Assembly: GCF_021021555.1 (NCBI RefSeq)
Contig: NZ_JAINWA010000003.1
Coordinates: 1,364,001 to 1,428,000, forward strand
Direction: 5' to 3'
Source of the DNA: Teretinema zuelzerae
GTDB lineage: Bacteria > Spirochaetota > Spirochaetia > Treponematales > Treponemataceae
DNA length: 64,000 nucleotides
The notes under the pieces are model-generated. The model worked only from the letters and a program-made list of their open reading frames with translations. It had not been told where the DNA came from and did no database searches. Below, piece after piece: positions 1 to 64,000 of this stretch; position 1 is the first letter of the stretch; each line of letters begins with the position of its first letter. The position numbers were made by a program, and so were the translations under genes.

Positions 1-1049
1 AGCTGGCCTTCCAGAAACCGCCGTTCTTCTTCGACATGGAAACCATTACCCGGTTCAGCGACTCGCGGGGAGTGCCCCTTCTGGGCCAGTATCGCGATAC
101 GGATCTGGAATACTTCATCAAAGAACGCACGGCCGAAGCCGGACTCAACTCCCTTCCCGTCCTCCTGGTTTTCAGGGTGAACAACAACCGCTATTTTCTG
201 CTCAAGGAAAAAGTGATTCCCCTGCTCGTCATGCTGTGCAACGACAGCAGGCGCATAATCAAGGACGCGATCACCAAAGACTGGTATCAGATCATGAAGT
301 CCTACGATCAGGAAGACGCCATGAAAAACGGGCAGGCTTTCGAGAAAAAAATCGACACCCTCTGCAAATCCCTGTCGCCGGTTCTCCACGCCCTGTTAAA
401 TGCGTCCTTCGTCCCGCTCCTCGCTCTGGAAGGAGTGCCGACCACGGACTCGCCGAACGGATTCAAACTCTTCGATCACGGAAGGCTCCTCCCCCTGAGC
501 GACCTTCTGATGCTCAACCGGCAGGAACTGCTGACCGATACCAGAATCCTTCTGCCGTTCTGGTACACGGTTCCCATCATATCGTCGCTCCTCGCGTTTT
601 TCCATCGTCCGCGGGTTAAAAAGCCCAAACCAGCGGCTCAGGAAAATACGCAAAAAACGGAAGAATCGATCCAGACCCCCGGAGACTCCCACGACGCGAA
701 AGAGAAAAAACGCGAAGAATTGAAGAAAGCCGCGAAAAACATCGAAAGGAAACTCGTTCCCGAAGGCTCGACACTCGAAGGGGAACTGCGGACCCAGCTC
801 GATCTGTGGAACCGCAATCTCGACCCCAAGATGAAAGACAACCTTACGGAAGACGTGAATTCGCTGATCCGCGACTATATCCGCAGAATTATCAGAACGA
901 TCAGGGCGTCGACCTTCGACCGAGCCAGAGTGGACAACCTCACGGAAACCCTCGTCGATACGCCCAGCCTGATGAAGATAAAAAACAGGGACGCCCTTCT
1001 CGCCTACGTACGGCTCTACATCGTAAAACTCATACTCGGCTTGGGCTGA
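1..1049 (+). CDS. Hypothetical protein, 5' end outside the window
   Basis: The reading frame is open from base 3 (LAFQKPPFFFD precedes the first Met at base 36), so this is probably the C-terminal part of a longer protein. I do not recognise the family. A hydrophobic segment (ILLPFWYTVPIISSLLAFF) about 180-200 residues after that Met looks like one membrane helix. It is followed by a Lys/Glu/Gln-rich linker and a charged helical C-terminal region of about 100 residues. That arrangement suggests a membrane-anchored protein with a cytoplasmic tail. The stop is followed by a hairpin. No function can be assigned. Confidence 0.75.
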   Translation, partial: LAFQKPPFFFDMETITRFSDSRGVPLLGQYRDTDLEYFIKERTAEAGLNSLPVLLVFRVNNNRYFLLKEKVIPLLVMLCNDSRRIIKDAITKDWYQIMKSYDQEDAMKNGQAFEKKIDTLCKSLSPVLHALLNASFVPLLALEGVPTTDSPNGFKLFDHGRLLPLSDLLMLNRQELLTDTRILLPFWYTVPIISSLLAFFHRPRVKKPKPAAQENTQKTEESIQTPGDSHDAKEKKREELKKAAKNIERKLVPEGSTLEGELRTQLDLWNRNLDPKMKDNLTEDVNSLIRDYIRRIIRTIRASTFDRARVDNLTETLVDTPSLMKIKNRDALLAYVRLYIVKLILGLG

Positions 1050-1100
1050 CCGCCTCCCGCTCCGCGGCGGTCGTCGCATCGCGCTCGTAAACTTTTTTTT
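1048..1100 (+). terminator. Possible terminator after the first gene
   Basis: A perfect 7-bp stem (GACCGCC at 1048-1054 with GGCGGTC at 1066-1072) overlaps the stop codon. A run of eight T starts about 20 bases later, at 1093. The gap between stem and T-run is too long for a textbook intrinsic terminator, so this is tentative. Confidence 0.3.
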
Positions 1101-1129
1101 GCGCGCGAGCCGACCGGAACCAATCTCGC

Positions 1130-1166
1130 AAAAAAAAAGCCGTCCCGCGGTTTCCCGCCGGACAGC
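1130..1166 (-). terminator. Intrinsic terminator of the U32 gene
   Basis: Read on the minus strand, GCTGTCC pairs with GGGACGGC around an inner GCGG-GAAA-CCGC stem capped by a GNRA-type loop, and nine T follow directly. It lies about 15 bases after the stop of the U32 gene. Confidence 0.8.
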
Positions 1167-1180
1167 ATTCATTCAGGTTC

Positions 1181-3637
1181 TCAGCCGCGTTTTTTCGGTC
1201 CGCCGGATCGGCCTGCCGATCCCGGCTTTCCGGCCGGCCGGGATCTTCCCGACGGTCCCGGCCTGTCGGACTGCCCGGTTTTCCCGGAACGCGCCGGTTT
1301 GCGCGCGCTGCCTGCATTGGAATCTCGCGCTCTGCCGGCGGCGCCTTCGCGAGCTCCGCCAGAGGCGGGCTTTCCGGCGCCCTTTCGTCCGCCGCGGCCC
1401 GGGCCAGAAGCCGCAGAATCGCCGCCTTTACCGCGGTAGCCCTTTGCCTTCAATGCCGCGGATGACCGCTCTGAAGCCCGTTCATTCATCTGCCGGTACT
1501 CTTCGATGCGGTCAGGATCGTAAAAGCCGTCCTTCCAGTTGAAGCGCGACACGCCCTCCAGGGCAGTCCCCTTGCGCAGGGAATCCATGACGGCCCGGTA
1601 TTCCTGGCGGTCGACCTTCGTCTTGGAAAAATCCACGACATATCTGCGGAAGCCGGCTTTTTGAAGCACAGCGGTTTTATCGGCTATCGAAAAAGGCATT
1701 TCAGGGAAGACGTAGGAGCCTTCCTGCGTAGAAAGAGCCTTGAACGATCCGCCCTGGCGATCGGAGAAAAAGGTGAAGGTGTAATCCTTGGGCAAGCTGA
1801 AGCGCATCCTGAACAGGGCAGGATAGGCGTACACGGTCACGAAGGCCTGTTCCCGACAGGAATTATCGATGGAAGCTTCCAGATTATCGCGCGAATTCTC
1901 CAGCGGCGTAATCCACTGCCACAACCCCTGCTTATTGAGCCAGTCTATCGACCATCGGTTGAAGGTGTAGAGATAGGGTCCGGCGATCAGCCTGAGACCC
2001 CGGTTTCTCAGCATTCCGATATGGCCGGGATTGTTGACGATGAAATTGACGTATCCGTTTTCCACGAGACGGTCGAGGGCTGTGGAAAGGCCGTCCTCCT
2101 TTTCCTGTGGAAGGAATGGATCCAGCGATATGATGAGCTCGCGTTTCGAGAACGGAAGAGTCCCCGCTCCGCCGGAATGTGAGACGGACGCTTCGCCGAG
2201 AAGAGCGGGCAGGGTTTCGGCGGTTAATTCAAGAATAGCCCGAACCGGCCGATCCATCAGAATCGAGTATAAATCTTCGATCGTGGATACCTGCACATAG
2301 ATGCCTTCCGGGAAGGCGGAAAGCTTTCCGGCTCCGGGTTTTCCCGCCGTGGCGCGCTCGGCGGCCGTTACGGGAGCCTGCACGGGCGGCTTTTCAAGCT
2401 GGAGCGGAGGGAGACGGTCGCCTCCGGGCTGGCTTCTATAAGAGGACAGATCTCCGAGCACGCGGGGATAGCGGCGGGACATGGCCTTCGTCTGAATCAG
2501 ATAGACAGAATCGCCTTTGCCGAAGCCTTCGGGTATGTCCAGCCAGCGTCCGGCCGGTTCGACCGTGACCTTCTGGATTTTGTGGCTTTCGCGCGCGGAA
2601 TCGTCTTTTTTATGGAAGCGAAGAGAATCGCCCTCGTCGGGATCGTAGGAGCCGCCCCGCAAAAGAGCTTCGCGGGTTTCGCCCGCTTCGCGCACCTTGT
2701 CGATGGTGCCGAGAGAAATTCCGGTTCCGCCGGCCTGATCGGGATTGAGGACGTTTTCGGCGTGGGATGAATCGTACCAGTATCTGGTTTTCGCGCGCGC
2801 GAAATCGTTCGCGAGAATGCGCCGGGCGGTCTCTAGAGAGCCCTTGCGGTCGCGCTCCCAGTTGTCGAGGACGTACCGGTAGGCGGACACGACCGTTCCC
2901 ACGTATTCGGCGCTTTTCATCCGTCCTTCGATTTTAAAGGAATTGACGCCCGCCTGCACAAGGTCGGGAATCCGGTCGATGAGCTGAAGGTCGTTCGGAG
3001 AGAAGAAGTACCCCTGGCGGGTTCCGCCGTTCACTTCCGCGGTATACAAACGCCTGCACGCCTGGGCGCACATGCCCCGGTTCGCAGACTTTCCGCCGAG
3101 GAAGCTCGAGAACAGGCAGAGACCCGATTCGCTTACGCACAGGGCTCCGTGGACGAACACTTCAAGCTCGCACGAGGTGCGCTCCCTGATCTCGCGCACT
3201 TCCGGAAGGCCCAGTTCGCGGGCGAGCACTACGCGGGACACGCCCGAGCGGCTCATCGCGTTCGCCGCGCGCGCGCTGGCTATGTTCATCTGGGTGGACG
3301 CGTGGATCCTGAGATTCGGGAAATGCGTGCGCGCAAGATTCAATACGCCGAAGTCCTGAACGATCAATCCGTCCGGACCGATGCGGTTGAGATATTCCAA
3401 AAAGCGGTACATCCGCTCGGTTTCGTTTTCCTGCAAGACGGTATTCACCGTGACAAGAACTTTCTTTGCCCGTTTATGAAGGGCTTCTACGGTCGCCTCG
3501 AATTGAGACCACGCGAAATTAGAAGACCGCAGGCGGGCGTTGAAGCTTTTCAGCCCCAAATATACGGCATCCGCCCCTTCCCCGATCGCTGCGTCCAGGG
3601 CTTCAGGATTTCCTGCCGGTGCCAATAACTCTGCCAT
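1181..3637 (-). CDS. U32-family peptidase-like RNA hydroxylation protein with basic C-terminal tail
   Basis: The N-terminus (MAELLAPAGNPEALDAAIGE, GADAVYLG) is the canonical start of the U32 'collagenase-like' family. Studied members (TrhP, RlhA) hydroxylate tRNA or 23S rRNA rather than cut protein; whether this one acts on tRNA or rRNA cannot be told here. The cysteines in HGALCVSESGLC and MCAQACRR, roughly residues 165-195, match the family's conserved Cys cluster, and the motif INSFKIEGRMKS-like segment (VNSFKIEGRMKS) is also present. The middle and later parts resemble the DUF3656 extension of long U32 proteins. The last roughly 110 residues are almost entirely Gly, Ser, Ala, Arg, Lys and Pro, an unusual basic low-complexity tail that could bind RNA (inference). 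The start has GGAGG six bases upstream. Confidence 0.88.
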   Translation of the reverse strand: MAELLAPAGNPEALDAAIGEGADAVYLGLKSFNARLRSSNFAWSQFEATVEALHKRAKKVLVTVNTVLQENETERMYRFLEYLNRIGPDGLIVQDFGVLNLARTHFPNLRIHASTQMNIASARAANAMSRSGVSRVVLARELGLPEVREIRERTSCELEVFVHGALCVSESGLCLFSSFLGGKSANRGMCAQACRRLYTAEVNGGTRQGYFFSPNDLQLIDRIPDLVQAGVNSFKIEGRMKSAEYVGTVVSAYRYVLDNWERDRKGSLETARRILANDFARAKTRYWYDSSHAENVLNPDQAGGTGISLGTIDKVREAGETREALLRGGSYDPDEGDSLRFHKKDDSARESHKIQKVTVEPAGRWLDIPEGFGKGDSVYLIQTKAMSRRYPRVLGDLSSYRSQPGGDRLPPLQLEKPPVQAPVTAAERATAGKPGAGKLSAFPEGIYVQVSTIEDLYSILMDRPVRAILELTAETLPALLGEASVSHSGGAGTLPFSKRELIISLDPFLPQEKEDGLSTALDRLVENGYVNFIVNNPGHIGMLRNRGLRLIAGPYLYTFNRWSIDWLNKQGLWQWITPLENSRDNLEASIDNSCREQAFVTVYAYPALFRMRFSLPKDYTFTFFSDRQGGSFKALSTQEGSYVFPEMPFSIADKTAVLQKAGFRRYVVDFSKTKVDRQEYRAVMDSLRKGTALEGVSRFNWKDGFYDPDRIEEYRQMNERASERSSAALKAKGYRGKGGDSAASGPGRGGRKGAGKPASGGAREGAAGRARDSNAGSARKPARSGKTGQSDRPGPSGRSRPAGKPGSAGRSGGPKKRG

Positions 3638-3700
3638 AATGCCTCCGTTCTAACCCGCATAGTACTCTGTATTCGCGGATTATGCAAACCTCGGGGAGGC

Positions 3701-4726
3701 TCACTGCCAGTGGAAGTTTTCTGCTCCCGCCGAGCTTTTTCCCGTCGCGCACACGCGCCAATCTGCGGCCGAATCCGTATCTTCGACGCCTCCGCTGAAT
3801 CTGTCGCGGCAGAGAGTTCGCGTCGCGGTAGTTCCCATCGACGGAACGGCCGAGCCTATCCCGGAATCGGGACCCCAGGAACCCTGAGAGACGGCTTCCG
3901 CGGCCGCCGCCTCAAGGCCCGGATTCGGCCAGGAATCCTTTCCGTCCTCGGCCCAGAACGCCGCGTCGAGGATTTTCCCGCCGACGCGCTCGCGAACAAG
4001 GATTCCTCCGGTTTTTTTCAAGGGAGCCTTGGTCTGATCGTCCCAGAAGTCGACAGCGTCGGCTCGGGCGTCGGTTCCAGCGGAAACGAGGCCGGGAGAG
4101 ACTTCGTCGACAAGACCTTCTTCTATCGAGCGCAGATGATATACGACGAAATCGCCGCGCGAAACCTCTACAGAAGGAAAAGTCCAGACCGGAGACGCGG
4201 CGTTTCCCGGATTTTCTATCGCGACGCCGCCCAGGTTCCCGTCTTCCAATACAAGCAATTCAACGAACTCTACGCGCGGCTTGGAATACACGCAACGGAT
4301 TTCGTTCACCGCGAGCCGGGGAACCCTGGAATTCCAGCCGACGAAGGGAACCGCGAACGAAAGACGGTTCCCTCTCGCGTCTTCCACCGTCGCCGAAAGA
4401 AGAGCTTTTTTCCCGGGCCCCGGAGCCGCGGGAAGCAGAAAAGAAACAGCTGTTGACAGCGCAGTATCGGCTGGCGAGACAGGAAGATCGGGACCGTCTT
4501 CAATATCAGTCCTCAGGGAGCTCGCGACTACGCGGACAGGTTGGGTGAAATCGGCCTTTACGCAAGTTTCGTCTGCGGGAGAGAGAGAAACAAGATGCGG
4601 GCAGGAGACATCCATCCCCCACTGGGAGACGATTTCTTCGTCCAGCGAGCAGCAGGAACAGACGGCGGCAAGCAGCATCGAAGCGACTAAGCGGACGAAT
4701 TGAATAAGCGGGATGCATCGTTTCAT
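3701..4726 (-). CDS. Predicted lipoprotein with lamin-tail-like domain
   Basis: An N-terminal signal (MKRCIPLIQFVRLVASMLLA) ends in a cysteine cluster at residues 23-26, consistent with a lipoprotein signal. From about residue 135 the protein resembles a lamin-tail (LTD) domain: LAVNEIRCVYSKPRVEFVEL, then a beta-rich stretch, and near the end SMGTTATRTLCR with DTDSAADW. Such domains occur in bacterial surface proteins and often accompany nucleases or adhesins, but no enzyme domain is visible here. The start is supported by GGAGG seven bases upstream. The gene is divergent from the small gene at 4816. Confidence 0.7.
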   Translation of the reverse strand: MKRCIPLIQFVRLVASMLLAAVCSCCSLDEEIVSQWGMDVSCPHLVSLSPADETCVKADFTQPVRVVASSLRTDIEDGPDLPVSPADTALSTAVSFLLPAAPGPGKKALLSATVEDARGNRLSFAVPFVGWNSRVPRLAVNEIRCVYSKPRVEFVELLVLEDGNLGGVAIENPGNAASPVWTFPSVEVSRGDFVVYHLRSIEEGLVDEVSPGLVSAGTDARADAVDFWDDQTKAPLKKTGGILVRERVGGKILDAAFWAEDGKDSWPNPGLEAAAAEAVSQGSWGPDSGIGSAVPSMGTTATRTLCRDRFSGGVEDTDSAADWRVCATGKSSAGAENFHWQ

Positions 4727-4815
4727 AGATAAGCCTCCGGAGCCTCGTCGCCTTCAATTCGAACTTCTGCCCGAAGATCTCGCCCAAAACCGGTAAAAAA
4801 TGCTATTTTTCACGC

Positions 4816-5232
4816 ATGAGCTATCGAATACATTCGCTTGAATTGCATAAAACCATCACGCCGGGAACCGATTCGCCCGATTCGGACGGGACGTTCGCGA
4901 TTCTCGCCTTTTCCTCGCTGGTGGAAAAAGGCAACCTGGAACCGAAGACGGAAGATCATCTGGCCGGCGGAGAAACCGCGACAGAGATCCCCTCGGGCTA
5001 TTATCTGTTCGCTCAAGGGACGTGCGGGGCTGAAGAAGGACGCGATTTGTTCGCTCCGGAGTTGAAGAGCCTCTATCGGCAGGCAGCGGAAGAAGTGTGG
5101 CTTGAATCGTTATGGAGGGAAAAGGAATTCGCGGATTCGCGGGTGTTCGTAAGGCTTCTCCGGGAAGACGGAAAAACAGCTTTCCAGATTTTCAGAAAGG
5201 TGCTTCCCGGAGAAAACGACGTTCAGTTATAA
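4816..5232 (+). CDS. Hypothetical protein, 138 aa
   Basis: A short soluble acidic protein of unknown function with no signal peptide or membrane segment. Coding is supported by an uninterrupted frame between oppositely oriented neighbours and by protein-like composition (for example EVWLESLWREKEFADSRVFV). No Shine-Dalgarno sequence precedes the ATG; a TATTTT hexamer is placed so that transcription could begin at or near the start codon, but no good -35 is seen. Its end overlaps the convergent gene at 5227 by six bases. Confidence 0.6.
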   Translation: MSYRIHSLELHKTITPGTDSPDSDGTFAILAFSSLVEKGNLEPKTEDHLAGGETATEIPSGYYLFAQGTCGAEEGRDLFAPELKSLYRQAAEEVWLESLWREKEFADSRVFVRLLREDGKTAFQIFRKVLPGENDVQL

Positions 5233-5907
5233 CCGAAGCGTTTCGACCATGTATCGGATGGATGAACCGTTCCGGTCGACCTGTTCTTTTTCTACGACGA
5301 AAACCAGCGACGAACCGGTTTGATCGATCTGCACCCGGCGCACAAGATAGCCCTTGACGCCGTCGCGCTTGAAGCCGGGAAGCCCCACCGTCTTTTTCGC
5401 CGTCTTTCCGTCTTTTCCCGTAATCGATACGGACAGATAAAACGAAGACTTCACGTCCTTGCCTGAACCCTCGACGAGCACATGTGTTTCGACCGAGTAA
5501 TCTGTAGACGATTCAAAATCCCTGAACGCGATGGTCCGCAATCCGGGTTCGTCCACGGCCTGGATATAGAGGGGGCGTCCCTGATTCGCGCTGTCTACCG
5601 ACAGTTTCTGTATCGCGGGAGCCGCGGTATTCTGAAGCGAAGCGAACACGCCTTTCGCATCCCGGGCGGCTGTATCGGAAGACGGCTTGCGGGAGAACAA
5701 ACCTTCGCGAATGAAACTGTTTTTCGCCACATCGACCGCGAATATATCGGCATAGGCCTGATAGTCTTTGTCGGTAACGCCGTATTGTCCGAAAACGAAC
5801 TGCTTTCCATCGGCAGAAAAGCCGAGATTCACAAAGGTGGCAACATCCCCGGCCCAACCGTGGGCCATAATCAGGAAAATGAAGAAAAGGATAGTTGTTT
5901 TTCGCAT
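5227..5907 (-). CDS. Predicted secreted protein (DUF2259-like)
   Basis: About 226 aa with a signal peptide (MRKTTILFFIFLIMAHGWAG). The mature N-terminus GDVATFVNLGFSADGKQFVF matches, from memory, a predicted secreted family (DUF2259) common in treponemes. It has no known function and probably resides in the periplasm or is surface-exposed. An upstream in-frame ATG at 5919 exists, but GGAG lies six bases before the ATG at 5907, inside that longer frame, so 5907 is preferred. The 3' end overlaps the convergent small gene by six bases. Confidence 0.72.
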   Translation of the reverse strand: MRKTTILFFIFLIMAHGWAGDVATFVNLGFSADGKQFVFGQYGVTDKDYQAYADIFAVDVAKNSFIREGLFSRKPSSDTAARDAKGVFASLQNTAAPAIQKLSVDSANQGRPLYIQAVDEPGLRTIAFRDFESSTDYSVETHVLVEGSGKDVKSSFYLSVSITGKDGKTAKKTVGLPGFKRDGVKGYLVRRVQIDQTGSSLVFVVEKEQVDRNGSSIRYMVETLRL

Positions 5908-6012
5908 GTACTGCTCCATTGTATACAGAATGAGTCTCTGCTGTACAGAATCGGCAGAAAATCAGCTTCACTTGAGATTCACGTAAACGCTTTTTTAGTG
6001 GTATCATGACGC

Positions 6013-6834
6013 ATGACCATAGCGACCAGAAATCGTTTTTTTAAGCTGGCCATCGCAGTTTCCGCGCTTCTTTCCGCGGCGGCGATAGGCATCGCAGTGA
6101 CGGCGCTTACCGGAGGCAGGCTTCCTGTCGAAATCCCGGGAGTGCGCGTGCTTTCGCCGCCGCGAGGCCTGCCCTTCTCGCAATGGAGCCCTGCCGCTTC
6201 GCTCATCCACCTGGCGGCTTTTCCGTTTTTTTCCCTGATCTGGCTTATCTACATCTACCGCGGATTCGAAAAGACGCAAAGCTCCGAAATGATTTTTTTC
6301 GCCGCTTCCGTGTTCGCGGTTTCCTTCGAAATGCTGCGAATCGTCATTCCTTTGACCGGAGTCGACGGCGGCTATCTGATTACGGTCATCAGCCGGGTAA
6401 GCCTTTTTTCCCGCATTTTCTTTCTGCTTTCGATTCTTTCGAGCGGACTGTTCAACAGTGCTCAAACTGCGCAAATGATCGGATCATCGATTTTTCTGCT
6501 CGGCTTTATTTCTTTCAGTCTTTCTCAGTCCATTCCCATCAATTCGATGGCACCAACGTCGAATTTCATACTATTGACCGGATATCCGGCGATTCTCTCT
6601 CTGTTTTTCGCCTGCATCGGAGCCCTGGCAATCCTTTCGTACCTTATTCTGGGCATAACCAGGGCAACAAAAGAATACTTTTCCTGCGCCGGAGGCTTGG
6701 CTCTGTTAATCCCGGGCTATTTTTTGCTGATTCTCGCCGACAACTGGCTCTACGCGATCAGCGGCGCGGCTTTGCTGAACTTCGGGACCTGGCTCTACAT
6801 GGACCGGATGCACCGCTACTATCTATGGCAGTAG
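6013..6834 (+). CDS. Integral membrane protein, unknown function
   Basis: 273 aa with about eight predicted membrane helices: one at residues 10-30, then helices spread evenly to the C-terminus. An extracytoplasmic loop of about 30 residues (VEIPGVRVLSPPRGLPFSQW) follows helix 1. The pattern resembles the 7TM part of bacterial sensor proteins, but no output domain is attached. No recognisable catalytic motif. No clear Shine-Dalgarno sequence is seen. The stop overlaps the convergent kinase-like gene by 12 bases. Confidence 0.65.
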   Translation: MTIATRNRFFKLAIAVSALLSAAAIGIAVTALTGGRLPVEIPGVRVLSPPRGLPFSQWSPAASLIHLAAFPFFSLIWLIYIYRGFEKTQSSEMIFFAASVFAVSFEMLRIVIPLTGVDGGYLITVISRVSLFSRIFFLLSILSSGLFNSAQTAQMIGSSIFLLGFISFSLSQSIPINSMAPTSNFILLTGYPAILSLFFACIGALAILSYLILGITRATKEYFSCAGGLALLIPGYFLLILADNWLYAISGAALLNFGTWLYMDRMHRYYLWQ

Positions 6835-7446
6835 CGTCATCACGGCGCCGATGGCCAGGGGAATCACGAGATTATCGTAGTCTTTGATGGGAAGAACTTC
6901 TATCGTCATTGCCAGCAGGGCAACCAGAAACGACTTGAACGGATCATGGGTTGCTGCAAGGGTGGAAACATAAACGGCGATGAAACAGGCGGTGCTGCCT
7001 TCGAGAGTTTTTCCGCCCGCCCGGGGAATCTTGATTCTTCCATATAACTTTCCCGCCAGACTGGCGATTCCGTCTCCGAAGGCCAGAGCGTACACGGCGA
7101 CCCGGGCGGCCTGAGGCGGAAACAGAATAAGGGCGAATAAAACGCCAAGAGCCATCGTTACCGGACCGAGAACGAAACGACCTTCGTCGCGCTTGCGTGA
7201 AGCGTAGGCGGTTACGCGGGAAATGAACGGTATGGGATTTCCGGTTATGCGCCTGTATTCGCAAAAGGTGTACAGGCAAATCACAGACGAGAGCGAAACC
7301 AGGGTGAAACTGTAGTTGAGAGTCGCAATAAAGGGCACAAGGGAAGCGCATAAATGTATGCTCTTTCTGAAAAACTCTTTCAGAAGATCATTTACCGTTG
7401 CAGTATGCGATATCTTCCGGTATCTGAAATCGGCGATTATTCCCAT
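6823..7446 (-). CDS. Dolichol/phytol kinase-like membrane protein (CTP transferase superfamily)
   Basis: 207 aa, about six membrane helices. The segment ALAFGDGIASLAGKLYG followed by GGKTLEGS is the signature of the dolichol kinase / phytol kinase / phosphatidate cytidylyltransferase superfamily, where the Asp and the Lys-Thr-Leu-Glu-Gly-Ser motif bind the nucleotide. It may phosphorylate a polyprenol or other long-chain alcohol in the inner membrane; the true substrate cannot be inferred. An AGGGA sequence six bases before the ATG supports the start. Confidence 0.75.
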   Translation of the reverse strand: MGIIADFRYRKISHTATVNDLLKEFFRKSIHLCASLVPFIATLNYSFTLVSLSSVICLYTFCEYRRITGNPIPFISRVTAYASRKRDEGRFVLGPVTMALGVLFALILFPPQAARVAVYALAFGDGIASLAGKLYGRIKIPRAGGKTLEGSTACFIAVYVSTLAATHDPFKSFLVALLAMTIEVLPIKDYDNLVIPLAIGAVMTLLP

Positions 7447-7535
7447 TATATTCCCTGCATGGTTCGCGTTATATCACTTTCTATAACACATAAGGCAGCG
7501 GTTGGTTTCGTAAAAACAAAAAAAAGTTCTTTCTT

Positions 7536-7607
7536 TGGACGTTACTGGATTTGAACCAGTGACTTCTACCGTGTGAAGGTAGCACTCTACCGCTGAGTTA
7601 AACGTCC
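7536..7607 (-). tRNA. tRNA-Val (anticodon CAC)
   Basis: On the minus strand the acceptor stem GGACGTT/AACGTCC, a D arm containing AGCGGTA, anticodon stem CTACC/GGTAG with loop TTCACAC (CAC at positions 34-36), and T arm ACTGG-TTCAAAT-CCAGT fold as a standard tRNA with discriminator A. CCA is not encoded. CAC reads the Val codon GTG. The 5' leader and 3' trailer are themselves complementary for about 12 more bases, extending the acceptor helix. Confidence 0.95.
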
Positions 7608-7648
7608 AAAAAAAGAACTATATGTCAGAACCATGCGCCCGCGTCACC

Positions 7649-7681
7649 CTACCGCTGAGTTAAACGTCCAAAAAAAGAACT
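7649..7681 (-). repeat. Truncated copy of the tRNA-Val 5' part and leader
   Basis: Bases 7649-7681 repeat 7587-7619 exactly (33 bases, offset 62). The copy holds the 5' leader, acceptor 5' strand and D arm of the tRNA but stops before the anticodon. It is probably the remnant of a tandem tRNA duplication. The sequence between 7447 and 7535 shows nothing else beyond a T-rich trailer of the tRNA. Confidence 0.85.
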
Positions 7682-7767
7682 GCATGTAAAAGAAGGCGCG
7701 TAAATCGAGTGATGTACGATACGAGAAAGTATAATATCAGGTAGGGGATCATTGTGCAAGAGCCTTG

Positions 7768-7796
7768 TTGTCAAGCCTGGGAGAATGCGATATATC
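7768..7796 (+). promoter_or_regulatory. Sigma-70-type promoter for the barrel-like gene
   Basis: TTGTCA at 7768-7773 and TATATC at 7791-7796 are separated by 17 bases. The expected start of transcription, near 7803, leaves a short leader containing the GGAGG used by the gene at 7819. Confidence 0.55.
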
Positions 7797-7818
7797 CTTT
7801 AGACTACTGGAGGAAGAT

Positions 7819-8379
7819 ATGAAATCAACTGTTCGCGCAACCTTAGCAATCCTGGCCTTCTGTATGATATCTGCCGCGGGAGTTTTCGCGGAGAGCTCCG
7901 ATAAAAAAGAGGTTCGGTTCGACGACTACCGCAGCGCCCTCGGCATGTTCGCCATGGCCATCCCGAACGGGGGCGCCTACGGACTCCAGTTCGAACACTG
8001 GTTCAACTCCTTCGGTTTTACCGTAACGGGCGGCGGATATTATCGGCCTGAAGACGACTGGGCCAATATCCTCGACTACTCGGTTGTGTTTCAGGGCATG
8101 CACACCGTATTCGGCAATACCTTTTCGGACCAGGTGGCGGGAAGGCTGTACAGCTGGGCCTCGATCGGACACCACGGATATATGACAGACGATACCAACG
8201 ACGACGTGTACGAGGAAGGCGCGTACAAGGCGAACGGAGTCGCGGGTCTGGGCATCGGGATTGAAATGATCTTTTTCGAGCATTTCTCGATTCCCCTGCA
8301 ATTCGGCTATACCGGCGAGTTCCCCAACGACCCGGGGCTCGGGTTCACCTTCGGTTCGGGGATTCGCTACCGGTATTGA
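7819..8379 (+). CDS. Secreted beta-rich protein, probable outer-membrane barrel
   Basis: 186 aa with a clear signal peptide (MKSTVRATLAILAFC, cleavage near AGVFA-ES). The mature part alternates aromatic and Gly residues (FEHWFNSFGFTVTGGGYY, LQFGYTGEF) and ends in GSGIRYRY. A terminal aromatic residue is typical of outer-membrane beta-barrels. Function unknown. The frame is open from 7765, but GGAGG five bases before the ATG at 7819 and the start of the signal peptide there fix the start. Confidence 0.72.
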   Translation: MKSTVRATLAILAFCMISAAGVFAESSDKKEVRFDDYRSALGMFAMAIPNGGAYGLQFEHWFNSFGFTVTGGGYYRPEDDWANILDYSVVFQGMHTVFGNTFSDQVAGRLYSWASIGHHGYMTDDTNDDVYEEGAYKANGVAGLGIGIEMIFFEHFSIPLQFGYTGEFPNDPGLGFTFGSGIRYRY

Positions 8380-8418
8380 GAACGCGGTTACTCTTTCCGC
8401 AAGCCGGCCGGCCGGAGA

Positions 8419-11400
8419 TTACTGGTCGACCCGCTGCTGAAGGATGCGCTCGTTTTCAAGCGTTTTCGGAATATCGGGATAGGTTTCCGGAACGAAGAGT
8501 TCCGCCGGACGCGTGATGTTCTGAATATTCAGATACGCGAGGTTCGAACCCTGGGCGCGGACCAGCGTATCGGGGTTTCGGGTCAGCGCGTCCCAGGCGC
8601 GGGACGATTCGGCCATCAGCGCCAGAGCCCGCCCGTTCAAAGCGATATTGCCCGTCCGCTGCGCGATTCTGTTGAGCGTGACCCCGAGGTTATTGGAAGT
8701 CTGCATATACAACTGGACGAAGTCCCCGTGATCTGTCCGCACCTGCGGAAAGAGAATTCCCTTTCGTATCCGCTCGGATTCAAGCACTTCCTGCAAACGC
8801 TCGTAATACCCCTGGGCGGCGAAGTAATCGCCCCTTCTATGCAGGGCGTTTCCCATGCTGAACAGAAGATTCCGGTCCTGTGGGCGTTCCGCGTGAGTCA
8901 TGATGAACGACTCGATTGCGGCAGGGTAATCCTTCAATCGATAGGACGAATAGCCGATCCGGTAGCGCACAGAGGGAGTATCGTAGCCTTCCGCGATCGC
9001 GAGGCGGTAATGATCACGGGCGTTCTCAAGATCGTTCGAGATGAAATAATCGATGTCCGCGTAGTCTGAATACAGCCTCCCGACCAGCGGGTCCTGGCGG
9101 ACGGTTCGCGTTTCGCGGTGAGCCCGGTAAAGGGTGATACCTTCGGTGAACATGCGCCTCGCGTCCAGATATTCCCGATCCTCGGTCAGCAGTTCGCCCA
9201 GAAGTCGATAACAGTCCACCTGCACGAGAACTCTGCGGGGCGACATCGACCGCACCCGGGAAAATTCCGACAGCGAACGCTGCAGCGAAAGCTCAGCCGG
9301 CTTCGCGCGGTAGTTGTATATGTAGTAGCGGCCCAGATTGTAATGAGCTTCGGGGATGGAAGGATCGGCTTTCGCCGCACGCTCAAGAAGCTTGAGAACG
9401 TCTTCGATCCTGTTTACGAGAGCCGCCGAATCGCCGGGCTTCGGATTATAGCGCTTGTCTACGAGGTATCCGCTCAGTTCGACCAGATCGGAGGCGCCGA
9501 TTTTGCGCTTCTTTTCCATGAAGTGCTCCTTCAGGGGAAGCACTTCCGCGAGGTTGTCGGTGCGGATGAAGTACCGCATCATGCGAGCGAGAAAGGGGTC
9601 TTCCTTGCCGTAGAGCTCGATCAGAGAGGCGTACGTGAGCCGTGCGTCCGCGTACTTGGACGGATCCTCCCAGGCCCAATCGAGGTAGGTATCGCCGAGA
9701 AGCAGCAATCCCTCCCGATTATTGACATGATGATCCAGGACGCGCCGGCGGAGCACTTCTACGGCCTTCGCGTAGTTTCTCATGTCCAACCGCAGCATCT
9801 CGGCGTATTCGAGCCCCGCGGGAAGATCGTTCCGATAGCGGGCGAGCAGGCCTTCGTACATATGTTCTGCCGAGATGTACTGCCGTTTATCGCGGAAGGC
9901 GCGGGCGTATTTAAAGTACCAGCCCTTCTTCTCCCAGACAACCACGGCCTGATTGAACAGATCGATCGCCTGCGTATAGCGCTCGTCCTCGATAGCCTGA
10001 TAGCCGCGCTTGTACAGGCTTTCGGCCGCAAGAGGCCGGTAAATGAATTGCCACGAGAGATAAAAGGTGCAGGCGGCCAGCAGCAATCCGATGAAAGAAA
10101 TGACGGCGACCGGCAGTATTTTGTTGAAGAATACATAGCGGAGCGAGCTTTTTTCGGCTTCCAGCTGTTCCGCGCTTTTCTTTTCGAAATCCTTGGGTAT
10201 GGGGATGGAACGGTCGAGGGCGCCTTCGAGGGTTCGGGCGATCTTGCGAACCGAGGTTCCCCCGAGAATGGAATGAACCATTTCCATCTTATGGATGTCG
10301 GTCCCGGCCGATCCGGCAAGGTATTCCTCGACGGCCATCCGCAGATTAAGCGGAAAATCAGAAAGAAGACCGAGAAACTTTTCAAATTCGGAATCAGTCA
10401 GCTCAAGGCGAACTTCCTTTTTGGCGTTTTTCCGGGAAATGGCGGATTCAGGAATCTCGGAAATCGAAGTCCGGGCGGGAGACGAGGTAAAGTCGGAGAA
10501 ACCGGGAATATGGAACTCATCGTCCGGCAGGGCGCTGTCGATGCTGTCCTGGAGAAAGTTCTCGTCGAGCACGAAGCCGTCGAAGCCGTCCAGATCGGCG
10601 TCTCCCGCGGAGGAATCGGACGATTCCTCGACCTGCAGGTCGTCGGGGATGGAAAAATCAGCGAATTCGTCGCCGAAGGGATTGGCGGGAGCATCTTCCT
10701 GGGTGAAGGGAGCCGGTTCGTCGTCCATCGACGGGAAGGCAACATCCTTCGCGGCCGGAATGCCGTCCTCGAATCCCGGAGAGAAATCGAGAGCTTCGAC
10801 GTCGTCTTGAGAGGAATCTCCACGGGGAGGTTCATCGGAGCCGAAGGGGTTTCCGAAATCCGAGCCGCCTAAATCGGGAAGCTCGAAGGAGGCCGGAGCG
10901 GGAATGCCGTCTTCCAATCCGGGGGAAAGATCCATGGCGTCCATAAAATCGCCGGAAAGATCTGCGGGGGGAAGCGAAAAATCGGAAAGGGCCGAATCGC
11001 CGAGGTCTTCAAGACCGGCAGCTTCAAGCCCAAGATCTTCCAGGCCGGCGTCGCCGAGGTCTTCAAGGCCGGCAGCTTCAAGTCCGAGATCTTCAAGGCC
11101 GGCGTCGCCGAGGTTCTCAAGGCCGGCAGATTCAAGTCCGAGATCTTCAAGGCCGGCGTCGCCAAGGTCTTCAAGTCCGACAGTTTCCAGGCCGGCGTCC
11201 TCCAGGCCGAAATCGTCGAGGTCCGTTTCTGGGGTCATAGAATCCAGCGAGCCGGGAAGATCTTCCGGACCGGGGATGTCGAAGGAACCGGAAGGGAAGT
11301 CTGCGTCGGGGGGCTCGGGATTAACCGCGCCGAAGTCCGGAAGTTCGAAGGAATTTGCGGATAGATCGTCCGGCGAGTCTGCCGCGCCGCGCTCGGCCTC

Positions 11401-11925
11401 GATATCGTTCGCGAAGCCGGCAAGGAGATCCTGCGGCACGGAAAAATCGTCGAATGAAACATCTTCAGGCGAATCGGACGGTTCAGGTTCCGCCGATCCT
11501 TCGCTCAGAGAGGAATTGTCCAACGGAAGAGATGAAAGAAAATCGTCGAATTCTTCAAGGGCCGGAGCTTCAGGAACAGGCGTTTCAGGTTCGGATTCCG
11601 GAGGGGAAAACGAGGAGTTGCTGAAAAACGAGTCCATGTTGAAATCGTCCTGATAGTCGGTTGAAGCTTGCGTTGCTTCGACTTCAGTTTCCGATGCGAA
11701 TTCTGAGTCGGGAGAAAAGGATTGCGGTTCTTGGGCGGAAGGAGGAACGTCGGGGCCGATCGAAGAAAGGAGATCGTCTACATCGACCTGGGGCGGAGCG
11801 GCCAGAATTTCTGAAGGGCGGGGATACTCGTCGTAAATTTCGCCCCGTTCGGCGGCGATTTCGCGCTCATGGCCGAGATTGCTGAGTACTTGTCTGAATT
11901 GTTCGAGTTGTTTTATTCCCGGCAT
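8419..11925 (-). CDS. Large TPR protein with acidic repeat N-terminal half and one membrane helix
   Basis: About 1168 aa. The first half is very acidic and low-complexity, rich in Asp, Glu, Ser, Pro and Leu. At residues about 240-310 it holds three to four copies of an 18-residue unit (GLEDLGDAGLEDLGLEAA). A single membrane helix (ILPVAVISFIGLLLAACTF) lies near residues 595-622. The second half carries multiple tetratricopeptide repeats, such as LYKRGYQAIEDERYTQAIDL and PEAHYNLGRYYIYNY, so one half is likely cytoplasmic and the TPR half periplasmic (inference). It probably acts as a scaffold; the partner is unknown. The start at 11925 is chosen because AGGAAG lies just upstream; an in-frame start at 12000 lacks this. 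Confidence 0.8.
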   Translation of the reverse strand: MPGIKQLEQFRQVLSNLGHEREIAAERGEIYDEYPRPSEILAAPPQVDVDDLLSSIGPDVPPSAQEPQSFSPDSEFASETEVEATQASTDYQDDFNMDSFFSNSSFSPPESEPETPVPEAPALEEFDDFLSSLPLDNSSLSEGSAEPEPSDSPEDVSFDDFSVPQDLLAGFANDIEAERGAADSPDDLSANSFELPDFGAVNPEPPDADFPSGSFDIPGPEDLPGSLDSMTPETDLDDFGLEDAGLETVGLEDLGDAGLEDLGLESAGLENLGDAGLEDLGLEAAGLEDLGDAGLEDLGLEAAGLEDLGDSALSDFSLPPADLSGDFMDAMDLSPGLEDGIPAPASFELPDLGGSDFGNPFGSDEPPRGDSSQDDVEALDFSPGFEDGIPAAKDVAFPSMDDEPAPFTQEDAPANPFGDEFADFSIPDDLQVEESSDSSAGDADLDGFDGFVLDENFLQDSIDSALPDDEFHIPGFSDFTSSPARTSISEIPESAISRKNAKKEVRLELTDSEFEKFLGLLSDFPLNLRMAVEEYLAGSAGTDIHKMEMVHSILGGTSVRKIARTLEGALDRSIPIPKDFEKKSAEQLEAEKSSLRYVFFNKILPVAVISFIGLLLAACTFYLSWQFIYRPLAAESLYKRGYQAIEDERYTQAIDLFNQAVVVWEKKGWYFKYARAFRDKRQYISAEHMYEGLLARYRNDLPAGLEYAEMLRLDMRNYAKAVEVLRRRVLDHHVNNREGLLLLGDTYLDWAWEDPSKYADARLTYASLIELYGKEDPFLARMMRYFIRTDNLAEVLPLKEHFMEKKRKIGASDLVELSGYLVDKRYNPKPGDSAALVNRIEDVLKLLERAAKADPSIPEAHYNLGRYYIYNYRAKPAELSLQRSLSEFSRVRSMSPRRVLVQVDCYRLLGELLTEDREYLDARRMFTEGITLYRAHRETRTVRQDPLVGRLYSDYADIDYFISNDLENARDHYRLAIAEGYDTPSVRYRIGYSSYRLKDYPAAIESFIMTHAERPQDRNLLFSMGNALHRRGDYFAAQGYYERLQEVLESERIRKGILFPQVRTDHGDFVQLYMQTSNNLGVTLNRIAQRTGNIALNGRALALMAESSRAWDALTRNPDTLVRAQGSNLAYLNIQNITRPAELFVPETYPDIPKTLENERILQQRVDQ

Positions 11926-12038
11926 GGTCTTCCTGTACGCACCTCGTATATCAGATTTTCGGCCATATCCCGGATCGACTTTAGCGAAGACAGATCTCAA
12001 GATTCTGTAGCATTTTCCGACAATTGTAAAGAAGCACT

Positions 12039-12773
12039 ATGAAACAACGAAAACTTCTATTAATAGGCCTCGCGCTCTGCGCCTGTTTGGCGGCGTCGGC
12101 CGCGGACATCGAAGCGGTAACATATTCGAAACTCGTCTCGGGGATCTCCCGCGCCCGCGCTCCGGTAGTCGACGGCAGATACGCTGTTTTCACGGCGAAG
12201 GGAAGCGCCCGGCATGCAGGAGTCGCCTTCGAACATGAAAACTGGCAGACTATCCACACCCTGCAGCGCATCGTCAGAAAGGACGAGTTCGGAAAGCCCC
12301 AGAAAGACTCGAACGGGAAACCGCTGGAATCGATTCTTTTTTACATCGCCGAAATTCCGGAGGGCGTGCATCAAATCAGATACCGGATGGTCATCGACGG
12401 ACTCTGGTCGACCGACCCCCTGAACGCGGCAAGCGAATACGATTATCCCAACGGCATCCAGGTTTCGGTGCTCCCCGTGGAGTTCTTCCAGAGCTTCCAG
12501 ACGCAGAATGTGAATATCGGAAAGGTCCGGTTCGTGTATGAAGGCGAAAGCGGCGCGGTGATAAGGGTCGCCGGAACCTTCAACAACTGGGATCCGTTCA
12601 TGTACGAGCTCGAGGAAACCTCGCCCGGCAGATACGAACTGGCCGTGCCGCTCCCGAAGGGCACCTGGTATTATTCGTACTACGAAGGCTCGAACCGCCT
12701 CCCGGACAATACGAACCCCGAACGCGTCTACACGCGGGACGGGCGAGTAGCCTCCGTAGTCGTGGTGGAGTGA
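12039..12773 (+). CDS. Secreted protein with CBM48/glycogen-binding-like domain
   Basis: 244 aa with a signal peptide (MKQRKLLLIGLALCACLAAS). The C-terminal 90 residues (VRFVYEGESGAVIRVAGTFN, then NNWDPFMYELEETSPGRYEL and KGTWYYSYYEG) match the early-set/AMPK-beta glycogen-binding fold. The middle region (EIPEGVHQIRYRMVIDGLWS) looks like a second copy of the same fold. It has no catalytic domain. It is likely a periplasmic or surface carbohydrate- or protein-binding protein. It is divergent from the TPR gene, and its 3' end overlaps the convergent gene at 12728 by 46 bases. Confidence 0.75.
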   Translation: MKQRKLLLIGLALCACLAASAADIEAVTYSKLVSGISRARAPVVDGRYAVFTAKGSARHAGVAFEHENWQTIHTLQRIVRKDEFGKPQKDSNGKPLESILFYIAEIPEGVHQIRYRMVIDGLWSTDPLNAASEYDYPNGIQVSVLPVEFFQSFQTQNVNIGKVRFVYEGESGAVIRVAGTFNNWDPFMYELEETSPGRYELAVPLPKGTWYYSYYEGSNRLPDNTNPERVYTRDGRVASVVVVE

Positions 12774-14314
12774 GAGGTCCGTATGTCCCTGACCTTTTTT
12801 ACCGCCTCGTACGCGCCGTTGTAAACCCCGTTTTTTGCGTTCCGCAGAATCCTGTCGCAATACAGGGCGGGCATATCCCGGTCGTTCACCAGTAGATTAA
12901 GCGTCCGGTGCAAACCGGTTACCGAGGAAGTTTCGATCGTACCGTCGCCGATTTCCGCTCCGCGGATCGCGCCCCAGGCCTCGTGCCGGCCGACCCGCTG
13001 GATGAAGAGTTTGGGCACCGGATAAAACGACAACTCGCTCGGCTTGGTGATCATCACGTCGCACACCCGCATCAAAAGATTCGTCGAGTACACCGCGCAC
13101 CAGAACTCGTCATGCAGAAAGACATGGACGCCGCGGACCGGGCGTTCGGCAGCTTCTTGAACGAAGGCGCGGGTTTCTTTCCAGTCAGAATGCATGGTCC
13201 AGGAAATTCCGTCCTCGCGAAACATCTTTTCAAGATCGGCCCATCGGCCCTTATGGTCTCCCATATTAATGAACAGCGACACCTTTTCGCCGGCGATCGC
13301 GTCTTTGCAGGTGCGCGCTATGTCCGCGAAACGGAGCACCTGGGCGCCCGCGCCGCCCATGGTGAGCAGGAAGCGGCGGGTTTCTCCGTCCCTGATGCGT
13401 CTGAGCCGGGAATCGCAATCCGCCTCGATGCCTGAAACGATCTCGTGGTCGACGTAATGGCCTGCCAGAAAGATGTCCGAGGCCGGCATGCAATGATCGA
13501 GGCGCATGTCCACGCCCATCGAGTGGAGGGTGCGGTAGCCCATATAGGTGGACGGCGACTGGACCGCATGAACGGTACCTTCCACGATATGAAAGGCGAG
13601 AGGGAAGTTGTCCGGAATAATGGTGACGATGTTTTCGAGTCCTGCGTTCACCGCCGCGTGGCCGGTCCACGGATGGGTCGACAGGAAGGGGATGTCGCGG
13701 GGCAAGCCGCGGTAGAGGGGAGCGAATATGCGCGAAAGGGAGTCCTCTTCGAGCGTGAAGGCAAGACGCTGGGCGGCAGTGCTGGTCACGTAGTCCCAGA
13801 TGTATTTGTCGAAAAGCCGGGACCGCTGCGAAATCCGGGAGCCGAGATTATAGAGATCCTCGAGATAGCGTATGGTTTTGCTGGCCGCGGTATCAGGGAA
13901 GGACATGAGGTCGAGCCAATAGGGGGTCAGACCGAGGGATTTGGCCGCGGAAGCGAGAGCGATGGCCATGCGGCAATGGCCGAAGCCCATGCGGATGGTG
14001 CCGAGCACGACGCCGTCGGCAGAATCGAAGGGGGACGCCGCCGATGCGGGGTCCGGGGATCGAGTCGCTCCGGAAGACTCAGGAAGGATGTTCGATGCTT
14101 CGCGCACTGTGCGTATCCCGAAGTCCTCGAAGGCGAATCCTTCTTCCCGGGTTTCAAGCACGGGGCTCGATTCGGGATCGAAGGAAAATTTCCGGGCGAA
14201 ACGCTGGTAGCGTTTTTCTGCTTTGACAATGACTCTATGAGGTACGGGATTTCCGTAAATCCGTGTGTGATCCATGCGATCAGTGTACGTCCGGTCGAAG
14301 AAATTTGCACTCAT
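12728..14314 (-). CDS. GT-B-like protein (MurG/MGDG-synthase-type fold), unknown substrate
   Basis: About 528 aa, no signal peptide. The motif GTIRMGFGHCRMAIALASA near residue 105 resembles the N-terminal glycine-rich GxGH loop of GT-B enzymes such as MurG and diacylglycerol glycosyltransferases. Later, FLLTMGGAGAQ and the segment MITKPSELSFYPVPKLFI occupy positions where these enzymes bind the nucleotide-sugar. It could glycosylate a lipid or envelope component (inference). Two starts are possible: the ATG at 14314, used here, or the one at 14275; neither has a strong Shine-Dalgarno sequence. It starts 34 bases after the sigma-54 activator gene with no terminator between, so it may belong to that operon. 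Confidence 0.6.
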   Translation of the reverse strand: MSANFFDRTYTDRMDHTRIYGNPVPHRVIVKAEKRYQRFARKFSFDPESSPVLETREEGFAFEDFGIRTVREASNILPESSGATRSPDPASAASPFDSADGVVLGTIRMGFGHCRMAIALASAAKSLGLTPYWLDLMSFPDTAASKTIRYLEDLYNLGSRISQRSRLFDKYIWDYVTSTAAQRLAFTLEEDSLSRIFAPLYRGLPRDIPFLSTHPWTGHAAVNAGLENIVTIIPDNFPLAFHIVEGTVHAVQSPSTYMGYRTLHSMGVDMRLDHCMPASDIFLAGHYVDHEIVSGIEADCDSRLRRIRDGETRRFLLTMGGAGAQVLRFADIARTCKDAIAGEKVSLFINMGDHKGRWADLEKMFREDGISWTMHSDWKETRAFVQEAAERPVRGVHVFLHDEFWCAVYSTNLLMRVCDVMITKPSELSFYPVPKLFIQRVGRHEAWGAIRGAEIGDGTIETSSVTGLHRTLNLLVNDRDMPALYCDRILRNAKNGVYNGAYEAVKKVRDIRTSHSTTTTEATRPSRV

Positions 14315-14348
14315 TTTCAACCGGATTCGAGCGCGCGCGGGAAGGTCG

Positions 14349-15797
14349 CTAGTCTTTTCCGAGAAGCCCGTACTCTCGCATTTTATTGAGAAGCGTGCGC
14401 CGGGAGATGCCCAGTTCACTCGCGGTTTTTTCCCGATGCCCGCCGGTTACGGCCAGCGCGGAAACTATCGCCTGCCGCTCGGCTTCACGGACGCTCAAGA
14501 CCTCGCTCTGCACGGCAGGCGCTGCTAAGGATGCAGGGGCGGCAGGCGCAGAAGCCGCGGCAGATGCCGCCGCGGACTCAGCGGCGGCGGACCCGGCAGG
14601 CGGCGGGCGCAGGCGGCTCGACAGGGTAAAATCGGCGGGGCCGAGCTCGTCTCCTTCCGCCAGTATGACCGCGCGCTCCATCGCGTTTTCCAGTTCGCGC
14701 ACGTTTCCGGGAAAAGGATACTCGGTCAACAGCTTCAGAGCCGCAGGACTGATGCCGGAAATTTTTTTGCCGGTTTCCCGGGAAAACCGGGCGAGAAACA
14801 TGCCGGCGAGAGGAGCGATGTCCAGAGGCCGCTCGCGCAAGGGCGGAATATGAATTCTGATCACATTCACCCTGAAATACAGGTCTTCGCGGAAGGCGCC
14901 CGCGCGGACAGCCTCTTCCAGATCCCGGTTGGTCGCGGCGACTACGCGCACATCCACCGGAATGGGTCGCGCGCCGCCGACCCGGACGACGACCCGCTCC
15001 TGGAGCACGCGCAAGAGCTTCACCTGAAGCGAAGGACTCATCTCTCCCAGCTCGTCGAGAAACAAGGTTCCGCCGGAGGCAAGCTCGAACAAGCCCTGTT
15101 TGCTCCGGTCGGCGCCGGTAAAGGAGCCCTTCTCGAAGCCGAAGAGCTCGCTTTCCTGCAAACTTTCGGGAATGGCGCCGACGTTGACCGGAACGAAGGG
15201 ACCCTCGGACCGGGGGCTCTGGCGATGAAGCTCCCGGGCGATCACTTCCTTTCCGGTGCCGCTTTCGCCGGTAACCAGAACGGTGGCGGAAGACGGAGTG
15301 GCCTTGCGGACAAGAGTAACGACGGAATGCATCGCCGGATCGTCCCCGAGCCATCGCGAGCCGTCCGCACCGCCGAGCGAAGCCGGCTCGTCGTACAGCC
15401 TGCGCCCGACGTCGGCAAGGCGGAGGAGGCGATTTTTTTCCAGAGCCTTTTCGAGCCTGACCGCAAGCTCGCCCGGATCGAAGGGTTTGACCACATAGTC
15501 GTCTGCGCCCTTTTTCATGGCGGAAACCGCGTCGTTGATGTCGCCGTGGGCGCTCATGATGATCACCGGAAGGCCGGGTCCTCCGGTGCGGATGCGGTCG
15601 AGCACCTCGAGACCGTCCATGCCGGGCATGCGAAGATCCAGCAGAACAGCCGAAAACAGTTCGCGCTCCAAAAGAGCGAGGCCTTCTTCGCCGTTCGCGG
15701 CGCCTGAGCACCGGAATCCCTCGAGAGCAAGGTATTCGGCCAGAGAATTTCTGAGGTTCCGCTCGTCGTCTATTATCAGTATGCGCGCATCATTCAT
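14349..15797 (-). CDS. Sigma-54-dependent response regulator (NtrC/ZraR type)
   Basis: 482 aa. An N-terminal receiver domain has Asp10-Asp11, phospho-acceptor Asp54 (VLLDLRMPGMDG) and Lys104. A central AAA+ domain has Walker A GESGTGKE at 177-184 and the sigma-54 contact loop GSFTGA at 224-229. A C-terminal Fis-type helix-turn-helix (TASELGISRRTLLNKMREYG) follows. An Ala/Pro-rich linker of about 35 residues joins the last two. It should activate sigma-54 promoters when phosphorylated by the kinase encoded just upstream, with which it shares an ATGA overlap. The only sigma-54 promoter recognised nearby is the one at 17608-17623, in front of the same gene cluster. Confidence 0.93.
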   Translation of the reverse strand: MNDARILIIDDERNLRNSLAEYLALEGFRCSGAANGEEGLALLERELFSAVLLDLRMPGMDGLEVLDRIRTGGPGLPVIIMSAHGDINDAVSAMKKGADDYVVKPFDPGELAVRLEKALEKNRLLRLADVGRRLYDEPASLGGADGSRWLGDDPAMHSVVTLVRKATPSSATVLVTGESGTGKEVIARELHRQSPRSEGPFVPVNVGAIPESLQESELFGFEKGSFTGADRSKQGLFELASGGTLFLDELGEMSPSLQVKLLRVLQERVVVRVGGARPIPVDVRVVAATNRDLEEAVRAGAFREDLYFRVNVIRIHIPPLRERPLDIAPLAGMFLARFSRETGKKISGISPAALKLLTEYPFPGNVRELENAMERAVILAEGDELGPADFTLSSRLRPPPAGSAAAESAAASAAASAPAAPASLAAPAVQSEVLSVREAERQAIVSALAVTGGHREKTASELGISRRTLLNKMREYGLLGKD

Positions 15798-17050
15798 TCA
15801 GAACGCTCCCCGGATTCGGACTTTCGCCGCGCGCCGGCAAGCGGCAACGCTATCGAGAACACGGAACCGCCGCCGGGCCGCTCGGTCCAGGTCAGCGATC
15901 CGCCGGCCTGTTCCGCGTATTTCTTCGAAAGGGCGAGGCCGATGCCCGTGCCCTTGGCCTTCGTGGTGAAAAACGGCTCGAAAATTCTGCTCCGGTTCTC
16001 CGGCGGAATCCCGACGCCGCGGTCCAGAACCTCGAACACGGCCTGTCCGGCGCGGGAATAAAGGCGAACGACCGGCGGCTCTTCCCCTCCCCCCCCCGAT
16101 TCGAGGGCATTGGAAACCAGATTGTCCAGAGCCTGCAATAAACGATCGCCGTCGATCAAAACGGGAAGAGGATCGGCTGACTCGCAGATCGCGGAAATTC
16201 GTCCGGCCCATCGTTCGCCGCAGCGGTCGATATACCATCGGGCATCCCGGGATTCCGCCGAGCCCTCGCCGGACTGAAGGAATTCGCGCACCCGGTCCGC
16301 GAGCAGGGCGAGCCGGGCGGTTTCCTCTTCGATGACGCCGACGTTGCCCTGCCGTTCGGCGGGGAGCGTTTTTCTGAGGGTCGCGCACTGGATGCGGATT
16401 ACGCCGAGAGGATTCTTGATCTCGTGCGCGAGGGTGCGCGCGGCCTCCCCGAGCTGGACGAGGCGGCTGAGAGATTCTTCGCGTTCGCGGTAGCGAGACA
16501 GCCGGCGTGCGAGAACGGCGAGAAGGGCAAGGATCACGATGAAAACGGCAAGAAGGCCGTAGAGTACAAGGTAGAAAAGCCTGCCTTCGGAAAGGAACTG
16601 GGAGACATCGAGTTCGGCGTATATGTATCCGTATTTGCGCTCCATCATGCCCCGCCGGGGACCGGGCATTTCCCCCGGCATATGACCGGGAACGGCGCCG
16701 GCCCTGCGCAGCAGAACGATCGAGTTTTTTTTGCGGATGGTTGCGCCCCGGACGGGAACCGCCCGGTAGTCTACGGCAGCAGGAGCGTCTCCGAAGCGAT
16801 ATACCGCCGCCCCGGACGAATCGTACAGGGCGAAGGAAAGAACCTCCGGCCACGACTGCGGATCGAGCCGCCCCGAATCCCGATGATGATCGAGAAGGCC
16901 CATCAGTATCTGGAATGAACGGTATTCAAGTTCTTCCATGCGCCGCTCATGCTCCTGGCGCACCAAAAGCAGCGCGAAGCTGAAGGCCAGCAGCACTGCC
17001 GCGGGAATAAGTATATAGAGGCCTGCAAAGGGAAGCCGCTTTCTCTTCAT
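15794..17050 (-). CDS. Membrane sensor histidine kinase, partner of the sigma-54 activator
   Basis: 418 aa with two membrane helices (about 8-30 and 159-181) enclosing a periplasmic sensor of about 125 residues. This is followed by a HisKA domain with His209 (TLAHEIKNPLG) and an ATPase domain with the N box NLVSNALESGGG, DRGVGIPP and GTGIGLALSKK. The periplasmic region contains a Met/Pro/Gly-rich stretch (PGHMPGEMPGPRRGMMERK), which might bind metal (inference). The organisation is like ZraS/AtoS. It is separated from the preceding small secreted-protein gene by a GC-rich hairpin and overlaps the regulator gene by four bases. Confidence 0.9.
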   Translation of the reverse strand: MKRKRLPFAGLYILIPAAVLLAFSFALLLVRQEHERRMEELEYRSFQILMGLLDHHRDSGRLDPQSWPEVLSFALYDSSGAAVYRFGDAPAAVDYRAVPVRGATIRKKNSIVLLRRAGAVPGHMPGEMPGPRRGMMERKYGYIYAELDVSQFLSEGRLFYLVLYGLLAVFIVILALLAVLARRLSRYREREESLSRLVQLGEAARTLAHEIKNPLGVIRIQCATLRKTLPAERQGNVGVIEEETARLALLADRVREFLQSGEGSAESRDARWYIDRCGERWAGRISAICESADPLPVLIDGDRLLQALDNLVSNALESGGGGEEPPVVRLYSRAGQAVFEVLDRGVGIPPENRSRIFEPFFTTKAKGTGIGLALSKKYAEQAGGSLTWTERPGGGSVFSIALPLAGARRKSESGERSE

Positions 17051-17062
17051 ACCGGAAGTGTA

Positions 17063-17080
17063 CCCCGCCTAAAGGCGGGG
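17063..17080 (-). other. Intra-operon hairpin between secreted-protein gene and kinase gene
   Basis: CCCCGCC and GGCGGGG form a perfect 7-bp stem around a 4-base loop in the 38-base gap between the genes. There is no T-run, so it more likely stabilises or processes the mRNA than terminates it. Such a hairpin could keep the first gene expressed above the kinase and regulator. Confidence 0.5.
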
Positions 17081-17088
17081 CGCAACAA

Positions 17089-17544
17089 TCACCTTCTGTT
17101 TCGATTGAACGGACGATCTTCGTCGTCGCCGGCATAGCCGCGGCCGCCGTTCGGGCCTCTTCCGCTATTCCCGCCGCAGCCTGCGCCGCGCCCCATTCCG
17201 AAGCCGCGGGAATCCGCGTAGGCAGAAAGATCGAGTTCCTTTCCGTTGACCCATACCTTGGCGGGCATGATCATTTTAGCGTTTTCGATCGCGCACTCGC
17301 CGCGGCCTTCGAAAGAGAATCCTTCGATTTTCAGCTTGTCGCCCACCTTGATTCCGTTTTCCCAGGCAACCTGATAAAAGGGGCCTGCCGGAATAACCCA
17401 TGTTTGATCCTTTGCCTGCACGGTCGGGATTCCTTCCGCGACGGCGAGCACGCCTTCGACTGAAACCGTGTCGCGGGCGCCGGCCGCGAATGCCGCCGAT
17501 CCGATGACGAGGGCCGCGAAAGCGGCGATAATTGTCTTTTTCAT
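17089..17544 (-). CDS. Small secreted protein, first gene of the sigma-54-controlled operon
   Basis: 151 aa. The signal peptide (MKKTIIAAFAALVIGSAAFA) is followed by an OB-fold-like small beta domain: SVEGVLAVAEGIPTVQ, KDQTWVIPAGPFYQVAWENG and IKVGDKLKIEGFSFEGRGE. A Gly/Arg/Asn-rich tail (GFGMGRGAGCGGNSGRGPNG) is of a kind seen in metal- or polymer-binding exported proteins. Its position before a ZraSR-like pair recalls ZraP, the periplasmic zinc-binding stress protein. The sequence is not ZraP-like, so only the role may be analogous (inference). AGGAG lies nine bases before the ATG. Confidence 0.75.
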   Translation of the reverse strand: MKKTIIAAFAALVIGSAAFAAGARDTVSVEGVLAVAEGIPTVQAKDQTWVIPAGPFYQVAWENGIKVGDKLKIEGFSFEGRGECAIENAKMIMPAKVWVNGKELDLSAYADSRGFGMGRGAGCGGNSGRGPNGGRGYAGDDEDRPFNRNRR

Positions 17545-17607
17545 ACGCTTGATCTCCTTCCCCTGGTCTGCGTCCTTTTGAACGTTTTTTACGGGGTACT
17601 AACATAC

Positions 17608-17623
17608 TGCAAAATCCGTGCCA
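17608..17623 (-). promoter_or_regulatory. Sigma-54 promoter (-24/-12)
   Basis: On the minus strand the sequence reads TGGCACG-GATT-TTGCA, matching the sigma-54 consensus TGGCACG-N4-TTGCW at every position. Transcription would start near 17597, giving a leader of about 50 bases before the gene ending at 17089. It fits the sigma-54-type activator encoded in the same operon. Confidence 0.88.
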
Positions 17624-17663
17624 AGCTGATTTCAGGGGTTTTGACATGTTTTTTATAGAAAAC

Positions 17664-17700
17664 GGGAATTTATTGCCCGGCGTACGGGAAAATAGTTCCC
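17664..17700. promoter_or_regulatory. Paired palindromes, likely activator-binding sites for the sigma-54 promoter
   Basis: GGGAA-N5-TGCCC at 17664-17678 and GGGAA-N5-TTCCC at 17686-17700 are two related inverted repeats with centres 22 bases apart, about two helical turns. They lie roughly 45-80 bases upstream of the -24 element. This is the usual arrangement of binding sites for NtrC-family activators. A third partial TTCCC copy follows near 17711. Confidence 0.65.
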
Positions 17701-17790
17701 ATCCATATTCCCATACACTAAAATAAAAGAGGAAATGGAGAAATAAGGCTGTTAAACCGGAAATTCTGAGGTATCATCTTTTCGAAAGCC

Positions 17791-19482
17791 ATGCATACAA
17801 AAAAAACGAAAGACATATACATTTTCACCCCAGCGGCGGTTCTGTTGATCTGCGCCGTCGCCTTGGCCTATATTCCCGGCCCGAAACAGGCCGGCGGAGC
17901 GGACCTCATCGCAGGCATTGAAGTATTCGAAGACCCTTCCCACGCCATAGATATTGAAAGTCTGAAAAAAGCGAATCCGGGATTTCTCCCCCTGGATAAG
18001 AAATCGCTGTACGTCCGGAGAAGCGCATCATCCTGGTGGATTAAAATAGCTCTCGCCGGAAACCTGTCGCTCCGAGAGGACGCCTTCCTTCATATACCGA
18101 ACGCGAGCCTCGAGCTCATCGATGTCTGGTTCTCCGACGGAAGCTCAGCGGCAGAGGGAAAAAAACGGCCCGCCGCTTCGAACGAAATTCGCAGCAGATT
18201 ATGGAATATCCGCATACCCGATACCCACGACGTGCGCGAACCGATTTATCTGCGGGTTCGAACGAACACCATCATGCGGGTTCCCGTGGAAATATACTCA
18301 ACGTCCCGGGTAATCAGACAGGCTCAGGCCGACGATCTCGCGTTCGGCTTGTTTTTCGGAATACTTGTCGCGGTCATAATCATCAATTTTTTCTCGTTTC
18401 TCATCCTGAAAAGAAGATATTTCGCCATATATCTGGCGTATCTGATCAGCCTGCTCGCGTACAACCTGAGAGTGCACGGATATCTTTACTTCATCCCGAT
18501 GCCCTTCGCCGTCCTTGAAGCCGCACTCTGGATCAGCCTCTGCGGAGTCGGCGTCTTCATGATTCTCTTCTCTAAAAGCTTTCTTTCCGTGAAGGTCGTC
18601 TATCCGAAATTGAACCTCTTTTTCAACGCGTGCATTGTTCTGTTTCTCGCGCAAACCGTAATCGGCGTCGCGGGATTTTCATACCTGGCAAACCAGATCG
18701 CGTATATTACCGGAGCCGTCGTGCCGGTAGCCATAATCGGAACGGCCGTCCTCAGCTACGTCAAAGGTTTCCGGGAAGCCAGGTATTATCTGCTCGCGCT
18801 CATCGCTATGTTCGCAGGAACCTTCGTGTGGTCCAGCGCCGCGTATATCGAGTCGCAGGTTACGGTCAACTACATTTTCATGTTCGGCACCACGATGGAC
18901 GCCCTGCTGTTCACCCTCGCCATCTTCGACAAAATCCGGGCTGATTTGCGCGAAAAAGAAGTAATGAGCGTCCGGGAGCAGCATTACCGCGAACTGGCCA
19001 GGACGGATACGCTCACCGGGCTGTACAACCGCCGGTTCATCGAGGACGAGATCGTGCGGAACGCGGAGGCGCGCTCGGCGTTCGGGGACATGTCGCTCAT
19101 CATCATCGATCTCGACAATTTCAAGAATGTGAACGATACCTGGGGCCATTTGACCGGCGACATGCTGCTGGCGAAGCTCGGAAACCGCATCACGCAGAAT
19201 ATCCGCAAGTCCGATATTGCCTGCAGATACGGCGGCGACGAATTTCTGGTGATCCTTCCCGGAGCGGATATCGCGGCTGCGAAGGGCGTGGCGGAAAAAC
19301 TGAGGGAATCCATCCAGAACGATCACTTCTATACCGAAACCGGAGAGGAAATTTCGTATACGATCAGCATCGGCCTTTCGCGCACGCGGCCCGAAGACAC
19401 CTTTGAAGGACTCTTTCTGCGGGCGGACGCGGCGCTCTACCAATCGAAAAAAATGGGCAAAAACAAGCTTTCGGTGCTCTAG
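17791..19482 (+). CDS. 7TMR-DISM sensor diguanylate cyclase
   Basis: 563 aa. An N-terminal signal/anchor helix and an extracytoplasmic beta-rich domain (about 35-185, 7TMR-DISMED2-like with SASSWWIKIALAG) precede seven membrane helices (about 185-385). A GGDEF domain occupies 395-563. The catalytic motif RYGGDEF is intact. An inhibitory-site RxxD (RKSD) lies five residues before GGDEF, so the enzyme should make cyclic di-GMP and be feedback-inhibited by it. The external domain probably senses a small molecule such as a sugar. It is transcribed away from the sigma-54 operon, and the two sets of control elements share the 246-base gap. Confidence 0.92.
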   Translation: MHTKKTKDIYIFTPAAVLLICAVALAYIPGPKQAGGADLIAGIEVFEDPSHAIDIESLKKANPGFLPLDKKSLYVRRSASSWWIKIALAGNLSLREDAFLHIPNASLELIDVWFSDGSSAAEGKKRPAASNEIRSRLWNIRIPDTHDVREPIYLRVRTNTIMRVPVEIYSTSRVIRQAQADDLAFGLFFGILVAVIIINFFSFLILKRRYFAIYLAYLISLLAYNLRVHGYLYFIPMPFAVLEAALWISLCGVGVFMILFSKSFLSVKVVYPKLNLFFNACIVLFLAQTVIGVAGFSYLANQIAYITGAVVPVAIIGTAVLSYVKGFREARYYLLALIAMFAGTFVWSSAAYIESQVTVNYIFMFGTTMDALLFTLAIFDKIRADLREKEVMSVREQHYRELARTDTLTGLYNRRFIEDEIVRNAEARSAFGDMSLIIIDLDNFKNVNDTWGHLTGDMLLAKLGNRITQNIRKSDIACRYGGDEFLVILPGADIAAAKGVAEKLRESIQNDHFYTETGEEISYTISIGLSRTRPEDTFEGLFLRADAALYQSKKMGKNKLSVL

Positions 19483-19544
19483 AAGCGCGGTTTTTTAGCC
19501 CTGGAGGCCGGCCCCGGCCCGCCGGTTCTGTTTTCCTGTCGAGA

Positions 19545-19573
19545 TTGACTTTATTCCCGCTCAACGCTATATA
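19545..19573 (+). promoter_or_regulatory. Promoter of nrdJ, apparently giving a leaderless transcript
   Basis: TTGACT at 19545-19550 and TATATA at 19568-19573 are separated by exactly 17 bases. The +1 position predicted from this spacing is base 19580, the A of the nrdJ ATG. No Shine-Dalgarno sequence lies before that ATG. Confidence 0.65.
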
Positions 19574-19579
19574 TAGTGC

Positions 19580-21859
19580 ATGAATAACACACAGACCCGA
19601 TGGATATGGGAACAACCAATATGCGAAGAAATATTCCGCCAGAAATACTGCCTGTACGGCGAACAGAGCGCGGAAGAGGTGTTTACGGGAGTGGCGAGCG
19701 AAATAGCATCCGCGGAAACCACAGAAGAAAAACGCCGGCACTGGGAAGGGGTGTTCTATCAAGAGCTCATCTCGGGGCGGCTCCAGCCCGCCGGGCGGAT
19801 TCTCGCGAACGCGCGGCCCGGCAGCCCGATGAAAAACTACAACAACTGCTTCACCATCGACATAGAAGACTCCCTTGAGGGCATTTACGAGGCGCTGAAG
19901 GACGACGCGACTATCAGCAAGATGGGCGGCGGGGTCGGCTTCGACATTTCCAAGCTCAGGCCGATCGGGGCGAAGCTTTCGAACGGAGGAGAATCCTCCG
20001 GAGTCATTTCTTTTTTGAGGATTTTCGACCAGTCGGCTAAAACGATCATGACCGGGGGACAGAGGAGAAGCGCGCACATCGCCCTCCTCGATATATCACA
20101 CCCGGAAATCGAAGAATTCATCACCGCGAAAAAAGGCGAACAGAACAAGGAACTGACCCAGTTCAATATCTCCGTAAAAATCACGGACGACTTCATCAAG
20201 GCGGTGAAGGAAGACGCGGACTGGAATCTGGTTTGGAAGGGAAGGACGTTTAAAACCGTTAAGGCGAAGCACCTTTACGACCTGTTGGCGAAAAACGCCT
20301 TTATCCATAACGAGCCGGGAATCTTCAACGCGGACACGGTAGAGCGCTACAACAACGGCTGGTGGGCCTTCAAGATGGACCGGGTGAACCCCTGCGGAGA
20401 GCTCGTGATGCCGGCGTACTCGCTGTGCTGTCTTTCCTCGGTGAATCTCGCTTCCTTCGTGGCGAAGCCGTTCAGCGCGGACGCTTCGTTCGACTTCGCC
20501 GCCTTCGAGCGGACCTGCGGAATCGGCATCCGATTCCTGGACAACGTGCTGGACGCGACCGACTATCCGCTGGAGCGGATTAAAACCTTCTCCCGCGACT
20601 GGCGCCGGGTAGGACTGGGCTTCACCGGACTGGGAGACGTGTTCGCCATGATGGGGATGAAATACGGAGAAGAGGCCTCTCTGGTCCTTGCGGAACAGAT
20701 CGCGAAAACCCTCCGCGACGCCTCGTATTCGGCCTCCAGCGACCTCGCCGCCGAAAAGGGCTCCTTCCCGGCCTTCGACGCGGAAAAATACCTGCAGGCG
20801 AACTTCATCAAAACTCTTGATCCCGAACTCCGGGAGAAGATCAGAACGCAGGGCATGAGGAACGTGCAGCTCAACACGGTTGCGCCCACCGGAACCACCT
20901 CCCTGTCCATGGGACAAAACTGCTCCTCCGGAATCGAGCCGATTTTCGCCCTCTCCTTTAAAAGAACCATACGCACCGGCCGCGGCGACGAAACGCGGAC
21001 GGAGGAAGTGAGCGACTACGCATGGAAACTGTGGAAGAGCCTGAACGGAAAAGAGAACGAGCCGATGGAAAACATCGTCGTCCCCGAGGCCTTCGTCACC
21101 ACGCTCGACATCAACCCGTACCAGTCCATCGACATGCAGGCGGTGTTCCAGAAATACATCGACCACAGCATCTCGAAGACGCTGAATCTTCCCCTGGGCA
21201 CGAGCTTCGAGGAGTATAAAAACCTCTTCATGTACGCCTACGAAAAGGGCCTGAAAGGGTTCACCACCTTCAATCCGGAAGGAAGCATGAAGGGCATTCT
21301 GGAATATTCCGGCAAAAAGGAAGAAGGGGTTCACCGGCGGGTGGCTCCGGCGCGGCCCCGCGACCTGCCGTGCGAAATCCACCGCGTTGCCGGCGGAAAG
21401 CGGAAATACGTCGTCATTCCGGGATTCCTCAACGGAACCCTCTATGAGATTTTCGTTCTCGACGATACTGACGGGAAGATTGGGATAGACGACGACCGGA
21501 AGGCGCTGGTGCGAAAGGCCGCGAAGGGCCGCTACGACCTGGTCTTCGTCAACGGCTCGGAGGAGACGGTTCTTGAGGACTTCACCTCGGCCTTCAATTC
21601 ACCGGACGCTTCGCTTGCGCGGTTCATCTCGATGGCGCTCCGCCACGGAACGCCGCTGCAGTTCATTATTTCCCAGCTCCAGAAGGATACGAACTTTACC
21701 GATGTGGAACGCTGCATCGCGCGGGTTCTGAAAACCTACATCAGGGACGGAGAAGAGGTGATCACCAGCGACAGGGAATGCCCGGAATGCGGCGAACTCC
21801 TCTCCTTCCGGGACGGCTGCGTCAGTTGTTTTTCCTGCGGATATAGTAAATGCACCTAA
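19580..21859 (+). CDS. nrdJ: Class II (adenosylcobalamin-dependent) ribonucleotide reductase
   Basis: 759 aa. It makes deoxyribonucleotides with coenzyme B12 as radical source, so it works with or without oxygen. Hallmarks are NNCFTIDIEDSLEGIYEA near residue 95, the GGGVGFDISKLR loop, the active-site NPCGE (N-x-C-x-E) near residue 270, PTGTTSLSMGQNCSSGIEP, and a C-terminal redox/zinc-ribbon region with CPECGELLSF and CVSCFSCGYSKC. The length and motifs fit long NrdJ proteins. It stands alone with its own consensus-like promoter. No cobalamin riboswitch is visible in the 97 bases upstream. Confidence 0.95.
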   Translation: MNNTQTRWIWEQPICEEIFRQKYCLYGEQSAEEVFTGVASEIASAETTEEKRRHWEGVFYQELISGRLQPAGRILANARPGSPMKNYNNCFTIDIEDSLEGIYEALKDDATISKMGGGVGFDISKLRPIGAKLSNGGESSGVISFLRIFDQSAKTIMTGGQRRSAHIALLDISHPEIEEFITAKKGEQNKELTQFNISVKITDDFIKAVKEDADWNLVWKGRTFKTVKAKHLYDLLAKNAFIHNEPGIFNADTVERYNNGWWAFKMDRVNPCGELVMPAYSLCCLSSVNLASFVAKPFSADASFDFAAFERTCGIGIRFLDNVLDATDYPLERIKTFSRDWRRVGLGFTGLGDVFAMMGMKYGEEASLVLAEQIAKTLRDASYSASSDLAAEKGSFPAFDAEKYLQANFIKTLDPELREKIRTQGMRNVQLNTVAPTGTTSLSMGQNCSSGIEPIFALSFKRTIRTGRGDETRTEEVSDYAWKLWKSLNGKENEPMENIVVPEAFVTTLDINPYQSIDMQAVFQKYIDHSISKTLNLPLGTSFEEYKNLFMYAYEKGLKGFTTFNPEGSMKGILEYSGKKEEGVHRRVAPARPRDLPCEIHRVAGGKRKYVVIPGFLNGTLYEIFVLDDTDGKIGIDDDRKALVRKAAKGRYDLVFVNGSEETVLEDFTSAFNSPDASLARFISMALRHGTPLQFIISQLQKDTNFTDVERCIARVLKTYIRDGEEVITSDRECPECGELLSFRDGCVSCFSCGYSKCT

Positions 21860-21912
21860 AAATGCTATAATGTAAATGTAGTTGGACATTTTTTCCTCCT
21901 GGAGGCATGAAT

Positions 21913-23079
21913 ATGAGCGGTATTCCGGAAATTGTACTTGTTGACGATGAAAATCGGGTGACGCAATCCCTGGAACGTGAAATACGCATGGCCTTCGGAT
22001 CAGAGGAATTCCGCATAACGCGCTTTGAAAATCCGGAAGAGGCCGCGGCGTATACCGCCCCTCCTCCGGACAATCTTTTTCTGGTCATCTCCGATCTCCG
22101 CATGCCCCACATGAGCGGAAGCGAGCTCCTCGCGAAGGTGCGGGAATCCGCCCCTGAAGTGCAGACGATACTGCTCACCGCGTATTCCGATATTGAAAAC
22201 ATACAAAAAGCCATCTCCGCCTCCATTCAAAGTCTTCTGTTCAAACCATGGACGAGGGAGGCTCTCGCCTCCGAAATTTCCAAGGCCCGGGACATCTGGA
22301 CGATCAGAAAGCAGAACAACACCCTGACGCGGCGCATCGAGGACATGCTGAGGGAAACAGGCGAATTCCAGGCCAAGCTTTTCTCCTTCGATATTCCCAT
22401 GACCTCGGAAGTCGAGATCGACCTTGCCTACCAGCCGATGGCGGAGTACGGATGCGGGGGCGATTTTTGCGACTTCCGCACTCCGGCGGAGGGAGGATTG
22501 CTCGTCCTTTTGGGAGACGTAACCGGACACGGGACGAAATCTGCGATGATCGCCGGGATGATAAAAACGGGAATAGACGCGCTCTTTTCCGCGAAGCCGG
22601 AATTGATGACGAAGCCCGACCTGCTGATGAACACGATGAACGCGCATTTCTGCAAAATGCTGGAAGCGAGCCCGGAAACGCTGGTCGGATTGACGGCCCT
22701 CTACGTAAACGCGTCCACAAAGCTCCTGGCAGTCGCGACGGCGGGCATGCCCGCTCTCATCCACCTGCGCGACGGAAAGCCTGAAGCGCTCAGGACTCCG
22801 AACCCCATGCTGGGAGCCTTTCCGAAAGCGGAGTTCTACAAGACGGAACGGGTATTTCTCCCCGGAGACAGGGTTCTCCTCCATACCGACGGATTGGTGG
22901 AATCGGTTCCGCATTTTTTCACCGTCAGCGAAGAGCTTGAAAACACGATCGTCTCGAAGAACATGCATCGCACCGCCGAGGCCCTCGTCGAGGATTTCAG
23001 GATGTTCATACCGGAAAACCATTTTACCGACGACGTAACGCTGATCGCCATCGACAATATTATCAGGCAGACTACATGA
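21913..23079 (+). CDS. Response regulator with PP2C (SpoIIE/RsbU) phosphatase output
   Basis: 388 aa. The receiver domain has Asp11-Asp12, acceptor Asp61 (VISDLRMPHMSG) and Lys in LLFKPW. It is followed by a linker helix and a PP2C-type serine phosphatase domain with GGDFCDF, GDVTGHGTKSAM, HTDGLVES and TDDVTLIAID, all metal-binding aspartates present. It should dephosphorylate an anti-sigma-factor antagonist on command of a kinase, probably the one encoded next. An ATG at 21907 sits only one base after GGAGG, so the ATG at 21913 (seven bases) is the better start. It overlaps the next gene by four bases. Confidence 0.9.
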   Translation: MSGIPEIVLVDDENRVTQSLEREIRMAFGSEEFRITRFENPEEAAAYTAPPPDNLFLVISDLRMPHMSGSELLAKVRESAPEVQTILLTAYSDIENIQKAISASIQSLLFKPWTREALASEISKARDIWTIRKQNNTLTRRIEDMLRETGEFQAKLFSFDIPMTSEVEIDLAYQPMAEYGCGGDFCDFRTPAEGGLLVLLGDVTGHGTKSAMIAGMIKTGIDALFSAKPELMTKPDLLMNTMNAHFCKMLEASPETLVGLTALYVNASTKLLAVATAGMPALIHLRDGKPEALRTPNPMLGAFPKAEFYKTERVFLPGDRVLLHTDGLVESVPHFFTVSEELENTIVSKNMHRTAEALVEDFRMFIPENHFTDDVTLIAIDNIIRQTT

Positions 23080-24893
23080 CTTCCGGCTTTACCCTCTTCA
23101 TCAATCTCGCGCCGTTCGCCCAGCTGGCGCTTATTGCGTCATTCGCGGCGGCCTTTCCGTATCGAAAGGAACCGGCGGCCCAGTCTCTTCTCTGGTACCT
23201 CTTTCTGTGCTTTTTGCTGATGGCGACGAACGCCCTCGAACTGATCTCCCGCACCGATGAAAACACGATCCTTTTTGCGAAGCTCCAATACATTGCGTTC
23301 GCCTACCTTCCAATCGCGTGGATCTCGTTCTCCTTTCGATACACCGGATGGATCACTCATACGATTCCGGCGCTCATCGTTTCCGCGATACTATTCCCTG
23401 TTATTCTTCCCATCGTAGTTTTCACCAACGACAGCCATCATCTGTTCTGGAGAACAATCGAGATTATCAGCAATGAAGGATACTCGATCATACGGCCGAC
23501 CTACGGGCCCCTGTACTGGCTCGCCTTCGGCTATTCATGGAGCGCGATCTTCATCGGATGCGTGGTATTGCTGCGCTCGTATGTAACGGGACAGAATTTG
23601 TACCACCGGCAATCCGTGTGGATCGCGGCGGGATGCCTTATGCCGGCGGCGGCGAATCTGCTGCGGATCACCAGCCCTCTGCACGGCATCGTGAAGGATT
23701 TCACGCCGCTCGGCTACGCGCTTTCGGGAATATCGTTCCTGCTCGGCATGTATCTGCACCGCCTGTTCTGGGTAATGCCGGTTTCGCGCGGCGTTCTTCT
23801 CCAGCAAATAGACCTTGGAATTCTGGTTCTCGACCGGACAGGGCTGATCGCCGACCACAACGCGGCCGCGGACCGCTATCTCGGACTCGATGCCGTGGCC
23901 GTCGGGCAGAAAACCTCCAGGTATCCGCTGATTCTCGGATTTCTTAAAGAAGCCGAGGTCTCGCCGGAAAGCGGGGTTGCAGAAAAAACGACCGGCCAGA
24001 TATTCCTGAACGAGCGCCACCTGAGCTGGACGGTCCAGCCGGCGGGGTCGGAGGCGAACGGCATAATCGTTGTCCTGGAAGACGTTTCCGAGCGGGTGAG
24101 GCTTCAGACGGAAAACGCATTCATCAAGGGAGAGTTTCTTAAACGCGCGAAGCTCGCGTCGATCGGCAAGCTCACCGCCGGACTCGCCCATGAAATCAAC
24201 AATCCCCTGAGTTATCTGAAAAGCGACGTGCGCTGCCTGAGCGAACTTCTCGACCGGCTCATCAAGGATAAATGCCCCGATCCCGATTCCGAGGAAACAC
24301 GGGAAGTCCTTTCGCTCGCGAACGGAATCAACTCGGGCCTCGAACGCATCGAAGCGGCCGTCAGATCCCTGCTGTCCCTTACGCGGCAGGGCTCGGCCGA
24401 AACGAACAGGGAAGCGGTGAAACTGGAAGACTGCCTCGATTCAACCCTGGAAATCATGAAGGCCGAATACCGGGGAATCGCCGACGTAGTCAAACTCTAC
24501 GGAGAAACGAAGGCGGTGCGGGTCCAGAAGGCCGCGATCAATCAGGTAATATTCAATATCCTGACGAACGCCGTGCAGGGCATCCGCGAGCAGTTCGCCT
24601 CGATCGGAAGACGGGGAATGATCCATGTGAAGACCGGAACATGCGAAGGCGATCCGGACCGGATCTGGTGCGAAATCATGAATACGGGAACGCCGATTCA
24701 GGCTGAAGATTCGGGGAAAATTTTCGATCTCTTCTTCACCACGCGCTCAGGCGACGACGGCACGGGAATCGGACTGAGCCTGTCCAAAGAGATAATCGAA
24801 GAACGCCACGGGGGAACGCTGAAATTGACGTCGCTGGACCCCGTAATATTCCGCATCGAACTGCAGTCTTCAAGGGAGGAGCGCTCGTTATGA
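23076..24893 (+). CDS. Histidine kinase with 7TM N-terminal region and PAS domain
   Basis: 605 aa. Residues 1-235 contain seven to eight membrane helices typical of the histidine-kinase N-terminal 7TM region. A PAS-like domain follows (about 242-340, LGILVLDRTGLIADHNAAA), then HisKA with His372 (GLAHEINNPLSYLKSD) and an ATPase domain with NILTNAVQGI, DSGKIFDLFFTT and GTGIGLSLSKE. It likely phosphorylates the upstream response regulator-phosphatase. ATGA overlaps at both ends show translational coupling with that gene and with the phosphodiesterase gene. Confidence 0.9.
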   Translation: MTSGFTLFINLAPFAQLALIASFAAAFPYRKEPAAQSLLWYLFLCFLLMATNALELISRTDENTILFAKLQYIAFAYLPIAWISFSFRYTGWITHTIPALIVSAILFPVILPIVVFTNDSHHLFWRTIEIISNEGYSIIRPTYGPLYWLAFGYSWSAIFIGCVVLLRSYVTGQNLYHRQSVWIAAGCLMPAAANLLRITSPLHGIVKDFTPLGYALSGISFLLGMYLHRLFWVMPVSRGVLLQQIDLGILVLDRTGLIADHNAAADRYLGLDAVAVGQKTSRYPLILGFLKEAEVSPESGVAEKTTGQIFLNERHLSWTVQPAGSEANGIIVVLEDVSERVRLQTENAFIKGEFLKRAKLASIGKLTAGLAHEINNPLSYLKSDVRCLSELLDRLIKDKCPDPDSEETREVLSLANGINSGLERIEAAVRSLLSLTRQGSAETNREAVKLEDCLDSTLEIMKAEYRGIADVVKLYGETKAVRVQKAAINQVIFNILTNAVQGIREQFASIGRRGMIHVKTGTCEGDPDRIWCEIMNTGTPIQAEDSGKIFDLFFTTRSGDDGTGIGLSLSKEIIEERHGGTLKLTSLDPVIFRIELQSSREERSL

Positions 24894-25759
24894 AAGTTCT
24901 CGCGCACCGGGGAGCGATGGCTCTCGCACCGCAAAATACGATGCCGGCATTCCGGCTTGCCTGGGAATCCGGAGCGGACGGCATCGAGCTGGACGTGCAA
25001 TGCACGAAGGACGGAATCTCGGTCGTTTTCCATGACGATCGACTCGACGATTTGACCGACGGCGCCGGACCGGTGCGCGGCTATACGCTCGAACAACTGC
25101 AGAAACTCGACGCGGGTTCGCATTTCGGAAGCGAATGGAAGGGAGAACGCATACCGACCCTGGAAGAAGTTCTCCGGGAGCGCCCCAAGGGAAGCATCGT
25201 AAACATCGAAATCAAAACCGAAATGGAATTCGACCCCTTCTTCGACAAAATCCTCCATTTCTGGAGGTTCTATCCTCCCCTTGCCCGGGACAGAGAAAGC
25301 CCGAGGGAAAAAGAGGCGCTGCGAACCGCGAAAACGACCGCGAACTGTCTGCGCGGACTGTTGCCCGAATTTCCCGATCTGCGCGAGAACATCATCGTCT
25401 CGAGCTTCGATCCGGCGGCCCTGGAGTTTTTCCGCGCGGAAATGCCGGAAATCGCGCAGGGTTTCTTGTATTGCGTAGAAGTTCGGAGAGACACCCGGCC
25501 GCTTATGAAGGAGATCGCGCACGAGGCGGTGCATCCCTCCGTATTCGAAATCAACGCGCGGAAAACCCGCGGGATTCATGCCGCCGGAAAGAAGGTCAAT
25601 TGCTGGACGGTCAACAAGGACGCTCAGGTACGGAAGCTCTACCGGATGGGAGTCGATACGATAATAACGAACCATCCTCATCGAATGGTAAAACATATCA
25701 AAGAACTGGACGAAAACAATAAAAAGAGAGCCGGGAAGGCCGATACATTCAACAGATGA
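24890..25759 (+). CDS. Cytoplasmic glycerophosphodiester phosphodiesterase
   Basis: 289 aa, no signal peptide. The motif set LAHRGAMALAPQNTMPAF, GADGIELDVQCTKDG, VVFHDDRLDDLTDG and later NIEIKTE matches GDPD/UgpQ enzymes, with the paired His and the Glu-x-Asp metal ligands intact. It should hydrolyse glycerophosphodiesters to glycerol-3-phosphate and an alcohol. The stretch INARKTRGIHAAGKKVNCWT and the C-terminal TNHPHRM are also family features. It is coupled by ATGA overlaps to the kinase upstream and the J-domain gene downstream, which is an unusual setting. Confidence 0.9.
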   Translation: MKVLAHRGAMALAPQNTMPAFRLAWESGADGIELDVQCTKDGISVVFHDDRLDDLTDGAGPVRGYTLEQLQKLDAGSHFGSEWKGERIPTLEEVLRERPKGSIVNIEIKTEMEFDPFFDKILHFWRFYPPLARDRESPREKEALRTAKTTANCLRGLLPEFPDLRENIIVSSFDPAALEFFRAEMPEIAQGFLYCVEVRRDTRPLMKEIAHEAVHPSVFEINARKTRGIHAAGKKVNCWTVNKDAQVRKLYRMGVDTIITNHPHRMVKHIKELDENNKKRAGKADTFNR

Positions 25760-26925
25760 ATCAAGTACATGAGCGCATCAGTCTGGAACGGAATCTCAGT
25801 TTAGTGCTTGGCCGCCAGGTGCGCCTCGGAAGCCCGGACCTTCAGGGGCTCGATCCCAGGGCGCTCAAAAAAGCGTTTTACCGGCGCGCGCACGAGTACC
25901 ATCCGGACAAGGCGGCGGTTCTCGGCAAGGATCCGGAATACCTGGCGAATCGTTTCAGATCGCTGCAGGACGCATACGAGCTTGTTCTGGATTCATGGAA
26001 CAGCGGCGCCTACCATCACCTTGAAGCGCGCGCGGCAGAAGCTCCCCGGGCCTATTCCGCCCGAAGCGAAAGTCCGGTTCGCGGCGAAGACGCAGCCCGA
26101 AGGGATAATTCAACCCGAAGCGAAAGTCCGGTTCGCGGCGAAGACGCAGCCCGAAGCGATAACTCAGCCCGAAGCGATAACTCAGCCCGAAAAAACAGTG
26201 CCGGCCCGGCATGGCAAGCCGCACAGGCCGCCGGTTCGGACGAGAGAGCGCAGTCGCGCAGGCGCCCGCGAACTGACTCGAGCACCGATTCGCGCACCGA
26301 TTCGCGAACAGACTCGCGCGCCGCGGAGGAAGACCGCCCGCGGGAGAACGCGGACGCGCAAACGCGCAGACATGCCCGGAACCGATCGCACGCACATGCC
26401 GATCGGCGAGACAGCGCAGAAACGCGCGATGCGCGCAAGAGCCGGAGCGAAAACACGGACGGCGGGGCCGATTGCGCCCGGAGCAGGGTTGAAACGGCAG
26501 GAGCGGGGGTATTCCATTCCGGACCGCTGCCGAGAACGGAACTGAGGCTCGCGCAATACTTGTATTATCTGGGCAAGATCGACTGGAATACGCTGATACG
26601 GGCGCTGTGCTGGCAGTACCGGTCCCGGCCGAGGACCGGCGACATCGCGGTAGAGCTCGGCTATATGACGAGACACGCGGTACACAAAACGCTGACGCAG
26701 AGAAAGGCCGGAGAACTGTTCGGCCAGGCGGCCCTGCGGATGGGCAGCATCGAGCCCGGCGAATTCTCCGTCGTCATGGGCAGACAACGGCTCATGAAGC
26801 TCCCCATCGGCAGATACTTCATCGACCGCGGCCTCCTTACGGAAGAAGAAATGGACAGTTGCGCGGAAGATCTCCGCAGGCACAATATAACCGTCCGCTC
26901 GGAAGCCTTCACGGCGAAACTGTAA
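25756..26925 (+). CDS. J-domain protein with repeat-rich linker and uncharacterised C-terminal domain
   Basis: 389 aa. The N-terminus is a J domain (LKKAFYRRAHEYHPDKAAVL, HPD intact near residue 46), so it should stimulate a DnaK-type Hsp70. Residues about 95-250 are a Ser/Arg/Asp/Glu-rich, probably disordered linker built from repeats (RSESPVRGEDAA twice, then RSDNSA and TDSR units). The C-terminal 130 residues (LRLAQYLYYLGKIDWNTLIR, IAVELGYMTRHAVHKTL, IGRYFIDRGLLTEEEMD) contain two similar helical segments and match no family I can name. The first resembles the type found in PilB/GspE N-terminal-like modules. It lacks the zinc and substrate domains of true DnaJ. Coupled to the upstream gene by ATGA. 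Confidence 0.8.
   Translation: MNQVHERISLERNLSLVLGRQVRLGSPDLQGLDPRALKKAFYRRAHEYHPDKAAVLGKDPEYLANRFRSLQDAYELVLDSWNSGAYHHLEARAAEAPRAYSARSESPVRGEDAARRDNSTRSESPVRGEDAARSDNSARSDNSARKNSAGPAWQAAQAAGSDERAQSRRRPRTDSSTDSRTDSRTDSRAAEEDRPRENADAQTRRHARNRSHAHADRRDSAETRDARKSRSENTDGGADCARSRVETAGAGVFHSGPLPRTELRLAQYLYYLGKIDWNTLIRALCWQYRSRPRTGDIAVELGYMTRHAVHKTLTQRKAGELFGQAALRMGSIEPGEFSVVMGRQRLMKLPIGRYFIDRGLLTEEEMDSCAEDLRRHNITVRSEAFTAKL
26068..26196 (+). repeat. Internal direct repeats in the J-domain gene
   Basis: A near-perfect 54-base unit encoding RSESPVRGEDAAR plus the start of the next unit occurs twice (about 26068 and 26122). Two copies of an 18-base unit encoding RSDNSA follow. All units keep the reading frame, so copy number can change without breaking the protein. 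Confidence 0.7.
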
Positions 26926-26928
26926 TAT

Positions 26929-28241
26929 ACGCGGCCCGACCGGCCGATACCCTACAACCATCCGTTCCGCGTTATCTGGAACTTGTCCGTCTTGACGGCG
27001 ATTCTCGTTTTTTTCATCAACACCTTCTACCGCATCGTATTCGACTCGTTTTCGGTCGACGCAATATACGTCGGCGCCGTTTGCGTATTCATCGTCGACG
27101 CGGCCCTCAACTTCTTCACCACAGTGAAAATAGGACACATCAAATACGAATCGTTCGCCGAGATACGCGGAAGATATCTGAAGAAGGATTTTTATATCGA
27201 CCTTTTTTCAGCAGCGCCGATAGAATATGTTCTCCTCGCCGCCGGCGCGGGGATTCAGCCCGATAGTCCGGCGCAAACGGCGATGCTCGCCCTGCATGCG
27301 CTGTCGCTCGTAAAGCTCTGCAAGGTTTCGCGCATTTTCCGTGAACTCGGCGAAACGATACCGATTCTCCCCTCGGTCTGGCGTCTTATCCATTTCGCGT
27401 ACTGGCTCGCTCTGACGGTCCACGGAATCGTTATCGGATGGCTTCTCATAGGAGCCGGAGAAGCGCACCGGAACGCCGGAGATCAATACCTGAGAGGCCT
27501 GTACTGGGCGATCACGACCGTTTCCACCATCGAGTACGGAGACTACGGACCGGACCACGACAGCAACATCCAGGTGTTCTACACCCTGCTGGTGGAGCTC
27601 TTCGGAGTGGGCATGTTTTCGTACGTAGTCGCGAACGTATCGAGCTTGATATCGAATCTCGATATATCCAGAAGCAACTGGCAGCGGAAGCTGGAAGAAA
27701 TCAACGCGTACATGATCTCCCAGAACATCCGAAGGATCTTCAGGAGCGGGTGAAGGATTACTACTCGTACCTGTGGACGAAGCAGAAGGGCGTCGACATG
27801 ACGACGGCCCTCGACGGAATTCCCGGAGGGCTTTCGCAGGAAATCAGGCTGTTCCTCAACAAAGACATGCTTTCCAAGGTGCATATTTTCAAAAGCGCCG
27901 AGGAGCTCTTCCTGCGGGAGGCGGTGCGCCTCATGAAGCCGCAGGTATTCCTCCCGGGGGAGTTCATCATCAGGCAGGGAGAATTCGCCGACTGCATGTA
28001 TTTCCTCGCGGCCGGCGAAGTGCTGGTGCAAATAAACGGGACGGAGGTCGCGCGGCTCGGGGCGGGATCGACGTTCGGGGAAATGGCCCTCGTTACGAAC
28101 CAGTACCGGAACGCGAGCGTCATCGCGCTGAACTACGGAACCGGGTATCGGCTTGAAAAGGACGATTTCTACGTGCTCCGGACCCGGTATCCCGAGTTCG
28201 ACCGGCAGGTGGAAGAAATCACCAAAGAACGGACGACCTGA
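26929..28241 (+). pseudogene. Cyclic-nucleotide-gated ion channel, frameshifted and without a normal start codon
   Basis: Six-helix channel with C-linker and cNMP-binding domain split over two frames. Frame 1 (to 27753) has the S1-S6 helices, pore segment TTVSTIEYGDYG, and ends ...AYMISQNIRRIFRSG. Frame 3 continues at once with KDLQERVKDYYSYLW, then the cyclic-nucleotide domain (PGEFIIRQGEFADCMYFLAA, GSTFGEMALVTNQYRNASVI). Restoring one C in the CC at 27729-27730 rebuilds the family's C-linker sequence. The conserved leader IPYNHPFRVIWN lies upstream of the only normal start (TTG 26983), in frame with a stop at 26923-26925; an ACG at 26929 stands where a start would be expected. The repaired protein would be about 437 aa. 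It is either a decaying gene or a sequence error. Confidence 0.8.
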
Positions 28242-28333
28242 CCGGATGCGCAGGGCGGCGGAAACGCGAAAGTCCTGAAGCCCCCTGTACACGACGGGAC
28301 GAAGCATGATATAAGCGGATCGACACTAAAAGC

Positions 28334-28420
28334 ATACGGCTTGCGGGGGAACCTCACGGTTGAGAAGGTTAAAACCTGACCCTTGGAACCTGACAGTTAA
28401 CACTGGCGTAGGGAAGCATA
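28334..28420 (+). promoter_or_regulatory. TPP riboswitch (THI element)
   Basis: Conserved THI-box segments are present in order: GCGGGGGAACC, GGTTGAGAAGG, ACCCTTGGAACCTGACAG (28379 on) and CACTGGCGTAGGGAAGC. The usual CTGAGA is TTGAGA here. GCTT at 28339 and AAGC at 28414 can close the P1 helix. Thiamine pyrophosphate binding should turn off the thi genes downstream, through the terminator that follows. The bases from 28242 to 28333 hold only a weak candidate promoter (TATAAG near 28310). Confidence 0.93.
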
Positions 28421-28474
28421 GCGGATCGTTCGAACTGTATCAGCCGCCCGCGGCCGGACAGGTTCGTCGTACTG

Positions 28475-28500
28475 CCCCTCCGAAGCCGGAGGGGTTTTTT
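28475..28500 (+). terminator. Riboswitch-controlled intrinsic terminator
   Basis: CCCCTCCG (28475-28482) pairs perfectly with CGGAGGGG (28487-28494) around a 4-base loop, with six T directly after. It lies between the TPP riboswitch and thiC, so ligand-controlled transcription termination is the likely mechanism. Confidence 0.9.
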
Positions 28501-28601
28501 ATTCCCTCCAGGCCCGAGGAGAGGTCCCGCCTTCGGGCGGGATACCTCCAGGGGAGCTAGGCTATTCCCGGTTTCTTCCTGCATGCCGAAAGGAAGGATC
28601 G

Positions 28602-29927
28602 ATGGAACAGAGAAGGACTTGCAAAAGTCAGATGGAAGCGGCGCGTTCGGGCGAGATCACGGCCGAGGTGCGCGAGGCCGCGCGGTTCGAGGGAATCGAA
28701 CCCGCTCTTTTGCGCGACATGATCGCCTCGGGAACGGCGGCGTTGCCGGCGAACAGACGGCATCTCAAGCTTGAGCCCCGCGCGGTGGGCCGCAAGCTGA
28801 AAACAAAAATCAACGTAAACATGGGAACCTCCCGGGACATCGAGGACGCAGAGGGAGAGCTCGAGAAAGTGCGCCTCGCCGAAAAGCTCGGCGCCCATGC
28901 CCTCATGGATTTGAGCTCCGCCGGAGACACCCGGCGGCTCCGCAGAACGATAATCGAAACATCGCCGCTCATGATCGGAACGGTTCCCGCATACGATACC
29001 GTCGCCCGGGCGAACAAACCATTGAGGGAAATCACCTCGGACGACTGGATCGAATCGGTACGCCTCCACGCCGAGGACGGAGTCGATTTCCAGACGATTC
29101 ACGCCGGTTTGACGAAGCGCCTCGCGGAGGAAATCATCCAGAGAAGCAAAACCGGCGCCCGCCTTACCGGCCTTGTATCGCGCGGAGGATCTCTCCTGTT
29201 CGCGTGGATGGCCGAAACCGGAAAAGAAAATCCCTACTACGAGCGGTTCGACGAAGTGCTAGCGATTTGCGCTGAGCATGAGGTGACGGTGAGCCTCGGG
29301 GATTCGTGCAGGCCGGGATCGACGGCGGACTCGAGCGACGGAGCGCAGATCGGAGAGCTCATAGTTCTCGGAGATCTGGTACAGCGGGCGCGGAAGGCGG
29401 GCGTGCAAACGATCGTGGAAGGCCCGGGGCACATGGCCCTGGACGAAATCGAAGCGAACATGGCGATAGCCCGGAGGCTCTGCGGCGACGCTCCCTTCTA
29501 CGTGCTCGGACCGTTGACGACGGACATAGCTCCCGGCTACGACCACATCACCGCGGCTATCGGCGGGGCCGTCGCGGCGGCGGCGGGAGCGGCATTCCTC
29601 TGCTACGTGACGCCGGCCGAGCATCTGCGGCTTCCCACGCTGGAAGACGTTCGGGAGGGAATAATCGCTTCGGTCATCGCGGCCCACTCGGCGGACATAG
29701 CGAAGGGAGTTCCCGGTGCGCGGGATCGCGACGACCGCATGAGCAGGGCGAGGCAGAATCTCGACTGGGAGCAGATGTTCACCCTTGCCGTCGATCCTGA
29801 AAAAGCGCGCCTCTACCGCTCTCAATCCGAGCCGAGCGAAAAGGACAGCTGCACCATGTGCGGAAAGCTCTGCGCGGTGCGCAACGTAAACCGCGTGATC
29901 TCCGGGGAGGCCTCCGATGTCCTGTAA
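28602..29927 (+). CDS. thiC: Phosphomethylpyrimidine synthase
   Basis: 441 aa. A radical-SAM enzyme that converts aminoimidazole ribotide to HMP phosphate, the pyrimidine half of thiamine. Landmarks: KINVNMGTSRDIEDAEGEL near residue 68, GDSCRPGSTADSSDGAQ, EGPGHMALDEIEANM, YVLGPLTTDIAPGYDHITAA, FLCYVTPAEHLRLP, and the C-terminal iron-sulphur motif CTMCGKLCAVR (Cys-x2-Cys-x4-Cys). It is a short bacterial/archaeal-type ThiC without the long N-terminal region of E. coli ThiC. AAGGAAGG precedes the ATG. It is the first gene after the TPP riboswitch and overlaps thiM by 11 bases. Confidence 0.96.
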   Translation: MEQRRTCKSQMEAARSGEITAEVREAARFEGIEPALLRDMIASGTAALPANRRHLKLEPRAVGRKLKTKINVNMGTSRDIEDAEGELEKVRLAEKLGAHALMDLSSAGDTRRLRRTIIETSPLMIGTVPAYDTVARANKPLREITSDDWIESVRLHAEDGVDFQTIHAGLTKRLAEEIIQRSKTGARLTGLVSRGGSLLFAWMAETGKENPYYERFDEVLAICAEHEVTVSLGDSCRPGSTADSSDGAQIGELIVLGDLVQRARKAGVQTIVEGPGHMALDEIEANMAIARRLCGDAPFYVLGPLTTDIAPGYDHITAAIGGAVAAAAGAAFLCYVTPAEHLRLPTLEDVREGIIASVIAAHSADIAKGVPGARDRDDRMSRARQNLDWEQMFTLAVDPEKARLYRSQSEPSEKDSCTMCGKLCAVRNVNRVISGEASDVL

Positions 29928-30780
29928 TACCTGCGAAACGCAAGCGATCGCGTCTCTCTGCGACGATATCAGAACGCTCAGACCGCTCGTGCACTGCATC
30001 ACCAACTACGTTACCGTGAACGACTGCGCGAACATCCTGCTCGCCGCCGGGGCCGCTCCCGTGATGGCCGACGACCGTGCCGAAGCGGCAGAGATCGCGT
30101 CCATCGCGCAAGCGCTTGTCATAAATATCGGAACGCTCAACGAACGGACCATCGAGTCCATGAAGCTGGCCGCGCGCGCGGCGGCGAAAAAGAATATTCC
30201 GATTCTCCTTGATCCGGTCGGAGCCGGAGCCTCGGCGCTGAGAACGAAGACGGCCCTCTCTCTCGTCGAGGAGTTCCGCTTCGCCGTGATACGGGGAAAC
30301 CGCTCGGAAATCGCCGTCCTTCTCGGCGGACAGGGCGGAACGCGCGGAGTCGACGCGACGGGACAGGCGACCGAAGCCGACGGCGAAACCGCCGCGAGGC
30401 TCGCGGAAAAAACGGGGGCGGTGGTAGCGGTCACCGGAGCCGTAGACTACATCTCCGACGGAGCGAAGATACTCTCCGTCTCCAACGGCCACCCCATGAT
30501 GGCGCAGATCACCGGGTCCGGGTGCATGCTTTCCGCCCTGCTCGGGGCATGGCTCGCCTCTGGACGCGCGGCGGCTCGGGATGCCGGACGCGCTGAAATT
30601 ACCGGATCGGACCTGCATGCGGCAGCCGGCGGGATCGCGGCTATCGGACTCGCCGGAGAAGCGGCAGCGCGAGCGGCCGGCGCGGCGGGAACGGGTTCGT
30701 TCAGGGTCGCCCTCATCGACGCGGTCTCCCGGCTCGACGGCCGGACCCTCGGGGAAGGAATGCGCCTGGATGCCAGATAA
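29917..30780 (+). CDS. thiM: Hydroxyethylthiazole kinase
   Basis: 287 aa. It phosphorylates salvaged hydroxyethylthiazole, giving the thiazole half of thiamine phosphate. Features: LVHCITNYVTVNDCANILLA at the N-terminus, AAPVMADD, ILLDPVGAGAS, VIRGNRSEIAVL, AVVAVTGAVDYISDG and the catalytic ITGSGCMLSALLGA with the GSGC loop. The start codon lies inside the thiC reading frame and its stop lies inside the thiE frame, so the three genes are tightly coupled. Confidence 0.95.
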   Translation: MSCNTCETQAIASLCDDIRTLRPLVHCITNYVTVNDCANILLAAGAAPVMADDRAEAAEIASIAQALVINIGTLNERTIESMKLAARAAAKKNIPILLDPVGAGASALRTKTALSLVEEFRFAVIRGNRSEIAVLLGGQGGTRGVDATGQATEADGETAARLAEKTGAVVAVTGAVDYISDGAKILSVSNGHPMMAQITGSGCMLSALLGAWLASGRAAARDAGRAEITGSDLHAAAGGIAAIGLAGEAAARAAGAAGTGSFRVALIDAVSRLDGRTLGEGMRLDAR

Positions 30781-31411
30781 CATCGACTACACTCTCTACG
30801 CGGTGACCGACGATTCTCCGGACATTGCCGCGAAGCTGGCCGAAGCCCTGGAAGGCGGCGCGACGATCGTCCAGCTCAGAAGAAAGGGATGCGGATCGAA
30901 AGAACTCGCGGAAAAAGCGCGCGCGCTCAAAGCGATAACCGACGCGGCCGCGGTTCCGCTCGTCGTGAACGACGACCCCGAGGCGGCGAAACTTTCGGGC
31001 GCCGCAGGCGCGCATATCGGCCAGGGAGACGGAGACGTCCGTAAGGCGCGGGAAATTCTCGGGCCGGACAAGATTCTCGGAGTGTCGGCGGGAACCGTCG
31101 CGGAGGCCGCGCGGGCTGAACGCGAGGGCGCCGACTACATCGGAGTCGGCGCCGTGTTTCCGACCGGATCGAAGGCCGACGCGGAAAGCGTTTCGATCGG
31201 GACGCTGAGAGAAATAGCCGCCGCCGTAAGCATACCCGTCGTCGCCATCGGCGGCATCGGGGAGGGAAACATCGGGCGGCTTGCCGGCTCGGGGATAGCG
31301 GGAATCGCGGTGATCTCGGCCCTTTTTTCGCCGGCGGGAGGCACGGTGCGCGAAGCCGCGCGGAAGCTGAAAAGGCTGGCTGAGACTGTCTGCAAACGGG
31401 AGGCCGAATGA
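30770..31411 (+). CDS. thiE: Thiamine-phosphate synthase
   Basis: 213 aa TIM-barrel enzyme that joins HMP-PP and thiazole phosphate. Motifs: TLYAVTDDSP, GGATIVQLRRKGCGSKEL, VPLVVNDDPEAA, GAHIGQGDGDV, KILGVSAGTVAEA, GADYIGVGAVFPTGSKADA and IPVVAIGGIGEGNI. The usual LR(E/D)K is LRRKG here. The frame is open far upstream inside thiM, but only the Met at 30770 gives the family N-terminus; GGAAGGAA lies about 10 bases before it. It overlaps thiM by 11 bases. Confidence 0.94.
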   Translation: MPDNIDYTLYAVTDDSPDIAAKLAEALEGGATIVQLRRKGCGSKELAEKARALKAITDAAAVPLVVNDDPEAAKLSGAAGAHIGQGDGDVRKAREILGPDKILGVSAGTVAEAARAEREGADYIGVGAVFPTGSKADAESVSIGTLREIAAAVSIPVVAIGGIGEGNIGRLAGSGIAGIAVISALFSPAGGTVREAARKLKRLAETVCKREAE

Positions 31412-31448
31412 AAACGCCTGCTGAAGCCGCCAGCGCGAGGAAAGCCGA

Positions 31449-32378
31449 ATGAGGGCGGCGCTCTCCATCGCGGGGACCGATCCGACCGGGGGCGCGGGAA
31501 TTTTCACGGACCTTCGGACGTTCGGCGAATACGGGCTGCGCGCCATGGGATGCGTTACCGCGGTGATCGCGCAAAACTCGCGCGGGGCAACCGGTCCGCG
31601 GCAAGAACAGCCGTGCGGGGACGGCAAAACGACGGTCGAGCCCGGCAGAGACGACGAAATGCCTCAGGCATGCAGGCAGACGACGGTCGAACCCGGCAGA
31701 GAGGACCCCTTGCCGGCAGTTCGCGGATGTTCAGGCGGCGCGGAGCGCTCTGCCGGAGCGATTCGCGCTTGCGAGGGGCTCTCGGGAGCGATCGCCTGCG
31801 TGGAGCCTGCGATGCTGGAAGCCCAGCTGGAGGCGGTCTACGGAGAAATAGCGCCCGACGCGGTGAAGATCGGGCTTCTCCCGACGCCGGAAGCCGTGAA
31901 AGCGGCGGCGGGTGCGCTCGCGCGCCGCGGACAGAAACGCATCGTCGTTGATCCGGTGCTCAAGGCGTCCAGCGGACTCGTCCTGACGGCGCCGGATACG
32001 GTGCGCGCCCTGATCGAGTTTCTCTTTCCTCTGGCGGATCTGATCACGCCGAACATGGCAGAGCTTTCGATTCTGGCCGGAATGACGGTGCGGTCGAAGG
32101 AAGACATGGAGAAGGCAGGCATCGCGTTGGCCGGGAAAACGGGAAGAGCTGTTCTCGCGAAGGGCGGACACCTTTCAGGCGATTGCGACGACTGCCTGAT
32201 CTCGGGCGGGACGATCCGGTGGTTCGCCGGCAAGAGGGTATTCGGAGGGAACGAGAGGGGAACGGGATGCCGGCTCTCCTCGGGTATCTGCGCCGAGCTC
32301 GCCTCGGGGCGCGATATCGCCGAGGCGATAGCGCGGGCGAAAGAGCGGCTCGCGGCCGCTCTTTCGGCGAGACTATAG
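31449..32378 (+). CDS. thiD: HMP/HMP-phosphate kinase with internal insertion
   Basis: 309 aa, longer than the usual 260-270. It phosphorylates HMP and HMP-P to HMP-PP. The ribokinase-fold core is present: LSIAGTDPTGGAGIFTDLRT, DAVKIGLLPTPE, RIVVDPVLKASSG, LITPNMAELSILAG and the anion-hole loop GTGCRLSSG. Between AQNSRG (about residue 47) and VEPAMLEAQLEAV (about 118) there are about 65 extra residues instead of a short loop, including a 17-residue duplication (TTVEPGR twice). Folding may tolerate this as a surface loop, since the position is next to the substrate lid (inference). It is last in the thi operon, four bases from the convergent phoR. Confidence 0.9.
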   Translation: MRAALSIAGTDPTGGAGIFTDLRTFGEYGLRAMGCVTAVIAQNSRGATGPRQEQPCGDGKTTVEPGRDDEMPQACRQTTVEPGREDPLPAVRGCSGGAERSAGAIRACEGLSGAIACVEPAMLEAQLEAVYGEIAPDAVKIGLLPTPEAVKAAAGALARRGQKRIVVDPVLKASSGLVLTAPDTVRALIEFLFPLADLITPNMAELSILAGMTVRSKEDMEKAGIALAGKTGRAVLAKGGHLSGDCDDCLISGGTIRWFAGKRVFGGNERGTGCRLSSGICAELASGRDIAEAIARAKERLAAALSARL

Positions 32379-32382
32379 GCCG

Positions 32383-34182
32383 CTATCGCTGCAGGCGAAC
32401 GAGGGGAATGTGTATGCGGAAAATCGAGCCCGAGCCTTCCTCGGAGTCGAGGGTGACGAAGCCCGAGTGGGCGCGCGCTATGTGCTTGACGATGGCAAGG
32501 CCGAGGCCGGTGCCGCCGGTGTCCCGCGAGCGGGCGCGGTCGATTCGGTAGAAGCGTTCGAAGATCCGCTCGCGGTCGCGAGCGGGAATTCCCGGGCCTT
32601 TGTCCGCGACCGAGAGGACGGCGTTGCCGTCCTCGGCGTAGACGGACACGGCGATAGGGCCGCCGGAAGAAGCGTACTTCGACGCATTCTCCAGCAAGTT
32701 TGAAAGGGCCTGGCGCAAAAGCCCCGGGTGCGCAGGAACAACGAGACCGCTTTCGCAATCCGGGCCGCGCTCTATGACGACGGAATCCGGAACGGCCGAG
32801 CGTACTTCGCCGACGACTCCATCGATCAGAGCGTCCATGTCTACGGCTTCAGTTTCGATTCCATGCGATTCGTCTTCTTCGATGCGGGCCAGGGAAAAGA
32901 GGTCCGAGAGGATGGCTTCCAGGCGGCCGGTGCCCCGGAGGGCCATCGTGAGAAAATTGCGGGCGCGCTCGGCGTCGTCGAAGCCGGAATCCTGCAGGGT
33001 TTCGAGGGCGGCCTTGATCGAGGTGATCGGCGTGCGCAGCTCGTGCGATACGTTGGTGGTGAAGTCGCGGCGGACGGTTTCCAGGCGGTTGAGATGGGTG
33101 AGGTCGCTGATGACCAGCACGGACTTCCCCTGCCCCATGGGCGAGGAAATGAGCCTGAGCTGGCGGGCTTCCGGAGCGTAGCGGGTGATGCCGGCTTCGA
33201 GGGGACCCTCGGCATGGAGGGCGGCGGCCATGAAATCGGAAAGCTCGGCGCTGCGGGTGAGGGCGATGAGGGCGCCCCATGAGGGAGAGCCCGTCTCGGG
33301 CGGAAGGGCGGGGAGCTGGAACATTTTTCGGAAGGCGGGATTGCAGGCGAGAACGTCGAGGGCAGGTCCGATTACGGCGACCGCTTCGGGAATGCCGTTG
33401 AGGATTGAGGCGAGTTCGGCCTGCTGGCTCGCGACGATGCGGATTCTCGAGTCGAGATCCTCGGCCATTTTATTCATCATGGCGGCGAGGGAGGCGACTT
33501 CGCGCGGGCCTGTTTCGGGGATTTTATCCTTGAGCCTGCCCTGGGCGAAAAGGCGGGCTCCCGAATGGATTCTCAGGATGGGCTGGACGAGGCGATGGGC
33601 GAGAAGGCCGGCGATGACGGAGACGAGGGCGAGAATTACGAAGCCGAACAGAAACACGTGGAGGGCGAGCTCGTTCTTGCGGGTTCCGAGAATGCTGAAG
33701 GGCATGGAAGCGCGCACGATCGCCAGCGGCGAACCGTCGGCCCTGCGGAGGGCGACCGCTTCGTAGGTGGTGGTAATGCCGGTTGAAACCGAGGTGCGGA
33801 CTGCCGAGCCCGACCCCCGGGAGAAGGCGCGGCGGATTTCGTCGCGGTCGAGGTGAAGGTCCATGGCGGAGGGATCGGCGACGGTGTCGGCAAGCACGAG
33901 TCCGTCGGGATCAATAACGGTAAGACGGATCTGCGTGTTATTCGTTAAGGCGGAAGCGAGGGCGCCGAGGGATTCCTTCGGCGAGTCCGACGAGAGAAGG
34001 GGCTCGAAGGCGTTCGCCGCGAGCTTCGCGGTTTCGTGCAGCTCGAGAGAGGTGAGTTCGAAGAAAAAGTCGGACGCCCGGCTCGAGGTGAAGGCGGTGA
34101 AGGCCAGGGCGCAGACGAGGGCGGTGGCGAGATAGGGCGGATAGATCCAGTAAAACAGTTTCGTGCGGTTGGTGACGCTCAT
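32383..34182 (-). CDS. phoR: Phosphate-regulon sensor histidine kinase
   Basis: 599 aa. Two membrane helices (about 12-32 and 175-196) flank a periplasmic domain of about 140 residues. A HAMP domain, a PAS-like domain (ILNGIPEAVAVIGPALDVLA), HisKA with His380 (FTTNVSHELRTPITSIKAAL) and an ATPase domain (NLLENASKYA, DKGPGIPA, GTGLGLAIVKH) follow. The large periplasmic domain is unlike E. coli PhoR but common in other phyla. Its gene overlaps phoB by four bases and closes the pst-phoU-phoB-phoR cluster, which makes the assignment firm. Confidence 0.92.
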   Translation of the reverse strand: MSVTNRTKLFYWIYPPYLATALVCALAFTAFTSSRASDFFFELTSLELHETAKLAANAFEPLLSSDSPKESLGALASALTNNTQIRLTVIDPDGLVLADTVADPSAMDLHLDRDEIRRAFSRGSGSAVRTSVSTGITTTYEAVALRRADGSPLAIVRASMPFSILGTRKNELALHVFLFGFVILALVSVIAGLLAHRLVQPILRIHSGARLFAQGRLKDKIPETGPREVASLAAMMNKMAEDLDSRIRIVASQQAELASILNGIPEAVAVIGPALDVLACNPAFRKMFQLPALPPETGSPSWGALIALTRSAELSDFMAAALHAEGPLEAGITRYAPEARQLRLISSPMGQGKSVLVISDLTHLNRLETVRRDFTTNVSHELRTPITSIKAALETLQDSGFDDAERARNFLTMALRGTGRLEAILSDLFSLARIEEDESHGIETEAVDMDALIDGVVGEVRSAVPDSVVIERGPDCESGLVVPAHPGLLRQALSNLLENASKYASSGGPIAVSVYAEDGNAVLSVADKGPGIPARDRERIFERFYRIDRARSRDTGGTGLGLAIVKHIARAHSGFVTLDSEEGSGSIFRIHIPLVRLQR

Positions 34183-34886
34183 TTTTTCGATTCCTCTTTC
34201 ATGCGGTATCCGATGCCCCGGATCGTTTCGATCAGATCGCCCGACTCGCCGAGCTTCTTTCTGAGCCCGAGAATCTGCACGTCGACCGCGCGGTCGGTAA
34301 CCTGGTAGTTTTCGCCGCGTACGGCGTCGATGAGGCGCTGGCGGGAAAACACCCGTCCGGGATTCCGCATGAAGAACTCCAGCAGGGCGAACTCGGTGAC
34401 GGAAAGATGGAGAGGCTCTCCGCCCATGGTCGTTTCGTGGCGGGCGGGATCGAGCTCGATGCCGTGCATCGCAAGCGGCTTGAGATCGCTCTCTGTCTCC
34501 TCCGGCTCGCGGTTGATTTCGCGCAATCGGGCGCGCACGCGGGCGACGAGGACGCGCGGCGAAAAGGGCTTGCAGATGTAATCGTCCGCTCCGAGCTCGA
34601 GGCCGGCGACGACGTCGGCGTCCTCCGATCGGGCGGTAACCATGAAGACGGGAATCCGCGGAAGCGTCGCCGACGAGCGTATCCGGCGCAGGGCGTCGAA
34701 GCCGTCGATTCCGGGAAGCATCATGTCCAGGAGGATTAGGTCGGGGAGGAGCCGGGGGATCAAATCGAGGGCCTTTTCGGCGTTGTCCGAAACGACGACC
34801 GTGTAGCCTTCCCGCTCGAGATTGAACGAGATGAGCTCCTGGATGTCGCGCTCGTCCTCCACAACCAGAATCGTAGCTTTTTTCAT
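34179..34886 (-). CDS. phoB: Phosphate-regulon response regulator (OmpR family)
   Basis: 235 aa. The receiver domain has acceptor Asp54 (ILLDMMLPGIDG) and the conserved Lys in YICKPF. The winged-helix domain is of the OmpR/PhoB type: LSVTEFALLEFFMRNPGRVF, SRQRLIDAVRGENYQVTDRAVDV (in part) and GYRMKEE. The frame opens at 34970, but the Met at 34886 (MKKATILVVEDE) is preceded by GGAAGG and gives the normal length. It is placed between phoU and phoR and probably binds the repeats before pstS. Confidence 0.93.
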   Translation of the reverse strand: MKKATILVVEDERDIQELISFNLEREGYTVVVSDNAEKALDLIPRLLPDLILLDMMLPGIDGFDALRRIRSSATLPRIPVFMVTARSEDADVVAGLELGADDYICKPFSPRVLVARVRARLREINREPEETESDLKPLAMHGIELDPARHETTMGGEPLHLSVTEFALLEFFMRNPGRVFSRQRLIDAVRGENYQVTDRAVDVQILGLRKKLGESGDLIETIRGIGYRMKEESKK

Positions 34887-34912
34887 CGTACCTTCCGATG
34901 CGGCAAGAGCCG

Positions 34913-35578
34913 TCAGTCGTTCAATTCCCGGTGAGTCCCGGTTACGACATACTCGACGAGTTCGCAGCAATTCGTAACGTGGTCGCCGAGCCGTTCGAGG
35001 AAGCCGGAGGTGCGGATGAGCTTGATCGCTTCGTCCGCTCCGGCGTTTTCTTTTTTCAGAGAGTTCAGGGTTTCGCCCATGAGCTCGTGATGAAGGGCGT
35101 CTATTTCCGAGTCGGCCGCGGCGCAGGAGCGCGCGCCTTCCATGTCTTTTTTCAGCCAGGCCTCGGTCATCGAGCGGATCATGAGGCAGCCGGCGTCGCC
35201 CATTTTGGCGAGCAGCTCGAACTGGCGGGGCCAGCCGGTTGCGTCGCGGAGCTTGATCGCGGTTTTTGCCAGATGCACGGAATAGTCGCCGATGCGCTCA
35301 AGGTTGTCCACGAGGCGGATGGCGGCGACCAGTTCGCGCAAATCCTGGGCGACGGGCTGTTGGATGGCCATGAGGGTGGCGCACAGGTACTGGATGTTTT
35401 CCTGCATCGCGTTCACGGTGCGGTCGTCCGCCTTCACTTCGGCGGCGAGGGCGGCGTCGCGTTCGCGGATGGCGCGGACGGCCTTTCTGAGATCCTCCTC
35501 CACCCGGGCGGACATCGCGGTTATCTCCGCGCGCACGCGGGAAAGTTCGGCGTCAAGGTTCATTCTTGTCATGCTCAT
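34913..35578 (-). CDS. phoU: Phosphate transport regulator PhoU
   Basis: 221 aa, all alpha-helical, with two PhoU repeats. Conserved acidic and Arg-rich helices are visible in VKADDRTVNAMQENIQYLC, LVAAIRLVDNLERIGDYSVH and TSGFLERLGDHVTNCCELVE, where the E-R-I/L-G-D motifs bind metal. It links the Pst transporter to PhoR and represses signalling when phosphate is ample. It lies 62 bases after pstB and 26 before phoB. Confidence 0.93.
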   Translation of the reverse strand: MSMTRMNLDAELSRVRAEITAMSARVEEDLRKAVRAIRERDAALAAEVKADDRTVNAMQENIQYLCATLMAIQQPVAQDLRELVAAIRLVDNLERIGDYSVHLAKTAIKLRDATGWPRQFELLAKMGDAGCLMIRSMTEAWLKKDMEGARSCAAADSEIDALHHELMGETLNSLKKENAGADEAIKLIRTSGFLERLGDHVTNCCELVEYVVTGTHRELND

Positions 35579-35640
35579 TTCAGGTTCCTTCGACCCTTAC
35601 GGGTCAGTATAACTCATGCCGGATCGTTCTTAAAGCGGGA

Positions 35641-36489
35641 TCAGCCGAACCGCCCGGAAATATAGTTTTCGGTGCGGGGATCCTTCGGCGTGAAGAAGAT
35701 CTCCCGGGTCGGACCCATTTCGACGAGGATTCCGTTCAGGAAGAAGGCGGTGTCGTCGGAAATGCGACCGGCCTGCTGCATGTTGTGGGTTACGATGATG
35801 ATCGTAAACCGTTCCTTGAATTCGGTCATGAGGTCTTCGATTTTTCCGGTGGAGATCGGATCGAGGGCCGAGGTCGGCTCGTCCATCAACAGAATCTCGG
35901 GGCTGACGGCGATAGCCCGCGCGATGCACAGGCGCTGCTGCTGGCCGCCGGAAAGTTCGTAGGCGTTTTTCTTGAGCTTGTCCTTCACCTCGTCCCACAA
36001 GTACACCTGGCGGAGGCTTGTTTCCACCAGCTCGTCCGGGTCTCCCTGGAAGCCGTTGATCCGCGCTCCCCAGATGATGTTTTCGCGAATGGTCTTGGGG
36101 AAGGGATTCGGCTTTTGGAACACCATGCCGATGCGGCTGCGGAGCGCCACCGGATCGACGCCCGGGCCGTACATGTCGCGGCCGTTGAACAGAATTTCTC
36201 CTTCCACCCGGGTGCCGGGAATCAGGTCGTTCATCCGGTTGAAAGTGCGCAAGGCCGTGGACTTTCCGCAGCCGGAGGGCCCGATGATGGCGGTGACGCG
36301 GTTCCGTTCGATCTTCATGTCCAGATCGATGACGGCCTGGAAGTTGCCGTACCAGAAGTTCATCGACCGGGTTTCGATCGCCCAGGGGCTCAGGACGACG
36401 TCTGAAGCCGGGGTTTCGACGGAGGGAGTTTTCACGAGGGGCGCCTGGACGGTCGAAGCCGCCGTTTCATTAGTTTCGGGGTTGCACAT
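35641..36489 (-). CDS. pstB: Phosphate ABC transporter ATPase
   Basis: 282 aa. Walker [15 protein letters not shown], signature [15 protein letters not shown] and Walker [14 protein letters not shown] are intact, with FQKPNPFP and [13 protein letters not shown] typical of PstB. The N-terminus carries about 30 extra Thr/Pro/Val residues before the conserved WYG segment. It drives phosphate import by PstSCA. AAAGGAG lies before the ATG; the gene follows pstA after four bases. Confidence 0.96.
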
Positions 36490-36493
36490 GCTG

Positions 36494-37777
36494 TTACACT
36501 CTCCTTTGGGAGCGGAATTTGTTTCTGAGGATGATCGCGGCTGAGTTGAGAGACATAAGAAGAACCATCAGCACGACGATGGCCGCCGCGGCGATATTTC
36601 TGAACTCGCTCTGGGGGCGCGAGGTCCATTGATAAATCTGGATGGGCAGGGTCGTGAACTTCGAAAAGATGCCCGTGGGGTCCTGGGTCAGGAAGGTGGA
36701 CGCGCCTACGAGCACGAGAGGCGCGGTTTCTCCGATGCCGCGGGAAACGGCGAGGACGGTTCCGGTGAGGATGCGGTCCATCGACGACGGCAGCACGTGA
36801 TGGAAGATCACCTGCCAGCGGGTCGCCCCGAGCGCGTAGCCGGACTCCCGAAGCGTTCGGGGCACGGCGCGAATCGCCTCCTGGGCGTTGATGATGAGCA
36901 TGGGAAGGATCAGGAGGGCGAGGGTCAAGGAGGCGGACAGGATTGTCCGTCCGTCGGCCGCGAGCGCGGCGGCTTCGAGCGGAACGGAATCTCCTGCCGC
37001 CGAGGCCGCGCTGAACAGGGCCCCGGAGGTAAGAGGGGCCATGAAGCGGACGAAGATGCCGAGCCCGAGCATTCCGTAGATAATCGACGGAACGCCGGAA
37101 AGGTTGTAGATATTCGTTTTTATAAAGCGGTTAATCCGATTGTCGCGGGCGTATTCCTCAAGATAGATAGCGGCTCCCAGGCCGAGGGGAAAGGCGATGA
37201 GGATGGTCAGAACGATCGTCATGAAGGAGCCGAGAATCGCGCTTCTCACGCCGGCGAACAGGGCGTTCGACGACTGCGAATGGGAGAGGAACGAGGAGCT
37301 TATCCACCAGCGGAACACGAGGGATCCTTCCGGCACCGTTTCCGCTGCCCACTGGAAAATCGACTCGCGGCTCAGCATGGATTCGGCGAAGTTCCAGGAG
37401 CGGACGACGGAGGGCTCGAGAACTTCCGCGATAATCAGTTCGCGGAGATCGCCGGGAGAGCGTTCGGCAAGCGGCTTTTCAAGGTCGAGGGCCTTGAGCC
37501 GGCGGCCGCCGAGGTTTTCGTCGAGAATGGAAAGAAGGCCTTCAGATTCGAGCGACGCGAGGGGAATCGGATTTCCTTCGTCGTCGGAAGGAACGATGTC
37601 CGCCTCGGGAATCGAATATTCGATGAGCACCCAGCCGGCCGTCTGGTCCAGAACGGACGCGAGCAGGGTCACCAGGCTTACGATCGCGAAAAGGGTTGAG
37701 GCGAAAAAGAGGGCGGAAAAGATTTTTCCGTTGCGGTGGCGTTCCCGCAGCGAGGCGGATTGGAAGGAAGCGTTCAT
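36494..37777 (-). CDS. pstA: Phosphate ABC transporter permease PstA with enlarged periplasmic loop
   Basis: 427 aa compared with about 290 in E. coli. After the first membrane helix (about 20-45) there is a hydrophilic insert of about 110 residues (starting [20 protein letters not shown]), probably periplasmic. The PstA core follows: [74 protein letters not shown] and [13 protein letters not shown]. Longer PstA proteins with such loops occur in several phyla. The start ATG at 37777 shares one base with the pstC stop. Confidence 0.93.
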
Positions 37778-38679
37778 CAATATACCTCCCGGTATTTGCG
37801 CACCAGGCGGGAAGAAAGCATGTTCAGGCCCAGCGTGATGAGGAAGAGCAGCAGGCCGATTGCGAAGAGCGAATTGTAATCGATAGAATCGTAGGAGAGG
37901 TCGCCGCCTGAAATGCGGACGATGTGGCCGGTCATGGTTTCCGCGGCGCGGAAGGGGTTGAGCGTGAGGTTCGGGCCGGCTCCCGCCGCAAGGGCGACTA
38001 TCATGGTTTCGCCGATCGCCCGCGAAAAGCCGACGATGAAGGCCGCCGCGAGGCCGGAGAAGGCGGCGGGCATTACGATGTTGAGCGATACTTCGATTTT
38101 GGTTGCGCCGAGTGCGTAGGCCCCTTCGCGCATGGAATGCGGAACGCTCGAAAGCGCGTCCTCGCACATAGAAGAAATGAGGGGGAGAATCAGGACTCCC
38201 ATGACGATGCCCGCGGACATCGTGTTGTACACGTCGACCCTCTCCCCGCCGAAGACGTTCCTCAGCGCGGGAGTAACCGACTGCAGGGCGAAGAATCCGT
38301 ACACGACGGACGGAATCCCCGCAAGGATTTCAAGAATCGGCTTGATTACGGAGCGCGCCTTTTCAGGCGCGTACTCCGAAAGCCATACAGCGGAGGCGAG
38401 TCCCGCGGGGAGCGCGATCATCATCGCGATCAAGCTCGTCACGACGGTCGCGGTAAAGAGCGGCAGGATGCCGAACTCTTCTATCTGCGGCTGCCATTTC
38501 CGGGCCGTCAGAAACTCTATAGGGCTCACCTCGCGAAAGAACAGGAACGACTCCTTGCCGAGCGTAACCACGATTCCGAGCGTGGTAAGCACCGATACTC
38601 CCGCCGCGAACAGCAGAAACAGTTGCACCATCATCTCGCCGGGGCGTTTTTTCCCGGCTAAAGCCGTTCCCATCGCCAT
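37777..38679 (-). CDS. pstC: Phosphate ABC transporter permease PstC
   Basis: 300 aa, six membrane helices. Core motifs: VVTSLIAMMIALPAGLASAV, WLSEYAPEKARSVIKPI, ILAGIPSVVYGFFALQSV, LSSVPHSMREGAYALGATKI and FSRAIGETMIVALAAGAGP. It forms the channel together with PstA. The gene begins four bases after the pstS stop and runs into pstA, as expected for one operon. Confidence 0.95.
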   Translation of the reverse strand: MAMGTALAGKKRPGEMMVQLFLLFAAGVSVLTTLGIVVTLGKESFLFFREVSPIEFLTARKWQPQIEEFGILPLFTATVVTSLIAMMIALPAGLASAVWLSEYAPEKARSVIKPILEILAGIPSVVYGFFALQSVTPALRNVFGGERVDVYNTMSAGIVMGVLILPLISSMCEDALSSVPHSMREGAYALGATKIEVSLNIVMPAAFSGLAAAFIVGFSRAIGETMIVALAAGAGPNLTLNPFRAAETMTGHIVRISGGDLSYDSIDYNSLFAIGLLLFLITLGLNMLSSRLVRKYREVY

Positions 38680-38682
38680 GTC

Positions 38683-39666
38683 CTAGTACCGTCCCTTAGT
38701 CGCGTCGAGCCAGGCCTGCTTGGCCTTCTTGAGATCAGCCGCAGGAGCCGGGAAGTAGCCGACGCGCTTGATCACGCGGTTTACGTTGCTCAAGTAGAAG
38801 TTAATGAAGGCCGCGACCTGGGGCTTATCGTTAAGCGTCTTGCCGGTCACGTACATGAACAGCGGGCGGGCCAGCGGATAGGTCGCCTTGTCCACGCTCT
38901 CCTGGTTGGGAACCACGCCCCCGATCGAAAGGGCCTTGAGGCGGGACTTGTTCTCGTTAAAGTAGGCATAGCCGAAGAAGCCGACTGCGTACTCGGAGCC
39001 GGAGATGCCCTGCACCAGCACGTTGTCGTCTTCGGACATCTGGAGATTTTTCGCTCCCAGTATGGGCTCTTTTTTCTTCTTGAAGATTTCCTCGGTGAAG
39101 TAGTCAAAGGTTCCGGAATCCGTTCCGGGGATGTAGCGCTTGATTTCCTTTTTGGGCCAGGAAGCGCGCACGTCGGACCAGTAAACGGCGTCGGAGAAGA
39201 TCTTCGCGAGTTCTTCCTTGGTCACATCCTTCGCGAACGTGTTTTTGGAAGAAACGCAGACGGCCAGAGCGTCCGTGCCGACCCGGATTTCGATGGGATC
39301 GGAACCGTAGGAAGCGGTCGCTTTCTCGATCTCGCTCGCCTTGATCCCGCGGGAAGCGTTCGCTACGTCGAGCTCGCCCTTGCCGAAGCGCTCGAGTCCG
39401 CCGCCGGAGCCGATGGAATCGATGCTGATCTGGCCGGTATAGCCTTCTTTCACGAAGAGTTCGGTCACTGCTTCCGAGAGGGGGAATACAGTCGATGAAC
39501 CCGAGGTTACGATGTTGCCGGTCACCTTTGTGGGGTCTACGCCGGGAAGCATTTTATCCGGATCGTCGCTCATTTTGTCGAGCCAGGGGAACTTTCCCGC
39601 GGAACTCTGGGCGACCGCGAAGGCGGCCGTCAGAACCAGTGCTGTTAAAGCGATACTGCGTTTCAT
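38683..39666 (-). CDS. pstS: Periplasmic phosphate-binding protein
   Basis: 327 aa with signal peptide MKRSIALTALVLTAAFAVAQ. The binding motif GNIVTSGSSTVFPLSEAVTE, then ISIDSIGSGGGLERFGKGEL and DVANASRGIK, match PstS proteins that bind phosphate through Ser/Thr/Gly loops; RYIPGTDSGTFDYFTEEIF is also diagnostic. First gene of the transporter operon. Ahead of it lie a strong hairpin (39686-39703) and a candidate PhoB box with a -10 element. GGAGG precedes the ATG. Confidence 0.96.
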   Translation of the reverse strand: MKRSIALTALVLTAAFAVAQSSAGKFPWLDKMSDDPDKMLPGVDPTKVTGNIVTSGSSTVFPLSEAVTELFVKEGYTGQISIDSIGSGGGLERFGKGELDVANASRGIKASEIEKATASYGSDPIEIRVGTDALAVCVSSKNTFAKDVTKEELAKIFSDAVYWSDVRASWPKKEIKRYIPGTDSGTFDYFTEEIFKKKKEPILGAKNLQMSEDDNVLVQGISGSEYAVGFFGYAYFNENKSRLKALSIGGVVPNQESVDKATYPLARPLFMYVTGKTLNDKPQVAAFINFYLSNVNRVIKRVGYFPAPAADLKKAKQAWLDATKGRY

Positions 39667-39685
39667 TTCTGTACCTCCAATAGGT

Positions 39686-39703
39686 CACGGTAAATCTACC
39701 GTG
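39686..39703 (-). other. Hairpin in the pstS 5' leader
   Basis: CACGGTA and TACCGTG form a perfect 7-bp stem around a 4-base loop, placed between the predicted promoter and the pstS Shine-Dalgarno sequence. It may stabilise the message; no riboswitch class fits. Confidence 0.5.
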
Positions 39704-39713
39704 CAGAAAACAG

Positions 39714-39746
39714 GATATAATTCGGGTTTTGTTAGAATTCGGTTAG
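39714..39746 (-). promoter_or_regulatory. Candidate PhoB box and -10 element of pstS
   Basis: On the minus strand, CTAAC occurs at 39746-39742 and again at 39735-39731, exactly 11 bases apart, the repeat period of Pho boxes. Ten bases further downstream lies TTATAT (39720-39715), a plausible -10, with no -35; this is the layout of PhoB-activated promoters. The repeat half-site differs from the E. coli CTGTCAT and is nearer the TTAACA type of other phyla. Confidence 0.5.
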
Positions 39747-40918
39747 GATTTTCGCCCCAGAACGAGGGCGGAACAGGCAACGGTCAGCGGAGCCACCAGA
39801 ATCAGGCCGAAGCACCCGACGAAGGTGTGTACTATTTCCGATGAAACAAATACCAGATTCAAGATGTTCTCGAACGGTATTCCCTGAGCCGCGAAGGTCA
39901 TCAGCATCGCGGTATATTCAGCTGAATACGCAAGAACGAGAGTCGTCACCATGGTTCCTGTCACATGCCGTGAAATGGTCAATCCCGAACGGAGCAGAAC
40001 TCCCCGGGGTATCGAGGGTTGCTGCTCCTTCACCTCCGCCATCGCCACCGCTATGTCCATGGCCAAATCCATCACCGCGCCCGAGGACGCGAGAAATATT
40101 CCGGACATGAAGAGCCTCGACAAATCGAGGTGCCCGTACCCGGAATACAGCAGGGCTTCCGCGAAGGGCCGGACCGCTCCGTGGAGATTGAACCATCGGG
40201 TAAAGGCCCAGGAGAGCACCGCTGTGAGCAGGACTCCCCCCGCCGCGCCGGAAAAGGCCGAAAGCCCGGTCCGGGTAAAGCCCGCCACCAGAAAAATGAT
40301 GACGGCCGTCAGCACGATGGTCAGCGCCAGCGTCGCGTACAGGGGATCGCGCCCGGCCAGCATGGCGGGCACGAGGACGCAGATTATCGCGGTGCCGGAG
40401 AACAAAACCGAAACCAGCACCTTGAAGCCCGTCCATCCGGAGATCAGAACGAGGAAGGCCGAAAACAGAACGACGAGGATGATCGTCTTGCCCGTTCTGT
40501 AATGGTCCACGGCGTTCGCCCACACGATCTCCGTCCCTGCTTCGTTCAAATCGAGGGCAAGGAGCACCTCGTCCCCGGGAGCGTAATAGCGGTCGACCTC
40601 GAGTTTCCCGGCCAGGTTGTTGGTTCCGTCGAGCGTACTTCCCTTGAATTTTCCGGAAAGCACCGAGAGGCGAAGCTGCTGTTCGCCCTGCCTGATGGAG
40701 CCGTAAGTTCTGACCATCGAGTCGTCCGTCGATTCCACGCGTCCGCGAGCCCGAAGCGGCGTCCTTGCCGCCTGCGCTCCGCTCGGCGAAAACAGCGCGT
40801 TTCCGCCGGCGGAACCGGTAATCCGGGCGCGAAATCCCCCCATTCCTGAAAACAGCAGAAAAGCAAAGGAGAAAAGCAGGGCTGTCAGAACAAAGGCGAG
40901 ATCGCGCCGGAACTTCAT
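39743..40918 (-). CDS. YibE/F-family membrane protein
   Basis: 391 aa. The N-terminal helix is followed by an extracytoplasmic OB-like region of about 100 residues (RARGRVESTDDSMV, GDEVLLALDLNEAGTEIVWA). Seven or so further helices follow, with the YibE/F core (MDLAMDIAVAMAEVKEQQP, GTMVTTLVLAYSAEYTAML, VFVSSEIVHTFVGCFGLILV). The family's biochemical role is not established; it is a predicted transporter-like membrane protein. It overlaps the alkaline phosphatase gene by four bases and its stop overlaps the candidate PhoB box of pstS, suggesting phosphate-related expression (inference). Confidence 0.85.
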   Translation of the reverse strand: MKFRRDLAFVLTALLFSFAFLLFSGMGGFRARITGSAGGNALFSPSGAQAARTPLRARGRVESTDDSMVRTYGSIRQGEQQLRLSVLSGKFKGSTLDGTNNLAGKLEVDRYYAPGDEVLLALDLNEAGTEIVWANAVDHYRTGKTIILVVLFSAFLVLISGWTGFKVLVSVLFSGTAIICVLVPAMLAGRDPLYATLALTIVLTAVIIFLVAGFTRTGLSAFSGAAGGVLLTAVLSWAFTRWFNLHGAVRPFAEALLYSGYGHLDLSRLFMSGIFLASSGAVMDLAMDIAVAMAEVKEQQPSIPRGVLLRSGLTISRHVTGTMVTTLVLAYSAEYTAMLMTFAAQGIPFENILNLVFVSSEIVHTFVGCFGLILVAPLTVACSALVLGRKS

Positions 40919-42459
40919 TTTGCCGCTACCTTCACGCTTGATCCGGACGATACGTCCAGAGCCATCGCGGCGGCCATTTTGCGGAAGATGTCTGTGTTGT
41001 CGTAATAGCCGGAGAAGAGCTCCTGATGGGCTCCCCGGGCGAAGGTCGCGACGGGTACTCCGGTATGGGCGTAGGAAGTCCAGCCGATGCCGGCGGTCTG
41101 ATTCACGATCTGCGTGATCTTCACGGTCAGCGGTTCGTAGCCGCCGTACAGGAGATACTGGTCCTCCTGAACGGAACGCTCGATTTTATTTCCCATCGAA
41201 CGCTGGAAGGCGAGCTCAAGCTGTTCCTTCTGAACCGCGGTGAGCGAATCGTACGAAAGGCCGAAGGCATCCTGAATCGCGGGAAGAAGGTCTGCAAGCT
41301 TCGCCTTGGCGGCCGGAGTTTCGGCCTTGTAGGGCTTGAGCACCTTCTGGTCGAAGGCGACGAAGCTCATTTTCTGAAGTCCGGCCTTGTCGAAGAAGGT
41401 CGCGTACTGGGTTCCCGCGAAGCCGATCGTCATGCCGCCGGTTTCATGGTCGCCGGTTACGATGATGAGGGTTTCGCCGGGGTGCTTATCCGCGAAGGCT
41501 ACAGCCTTGTCGATCGCCCGGTCGAAGGCGATGGTGTCGCGGATGGAAGCGGCGGCGTCGTTCGCGTGGCAAGCCCAGTCGATTTTTCCGCCCTCGACCA
41601 TCATGAAAAAGCCGTCCGGATCGTCGGACAACAGTTCTATTCCCTTCGCGGTGAAATCAGAGAGCGAGAGATCGCCTTCCGCGCGGTCGATGTCGTAAGG
41701 CATTGCCGAGGAATCCTGAAGGGTTTCGTTCACAGCGATCACCTTTCCGGCTCCCGGCTTCAGAGCGGAGAACGCCTCGCGGGTGTCGACGATCTGGTAG
41801 CCCTTCTCTTTCGCGATATCGAAAATGTCGCGCTGGTCGCCCTTCTTTCCGGTGCGCTGCAGAAATCCGCCGCCGCCGAAATAATCGAAGCCGGAATCGG
41901 AGAGCTGGACGCCGATGTCGTAGTAGTTTCCGCGGGAAGGAACCTTGGCGTAGAACACGGCGGGAGTCGCGTGGTCGAGGGATACGCTCGAAACCACGCC
42001 GACCTTCATGCCCTTGTCCCGGGCGTATTCGGCGATGGTGCGGAACTTCTCAGTCTTGCCCGGGTCCATGTTCACGACTCCGTTCAGGGTTTTGTTTCCC
42101 GAAGCGAGGGCGGTTCCTGCGGAAGCCGAATCGGTGATGAAGGAACCGGCGTCGTAGGTCGTCGTCAAACCGGAAACAGGAAAGCGGGAAAAGCCGAGTT
42201 TCCGGATTTTAATGTCTTTCGAGGCGAGAGCTTCAGCGTAGATTTCCGCGGAGCTGATCTGCGGCATCGCCATGCCGTCGCCGATGAAGAGGAACACATA
42301 CTTCGCGGGTTTTCCTGAAATAGTATTTCCGCCCGAGGTCTCCATCTCGCTCTTGCCCCCTGCAAGAACGGGAAGCTGGGCGATGAAAAGAACCAGCAGC
42401 GCGCAAAGAACGCGGCCGGGATTCTTACGTACGGAACATCGAGAGCAACCGTTTTTCAT
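40915..42459 (-). CDS. phoA: Alkaline phosphatase (PhoA family)
   Basis: 514 aa with an N-terminal signal (hydrophobic VLCALLVLFIAQLPVLAGG). Catalytic features: the metal Asp in LFIGDGMAMPQ, nucleophile Ser in FITDSASAGTALASG, FMMVEGGKIDWACHANDAAA, TLIIVTGDHETGGM and the late His in YAHTGVPVATFARG. It should release phosphate from organic esters in the periplasm or at the cell surface. It lies upstream of the yibE/F-like and pst genes on the same strand, consistent with a Pho regulon member. The gene symbol follows the family. Confidence 0.92.
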   Translation of the reverse strand: MKNGCSRCSVRKNPGRVLCALLVLFIAQLPVLAGGKSEMETSGGNTISGKPAKYVFLFIGDGMAMPQISSAEIYAEALASKDIKIRKLGFSRFPVSGLTTTYDAGSFITDSASAGTALASGNKTLNGVVNMDPGKTEKFRTIAEYARDKGMKVGVVSSVSLDHATPAVFYAKVPSRGNYYDIGVQLSDSGFDYFGGGGFLQRTGKKGDQRDIFDIAKEKGYQIVDTREAFSALKPGAGKVIAVNETLQDSSAMPYDIDRAEGDLSLSDFTAKGIELLSDDPDGFFMMVEGGKIDWACHANDAAASIRDTIAFDRAIDKAVAFADKHPGETLIIVTGDHETGGMTIGFAGTQYATFFDKAGLQKMSFVAFDQKVLKPYKAETPAAKAKLADLLPAIQDAFGLSYDSLTAVQKEQLELAFQRSMGNKIERSVQEDQYLLYGGYEPLTVKITQIVNQTAGIGWTSYAHTGVPVATFARGAHQELFSGYYDNTDIFRKMAAAMALDVSSGSSVKVAAK

Positions 42460-42550
42460 ACAAGTCTCCTTAAGTCCTGGTGTTGCGGACGGCAGCCCTC
42501 CGAAGGGACCGCGAACGCCGCATAGTTGAAGCCATCATCCCCTTCGTTTG

Positions 42551-43642
42551 TTAGAAGCGGATGAGGGGAAAGTTTGAAAACGAAAACGAACCTGCAAGAA
42601 CTCCCGCAGGCCGGCGGGAAGCAAGACGGGAACGCGCGGCCGCGGCTTCGAAGAAGGACTCGGCCAGGGACGCGGCACGGAGCGTATCGTCGGAGCAAGC
42701 CCAGAACCCCCGCGCGTCCGGTCCCGGAGAGGCCCGGGCTTCGTCCAGTTTCGCGTGGTACGACTCGATCCGCGAAACGAAGGCCGGAAGTCTCAGCGAT
42801 ACGTCCTCGAAATAAGCCCAATCGCCGAAACCCGATTCCCGAAGCTTCCGGGCATTCAATTCCTGCTCGAACTGGCCCTTTACCGGAATCACGAAGGCGG
42901 GCTTTCCGAGCGCAAGCGCCTCGGAAATGCTCTGATGCCCCGCCGGCGCTATCAATCCCGAGCAGGCGGCGAGTTCGCTTTCGTAGTCCTTGTCCGGATC
43001 GGGGAAGACGGAAAACCGCTCGGCGCCGAGAGACTCGAACAGGGGCTCCAGAATGCCCCGGTAGCGGTCCTTCACGTAGGCGACGAACCGGCCTCCGTTG
43101 GATAGGGGTTTATCCCGCAGGGCCTTCCGTATGATGGGCCCGACGTCGCCTGAAAAAAACGAACACAGCAGCGTTTGATCGGAACAGTCCATCATATAGC
43201 GGGCGACAAGCCGGCTCGCGATGGCGGCGGGAGAAAACGACGCAACGCGGGAAACTATTCCCGGATGATTGAGCTGGAGGACGGGAAGGCCCAACCGTTT
43301 CGCCGTCCGCGACGCGAAGGGCTCGAAATCCGACAGTATTCCCTCCGCGCCGATGAGGCGGAACTCGGAGGCCAGACGGTTCTGAACCGCGGAAGAATCG
43401 ACGAACAGCGAAAAATTCTTCGCGATCGTTTTCGGATAATCGATGGCGAAGCCTTTTTGTTCGAACGCGAGATACGGGATTTCTATAATCCGGGAACCGT
43501 TGAATCTCGCCGCCAGCTCGCCGGCTAAATGCGCGGGCGCGCAAAACGAAATCCGATGCCGGCGCTCCAGCGCTTCCGCGAGCGCGATCGAGCGGGACAG
43601 ATGCCCCCGCCCTTCTCCGTTAATCGACAACACTATATGCAC
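42551..43642 (-). CDS. MurG-like glycosyltransferase
   Basis: 363 aa. The N-terminal loop VLSINGEGRGHLSRSIALAE and the C-terminal APAGHQSISEALALGKPAFV with FEQELNARKL are typical of GT-B enzymes of the MurG/GT28-like group, in which the second motif binds the nucleotide-sugar. It has no membrane segment. The acceptor is unknown. Its place directly before phoA in a phosphate-starvation cluster fits a role in making glycolipids that replace phospholipids, but this is inference. The last codons carry a CTAAC element like that at pstS. Confidence 0.8.
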   Translation of the reverse strand: MHIVLSINGEGRGHLSRSIALAEALERRHRISFCAPAHLAGELAARFNGSRIIEIPYLAFEQKGFAIDYPKTIAKNFSLFVDSSAVQNRLASEFRLIGAEGILSDFEPFASRTAKRLGLPVLQLNHPGIVSRVASFSPAAIASRLVARYMMDCSDQTLLCSFFSGDVGPIIRKALRDKPLSNGGRFVAYVKDRYRGILEPLFESLGAERFSVFPDPDKDYESELAACSGLIAPAGHQSISEALALGKPAFVIPVKGQFEQELNARKLRESGFGDWAYFEDVSLRLPAFVSRIESYHAKLDEARASPGPDARGFWACSDDTLRAASLAESFFEAAAARSRLASRRPAGVLAGSFSFSNFPLIRF

Positions 43643-43746
43643 AGGAAGTCCTCCCTTGCGTACGAGAATCCCCCTCCTTCATGAAAATCGCGTCAGGAAA
43701 CGCACAGAAACCCGAAAAAAAACGATATGGGTTTTCCTCTCCCCGG

Positions 43747-43874
43747 CGCGCTCGCAACTTTCAGCCGCGCGCTCGCAACTTTCCGGTACGCGTTCGCAGC
43801 TGCCGCCGCGCGCTCGCAACTTTCCGCCGCGGCGCGCTCGCAACTTTCCGCCGCGCGTTCGCAGCTGCCGCCGC
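43747..43874. repeat. Short GC-rich repeat array before the partner-switching operon
   Basis: Six units of about 19-23 bases share the core CGCGYTCGCARCT. They occur in the order A-A-B-A-A-B, where A is CTCGCAACTTTCC and B is TTCGCAGCTGCCG, so a block of about 62-65 bases has been duplicated. The array fills most of the roughly 300-base gap between 43642 and 43945. No gene is visible there; the rest of the gap shows no clear promoter. Confidence 0.8.
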
Positions 43875-43944
43875 GCGCTTTCTCTTCGATTTTTAACACA
43901 GACCTCACCAAAACCGAAGAACGGCGTGCCATACCTTGTTTCAT

Positions 43945-45159
43945 ATGAAGCAGCACATCGCTTATGAAAGAGCGCTCAGGGCGCTCAGAGAGTTCGACAG
44001 GCAGATCGCGGGAGCCGTCACGGTTTCGGGAAACGCGTTCACCGAGGCGGTACGCCTTTCGATCCAGCACTTTGCCGACGCGGATTCGGTTACGCTTCTT
44101 TCAGCCCGTTCGGCCCCGCTGGACGGAAGCGCGGGATTCAGCCTTCCGGCGGGAGATCCCGCGGGAATCGTCGGCTCGGAAACGTCTCCGCTATGGAAGG
44201 ACCTCTTCGCTTCCGGCAGATTCCGCGCGTGCGCCAAAAACGACGGCGAGCTCGTATCGCGAAAATACCGCTCATGGCTCTACATTCCGGTCAGCGCGAA
44301 AAAGGAAACCTGGATTGCGGCGGTCGTCGCCCGGAGGGACGGCAAGTTCAGCGAAGCGGAACAGAAGGCCGCGGAGATCCTCGCCGCCCACTACAGCCAG
44401 TCCCTCCGCAACATACGGGCGCGAAACCGGAAAACCTCGCGAATCGCCGAAGAAGCCCGCCACGCCATGCTGCTGCATACCCAGGCCTCGGCAACGCGCA
44501 GACGGGCGGAAATCCCCGGACTCGCCCTCGCGATGGACTACAGCGCGGGAACCGGAAGCGATCTGGGGAAAACCTGGAAAACGGGACTGAACTCGCTTCT
44601 CATCTGCACCTGCGATCTCACCGCTTCGGACGCCGAACGACAGGCGGGAATGATATATCTCGACACCTGGCTCTCGGTCCTCTCGCGCACGACCATGGAC
44701 GCGAAGGCGATGATCAAACGCATCAACTCGGACATGCTCGAGCGGCCGGAAGAATGCTACGCCTCGCTGGCGCTCGTCAAACACGCGCCCGAGCAATCGG
44801 CTCTTGAGATAGCCGGATGCGGGAACATCGGAGCCATTCACTTCAGCCATGAGAACATGGATGCCAAAATATTCGATTTCGGTCCCGCCGCGGGAATCCA
44901 GGAAAACGCAGAGATCCTCTCCTACCAGGTTCCGGCCGGCAGCGGCGACATCGTCTGCGCGTTCACCGACGGAATAACCGGAACCAGAAAGCGCAACGGA
45001 GATCTCTTCGGCGCGGAAGAAACCGCCGAGATCATTCGAAAGCACTATTACCTTTCGGCTCCCGATCTCGCCGCCAAGATTCTCGCGGCGGTGGAGGAAA
45101 AAGAAGAAAAAGGCGTAAACCGCGACGACCGGACAGTGCATGTCCTGAAAATCGAATAG
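43945..45159 (+). CDS. PP2C-type (SpoIIE) phosphatase with GAF-like N-terminal domain, degenerate motif
   Basis: About 404 aa. Residues 1-165 look like a GAF-type sensor (FTEAVRLSIQHFADADSVTL ... WLYIPVSAKKETWIAAVVAR), followed by a linker helix and a PP2C domain. The metal aspartates are kept in YSAGTGSDLG, LLICTCDLTASD, CAFTDGITG and NRDDRTVHVL, but the usual GDVSGHG is CDLTASDAE, so activity is uncertain. It probably acts on the STAS protein encoded next. An upstream TTG at 43936 is in frame; ATG 43945 is preferred, although no strong Shine-Dalgarno sequence is seen. Confidence 0.8.
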   Translation: MKQHIAYERALRALREFDRQIAGAVTVSGNAFTEAVRLSIQHFADADSVTLLSARSAPLDGSAGFSLPAGDPAGIVGSETSPLWKDLFASGRFRACAKNDGELVSRKYRSWLYIPVSAKKETWIAAVVARRDGKFSEAEQKAAEILAAHYSQSLRNIRARNRKTSRIAEEARHAMLLHTQASATRRRAEIPGLALAMDYSAGTGSDLGKTWKTGLNSLLICTCDLTASDAERQAGMIYLDTWLSVLSRTTMDAKAMIKRINSDMLERPEECYASLALVKHAPEQSALEIAGCGNIGAIHFSHENMDAKIFDFGPAAGIQENAEILSYQVPAGSGDIVCAFTDGITGTRKRNGDLFGAEETAEIIRKHYYLSAPDLAAKILAAVEEKEEKGVNRDDRTVHVLKIE

Positions 45160-45169
45160 GGGATAATCG

Positions 45170-45517
45170 ATGGAAATAACGACGGAACGAAGGCAGGACA
45201 TCGTAATCTGCAGGCTGGAAGGCGAGCTCGACATGTACGAGGCTCCGAACCTCCATGCGAAGTATAAAACGATGATCGAGCGCGAGCGGGCCAAGGGGAT
45301 CATCCTTGACCTCGCAAAGCTGACCTACCTGGACTCGAGCGGCATCGGAGTGCTTTTCCAGCTCTATTCCGACGCCAAAACGAAACAGACGCCCTTCTGC
45401 CTGTCGGGAGCGGCGGGCATGGTGCAGCAGCTTTTCAAGCTCAGCAGGATGGCCGCCATTCTTCCGCTCCAGCCGGACGTCCTGGCGGCATTGGACGCCA
45501 TCAGGAGGCAGTCATGA
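45170..45517 (+). CDS. STAS-domain anti-sigma-factor antagonist
   Basis: 115 aa single STAS domain of the SpoIIAA/RsbV type. KLTYLDSSGIGVLFQLYSDA contains the conserved DSSG whose Ser is phosphorylated by the anti-sigma kinase; GELDMYEAPNLHAKY is the usual N-terminal strand and helix. Dephosphorylated protein should sequester the ATPase encoded downstream. It overlaps that gene by four bases. Confidence 0.92.
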   Translation: MEITTERRQDIVICRLEGELDMYEAPNLHAKYKTMIERERAKGIILDLAKLTYLDSSGIGVLFQLYSDAKTKQTPFCLSGAAGMVQQLFKLSRMAAILPLQPDVLAALDAIRRQS

Positions 45518-46074
45518 ACGGCTTGCAGACGACGAACGACGCGATTCTCATACAGGACGACCATCCCCTTCTCTCGCGGGCGGGGATGAACTATGCCGTG
45601 TTCCCGAGCGATTACCAGCAGATACGCTACTTCACCCTTCTGTTGGTGAAGCAATCGCGGCCGCGCTCCGACGAACGGCTCCTCCTCGAACAGCAGGTGA
45701 GCGAGCTGATAAAAAACGCCGTGAAGCACGGGAACAAAAGCGACCCGGCCAGGGAAATCAAGGTGTGGTACCGCTTCACCCGAACCGAAGCCCGCCTCAT
45801 CGTGGAAGACCAGGGAAGCGGCTTCGCCGACATCGAAAAATGGAATCTCTTCAACAAGAAACGCCTTGAATACATCGACAAGCAGGACTTCGAAGCGTTG
45901 ATGAGCTACGCCTCGTGGCGCACCAAAAAAAGCGACCCCTACGACGGAGGAAACGCCATGTTCGCGGCCCTCGAGTACTGGAACCGCGGCGTCGTCTACA
46001 CCTCAAAAAGAAACACGGTAGCGGTCGGGAAACTCTTCGACGAGAACCCGATGGAAACAGAGGAGGAAGAATGA
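45514..46074 (+). CDS. RsbW-like ATP-binding anti-sigma/switch protein
   Basis: 186 aa with a GHKL ATPase fold: N box EQQVSELIKNAVKHGN and G1 box VEDQGSGFADIEKW; the later G2 region is weak. Such proteins phosphorylate STAS antagonists and hold sigma factors or other partners inactive. The C-terminal 60 residues (YASWRTKKSDPYDGGNAMF) are longer than in RsbW and end in an acidic tail. No sigma factor is encoded nearby, so the target is unknown. Coupled by ATGA overlaps on both sides. Confidence 0.82.
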   Translation: MNGLQTTNDAILIQDDHPLLSRAGMNYAVFPSDYQQIRYFTLLLVKQSRPRSDERLLLEQQVSELIKNAVKHGNKSDPAREIKVWYRFTRTEARLIVEDQGSGFADIEKWNLFNKKRLEYIDKQDFEALMSYASWRTKKSDPYDGGNAMFAALEYWNRGVVYTSKRNTVAVGKLFDENPMETEEEE

Positions 46075-47234
46075 TTCTCCGCGAAGCAGAAAGAATCGAC
46101 GTGTCGGGAGAGCGCATCGCGAAAATCGCGAGCTCGTTCAGCTGCATCCCTTCGGGCACCCCGGTCTACGATCTCTTGAGCGAACTGAAGGAACCCTACC
46201 AGCACGCTATCGCGGTGGTAGACTCCGATCTGTTCGTTCTGGGCATCATCGTTCCGCAGGACCTCGTAGAGATTCTCGGGAAGCCCTTCGGGCGGGATTT
46301 GCTGAAACGGCAGAAGGCCGACGACATCATGAGGAAGGCGGTCTCCTTCAGATGCGACGAATACATCGAAGAAATCCAGGCGAGGATCGCCGGAGACCTT
46401 GAAACCGAACTGGACAGCCGCTACGTCCTCGTCGACCGGAACAGCCGCTTCTGCGGCCATGTCTCTTCCCACGACATTCTCGTCCACGCCCTTGCCGACC
46501 ACCGCCGGGAAATGGAAACCGCTGCCGCGATTCAAAACCGGCTGGTGCCGCCCTGCGCGACCAGAAGATCGGACAGGGTTTCAATCACCTGCTCCGCGGT
46601 CATGGCGCAGGAAATCGGCGGCGACTTTTACTACTCGAAGGAATACGCCGGCGGAAAGTGGTTCTTCTGCCTCTGCGACATATCGGGCAAGGGAACGTCG
46701 GCGGCCATCATCACGGCCGTCGTCTCGGGCTTTCTCTACGACGCGGATTTTTCCCGCCCCCTCGATTCGCTCGTCACATCGATGAACACCCTGGTGCTCC
46801 GAACCTTCAACCTGGAAAAATACCTCACCGGGTTTTTCGCCCGTTTCGACGAAAAAACAGGAGAACTCGAATACTGCGACATGGGGCACTCCTGGTTCTA
46901 CGCGATCGAGAACGCACGCATCCAGCAGATTACGGAAACCGCTGACAACGTCCCAGTCGGATTGCTCGAAAATCCTTCTCCCGTCACGCGGACACTCAGG
47001 CTGGCCCCGGGAACCGTGCTCGCGGTGCTGAGCGACGGCTTCACCGAGCAGGAGGACACGCGGGGAAGCCGCTTTGAAATCGGAGAACTCGGACCGCTCA
47101 TCCAGAGGAGCGTGCGTTCGGGAGAAGACCTGGTCCGCGCGAAGATACGCATCCTCGAGCGGTTTTATTCCTTTAAAAAGGACATGCCCCAGCACGACGA
47201 CATCAGCATGCTCTTCTTCCACTACCTGCCATGA
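46071..47234 (+). CDS. CBS-domain PP2C phosphatase (RsbU-like)
   Basis: 387 aa. Residues about 1-145 form a CBS pair (TPVYDLLSELKEPYQHAIAV, GRDLLKRQKADDIMRKAVSF, RYVLVDRNSRFCGHVSSHDI), which usually binds adenine nucleotides. The PP2C domain has IGGDFYY (the second metal Asp is Tyr), LCDISGKGTSAAI, LSDGFTEQE and HDDISMLFF. It should dephosphorylate the STAS antagonist in response to the CBS signal. The frame opens at 45915, but ATG 46071 with AGGAGGAAG just upstream fixes the start. Confidence 0.88.
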   Translation: MILREAERIDVSGERIAKIASSFSCIPSGTPVYDLLSELKEPYQHAIAVVDSDLFVLGIIVPQDLVEILGKPFGRDLLKRQKADDIMRKAVSFRCDEYIEEIQARIAGDLETELDSRYVLVDRNSRFCGHVSSHDILVHALADHRREMETAAAIQNRLVPPCATRRSDRVSITCSAVMAQEIGGDFYYSKEYAGGKWFFCLCDISGKGTSAAIITAVVSGFLYDADFSRPLDSLVTSMNTLVLRTFNLEKYLTGFFARFDEKTGELEYCDMGHSWFYAIENARIQQITETADNVPVGLLENPSPVTRTLRLAPGTVLAVLSDGFTEQEDTRGSRFEIGELGPLIQRSVRSGEDLVRAKIRILERFYSFKKDMPQHDDISMLFFHYLP

Positions 47235-47887
47235 CCGGCCGAACGCACGCCTGGCTCGCGGAAATGATCCTTCCCGCGCTCAGGGACGAATGGGGAATAT
47301 CCTTTTCCCGGAAGGCCTTCGTGCGCGGATCGGTGAAACCCGATCAGGGATGGCTCTTCGTTCGCCATCCGCACTTTTGGAAACGTTCGCGTTCCTTCCT
47401 GCTCGCCCTCTGCGGCTCTCTCGCGCGAAGGAGCGTAAAAAGCGGCCGTAAAAACCGCGCCTTTTCGGAAGGACTCGGAATCGCCCTCCACTACGCCGCG
47501 GACTTTTTCACCGCGGTGCACAACATCAGCCCGAACAACCTCGTCGCCCACATCGAATACGAAAACCGGCTGGACGCCCTGTTCCGCGAAACTCTCACCG
47601 ACGAGATGGTGCGCAACACGCTGAAGCTCGCCTCGCGATCGGTGCGCGGCCGGCAGCCGCCGGACGAAGACGAAAAAAAAGGCGTTCACCGCAAAGCCGC
47701 CCGGCTTCTGGATGAACGCCATTCCCGATACGTCCCGTCCCGGGATCATCCGGAGCGGGATATTCGGGAAATACTGCTCGTCTGCATGGAACTTGCCGTT
47801 CTCGTCATCGACGAAGCCGCGGCCCTATCTGAACGAGACCTCGCCGCGAACCGGAGGAACCGCACCCTTCCGGACGCCGCTTTCTGA
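47231..47887 (+). CDS. Zinc-dependent phospholipase C-like protein
   Basis: 218 aa, no signal peptide. His and Asp residues in MTGRTHAWLAE, RGSVKPDQGW, ALHYAADFFTAVHN and LVAHIEYENRL match the zinc-binding pattern of the Zn-dependent phospholipase C (PF00882-like) family seen in Firmicutes and spirochaetes. Its natural substrate is not known. It ends the partner-switching operon and is coupled to the CBS-phosphatase gene by a four-base overlap. Its last 63 bases overlap the convergent GH3 gene. Confidence 0.72.
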   Translation: MTGRTHAWLAEMILPALRDEWGISFSRKAFVRGSVKPDQGWLFVRHPHFWKRSRSFLLALCGSLARRSVKSGRKNRAFSEGLGIALHYAADFFTAVHNISPNNLVAHIEYENRLDALFRETLTDEMVRNTLKLASRSVRGRQPPDEDEKKGVHRKAARLLDERHSRYVPSRDHPERDIREILLVCMELAVLVIDEAAALSERDLAANRRNRTLPDAAF

Positions 47888-49924
47888 AGGCGCCGCGTCG
47901 GCAACCGTAATAATCCACTCGCCGAGGCCGGGAACCGTATTCCCCGCCGCATCGACGACCGCGAAGGCGGAATCGTCGAGATCGAACGACGCCTCGGCCT
48001 CTCCGCCGGCGGGAACGCTCACCCGGACAAAGCCCCGGAGCGAATACAGCGGATCCTCGGGAGCCGCGTTCTTTTTGCTTACATACAACTGAACAACCTC
48101 TTCCGCGTCCCGGCTTCCCGTGTTCTTGACGGGAACCGCTACCGTCAGCGAACCGCCCGCGCGGATTTCCTTCGCGGAAAGCGAAAGAGCGCCGAACTCG
48201 AAGCGGGTATAGCTGAGGCCGAAGCCGAAGGGATACAGGGGGTCTGCCTTCATGTACCGGTAGGTGCGTCCCGCCATGTCGTAGCTGTCGTAGGGCGGGA
48301 GCTGGTCCGTGGACACCGGGAAGGTGACCGGCAGCTTGCCGGAAGGAACGACGTCGCCGAAGAGAATGTCCGCGACCGCCGCTCCGCCCTGCTCCCCCGG
48401 ATACCAGGCGAACAGAATAGCGTCAGCGATGTCCTCAGGAACGGATATCGGGCTTCCGCCCGTCAAAACGAGCACGACGGGAGTGCCGCGCGACCGGATA
48501 GCCTTGAGGTAGTCCAGCTGCCATTCGGGCAGCTCGATCGAATCCCGGTCTCCCTTGGAAACGCTCGCGATCGCGTCCCCCTCCTCTCCTTCGATCTGGT
48601 TGTCCAGTCCGAACACCGCAATGACGAGATCCGCAGCCTCTGCCATGCCGATAGTCCAGCCGTTGTTCCGGTTCTTGTCGTACATGCCGACTCCGGGGTG
48701 GTAGTCTACCGTGACGCGGTCCATGCGGCCTGTTTTATCCGCGATTCCCTCGAGTATCGTAACCAGGCGCGGACTCAGTCCGTGATAATTCGCGAGCAGG
48801 GTATGGGCGTTCGCCGCTCCCGGCCCGATGAGGAGAATTTTCCTTGCCGAATCGTCGAGGGGCAGGATGTTTCTATCGTTCTTCAAGAGCACGATCGATT
48901 TTTCGGCAGCCTTGCGGGAGAGGGCGACATGGGAGTCGCTGTGAACCATTTCGGGGCCGAGCTTGTCCCAGGGACCCGAACCGCTTTCGTCGAACATGCC
49001 GAGCCGGAAGCGGGTTTCCAAAAGCCGGCGGAGCGACGTATCGATCGTCTCCATGGAAACGAGGCCGAGGCGGAAGGCCTCCACGAGCACCGGATAGGTG
49101 CAGCCGCAGTTCAGATCGCAGCCCATGTTCAGCGCGAGAGCGGCAGACTCCACCGCGTTCCGCGTCACCTTATGGAATTCATGGAAATCGCGGATCGCCC
49201 AGCAGTCGGAAACCACATGGCCCTGGAATTTCCAGCGGCCGCGGAGAATATCCTTCAATAATAAAGCGCTGCCGCAGCACGGCTCGCCCAAGGTTCTGTT
49301 GTACGCGCCCATCACGGATTCGACCCCGGCGTCTACAAGAGCCTTAAAGGCCGGAAGATAGGTTTCATGGAGATCCTTCAGGGAACACACCGCGTCGAAG
49401 GTATGGCGGAGAGCCTCGGGGCCCGAATGGACCGCGAAATGCTTCGCGCAGGCGGCCAGCTTGAGCCGTTCGGGATTGTTTCCCTGCAAGCCCTTCATGA
49501 AGGCAATGCCGATGCGGGAAGTTAAAAAGGGATCCTCGCCGTAGGTTTCCTGGCCGCGTCCCCAGCGGGGATCTCGGAAAATATTGATGTTCGGCGTCCA
49601 GTAGGTCAAACCGCGGTACTGTCCGCGGTTTCCGCTCGCGCTCGCCCCGTTGTATTTCGCCCGCGCCTCGTCGGAGATCGCGTCTGCCACCTCATGGACA
49701 AGCTCCTCGTCGAAGGTCGCGGCCAGCGCTATGGCCTGCGGAAACACCGTAGCCAAACCCGCCCGCGCAACCCCGTGCAAGCCTTCGTTCCACCAGTTGT
49801 ATTCGTCTATGCCGACATGATCGACCGCGGGGCTCGTGTGCACCAGCTGGGACACCTTCTCCTCCACGCTCATCTTTCCGATGATTTCCGAAATTCTCGC
49901 CTGTTCGGCTTCGCTCAACTTCAT
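47825..49924 (-). CDS. GH3 beta-glucosidase/beta-xylosidase, cytoplasmic
   Basis: 699 aa, no signal peptide. A GH3 N-terminal barrel (KMSVEEKVSQLVHTSPAV, YNWWNEGLHGVAR, FRDPRWGRGQETYGEDP, KLAACAKHFAVHSGPE), nucleophile Asp in GHVVSDCWAIRDF, the C-terminal sandwich domain, and a final fibronectin-III-like domain (PLYPFGFGLSYTRFEFG onward). The NWWNEGLHG signature leans toward the beta-xylosidase/beta-glucosidase subgroup. It probably cleaves imported gluco-oligosaccharides from the glucan genes downstream in the locus. Confidence 0.92.
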   Translation of the reverse strand: MKLSEAEQARISEIIGKMSVEEKVSQLVHTSPAVDHVGIDEYNWWNEGLHGVARAGLATVFPQAIALAATFDEELVHEVADAISDEARAKYNGASASGNRGQYRGLTYWTPNINIFRDPRWGRGQETYGEDPFLTSRIGIAFMKGLQGNNPERLKLAACAKHFAVHSGPEALRHTFDAVCSLKDLHETYLPAFKALVDAGVESVMGAYNRTLGEPCCGSALLLKDILRGRWKFQGHVVSDCWAIRDFHEFHKVTRNAVESAALALNMGCDLNCGCTYPVLVEAFRLGLVSMETIDTSLRRLLETRFRLGMFDESGSGPWDKLGPEMVHSDSHVALSRKAAEKSIVLLKNDRNILPLDDSARKILLIGPGAANAHTLLANYHGLSPRLVTILEGIADKTGRMDRVTVDYHPGVGMYDKNRNNGWTIGMAEAADLVIAVFGLDNQIEGEEGDAIASVSKGDRDSIELPEWQLDYLKAIRSRGTPVVLVLTGGSPISVPEDIADAILFAWYPGEQGGAAVADILFGDVVPSGKLPVTFPVSTDQLPPYDSYDMAGRTYRYMKADPLYPFGFGLSYTRFEFGALSLSAKEIRAGGSLTVAVPVKNTGSRDAEEVVQLYVSKKNAAPEDPLYSLRGFVRVSVPAGGEAEASFDLDDSAFAVVDAAGNTVPGLGEWIITVADAAPSESGVRKGAVPPVRGEVSFR

Positions 49925-49936
49925 GCCGGTTCTCCT

Positions 49937-52192
49937 TTAGCCCAGGGTATTCGCGCTCTGGGCCTTTTCGATGCTCTGCTTCAGCCTGTCGATATTGGCC
50001 GAGTTAATTTCCATTATTGTACGCATTTGTCCGATTGCGTTAAAGAGGACGTCCTTCATTCCGCTCTGGCTTTCAAGGCTTTCCCGAATCCGCTCGAAAT
50101 TGCGGGCGATCTCCTGCAGCGTCCGCTGCAGCTCCTCGTTCATGCCCCGCTCTTCCTTCGAAAGGTTTTCCAGAATATCGGTTTCCTGGAGCATCCTGCC
50201 GGCGCTCTGCTCCATGACGCGGCTTTCCGCTTCCTGCTCCTGGACGAGCTTATTGACCGAGGCCGACTGGGACGCGGCCTGATGCGACTTTCTGATGATT
50301 TCGTCCAGGGCCTGCTGAACGGCCTCGTGGGTTTTCAGGGTTTCCGCCAGCGCGTCGCTCATCTCCTGCACGCCGGAAAAGCTTTCGCGCACGTTGTCCT
50401 GCGACTGGTTCGCGAACTTTCTGATCTCCTGCGCGATGACGGCGAAGCCCTTTCCAGCGTTCCCGTACCGCGCGGACTCGATCGCCGCGTTTATGGAAAG
50501 CACGTTCGTCTGCTCGCTCAAATCCGCGATCGAAGTCAAAATGCCCTGAACCCGGGCGGCAGTCGCCTCGACCTTTCCGAGCGCTTCGCGGGAACTTTGC
50601 ACAACCCGCTTGCTCGCGTCGGCTTCGGAGGCGAGGGCTGATATGAAGCCCGTCGTCTGCTCGACCGAATCGAGGCTGCCGCTCACCCGTTCGCCCAGCT
50701 GCTGTAGCGAAGAGGTAACCTCTTTCGCCGAGCGCGTCTGAATCGCGATAGCCTCCGGAACCCGCGATGACGACTCCAACAGCCGCTTCGTGATTTTATC
50801 GATCTGCCGCTCGACCGACTCCGCCTGCTGGGCGAAGGCGTCGAGACAGGCACGGTTTTCGCTGCTGTACCGCTCGACCGTGGACAGCGTCTCCGACATC
50901 GTATTCGCCAGCGTTGCGGAGGACGACACGAGGCCCTCGGATACTTGGGTCAAATCGGAAACCACGTTGGAAAGAGCCTCGTGCTGGCCTTCCATGATAA
51001 GGGCCTGCTTCCGGGTCTTTTTTAGAACAGCGGTTTGGTCGAGAGCCAGAATAAAGAAGATGGAGAGCACGAAGCCCATGTAGCCGTAGGGAACCAGCCA
51101 GCACAGCGGCAGCGTGCCTGCCATCGAGACGAGCAGATCGTGGACGCTCGCGGCGACTATCGCCAGAAAGCCGCAGAAGGCGCCGATCGTATCGGGGCCG
51201 GGCCTGCGGAAAAGAGCTGCGATCAGCACGCCGAGCGTAAGCAACAGCAAAAACGGAAGCAGCATGCCGGTCGTGTACTGGGCGAAAGGAACATAGAGGC
51301 TTTCCTTGTCGTGCGACAAGATGGTTGCAAGACAGGAGGCCAGCACCGGCGCGACGACCGCTGCATGAAGGCCGATCCGTACGCTCTTCCGCTTGGGTTT
51401 GAAATCCGCGATCTCGAAGGCGAAGCCCAGCAGAAACAGTATCGTCAGCGGGAGTCCGCAGCGCGAAACCTGATCGAGGAAGTGCATAAGGCGGCCGTCG
51501 TGATACGCCGCCATATTAAAGTAAGAAGCGGCGAAGGCGAGGCAGATAAGAATGAACCAGACGTACCGCCGCTCCCGCGAGCCCATGACGTAGAGCAGAA
51601 GGAAAAACGCCGCCAGCACGAGGGCGAAGGAGACAGACGCCTGAATCAGACCGATGTTCAGAAGATTGCGGATATAGACTTCACCGCCCAGTTCGTTCCA
51701 GTCGCCGATCTTCATCACCGGAAGCGGAGTCACCTCGTACTGGGGAAACACCTCCGCCACCAGCATGTCCCGGCCGGTGATCAGGTCCCCGTCGATGATG
51801 AAGCGCGACGCGTGGTACACGGAAGAATTGTAGTAGTCGCCGTGATGTCCGACCCTGCCGATCAACACTCCGTTAAAGTAAAAATCGATGGGATAATCTC
51901 CCGCGCTGACGAAAAGCGCGACGTTGCGCCCTTCCCGGGGCCGGTCGATCGAAACCTCTCTGATAAACTCGACGCGCCTGTCCGAAACCGTACCGGAGCG
52001 GGGAATGTTGCCGCCGCCGTGCGGAGCGAAGCCCTCAAGGGAGCCGGTGAGGCGGGCGGCTTGAGAATCCGCCTCGCTTTCGCGCGCCATCCACCCGTCG
52101 GGTTCAAGCCAGAAATCGTTCGCGATCAAATTCGCCGAACAAAAAAGGGCGCACAGCCCGAAACACGCAACAGCCGCTGATTTTTTGAACAT
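49937..52192 (-). CDS. 7TMR-DISM methyl-accepting chemotaxis protein
   Basis: About 751 aa. A signal peptide ([20 protein letters not shown]) is followed by an extracytoplasmic beta-sandwich (about 25-190; [33 protein letters not shown]) resembling galactose-binding folds, and seven membrane helices (about 195-400). A cytoplasmic methyl-accepting signalling domain contains [20 protein letters not shown] and [20 protein letters not shown]. It likely senses a carbohydrate. A GTG at 52201 is in frame, but GGAG eight bases before the ATG at 52192 supports that start. It is 12 bases upstream of the GH3 gene, on the same strand. Confidence 0.88.
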
Positions 52193-52289
52193 AGATGCCA
52201 CTCCGCCGATTTAGTCTCCGACTACTATACACCGATTCGGCGCTCTCTACAAATCCAAACCGAGGCAGAACGTCCCTGCAGGGGCGCGG

Positions 52290-52335
52290 AAACAGGAAGG
52301 GCCTGTCCCCTTGCGGAGCCAGACCCTTCCTGTTT
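52290..52335. other. Long inverted repeat between vapC and the chemoreceptor gene
   Basis: AAACAGGAAGGG (52290-52301) is repeated inverted and perfectly as CCCTTCCTGTTT (52324-52335) around a 22-base loop. It lies after vapC on the minus strand. No T-run follows, so it may be a Rho-independent-like end lacking the tail or an mRNA-stabilising hairpin. Confidence 0.55.
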
Positions 52336-52385
52336 CATCTAGGCGCGCAGCCGGCGCGTGCGAAAGTTCAACGGGGCGCGAACTC

Positions 52386-52787
52386 TTATTCCGCAAGCAC
52401 CTTGATTTTAAACTCTTTTGCTATCTGGATCATCTGTTTGTCCCGTGTCAGGAGCACCGCGTTATGGCGCCTCGCCGCAACCAGATAAAAGACATCGTAC
52501 GATGAATGCCGCGTATTTATAGATTCGAGAAATACTTCTCTGCATATATTCTTAGTAACGATGTAGTCGTCCACAAGATCCAAACAATAATCGATTCCCT
52601 TCTCGCACGTTGCCTGCTCTATTTCCGAGAAACGCGCATATTTCCAAAACACATTGGTTATCTCTGAGGGATACGTATCGGGAGCGATAACGATATCGGC
52701 CGTCGACAGAGCTTCTCTAAACACTGCCGCGTACTCGTTATTCAGCGCGACTTCGATTGCCGCGCTCGCGTCCAGCACCGCGATCAT
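52386..52787 (-). CDS. vapC: VapC-type PIN-domain toxin
   Basis: 133 aa PIN domain. Acidic residues of the nuclease site are seen in AVLDASAAIEVAL (Asp6, Glu11-like), TYPSEITNVFWKY, SSYDVFYLVAARRHNAVLLT and TRDKQM. It is predicted to cut RNA, often tRNA, when free of antitoxin. It overlaps the antitoxin gene by four bases, the normal VapBC layout. Confidence 0.9.
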   Translation of the reverse strand: MIAVLDASAAIEVALNNEYAAVFREALSTADIVIAPDTYPSEITNVFWKYARFSEIEQATCEKGIDYCLDLVDDYIVTKNICREVFLESINTRHSSYDVFYLVAARRHNAVLLTRDKQMIQIAKEFKIKVLAE

Positions 52788-53026
52788 CGGTCCCGATCCT
52801 CCCGAATCAAGGCAACCGGATCGCCGACTTTCTCTCCGTCGATATCCAGAGAGCGCATTTCATCAAGCAGCCGCTTTCTGCGTTCTTTGTTTCCCATTTT
52901 CGTTTCCATGCTTTCCTTTAGTAACACAATTGTTTCCTGAGCAAGGCTGCGATGTTCTTTCTCCGAAAGATAGGAAAGCCGGGCATACACATCTTCGGGC
53001 AAATCCCTCACCTGCAATATAGGCAT
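52784..53026 (-). CDS. Ribbon-helix-helix antitoxin of the VapB/FitA type
   Basis: 80 aa. The N-terminal strand and helices (ILQVRDLPEDVYARLSYLSE, HRSLAQETIVLLKES) form an Arc/FitA-like DNA-binding domain; the charged C-terminus probably wraps the VapC active site. GGAGG lies seven bases before the ATG. It should repress its own promoter through the repeats at 53038-53068. Confidence 0.88.
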   Translation of the reverse strand: MPILQVRDLPEDVYARLSYLSEKEHRSLAQETIVLLKESMETKMGNKERRKRLLDEMRSLDIDGEKVGDPVALIREDRDR

Positions 53027-53037
53027 ACAGCGCCTCC

Positions 53038-53073
53038 TGCATGCATTATAGCATCTTTATGCATGCATTTCAA
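53038..53073 (-). promoter_or_regulatory. vapBC promoter with embedded operator
   Basis: TTGAAA (53073-53068) and a perfect TATAAT (53050-53045) are 17 bases apart on the minus strand. Two ATGCATGCA palindromic elements, at 53059-53068 between -35 and -10 and at 53038-53046 over and just after the -10, are the likely binding sites for the antitoxin. Confidence 0.8.
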
Positions 53074-53093
53074 GAAATCAATACACAGCAGAA

Positions 53094-53144
53094 AAAAGCC
53101 GCGGGCAATCAAAACGCCCGCAGTTGTCAAAAACGGCGGGCGTT
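53094..53144 (-). terminator. Terminator of the first GH16 gene
   Basis: AACGCCCGC (53113-53121) and GCGGGCGTT (53136-53144) pair perfectly. On the minus strand a second possible stem, GCGGGC/GCCCGC, runs directly into six T at 53099-53094. It lies about 30 bases after the GH16 stop. Confidence 0.7.
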
Positions 53145-53171
53145 GATCGTCTATGAACTATGCGCGGAGGA

Positions 53172-54140
53172 TCAGCGAGTGTAGTGGCGGATCCAGTCGA
53201 CGTACATGTATTGCGGGAATACGGTGGTTTCGTCGGGGCTTACGGTGAAGTTTCCGCCCACCGCGACGTTGAACAGAACGTAGAATGGCTTGTGGAATTC
53301 GTCGCGGGTGTCTTCTGAAATGGACATTTCGCCGAACTGCACGCCGTCGAGCTTCCACACGATTTTTTCCTTGTCCCACTCTATTTCGTAAACGCGGAAT
53401 TTCTCTCCCATCAGTTCGCCGTTCGGCAGGGTTACGAGGGCCGAGTCGAGGCAAAGATTCTGTTTGCGGGTGTTTCCCGGGCTCGGGTCGTGGTGCAGGG
53501 CTCCGGAAACCGTTCCCTGGCCGTAGTTCGGCGCTTTCACGCTTCCAGATTCGAGAATATCGATTTCACCGGCTCCCGGCCACGCGGCATCACCGCCGGT
53601 TTCCGAACAGTTGTCTCCCAACATCCAGAAAGCCGGCCACAGGCCTCGCCCGTAGGGAACCTGGATGCGCGCGGCGATCTTTCCGTAGAGGAAGGTTTTT
53701 CCCTCGGCGGCGGAATTGCCGTCTTCGCCGCCGGGATTAGAAATAACCCGGGCGGAGGTGAAGCTTCCCCGCATCGAGCCTTCCTTGATCCGCTCGACGG
53801 TCAATATCATGTTGCCATCTTCCACCCGGGCTGTTTCAGGCGCAGCGGTATAGCGCTGCAGCTCGTTGTTGTACGGAAACATCATTTTCTGCCGGGTCCA
53901 TACGTTTTCGTCGAGCGTAGTTCCCTCGAACTCGTCGGACCAGGAAAGCGTCCATCCGTTTCCGGGCTCATAGACGTCCGGGTTTTTAGCCGGGTACTCG
54001 AGAACCGACACGCGGGTTTCCCCCGAAGCGGATCCGTCTCCGGCGGATTCGTCCGCAGCGGGGACAGAGGAACAACCGATCAGCATCGCCGAAACGGCAA
54101 TCGCGCCCAAAATTTTCATCAACCTGCAGTCCTTATTCAC
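53172..54140 (-). CDS. GH16 beta-glucanase (laminarinase-type) lipoprotein
   Basis: About 322 aa. Lipoprotein signal MKILGAIAVSAMLIGCSS, with the lipidated Cys in LIGC. The GH16 catalytic domain contains WSDEFEGTTLDENVWT, GLWPAFWMLGDN and the catalytic motif GEIDILESG (nucleophile and acid/base Glu), and ends VAVGGNFTVSPDETTVFPQYM, YVDWIRHY. It should cut beta-1,3 or mixed beta-glucans at the cell surface. TTG 54152 is an alternative start, but GGAGG lies five bases before the GTG at 54140. It is divergent from the LacI-family gene with an operator-like site between. Confidence 0.93.
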   Translation of the reverse strand: MNKDCRLMKILGAIAVSAMLIGCSSVPAADESAGDGSASGETRVSVLEYPAKNPDVYEPGNGWTLSWSDEFEGTTLDENVWTRQKMMFPYNNELQRYTAAPETARVEDGNMILTVERIKEGSMRGSFTSARVISNPGGEDGNSAAEGKTFLYGKIAARIQVPYGRGLWPAFWMLGDNCSETGGDAAWPGAGEIDILESGSVKAPNYGQGTVSGALHHDPSPGNTRKQNLCLDSALVTLPNGELMGEKFRVYEIEWDKEKIVWKLDGVQFGEMSISEDTRDEFHKPFYVLFNVAVGGNFTVSPDETTVFPQYMYVDWIRHYTR

Positions 54141-54160
54141 ATAATCCTCCAAATAAAAAA

Positions 54161-54174
54161 TGTATTCGTATACA
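54161..54174. promoter_or_regulatory. Operator-like palindrome A (GH16/lacI divergent region)
   Basis: TGTATTCGTATACA matches the proposed consensus TGTWTRCGYAWACA except at one position. It sits in the short gap between the divergent GH16 and LacI-family genes, where one site could control both, including autoregulation. Confidence 0.6.
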
Positions 54175-54238
54175 TATTTATGTTTTTATAACCAAATATG
54201 TGATAGCATGTTTCATATATAATCGATCAGGAGCACAC

Positions 54239-55240
54239 ATGCCGAATCAAAAAGACGTTGCCAAACTTGCCGGGGTATCAAGCGCTTCCGTTTCGCGATA
54301 CCTTGCCGATCCCGAGAACGTCGGAGCGGTGCGCGGCAAACGGATACAAAAAGCGATCGACTCGCTCAATTATAAGGTAGACACCGCCGCTCAGGCGCTG
54401 AAAACCGGCAAAAGCCATCACATCAGCATTTTAATTCCCGGTTCCGCGCCCTTCTACTGGGTCATCATCCAGAACATTCAACAGCGCCTCAGCGAGTCCG
54501 GCTACTACAGCAGCGTCCTGTTCACCCGCCAATACGACCAGGAAATTCCGATCAGCAACGCGATGGTCCACCGGATGCTGCATTCGAACCAGATCGAAGC
54601 CTTCATCCACTTTCCCCTCAGCTCGGAGAAGGACAGAATTCTCACCAACTACATCCGCCGGATGCACGACAATCTGCTCGTGGTCGACGACATCCCCGAG
54701 GACGACCGCATTCCCTACCTCCTGTTCGACAACTACGGAGCGGGAAAACTCGCGGCCAAGGAATTCGCCGCGAAGGGCCATAAAAAGATTCTACTCCTCA
54801 CCGGAGACGAGTTCTTCCGCTCGAGCACTGACCGCACCAGGGGCTTTCTCGACGGCCTGCGCGAAGAAGGAATCGAGATCCACGAAGACTACATCCTCCA
54901 CGCGAGCTTTACCGCTTCCGTGGCATTTCCCCTCTTTATCAACAGCGTGTTCCCGGAGTTCACGGCGGTGCTCGCGCCGAACGACACCACCGCGATAGCC
55001 TTCATCCGCGCGGCTCAAATGAAAGGCCTGCGCTGCCCGGAAGACTATCAGCTCATCAGCTTTGACAACAACATCGAATACGCGCCCTACACGACGCCCT
55101 CGATCACCAGCTTCAACCAGCCGGTTCACGAAGCGGGCATCCACGCCGCCGAGCTCATACTCGATCTGATCGAGCGCAAGGACGTCGCCCGCGAAACGCT
55201 CTACCCGCTAAAGCTGGTAAAGCGCGAATCCTTCCATTAA
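54239..55240 (+). CDS. LacI-family transcriptional regulator
   Basis: 333 aa. The N-terminal helix-turn-helix and hinge (MPNQKDVAKLAGVSSASVSR, KRIQKAIDSLNYKVDTAAQA) are LacI-type, and the rest is a periplasmic-binding-protein-like sugar sensor (KKILLLTGDEFFRSSTDRTR, VLAPNDTTAIAFIRAAQMKG, QLISFDNNIEYAPYTTPSIT). It lies among beta-glucanase genes and probably responds to a gluco-oligosaccharide. The frame opens at 54200, but AGGAG before ATG 54239 gives the standard LacI N-terminus. Confidence 0.93.
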   Translation: MPNQKDVAKLAGVSSASVSRYLADPENVGAVRGKRIQKAIDSLNYKVDTAAQALKTGKSHHISILIPGSAPFYWVIIQNIQQRLSESGYYSSVLFTRQYDQEIPISNAMVHRMLHSNQIEAFIHFPLSSEKDRILTNYIRRMHDNLLVVDDIPEDDRIPYLLFDNYGAGKLAAKEFAAKGHKKILLLTGDEFFRSSTDRTRGFLDGLREEGIEIHEDYILHASFTASVAFPLFINSVFPEFTAVLAPNDTTAIAFIRAAQMKGLRCPEDYQLISFDNNIEYAPYTTPSITSFNQPVHEAGIHAAELILDLIERKDVARETLYPLKLVKRESFH

Positions 55241-55313
55241 ACAGCCGGATCTGAGCATTCAGACGCCCGGCAATCAGGCATTGCCGCCGAATCGGGCCAG
55301 CGATCGGAAGCGG

Positions 55314-55393
55314 TATCCTTTACGGAAATCGCGCGAGAGCGCAATTTACGTAAAGATACAAGCGGAGAGCGCGGCGCCTGAGCCTTCAGGCGC
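55314..55393. other. Two hairpins between convergent lacI and GH16 genes
   Basis: An imperfect long inverted repeat spans 55314-55358 (TATCCTTTACG...CGTAAAGATA). A perfect 8-bp stem GCGCCTGA/TCAGGCGC with a 4-base loop spans 55374-55393. Neither has a T-run. They probably help end transcription from both sides. Confidence 0.5.
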
Positions 55394-55413
55394 GGCCCCC
55401 AGTCTATTACGTA

Positions 55414-56334
55414 TTACCGGTAGATGCGCACGTAATCCACTCTCATGTCCGCGGGGATGACGGTCGTTTCGTCTACGCGCTTCTTTTCCGAGCCGTTTAT
55501 CGCGAAGTTGAGGAGGAGGTGGAAGCGCTGGTCGAAGGGGGCGCCGGGTTTGTCGAGAACGTCGGTGCCGGCCTTATTGAGGGTGAACCATTCGTCCATG
55601 GGTGCTTCGGTGTATTTGACGCCGTCCACGTACCAGCGGATCGAGGACGGATCCCATTCGACGGCGTAGACATGGTAGTCGTCGGTCATGAGCTTGCCGT
55701 CGGGCAATCGGTGGAAGCCGTTCCGGTAGCTGTTGTTGGGCCACACGCCGCCCTGGTGCAGGGTGCCGACAGCCAGGTGGGGATCGGAGCCGAACATTTC
55801 CATAATGTCTATTTCGCCGCTCGCCGCCCAGGCGCCGTACGCGTTGTCGGTGGGAAGCATCCAGAAGGCGCTCCACAAGCCGTTTCCGCCCGGAAATTTA
55901 ATGCGCGCTTCTATTTTTCCGTAGAGAACGTCCACCTTGTCCTTTGAACGAATGCGGGCCGAGGTGAATTTCTTTCCGCGGAAATTCTGTTTTTTCGCGG
56001 TGATTACCAGTTCGCCGTTTTCTAATCGGATGTTATCGGGACTGTCTGTGTAATACTGGTCCTCGTTGTTGCCCCAGCCGGACGGAAGGCCGTAGCCTGT
56101 GCCGTCGCCGAGCTGGATTTCCCAGTTGTCCGGGTTCAGGGTTTCCCCGTCGAATTCGTCGCTCCACACCAGATTCGTAAAATCCAGCTCCTTCGGTTCG
56201 GTCAGGGGCGTCAGCGGCGCGTTTTTCGGGCCGGACGCGCACGAGAGAGAGAACACGGAAAGAAGGGCAAGCGCTGAGACCGCGGCGGCTCTCCCCTTCC
56301 GTGAAATATTTTCATTAAAAGTAAACGTATACAT
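55414..56334 (-). CDS. GH16 beta-glucanase (laminarinase-type) lipoprotein, second copy
   Basis: 306 aa. A hydrophobic signal (AAAVSALALLSVFSLSCASG) has the lipobox Cys in LSC. The GH16 domain has LVWSDEFDGETLNPDNWEIQ, NNEDQYYTDSPDNIRLENGE, GLWSAFWMLPTDNAYGAWAA, GEIDIMEMFG as catalytic motif, and LLLNFAINGSEKKRVDETTV. It is closer to classical bacterial laminarinases than the first GH16 (WGNNEDQYYT region). AGGAGG lies seven bases before the ATG, and an operator-like site covers that ATG. Confidence 0.94.
   Translation of the reverse strand: MYTFTFNENISRKGRAAAVSALALLSVFSLSCASGPKNAPLTPLTEPKELDFTNLVWSDEFDGETLNPDNWEIQLGDGTGYGLPSGWGNNEDQYYTDSPDNIRLENGELVITAKKQNFRGKKFTSARIRSKDKVDVLYGKIEARIKFPGGNGLWSAFWMLPTDNAYGAWAASGEIDIMEMFGSDPHLAVGTLHQGGVWPNNSYRNGFHRLPDGKLMTDDYHVYAVEWDPSSIRWYVDGVKYTEAPMDEWFTLNKAGTDVLDKPGAPFDQRFHLLLNFAINGSEKKRVDETTVIPADMRVDYVRIYR
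56320..56333. promoter_or_regulatory. Operator-like palindrome B, overlapping the GH16 start codon
   Basis: Reverse-strand TGTATACGTTTACT (plus 56320-56333) fits the consensus TGTWTRCGYAWACA at 12-13 positions. It overlaps the second and later bases of the start codon and codons 2-5 of the second GH16 gene, so bound repressor would block transcription elongation. Confidence 0.5.
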
Positions 56335-56379
56335 TTACAACCTCCTGATAATCGTTATATCATAGAATTACAAAACGCG

Positions 56380-56409
56380 CATCAAGAAGTTTGTCTGTAT
56401 ACGTATTAT
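56380..56409 (-). promoter_or_regulatory. GH16 promoter -35 and operator-like palindrome C
   Basis: TGTATACGTATTAT lies at 56396-56409 (plus strand). It directly precedes a candidate minus-strand -35 TTGATG (56385-56380); a -10 such as TATGAT or TGATAT lies 15-17 bases further on. Sites B and C would bracket the promoter. Confidence 0.5.
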
Positions 56410-56526
56410 TTACCTGACGCGAAGACGCAGGGCGATAGATGAAGGGTGTCGGCGGACAACCCCTGGCGTTGGATCCAGGAGCGCCTCAAGCACTGTTCTT
56501 TTTTCGTCTTTCAGAACGCCCAAGGT

Positions 56527-56540
56527 TGTTTGCGCAAACA
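56527..56540. promoter_or_regulatory. Operator-like palindrome D upstream of the GH17 gene
   Basis: TGTTTGCGCAAACA is a perfect 14-bp palindrome with the central CG typical of LacI-family operators, 75 bases before the GH17 start. It agrees with sites A-C in TGTWTRCGYAWACA. Confidence 0.65.
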
Positions 56541-56614
56541 GATTTTCTTCCGGCGCGCGATGAAAAAAGCATGAGGCCGCTTACGGCTGAGCGCTTGTAC
56601 CAAAAGGAGAAGCT

Positions 56615-58375
56615 ATGAAAAAGATTGCGCTAACGCTAATGGCCGCGTCGATCGCCCTGGCGGCGTTCACCGGCTGTTCGCAGACGGGAGACGACGCAGG
56701 GGCGTCCGGCACGACAGTCAAGTCGCTGACGGTAACGCCGGCGGAAATAACCGATCTGCAGGTTTCCGATACGGTCACCTTCACCGTGAAGGCGAACCTC
56801 TCGGACGGGACGGTAAAAACAGTCAGCCGCGCCTCGTCCTACGGAACTTCGAGCCATTATACAATGGAAGCCAATATTCTTACCGCGACGGCGGAGGGAA
56901 GCGGCACGATCGCCGTAACCTACGAGGGAGCGGAAGTTTCCGTCCCCTACACCGTAGTGGATAAATACGAGAGCCTTGCGCTCGTCATTCCATCGCTCTC
57001 GGGCGATACGCTAACCGCGGAGATCGGCGATTCAATCCCCGTTACAGCGGTGCTTACCCTCAAGGACGGCACTACGCAGAACGCGACTCCGGCGGACGGC
57101 CTCTCGCTGAGCGGTCCCGGCTTTTTCGTCTCGGCCGACGGCGAGGGCTTATTGCTCCGCGCCGTTGACGGCGGAGAGGGCACCCTCGTCGCGACCTTTA
57201 AATCGAAGAGCGCGAGCGTAGCGGTGAGCGTTCCCGCCTACGAGTTCGGCTCAAGACGATTCATCCCAGACGACGTGCTCGCCCTGAGGGCCTACAGTTT
57301 TTCCGGTTACCGCACCGGCCAGTCTCCGAACGATCAAATATATCCCTCGGTCGAGGAACTCAAGGAAGATCTGGAGCTGATGCACAAGGCGAACATCCAT
57401 TTTCTGCGCCTCTACGACACCAGCATCCACGCCGAGCGAAGCCTTGAGGCTATGAAGGCGACGGGACATCCGTTCAAGGTGCAGCTCGGCGTCTGGATCG
57501 CCGGAAACGACGCGACCCACGGAACGGCGAACTGGAAACAGATCGACGGAGCCATGGCGTTGATTGCCGAGTATCCGGAACTGATCGCGTCGATCAGCGT
57601 CGGAAACGAATGCATGGTAGACTGGAACACCTGGGCATGGGCGACCCCGGCGGACATGAGAAAATACATCCAGTTCGTCAGAAGCAACGTCTCCGTCCCC
57701 GTAACGACGGACGACAACTGGGAACCCTTCGCCGCGTACGATATCAAGAACGACGAGGGCGAAACCGGCATTATCGCGAAGGGAGTGAAAATATACCGGA
57801 ACGGCGACGCGAGCGATCCGTATCAAACCGAACAGGTCGCGAAGGTTGTCGACTATATCGCGCTTCATACCTATCCCATCGCCGACACTCCCTGGGGAAT
57901 CTGGGACTGGGAGCAGAAGGACGTAGCGGCAGGACCCGCGCGCGGAGTCGCGATGATGGATCTGGCGATCAAGGTCGCGAAGAAACAGTATCAGGCCGCC
58001 CGGGACAACCTCGATGCGTGGGGATTGACCGACATGCCCCTGATCATCGGCGAAACCGGCTGGAAGCACCGCGACACGAACAGCTGGCCCGGACGCTCGC
58101 ATCCTGTAAACGCCAAAATGTACTACGACCGGATGATGGACTGGGTGTACGGCAGCGGCCGCGCCGCGGATCAGAGCGACGGACCCTGGGCATGCTTCTA
58201 CTTTGAAGCCTTCGACGAACCCTGGAAACAGGGCGACGACGGATGGGGTCTCTTTAATGTAGACCGCGAACCGACCTACACGCTCTGGGCCCAAAGCGAT
58301 TCCGACGAATTCGTGCGCCCCGCTGATTCCCCCGAGTATACCGACGCCGACGTGACGTACTTCGGAAAGGAATAA
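56615..58375 (+). CDS. GH17-type beta-1,3-glucanase lipoprotein with Ig-like N-terminal domains
   Basis: 586 aa. Lipoprotein signal MKKIALTLMAASIALAAFTG ending in TGC. Two bacterial Ig-like (BIG2-type) domains follow (about 35-120 and 125-210). The catalytic domain from about residue 215 has GH17 features: LRAYSFSGYRTGQSP, IHFLRLYDTS, proton donor Glu in SISVGNECMVDWN and nucleophile Glu in PLIIGETGWKHRD, then FYFEAFDEPWKQGDDGWGLF. It should release oligosaccharides from beta-1,3-glucan at the cell surface. GGAG precedes the ATG, and an operator-like palindrome lies upstream. Confidence 0.92.
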   Translation: MKKIALTLMAASIALAAFTGCSQTGDDAGASGTTVKSLTVTPAEITDLQVSDTVTFTVKANLSDGTVKTVSRASSYGTSSHYTMEANILTATAEGSGTIAVTYEGAEVSVPYTVVDKYESLALVIPSLSGDTLTAEIGDSIPVTAVLTLKDGTTQNATPADGLSLSGPGFFVSADGEGLLLRAVDGGEGTLVATFKSKSASVAVSVPAYEFGSRRFIPDDVLALRAYSFSGYRTGQSPNDQIYPSVEELKEDLELMHKANIHFLRLYDTSIHAERSLEAMKATGHPFKVQLGVWIAGNDATHGTANWKQIDGAMALIAEYPELIASISVGNECMVDWNTWAWATPADMRKYIQFVRSNVSVPVTTDDNWEPFAAYDIKNDEGETGIIAKGVKIYRNGDASDPYQTEQVAKVVDYIALHTYPIADTPWGIWDWEQKDVAAGPARGVAMMDLAIKVAKKQYQAARDNLDAWGLTDMPLIIGETGWKHRDTNSWPGRSHPVNAKMYYDRMMDWVYGSGRAADQSDGPWACFYFEAFDEPWKQGDDGWGLFNVDREPTYTLWAQSDSDEFVRPADSPEYTDADVTYFGKE

Positions 58376-58412
58376 GACCGGCTGATCGATTAGCCGGAAC
58401 AGAAAAAACAAA

Positions 58413-58472
58413 GGGCCGCCCAACCTTGAACAGCGCGAATCGCGTTATTCAGGGCCGGGCGGCCCTTTTTTT
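58413..58472 (+). terminator. Terminator of the GH17 gene
   Basis: GGGCCGCCC (58413-58421) pairs perfectly with GGGCGGCCC (58457-58465), with an inner GCG/CGC-containing stem, followed by seven T. Confidence 0.9.
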
Positions 58473-58495
58473 GACTGTAAGGCTGCGCGCCGCAG

Positions 58496-58995
58496 CCCTG
58501 CCGCAGAGTTACACGCTAGCGCATAGCGGTAACGCTCGCCGCAGAATTATCCGGCGGCGTTCGGCGATCACGCTCGCCGCTGGCTTGTCCGTCAGCGGCC
58601 AGCCGTCGCGCACGGCGCGGCCCTGCCGCAGAGTTACACGCTAGCGCATAGCGGTAACGCTCGCCGCAGAATTATTCGGCGGCGTTCGGCGATCACGCTC
58701 GCCGCTGGCTTGTCCGTCAGCGGCCAGACGTCGCGCACGGCGCGGCCCTGCCGCAGAGTTACACGCTAGCGCATAGCGGTAACGCTCGCCGCGGAATTAT
58801 CCGGCGGCGTTCGGCGATCACGCTCGCCGCTGGCTTGTCCGTCAGCGGCCAGACGTCGCGCACGGCGCGGCCCTGCCGCAGAGTTACACGCTAGCGCATA
58901 GCGGTAACGCTCGCCGCGGAATTATTCGGCGGCGTTCGGCGATCACGCGTACCGTTGGCTTGTCCGTCAGCGGCCAGACGTTGCGCTCGCCGCGA
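58496..58995. repeat. 125-bp tandem repeat, four copies
   Basis: Copies start at 58496, 58621, 58746 and 58871, exactly 125 bases apart, and differ at only a few positions (for example A/G after CTCGCCGC and C/T in ATTAYYCGG). The last copy diverges near its end. Each unit contains GC-rich inverted segments such as CGGCGTTCGGCG and CTGGCTTGTCCGTCAGCGGCCAG-like arms. The period is not a multiple of three, so a single repeated protein frame is excluded. The 649-base gap between the GH17 and GH3 genes holds this array, the terminator at its left, and no gene. Confidence 0.95.
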
Positions 58996-59023
58996 AGTTG
59001 CTGCGCGCGGGCGACGGCTGAAA

Positions 59024-60889
59024 TTACCAGCTCAACCCGTAGCCGAGCTCGAACAGGGGCTTTTCATTCTTTTTACCCTCGGCGCCGATTCCCGCAAGAG
59101 TCTTCGGCCAAGAGAAGGACAGTTTTCCGGTCGGTTTCGCGTCGCCGAGAAGGAGGTCCGCGAGACCGGCGCCCTCTGTTCCCGGAAGCCAGGCGGCCAG
59201 GAAGGCTGACGACATCGCGATTTCGCGTTCGGCGAGCAGCGGACGACCGGAGAAGAGCACGGTAACCACCGGAAGCCCCTGACCGGAAAGCGTTTCGATC
59301 AGCTCGGAGTGAGCTGGAGGAAGAGCGGGATTCTGAGTGTCGCCCTGCCATTCGGCATACGGCCGCTCTCCGACCACTACGACGGCCACATCGATTTTCG
59401 CTCCCGCCTTTTCCGCAGCCTTCAGGGAATCATAGATCGCGACCGACTCGGGAAGGGCCGCGCGCAAAGCCGCGAGAACCGTCGTGCCTTCCGTCACCGG
59501 GCCGTTTCCGCCCTGCCAGGAAATTGTCCAGCCTCCGCACTGCGCGCCGAGGTTGTCTGCCAATGGTCCGGTCACCAGAATAGCCTTCAGGTTTTCTTTC
59601 TTGAAGGGAAGGATGCCGTCGTTCTTTAACAGAACCGCGCTCTTTCGGACCGCTTCGCGCGCGACGGCGCGATGTTCGGGGCTTCCGACACGGTCGAGAA
59701 ATTCCCGCTCGGCAAGGGGGGACTCGAAAAGGCCGAGCTTGAATTTCGCGGTAAGAATGCGGAGCACAGCCTCGTCGACCCGCGCTTCGGATACCGCTCC
59801 GTCCTTGACGAGCTTTTTCAGGGTTGTAATGAAGGATTCATAGTGTTCGGGAACCATCACCATGTCGACCCCGGAGTTGATGCCGAGGGCGATCCGGTGC
59901 TCAGGCGTTCCGCCCAGTTCGTCCAGAGCTGCCCAGTCCGAAATGGTAAAGCCGGCAAAGCCCATTTCCCCGCGAAGCACGCCGGTCAACAGTTCGCCGT
60001 GCGCGTGCATTCTTACGCCGTTCCAGCTGCTGAAGCTCGGCATGAGAGAACCCGCTCCCGCGCCGATGGCCGCGAAGTAGGGATGCAGATGTATGCTTCT
60101 CAACTCTTCTTCCGATATCTTCGCGTCGCCCCTGTCCTTGCCGCCGAAGGTTCCGCCGTCCGCGACGAAATGCTTGATGGTCGCGAGTATGGTATCGCGG
60201 GCGGCAAGATCGGTTCCCTGGTAGCCGCGCACGGCGGCGCTTCCCAAAACGGAAACGATCTCGGGATTCTCCGAGTATCCTTCATACGTGCGTCCCCAGC
60301 GGATGTCCTGGGGAACCGTCAGGCAGGGAGCGAAGTTCCAGTCGATGCCGGTCGCCGCCACTTCCACGGCGGTCGCCCTTGCAATGCGCTCGACCAGATC
60401 CGGATCATTCGCCGCTCCGAGCCCGATATTGTGCGGGAATATCGTCGCGCCGCGGACGTTGTTGTGTCCGTGGACCGCGTCCACTCCGTAGACGAGAGGT
60501 ATGCCCAGACGAGTCTTCAGGGCATAGCCCTGGAACTCGTCGTACATGTCGGCCCAGGCCTCGGCGGTGTTTTCGTCGGGGCCGGAACCGCCGCCCGACA
60601 ACAGGGATCCCAGATGGAGACGGGCAATATCGGCGTAACTTTTTAAAAACTGGCGGTCGGCCTGGGTCATCTGGCCGATTTTCTCGTCCAGCGTCATTTT
60701 CTTCAGGAGCTCTGCCGCGCGAGATTCCGCGGGGAGACTCGCGTCGCTCCACGCGCCCTTCGCCTGCCCGGCCGGCTTTCCGCCGCTCGAAGCTCCGCTG
60801 GCGCAGCAGCTTACCAGAAAAACAACGGCCGCAAGACTTGCCAGCGCGCCCGCAAGGCCGCGAACTTTTCGCCTGTTATCTACTTTCAT
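59024..60889 (-). CDS. GH3 beta-glucosidase lipoprotein
   Basis: 621 aa. Lipoprotein signal MKVDNRRKVRGLAGALASLA with a double Cys (FLVSCCASG). The GH3 domains have KMTLDEKIGQMTQADRQFL, YGVDAVHGHNNVRGATIFP, DWNFAPCLTVPQDIRWGRTY, TIKHFVADGGTFGGKDRGD, nucleophile Asp in FAGFTISDWAALDE, and the C-terminal domain ending KPLFELGYGLSW. It is BglX-like exo-beta-glucosidase and would release glucose from glucan fragments outside the inner membrane. The frame opens at 61021, but GAGGAGG before ATG 60889 and the signal peptide set the start. Confidence 0.93.
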   Translation of the reverse strand: MKVDNRRKVRGLAGALASLAAVVFLVSCCASGASSGGKPAGQAKGAWSDASLPAESRAAELLKKMTLDEKIGQMTQADRQFLKSYADIARLHLGSLLSGGGSGPDENTAEAWADMYDEFQGYALKTRLGIPLVYGVDAVHGHNNVRGATIFPHNIGLGAANDPDLVERIARATAVEVAATGIDWNFAPCLTVPQDIRWGRTYEGYSENPEIVSVLGSAAVRGYQGTDLAARDTILATIKHFVADGGTFGGKDRGDAKISEEELRSIHLHPYFAAIGAGAGSLMPSFSSWNGVRMHAHGELLTGVLRGEMGFAGFTISDWAALDELGGTPEHRIALGINSGVDMVMVPEHYESFITTLKKLVKDGAVSEARVDEAVLRILTAKFKLGLFESPLAEREFLDRVGSPEHRAVAREAVRKSAVLLKNDGILPFKKENLKAILVTGPLADNLGAQCGGWTISWQGGNGPVTEGTTVLAALRAALPESVAIYDSLKAAEKAGAKIDVAVVVVGERPYAEWQGDTQNPALPPAHSELIETLSGQGLPVVTVLFSGRPLLAEREIAMSSAFLAAWLPGTEGAGLADLLLGDAKPTGKLSFSWPKTLAGIGAEGKKNEKPLFELGYGLSW

Positions 60890-60956
60890 ACAAAATCCTC
60901 CTCTACACTCGACCCGAATAGAATAAACCGATTTAGGAAAAAAATACCGGAAAAAT

Positions 60957-61005
60957 AAAAAAACCGGCTCCCGTCCGTTCCTGGGGGGAACGGTTCGGAA
61001 GCCGG
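60957..61005 (-). terminator. Terminator of the sugar ABC transporter operon
   Basis: On the minus strand CCGGCT...AGCCGG with an inner AACCGTTCC/GGAACGG stem forms a long hairpin, followed by seven T. It lies about 40 bases after the stop of the gene at 61047 and separates the transporter from the GH3 gene. Confidence 0.88.
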
Positions 61006-61046
61006 AGGAAAGAAAGACCAAGAAATTCGCAAGCCGACGATCAACG

Positions 61047-61937
61047 CTATTTCTGCAGCCGGTCGGTTACGAACTTGTTCAAAAGAGTCAGCGCGATGAT
61101 GATGACGAAGAGAATCCACGCCATGGCGGACGCCTTGCCGAACTGGTTGAAGTGGAATCCGGTGGCGAGCAGGTAGTATGCGCTCGTCAGCCCCGCTTTT
61201 CCCGGACCGCCGAGCTGTTCATAGCCGCGCATCAGAACGAAGGGCTCTTCGAACAGCTGCATGCCTCCGATGATGCTCAGCGATACGCCGAAGAAGATGA
61301 TCGGAATCATCAAGGGAAGCGTGATGAGGCGGTGAGCCTGAAGAGGCTTCGCTCCGTCGATCTCCGCCGCTTCGTAGAGCTGATGGTCGATCGCCTGCAA
61401 ACCCGCCAAATAAATGACGGTGTTCCATCCGATGAACCGCCAGTTCACCATGATCGAAATGCTGGCGCGGATGGCGGCCGGCTCCTGAAGCCAGCGAACC
61501 TTCTCGCCGCCGAACCATTTTTCGATTATGAAATTGAGCCAGCCGTAATTCATATCGTACAGCTGGGTGAACACCAGGGCGATGACGACGGTGCTCGTTA
61601 TGTATGGAAGAAAGTACACGGTCTTGAAAAAACCGCGGGCCTTCAGCTTTTTGCTGTTGAGCAGAATCGCCAGAGGAAGAGCGAAAACGTGCTGAAGCAT
61701 CGAACCGAAAATCAGCAAAAGAAAGGTCGTCCACAGAGAGCCTTTAAAGAACGGATCGGTGGTTAAAAGCTGAACGTAGTTCCTGAAGCCCCTGAATTCC
61801 TGCGCTCCGGTAACCGTCCACTTGAAGAACGACATGACGATAGAATAGCCGATCGGAAACACGCCGAATACGATAAAGAGAATGAAGAACGGGCTCAAAA
61901 AAAGATAGGGAGCCAAACGCTGCTGCTTACTGTACAT
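61047..61937 (-). CDS. Sugar ABC transporter permease (CUT1, MalF/UgpA type)
   Basis: 296 aa, six membrane helices. The EAA loop LYEAAEIDGAKPLQAHRLIT with LPLMIPIIFF is present. It pairs with the permease encoded just upstream, and the two genes are three bases apart. It probably imports gluco-oligosaccharides made by the GH16/GH17/GH3 enzymes (inference from neighbours). No ATPase gene is in the window; CUT1 systems often share a MsmX-type ATPase. Confidence 0.92.
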   Translation of the reverse strand: MYSKQQRLAPYLFLSPFFILFIVFGVFPIGYSIVMSFFKWTVTGAQEFRGFRNYVQLLTTDPFFKGSLWTTFLLLIFGSMLQHVFALPLAILLNSKKLKARGFFKTVYFLPYITSTVVIALVFTQLYDMNYGWLNFIIEKWFGGEKVRWLQEPAAIRASISIMVNWRFIGWNTVIYLAGLQAIDHQLYEAAEIDGAKPLQAHRLITLPLMIPIIFFGVSLSIIGGMQLFEEPFVLMRGYEQLGGPGKAGLTSAYYLLATGFHFNQFGKASAMAWILFVIIIALTLLNKFVTDRLQK

Positions 61938-61940
61938 ACA

Positions 61941-62792
61941 TCACCCCTTCACGCTGCCTGCGGTCAGGCTGTCGATAATCTGCCGGTTGAACGCGATGAA
62001 TACGGCCATCAGAGGAAGAACCGCGAGCACCGTGCCGACCATCAGGCCTCCTCTGTCACCGTCCATTTGAAGAGACAGCTTGGTCAATGCGACCGGTATT
62101 GTCGTCTTGTCGATGGTGGGCAGCATGATGAGCGCGCCCATGAAGTTGTTCCAGCTTCCGATGAAGGTGATGAGGCCGAGCACCGCGACGCCTGATTGGG
62201 CCAGCGGAAACGCGATGCGCATCAAGATTACGAACTCGGTCAATCCGTCGATGCGCGCGGCGTCCAGCAGTTCGTTCGGAACAGAATCCTGCATGTACTG
62301 CGTCATCATGAAGATTCCGAAGGCGTTCGCCATGCCCGGGATGATAAGCGCAAGCCAGGTGCCGTACCACTTTATCGAAACCATTATTTTAAAGAAGGGA
62401 ATAATATTCAGGAACGAAGGAATAGCCATCGTGCTCATGATGAAAAGGAAGATCGCTTTCTTTCCCTTGAACTCGTATTTGGAAAGGGCGAAGCCTCCCA
62501 TCGTACAGAAAAACACGACGGTCAGCGTGGCGAGCGAAGCGATGCCGACGCTGTTCATGAAATTAACGCCGAAGGGAATGTCCCGGAACAAGCGGCCGAG
62601 ATTCACCATGAATGACGACTTAAAAAGTATATGCGGCGGATATCGGTACGTTTCCGTTCCGGGAACCGTCGCCAATACGAACATATAATAGAAAGGAAAC
62701 GCGAAAAGCAGCGCGAAAAAAGACAACGCTCCGTAAAGGAATATCTTGGAAGCGGAAAAACCCTTATTCATCCTTGCAAAGGACATACTCAC
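61941..62792 (-). CDS. Sugar ABC transporter permease (CUT1, MalG/UgpE type)
   Basis: 283 aa, six membrane helices. The EAA loop is ELLDAARIDGLTEFVILMRI followed by AFPLAQSGVAVLGLITFIGS and WNNFMGALIML. The N-terminal PFYYMFVLATVPGTETYRYP is usual for this subfamily. It works with the permease downstream and the binding protein upstream. Confidence 0.93.
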   Translation of the reverse strand: MSMSFARMNKGFSASKIFLYGALSFFALLFAFPFYYMFVLATVPGTETYRYPPHILFKSSFMVNLGRLFRDIPFGVNFMNSVGIASLATLTVVFFCTMGGFALSKYEFKGKKAIFLFIMSTMAIPSFLNIIPFFKIMVSIKWYGTWLALIIPGMANAFGIFMMTQYMQDSVPNELLDAARIDGLTEFVILMRIAFPLAQSGVAVLGLITFIGSWNNFMGALIMLPTIDKTTIPVALTKLSLQMDGDRGGLMVGTVLAVLPLMAVFIAFNRQIIDSLTAGSVKG

Positions 62793-62854
62793 ACCTCGAA
62801 CGAAAGATTAAAGAAGAGGGAAAGGAACCGGTCTCCCGGTTCCCTTCAAAAAAG

Positions 62855-64000
62855 TCAGTCGATAAGAACGCTGATCTCGTTCAACGCGGTTGTATACGCC
62901 TCGTCCGCGGATTTTCCGTTCACCAGAACGTCGGTTACCGCGTTGCCGAAAATGGCGAGAGCGGTAGCGTCGTATTCGGTTACGATGGCGGAAGGAATAT
63001 TCCTCGCGACGTCGGCGTAGATCTGGCGCACCTTCTGTCCGCCGAAGTAGGGAACCGGCTCGTTCATGACCGGATCGCTGAATACGGTCGTCAGAGCGGG
63101 AAAGGCGTCGATCGTCTTGAAGGTAAGAAGCTGCGCGCTCGGAGAGGTGGTCAGATACTTGAGCACTTCCCAGGCCGCTGCTTTCTGCTCCGCGGGGACG
63201 AATTCGGGAATGGCGAGATAGGTGCCGCCCTGGGAGGCGTACTGCTTTCCAGGGAGGTAGGTCACGCGCCAGTCTCCGGAGAGATCGGGGGCGACCCAGG
63301 TCTTGAGGCTTCCGCCCCACCAGGCGCCGTTCACGATCGCGCAGACGGTTCCGTCGGAGAAGGACTGGGTCCACGGTCCGCTCCAGCCGCCGAGATCGCC
63401 GTCGATTCCCGCGTTGCGGATGTCCTTGACGATCTTCAGCGCGGAGGTGAACTTTTCTTTCGGCTGAAGGGGCTGACCCTTCGCGTCGAACCAGCCGCCC
63501 TTTCCGCCGTTCAACGGCATCATGGCGACTTCGTTCGCATGAGGGATGGCGAACTGGTCGGGCTTGCCGTCTTTATTGCGGTCTTTAACCAGCTTCTTGC
63601 TCACCTGGATGAATTCGTTCCAATCCTTCAAGCCTTCGTAGGAAACGCCGGCGGCGTCGAGAAGGCTCTTTCGATAGAAGAGCACCGCGGGGGCGATATC
63701 GACGGGCATGGCGACAAGCTTGCCGTCCTTGGTAGTCGCGTTCGACATCGCGAAGGACACAAGATCTTTTCCCGCCGCGAGGCCGTTGAACGGAGCCGCC
63801 GCGAGATCCGAGAGTCCGCCGCCTTCCACGAATTTCGCTACGTAGCCGATTTCGAGCGACTCGATGTCGTTAGTCGCTTCGCCGGCCGCGAGAACGGTCG
63901 TCAGACGATTATGGTGGCCGCTGAAGTCGGAAGTCTGGAAGACGATCTTGATGTTCGGATATTTCTTTTTGAAATCCTCCGAATCGAAAACCGCTTTGTA
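62855..64000 (-). CDS. Extracellular sugar-binding protein, 5' end outside the window
   Basis: 382 residues are visible; the reading frame stays open to the window edge. It begins here with YKAVFDSEDFKKKYPNIKIV and TTVLAAGEATNDIESLEIGY, the early part of a family 1 solute-binding protein after its signal peptide. AVLFYRKSLLDAAGVSYEGL, DWNEFIQVSKKLVKDRNKDG and WEVLKYLTTSPSAQLLTFKT are typical. It should deliver a sugar or oligosaccharide to the two permeases encoded next (62-base gap). Confidence 0.92.
   Translation of the reverse strand, partial: YKAVFDSEDFKKKYPNIKIVFQTSDFSGHHNRLTTVLAAGEATNDIESLEIGYVAKFVEGGGLSDLAAAPFNGLAAGKDLVSFAMSNATTKDGKLVAMPVDIAPAVLFYRKSLLDAAGVSYEGLKDWNEFIQVSKKLVKDRNKDGKPDQFAIPHANEVAMMPLNGGKGGWFDAKGQPLQPKEKFTSALKIVKDIRNAGIDGDLGGWSGPWTQSFSDGTVCAIVNGAWWGGSLKTWVAPDLSGDWRVTYLPGKQYASQGGTYLAIPEFVPAEQKAAAWEVLKYLTTSPSAQLLTFKTIDAFPALTTVFSDPVMNEPVPYFGGQKVRQIYADVARNIPSAIVTEYDATALAIFGNAVTDVLVNGKSADEAYTTALNEISVLID

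Follow-up and report, generated by a model that had tools for sequence, protein, structure and literature searches.

Among prokaryotic cyclic-nucleotide-gated channels, the best solved matches to the gene described here are both spirochaetal: LliK of Leptospira licerasiae (PDB 5v4s) and SthK of Spirochaeta thermophila (PDB 6cjq, 6vxz, 7rsh and others). SthK is a cAMP-gated K+ channel with a C-linker and a cyclic-nucleotide-binding domain (CNBD), and its K+ signature reads TIGYGD (PMC6093708). LliK, like the gene described here, has six helices followed by a C-linker and a CNBD, and its selectivity filter reads TVGYGD in the alignment. Both genes are intact. An uncharacterised orthologue from a metagenome-assembled genome (MAG) of Spirochaetales SZUA-377 (L003/L026), together with those of other spirochaete MAGs, likewise keeps this domain order; L003/L026 is a single open frame with the filter TIGYGD.

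The window, meaning the whole stretch of 64,000 nucleotides that was analyzed, covers positions 1364001-1428000 of contig 3 of a 3.62 Mb genome (3 contigs, estimated 97% complete, GC content 58%), whose relatives are spirochaetes. A channel gene at 26926-28241 on the forward strand encodes six helices, a C-linker and a CNBD, spread over two frames. Its features are the following:

26926..27753, + strand: upstream frame of the channel gene (N-terminus, S1-S6 with the pore, start of the C-linker); Ion_trans 1.2e-11 and Ion_trans_2 1e-9 (Pfam); 57% identity to L003
26929..26931, + strand: ACG codon, perhaps an ATG start originally; TRPDRPIPYNHP in the window against MRPIPHNHP in L011
26983..26985, + strand: TTG, earliest ordinary start codon in this frame, after the conserved IPYNHPFRVIWN (sequence reading)
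27532..27534, + strand: GAG (Glu) codon replacing the first filter glycine (TIEYGD); T[IV]GYGD in 30/30 distinct relatives
27729..27730, + strand: frame break, one base short relative to all relatives; joint of two tblastn matches and of the coding-frame path
27730..28241, + strand: downstream frame of the channel gene (remaining C-linker and CNBD); cNMP_binding 3e-18 (Pfam); 67% identity to L003; stop TGA at 28239-28241
27742..27753, + strand: AGGAG (27742-27746), then GTG (27750-27752) in overlap with the TGA (27751-27753) that now ends the upstream frame; translation of the downstream half could restart here (sequence reading)

The upstream half contains a six-helix voltage-sensor-like and pore domain, identified both by the two Pfam families and by the solved structures, with LliK matching at E 2.3e-30 over residues 11-270 and SthK at E 2.6e-22. 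The C-linker and CNBD follow the pore in the expected order in the DNA, but in another frame, and the pore, C-linker and CNBD of the window copy therefore do not share one open reading frame. Coding in the upstream frame runs from 26926 to 27750 and ends at the TGA eight codons past the break. Judged by its sequence, the window copy is a gene of the SthK/LliK kind by descent, while as a working channel it fails on two defining features, the single frame and the filter signature, which are kept in the intact LliK and SthK. The reading that we favor, with a probability of about 0.85, is that of a recent pseudogene of a cyclic-nucleotide-gated K+ channel of this kind; an ordinary pseudogene is most likely, rather than a new sort of channel.

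The first-pass annotation had attributed the break in the channel gene to the loss of one base from the short C run at 27729-27730, and comparison with orthologues, which it had proposed as a check, bears this out. In tblastn searches, dozens of intact relatives match the upstream half of the gene as far as 27729 and the downstream half from 27729 on, and in most of them the residues on either side of the joint are consecutive (e.g. 380/381 in L003, 266/267 in L011 and 268/269 in L004); in L003, the closest intact relative, the second half picks up at the very next residue. Since the halves align in two frames, mostly with no residue lost at the joint, one base is absent with respect to all relatives. 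The same position emerged independently of homology, as a coding-frame Viterbi path trained on the window alone switches frame at 27729/27730. No split form of the gene was found among the relatives examined by tblastn, which read the joint in one frame. The nearest relative is distant: no closer strain was found among the genome contigs searched, the best relative being 56-57% identical.

The alternative with most in its favor is that the missing base is a base-call or assembly deletion in the C run, in which case the gene would encode a full-length channel whose filter is odd and whose start is unconventional. This is unlikely, although the break is the only indel, lies in a C run and leaves everything else open, and the conserved sites carry no excess of changes. 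The run of C comprises no more than two or three bases, and the filter glutamate is a separate substitution that an indel error does not explain. Moreover, about 37.7 kb of coding sequence sampled from the genome itself, matched with at least 40% identity to a limited set of relatives, gave no other real homology-supported frame break. Although this figure does not describe the genome as a whole, it makes an assembly full of errors improbable, and the scarcity of frame breaks nearby supports the deletion in the channel gene. One further candidate, in L087, proved spurious, as the stretch matched upstream carries stops in all three frames. An automatic codon-usage frameshift flag run over 464 kb raised 16 flags and passed over the channel gene, since it accepts GTG 27750 as a permitted start codon close to the stop; this flag is not specific and was excluded from the evidence.

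The second lesion lies in the selectivity filter. T[IV]GYGD is present in each of the 30 distinct relatives found, which range from spirochaetes to Verrucomicrobia, and the glutamate of TIEYGD, which departs from the K+ signature T-[IV]-G-Y-G-D, is unique to the window copy; in a leave-one-out test, the lone change was G196E (test numbering), corresponding to residue 203 of P0001. The first-pass annotation had noted TIEYGD in place of TVGYGD: the motif is present and its uniqueness makes the case stronger than could be known then, but the family form is TIGYGD. In the mouse channel GIRK2, the GYG signature begins with the glycine G156. Weaver (G156S), a mutation in the selectivity filter of that channel, abolishes K+ selectivity (PMC9001731). 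By analogy, loss of selective K+ conduction is the likely effect of the filter glutamate. The further proposal that ion selectivity would be unusual if a functional form exists is less probable than plain loss of function, because the filter change shares a gene with the frame break and the weaver substitution destroys K+ selectivity. If the product were still made, a glutamate at the first GYG position would amount to a natural test of the tolerance of the K+ filter.

The start region is less telling. The preceding J-domain gene ends with TAA at 26923-26925. The channel reading frame opens directly behind this stop without a change of frame, and no ATG, GTG or TTG was found in it upstream of TTG 26983. 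As had been claimed earlier, this TTG is the first usable start and lies behind IPYNHPFRVIWN, a motif that most relatives precede by a few codons with an ATG. As an argument for damage the observation is weaker than it seemed: no ATG, GTG or TTG was found near the conserved N-terminus of the nearest intact relative L003/L026 either, so the lack of an ordinary start does not by itself demonstrate damage. This intact nearest orthologue (4850-5060 of L026) may begin at a rare start codon, for instance ATT, or carry a defect of its own. In the window, the ACG at 26929 could be a former ATG, judging from the alignment with L011. Loss of the start through a small deletion, rather than through ATG to ACG, was also considered as a possible route; CCGATA precedes the ATG in many relatives, and in the window it stands immediately before TAC AAC CAT. 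This CCGATA resembles a -10 box and lies a few bases before the ATG in L005, L006, L007, L009, L012, L014 and L019, a position that suggests very short or absent leaders in several of the channel orthologues.

The pseudogene reading is thus supported by the homology in two frames, the homology-free frame switch, the unique filter change, the lack of an ordinary start, the single copy, the absence of any other break in the coding sequence scanned and the patchy presence of the family; relative to intact orthologues, the frame break and the filter substitution are both disabling changes. As a mechanism, the one-base break in the C-linker parts the pore from the CNBD, and the upstream frame, ending shortly after it, would yield a pore module that lacks most of the C-linker and the ligand domain and has a disrupted K+ filter. 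From such a truncated module, no cAMP-gated K+ channel would be expected to form. Set against this reading are the two open halves, their coding composition (GC3 0.71 upstream and 0.80 downstream) and conserved sites kept as in intact copies of the same genus, which give no sign of long decay, as well as the missing ordinary start in the nearest intact relative. Among otherwise invariant sites, 7 of 109 are changed in the window copy, compared with 7/109 in L006 and 10/112 in L005, both intact copies from the same genus, and 3/105 in L003. These counts fit a recent inactivation without proving it, the relatives being too distant for dN/dS. If the gene is dead, its loss would be recent, because the conserved sites and the coding composition are kept.

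A second alternative takes the gene as split into two halves made by coupled translation. The pore half would end at TGA 27751, and translation of the C-linker/CNBD half would start separately at GTG 27750. The GTGA overlap and the AGGAG upstream of it would couple the two, and the product would be a two-piece protein with altered permeation. The AGGAG, the GTG and the overlapping TGA are all in the sequence, and both halves are open and compositionally coding; nevertheless, the same bases code for QERV in intact relatives, the cut falls inside the C-linker, the filter is damaged too and no relative is split. Since these residues are coding in the intact relatives, the reinitiation signal is older than the break, and it is probably accidental. 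A channel of two coupled halves split at the C-linker, in which the filter glutamate changes ion selectivity, is consequently very improbable. Least credible of all, to the point of being negligible, is a programmed -1 frameshift that yields a full-length protein from the gene as deposited: -1 is the direction that rejoins the frames, but the joint (AACATCC) has no usual slippery heptamer and the relatives read it without any shift.

The distribution of the family accords with the pseudogene reading. Including the genome itself, the channel family is present in 9 of 59 relative genomes and in 4 of the 12 genomes of the genus (3 of the 11 others). In the order, with weak matches counted, it is present in 23 of 394 genomes. 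Such patchy presence in the genus is as expected of a dispensable gene. No second channel of the SthK/LliK kind that might compensate was found in the genome, where the gene is single-copy. Taken alone, a pseudogene here is of little significance; it would record that one lineage has lost a cAMP-gated K+ channel, within a family that is patchy among spirochaetes.

The neighborhood of the gene differs from that of its relatives. L003/L026 has different neighbors, and an operon with the upstream J-domain gene was considered and rejected: in the genus relatives examined other genes follow the J-domain gene, and the channel lies on other contigs. The J-domain gene itself (25756-26925, + strand) has a low-complexity middle at 26054-26197 made of 18- and 54-base repeats, and relatives match only its two ends well. 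In G007, a genome of the same genus (L054 1003-3032), another cNMP-binding gene comes after the J-domain gene; judged by its sequence, it joins a CNBD to an HD-GYP-like domain, a name given by eye. Downstream of the channel gene, a TPP riboswitch candidate at 28335-28432 (+ strand) scores 53.2 bits against the Rfam gathering score of 54.3 (E 1.1e-9) and is missed by the default Rfam scan; it precedes thiC (28602-29927) and further thiamine genes. Within a ThiD-like open reading frame at 31449-32378 (+ strand), an insert carries a 27-base unit twice in nearly the same form, at 31629-31655 and 31680-31706, spaced 51 bases apart, so that TTVEPGR occurs twice.
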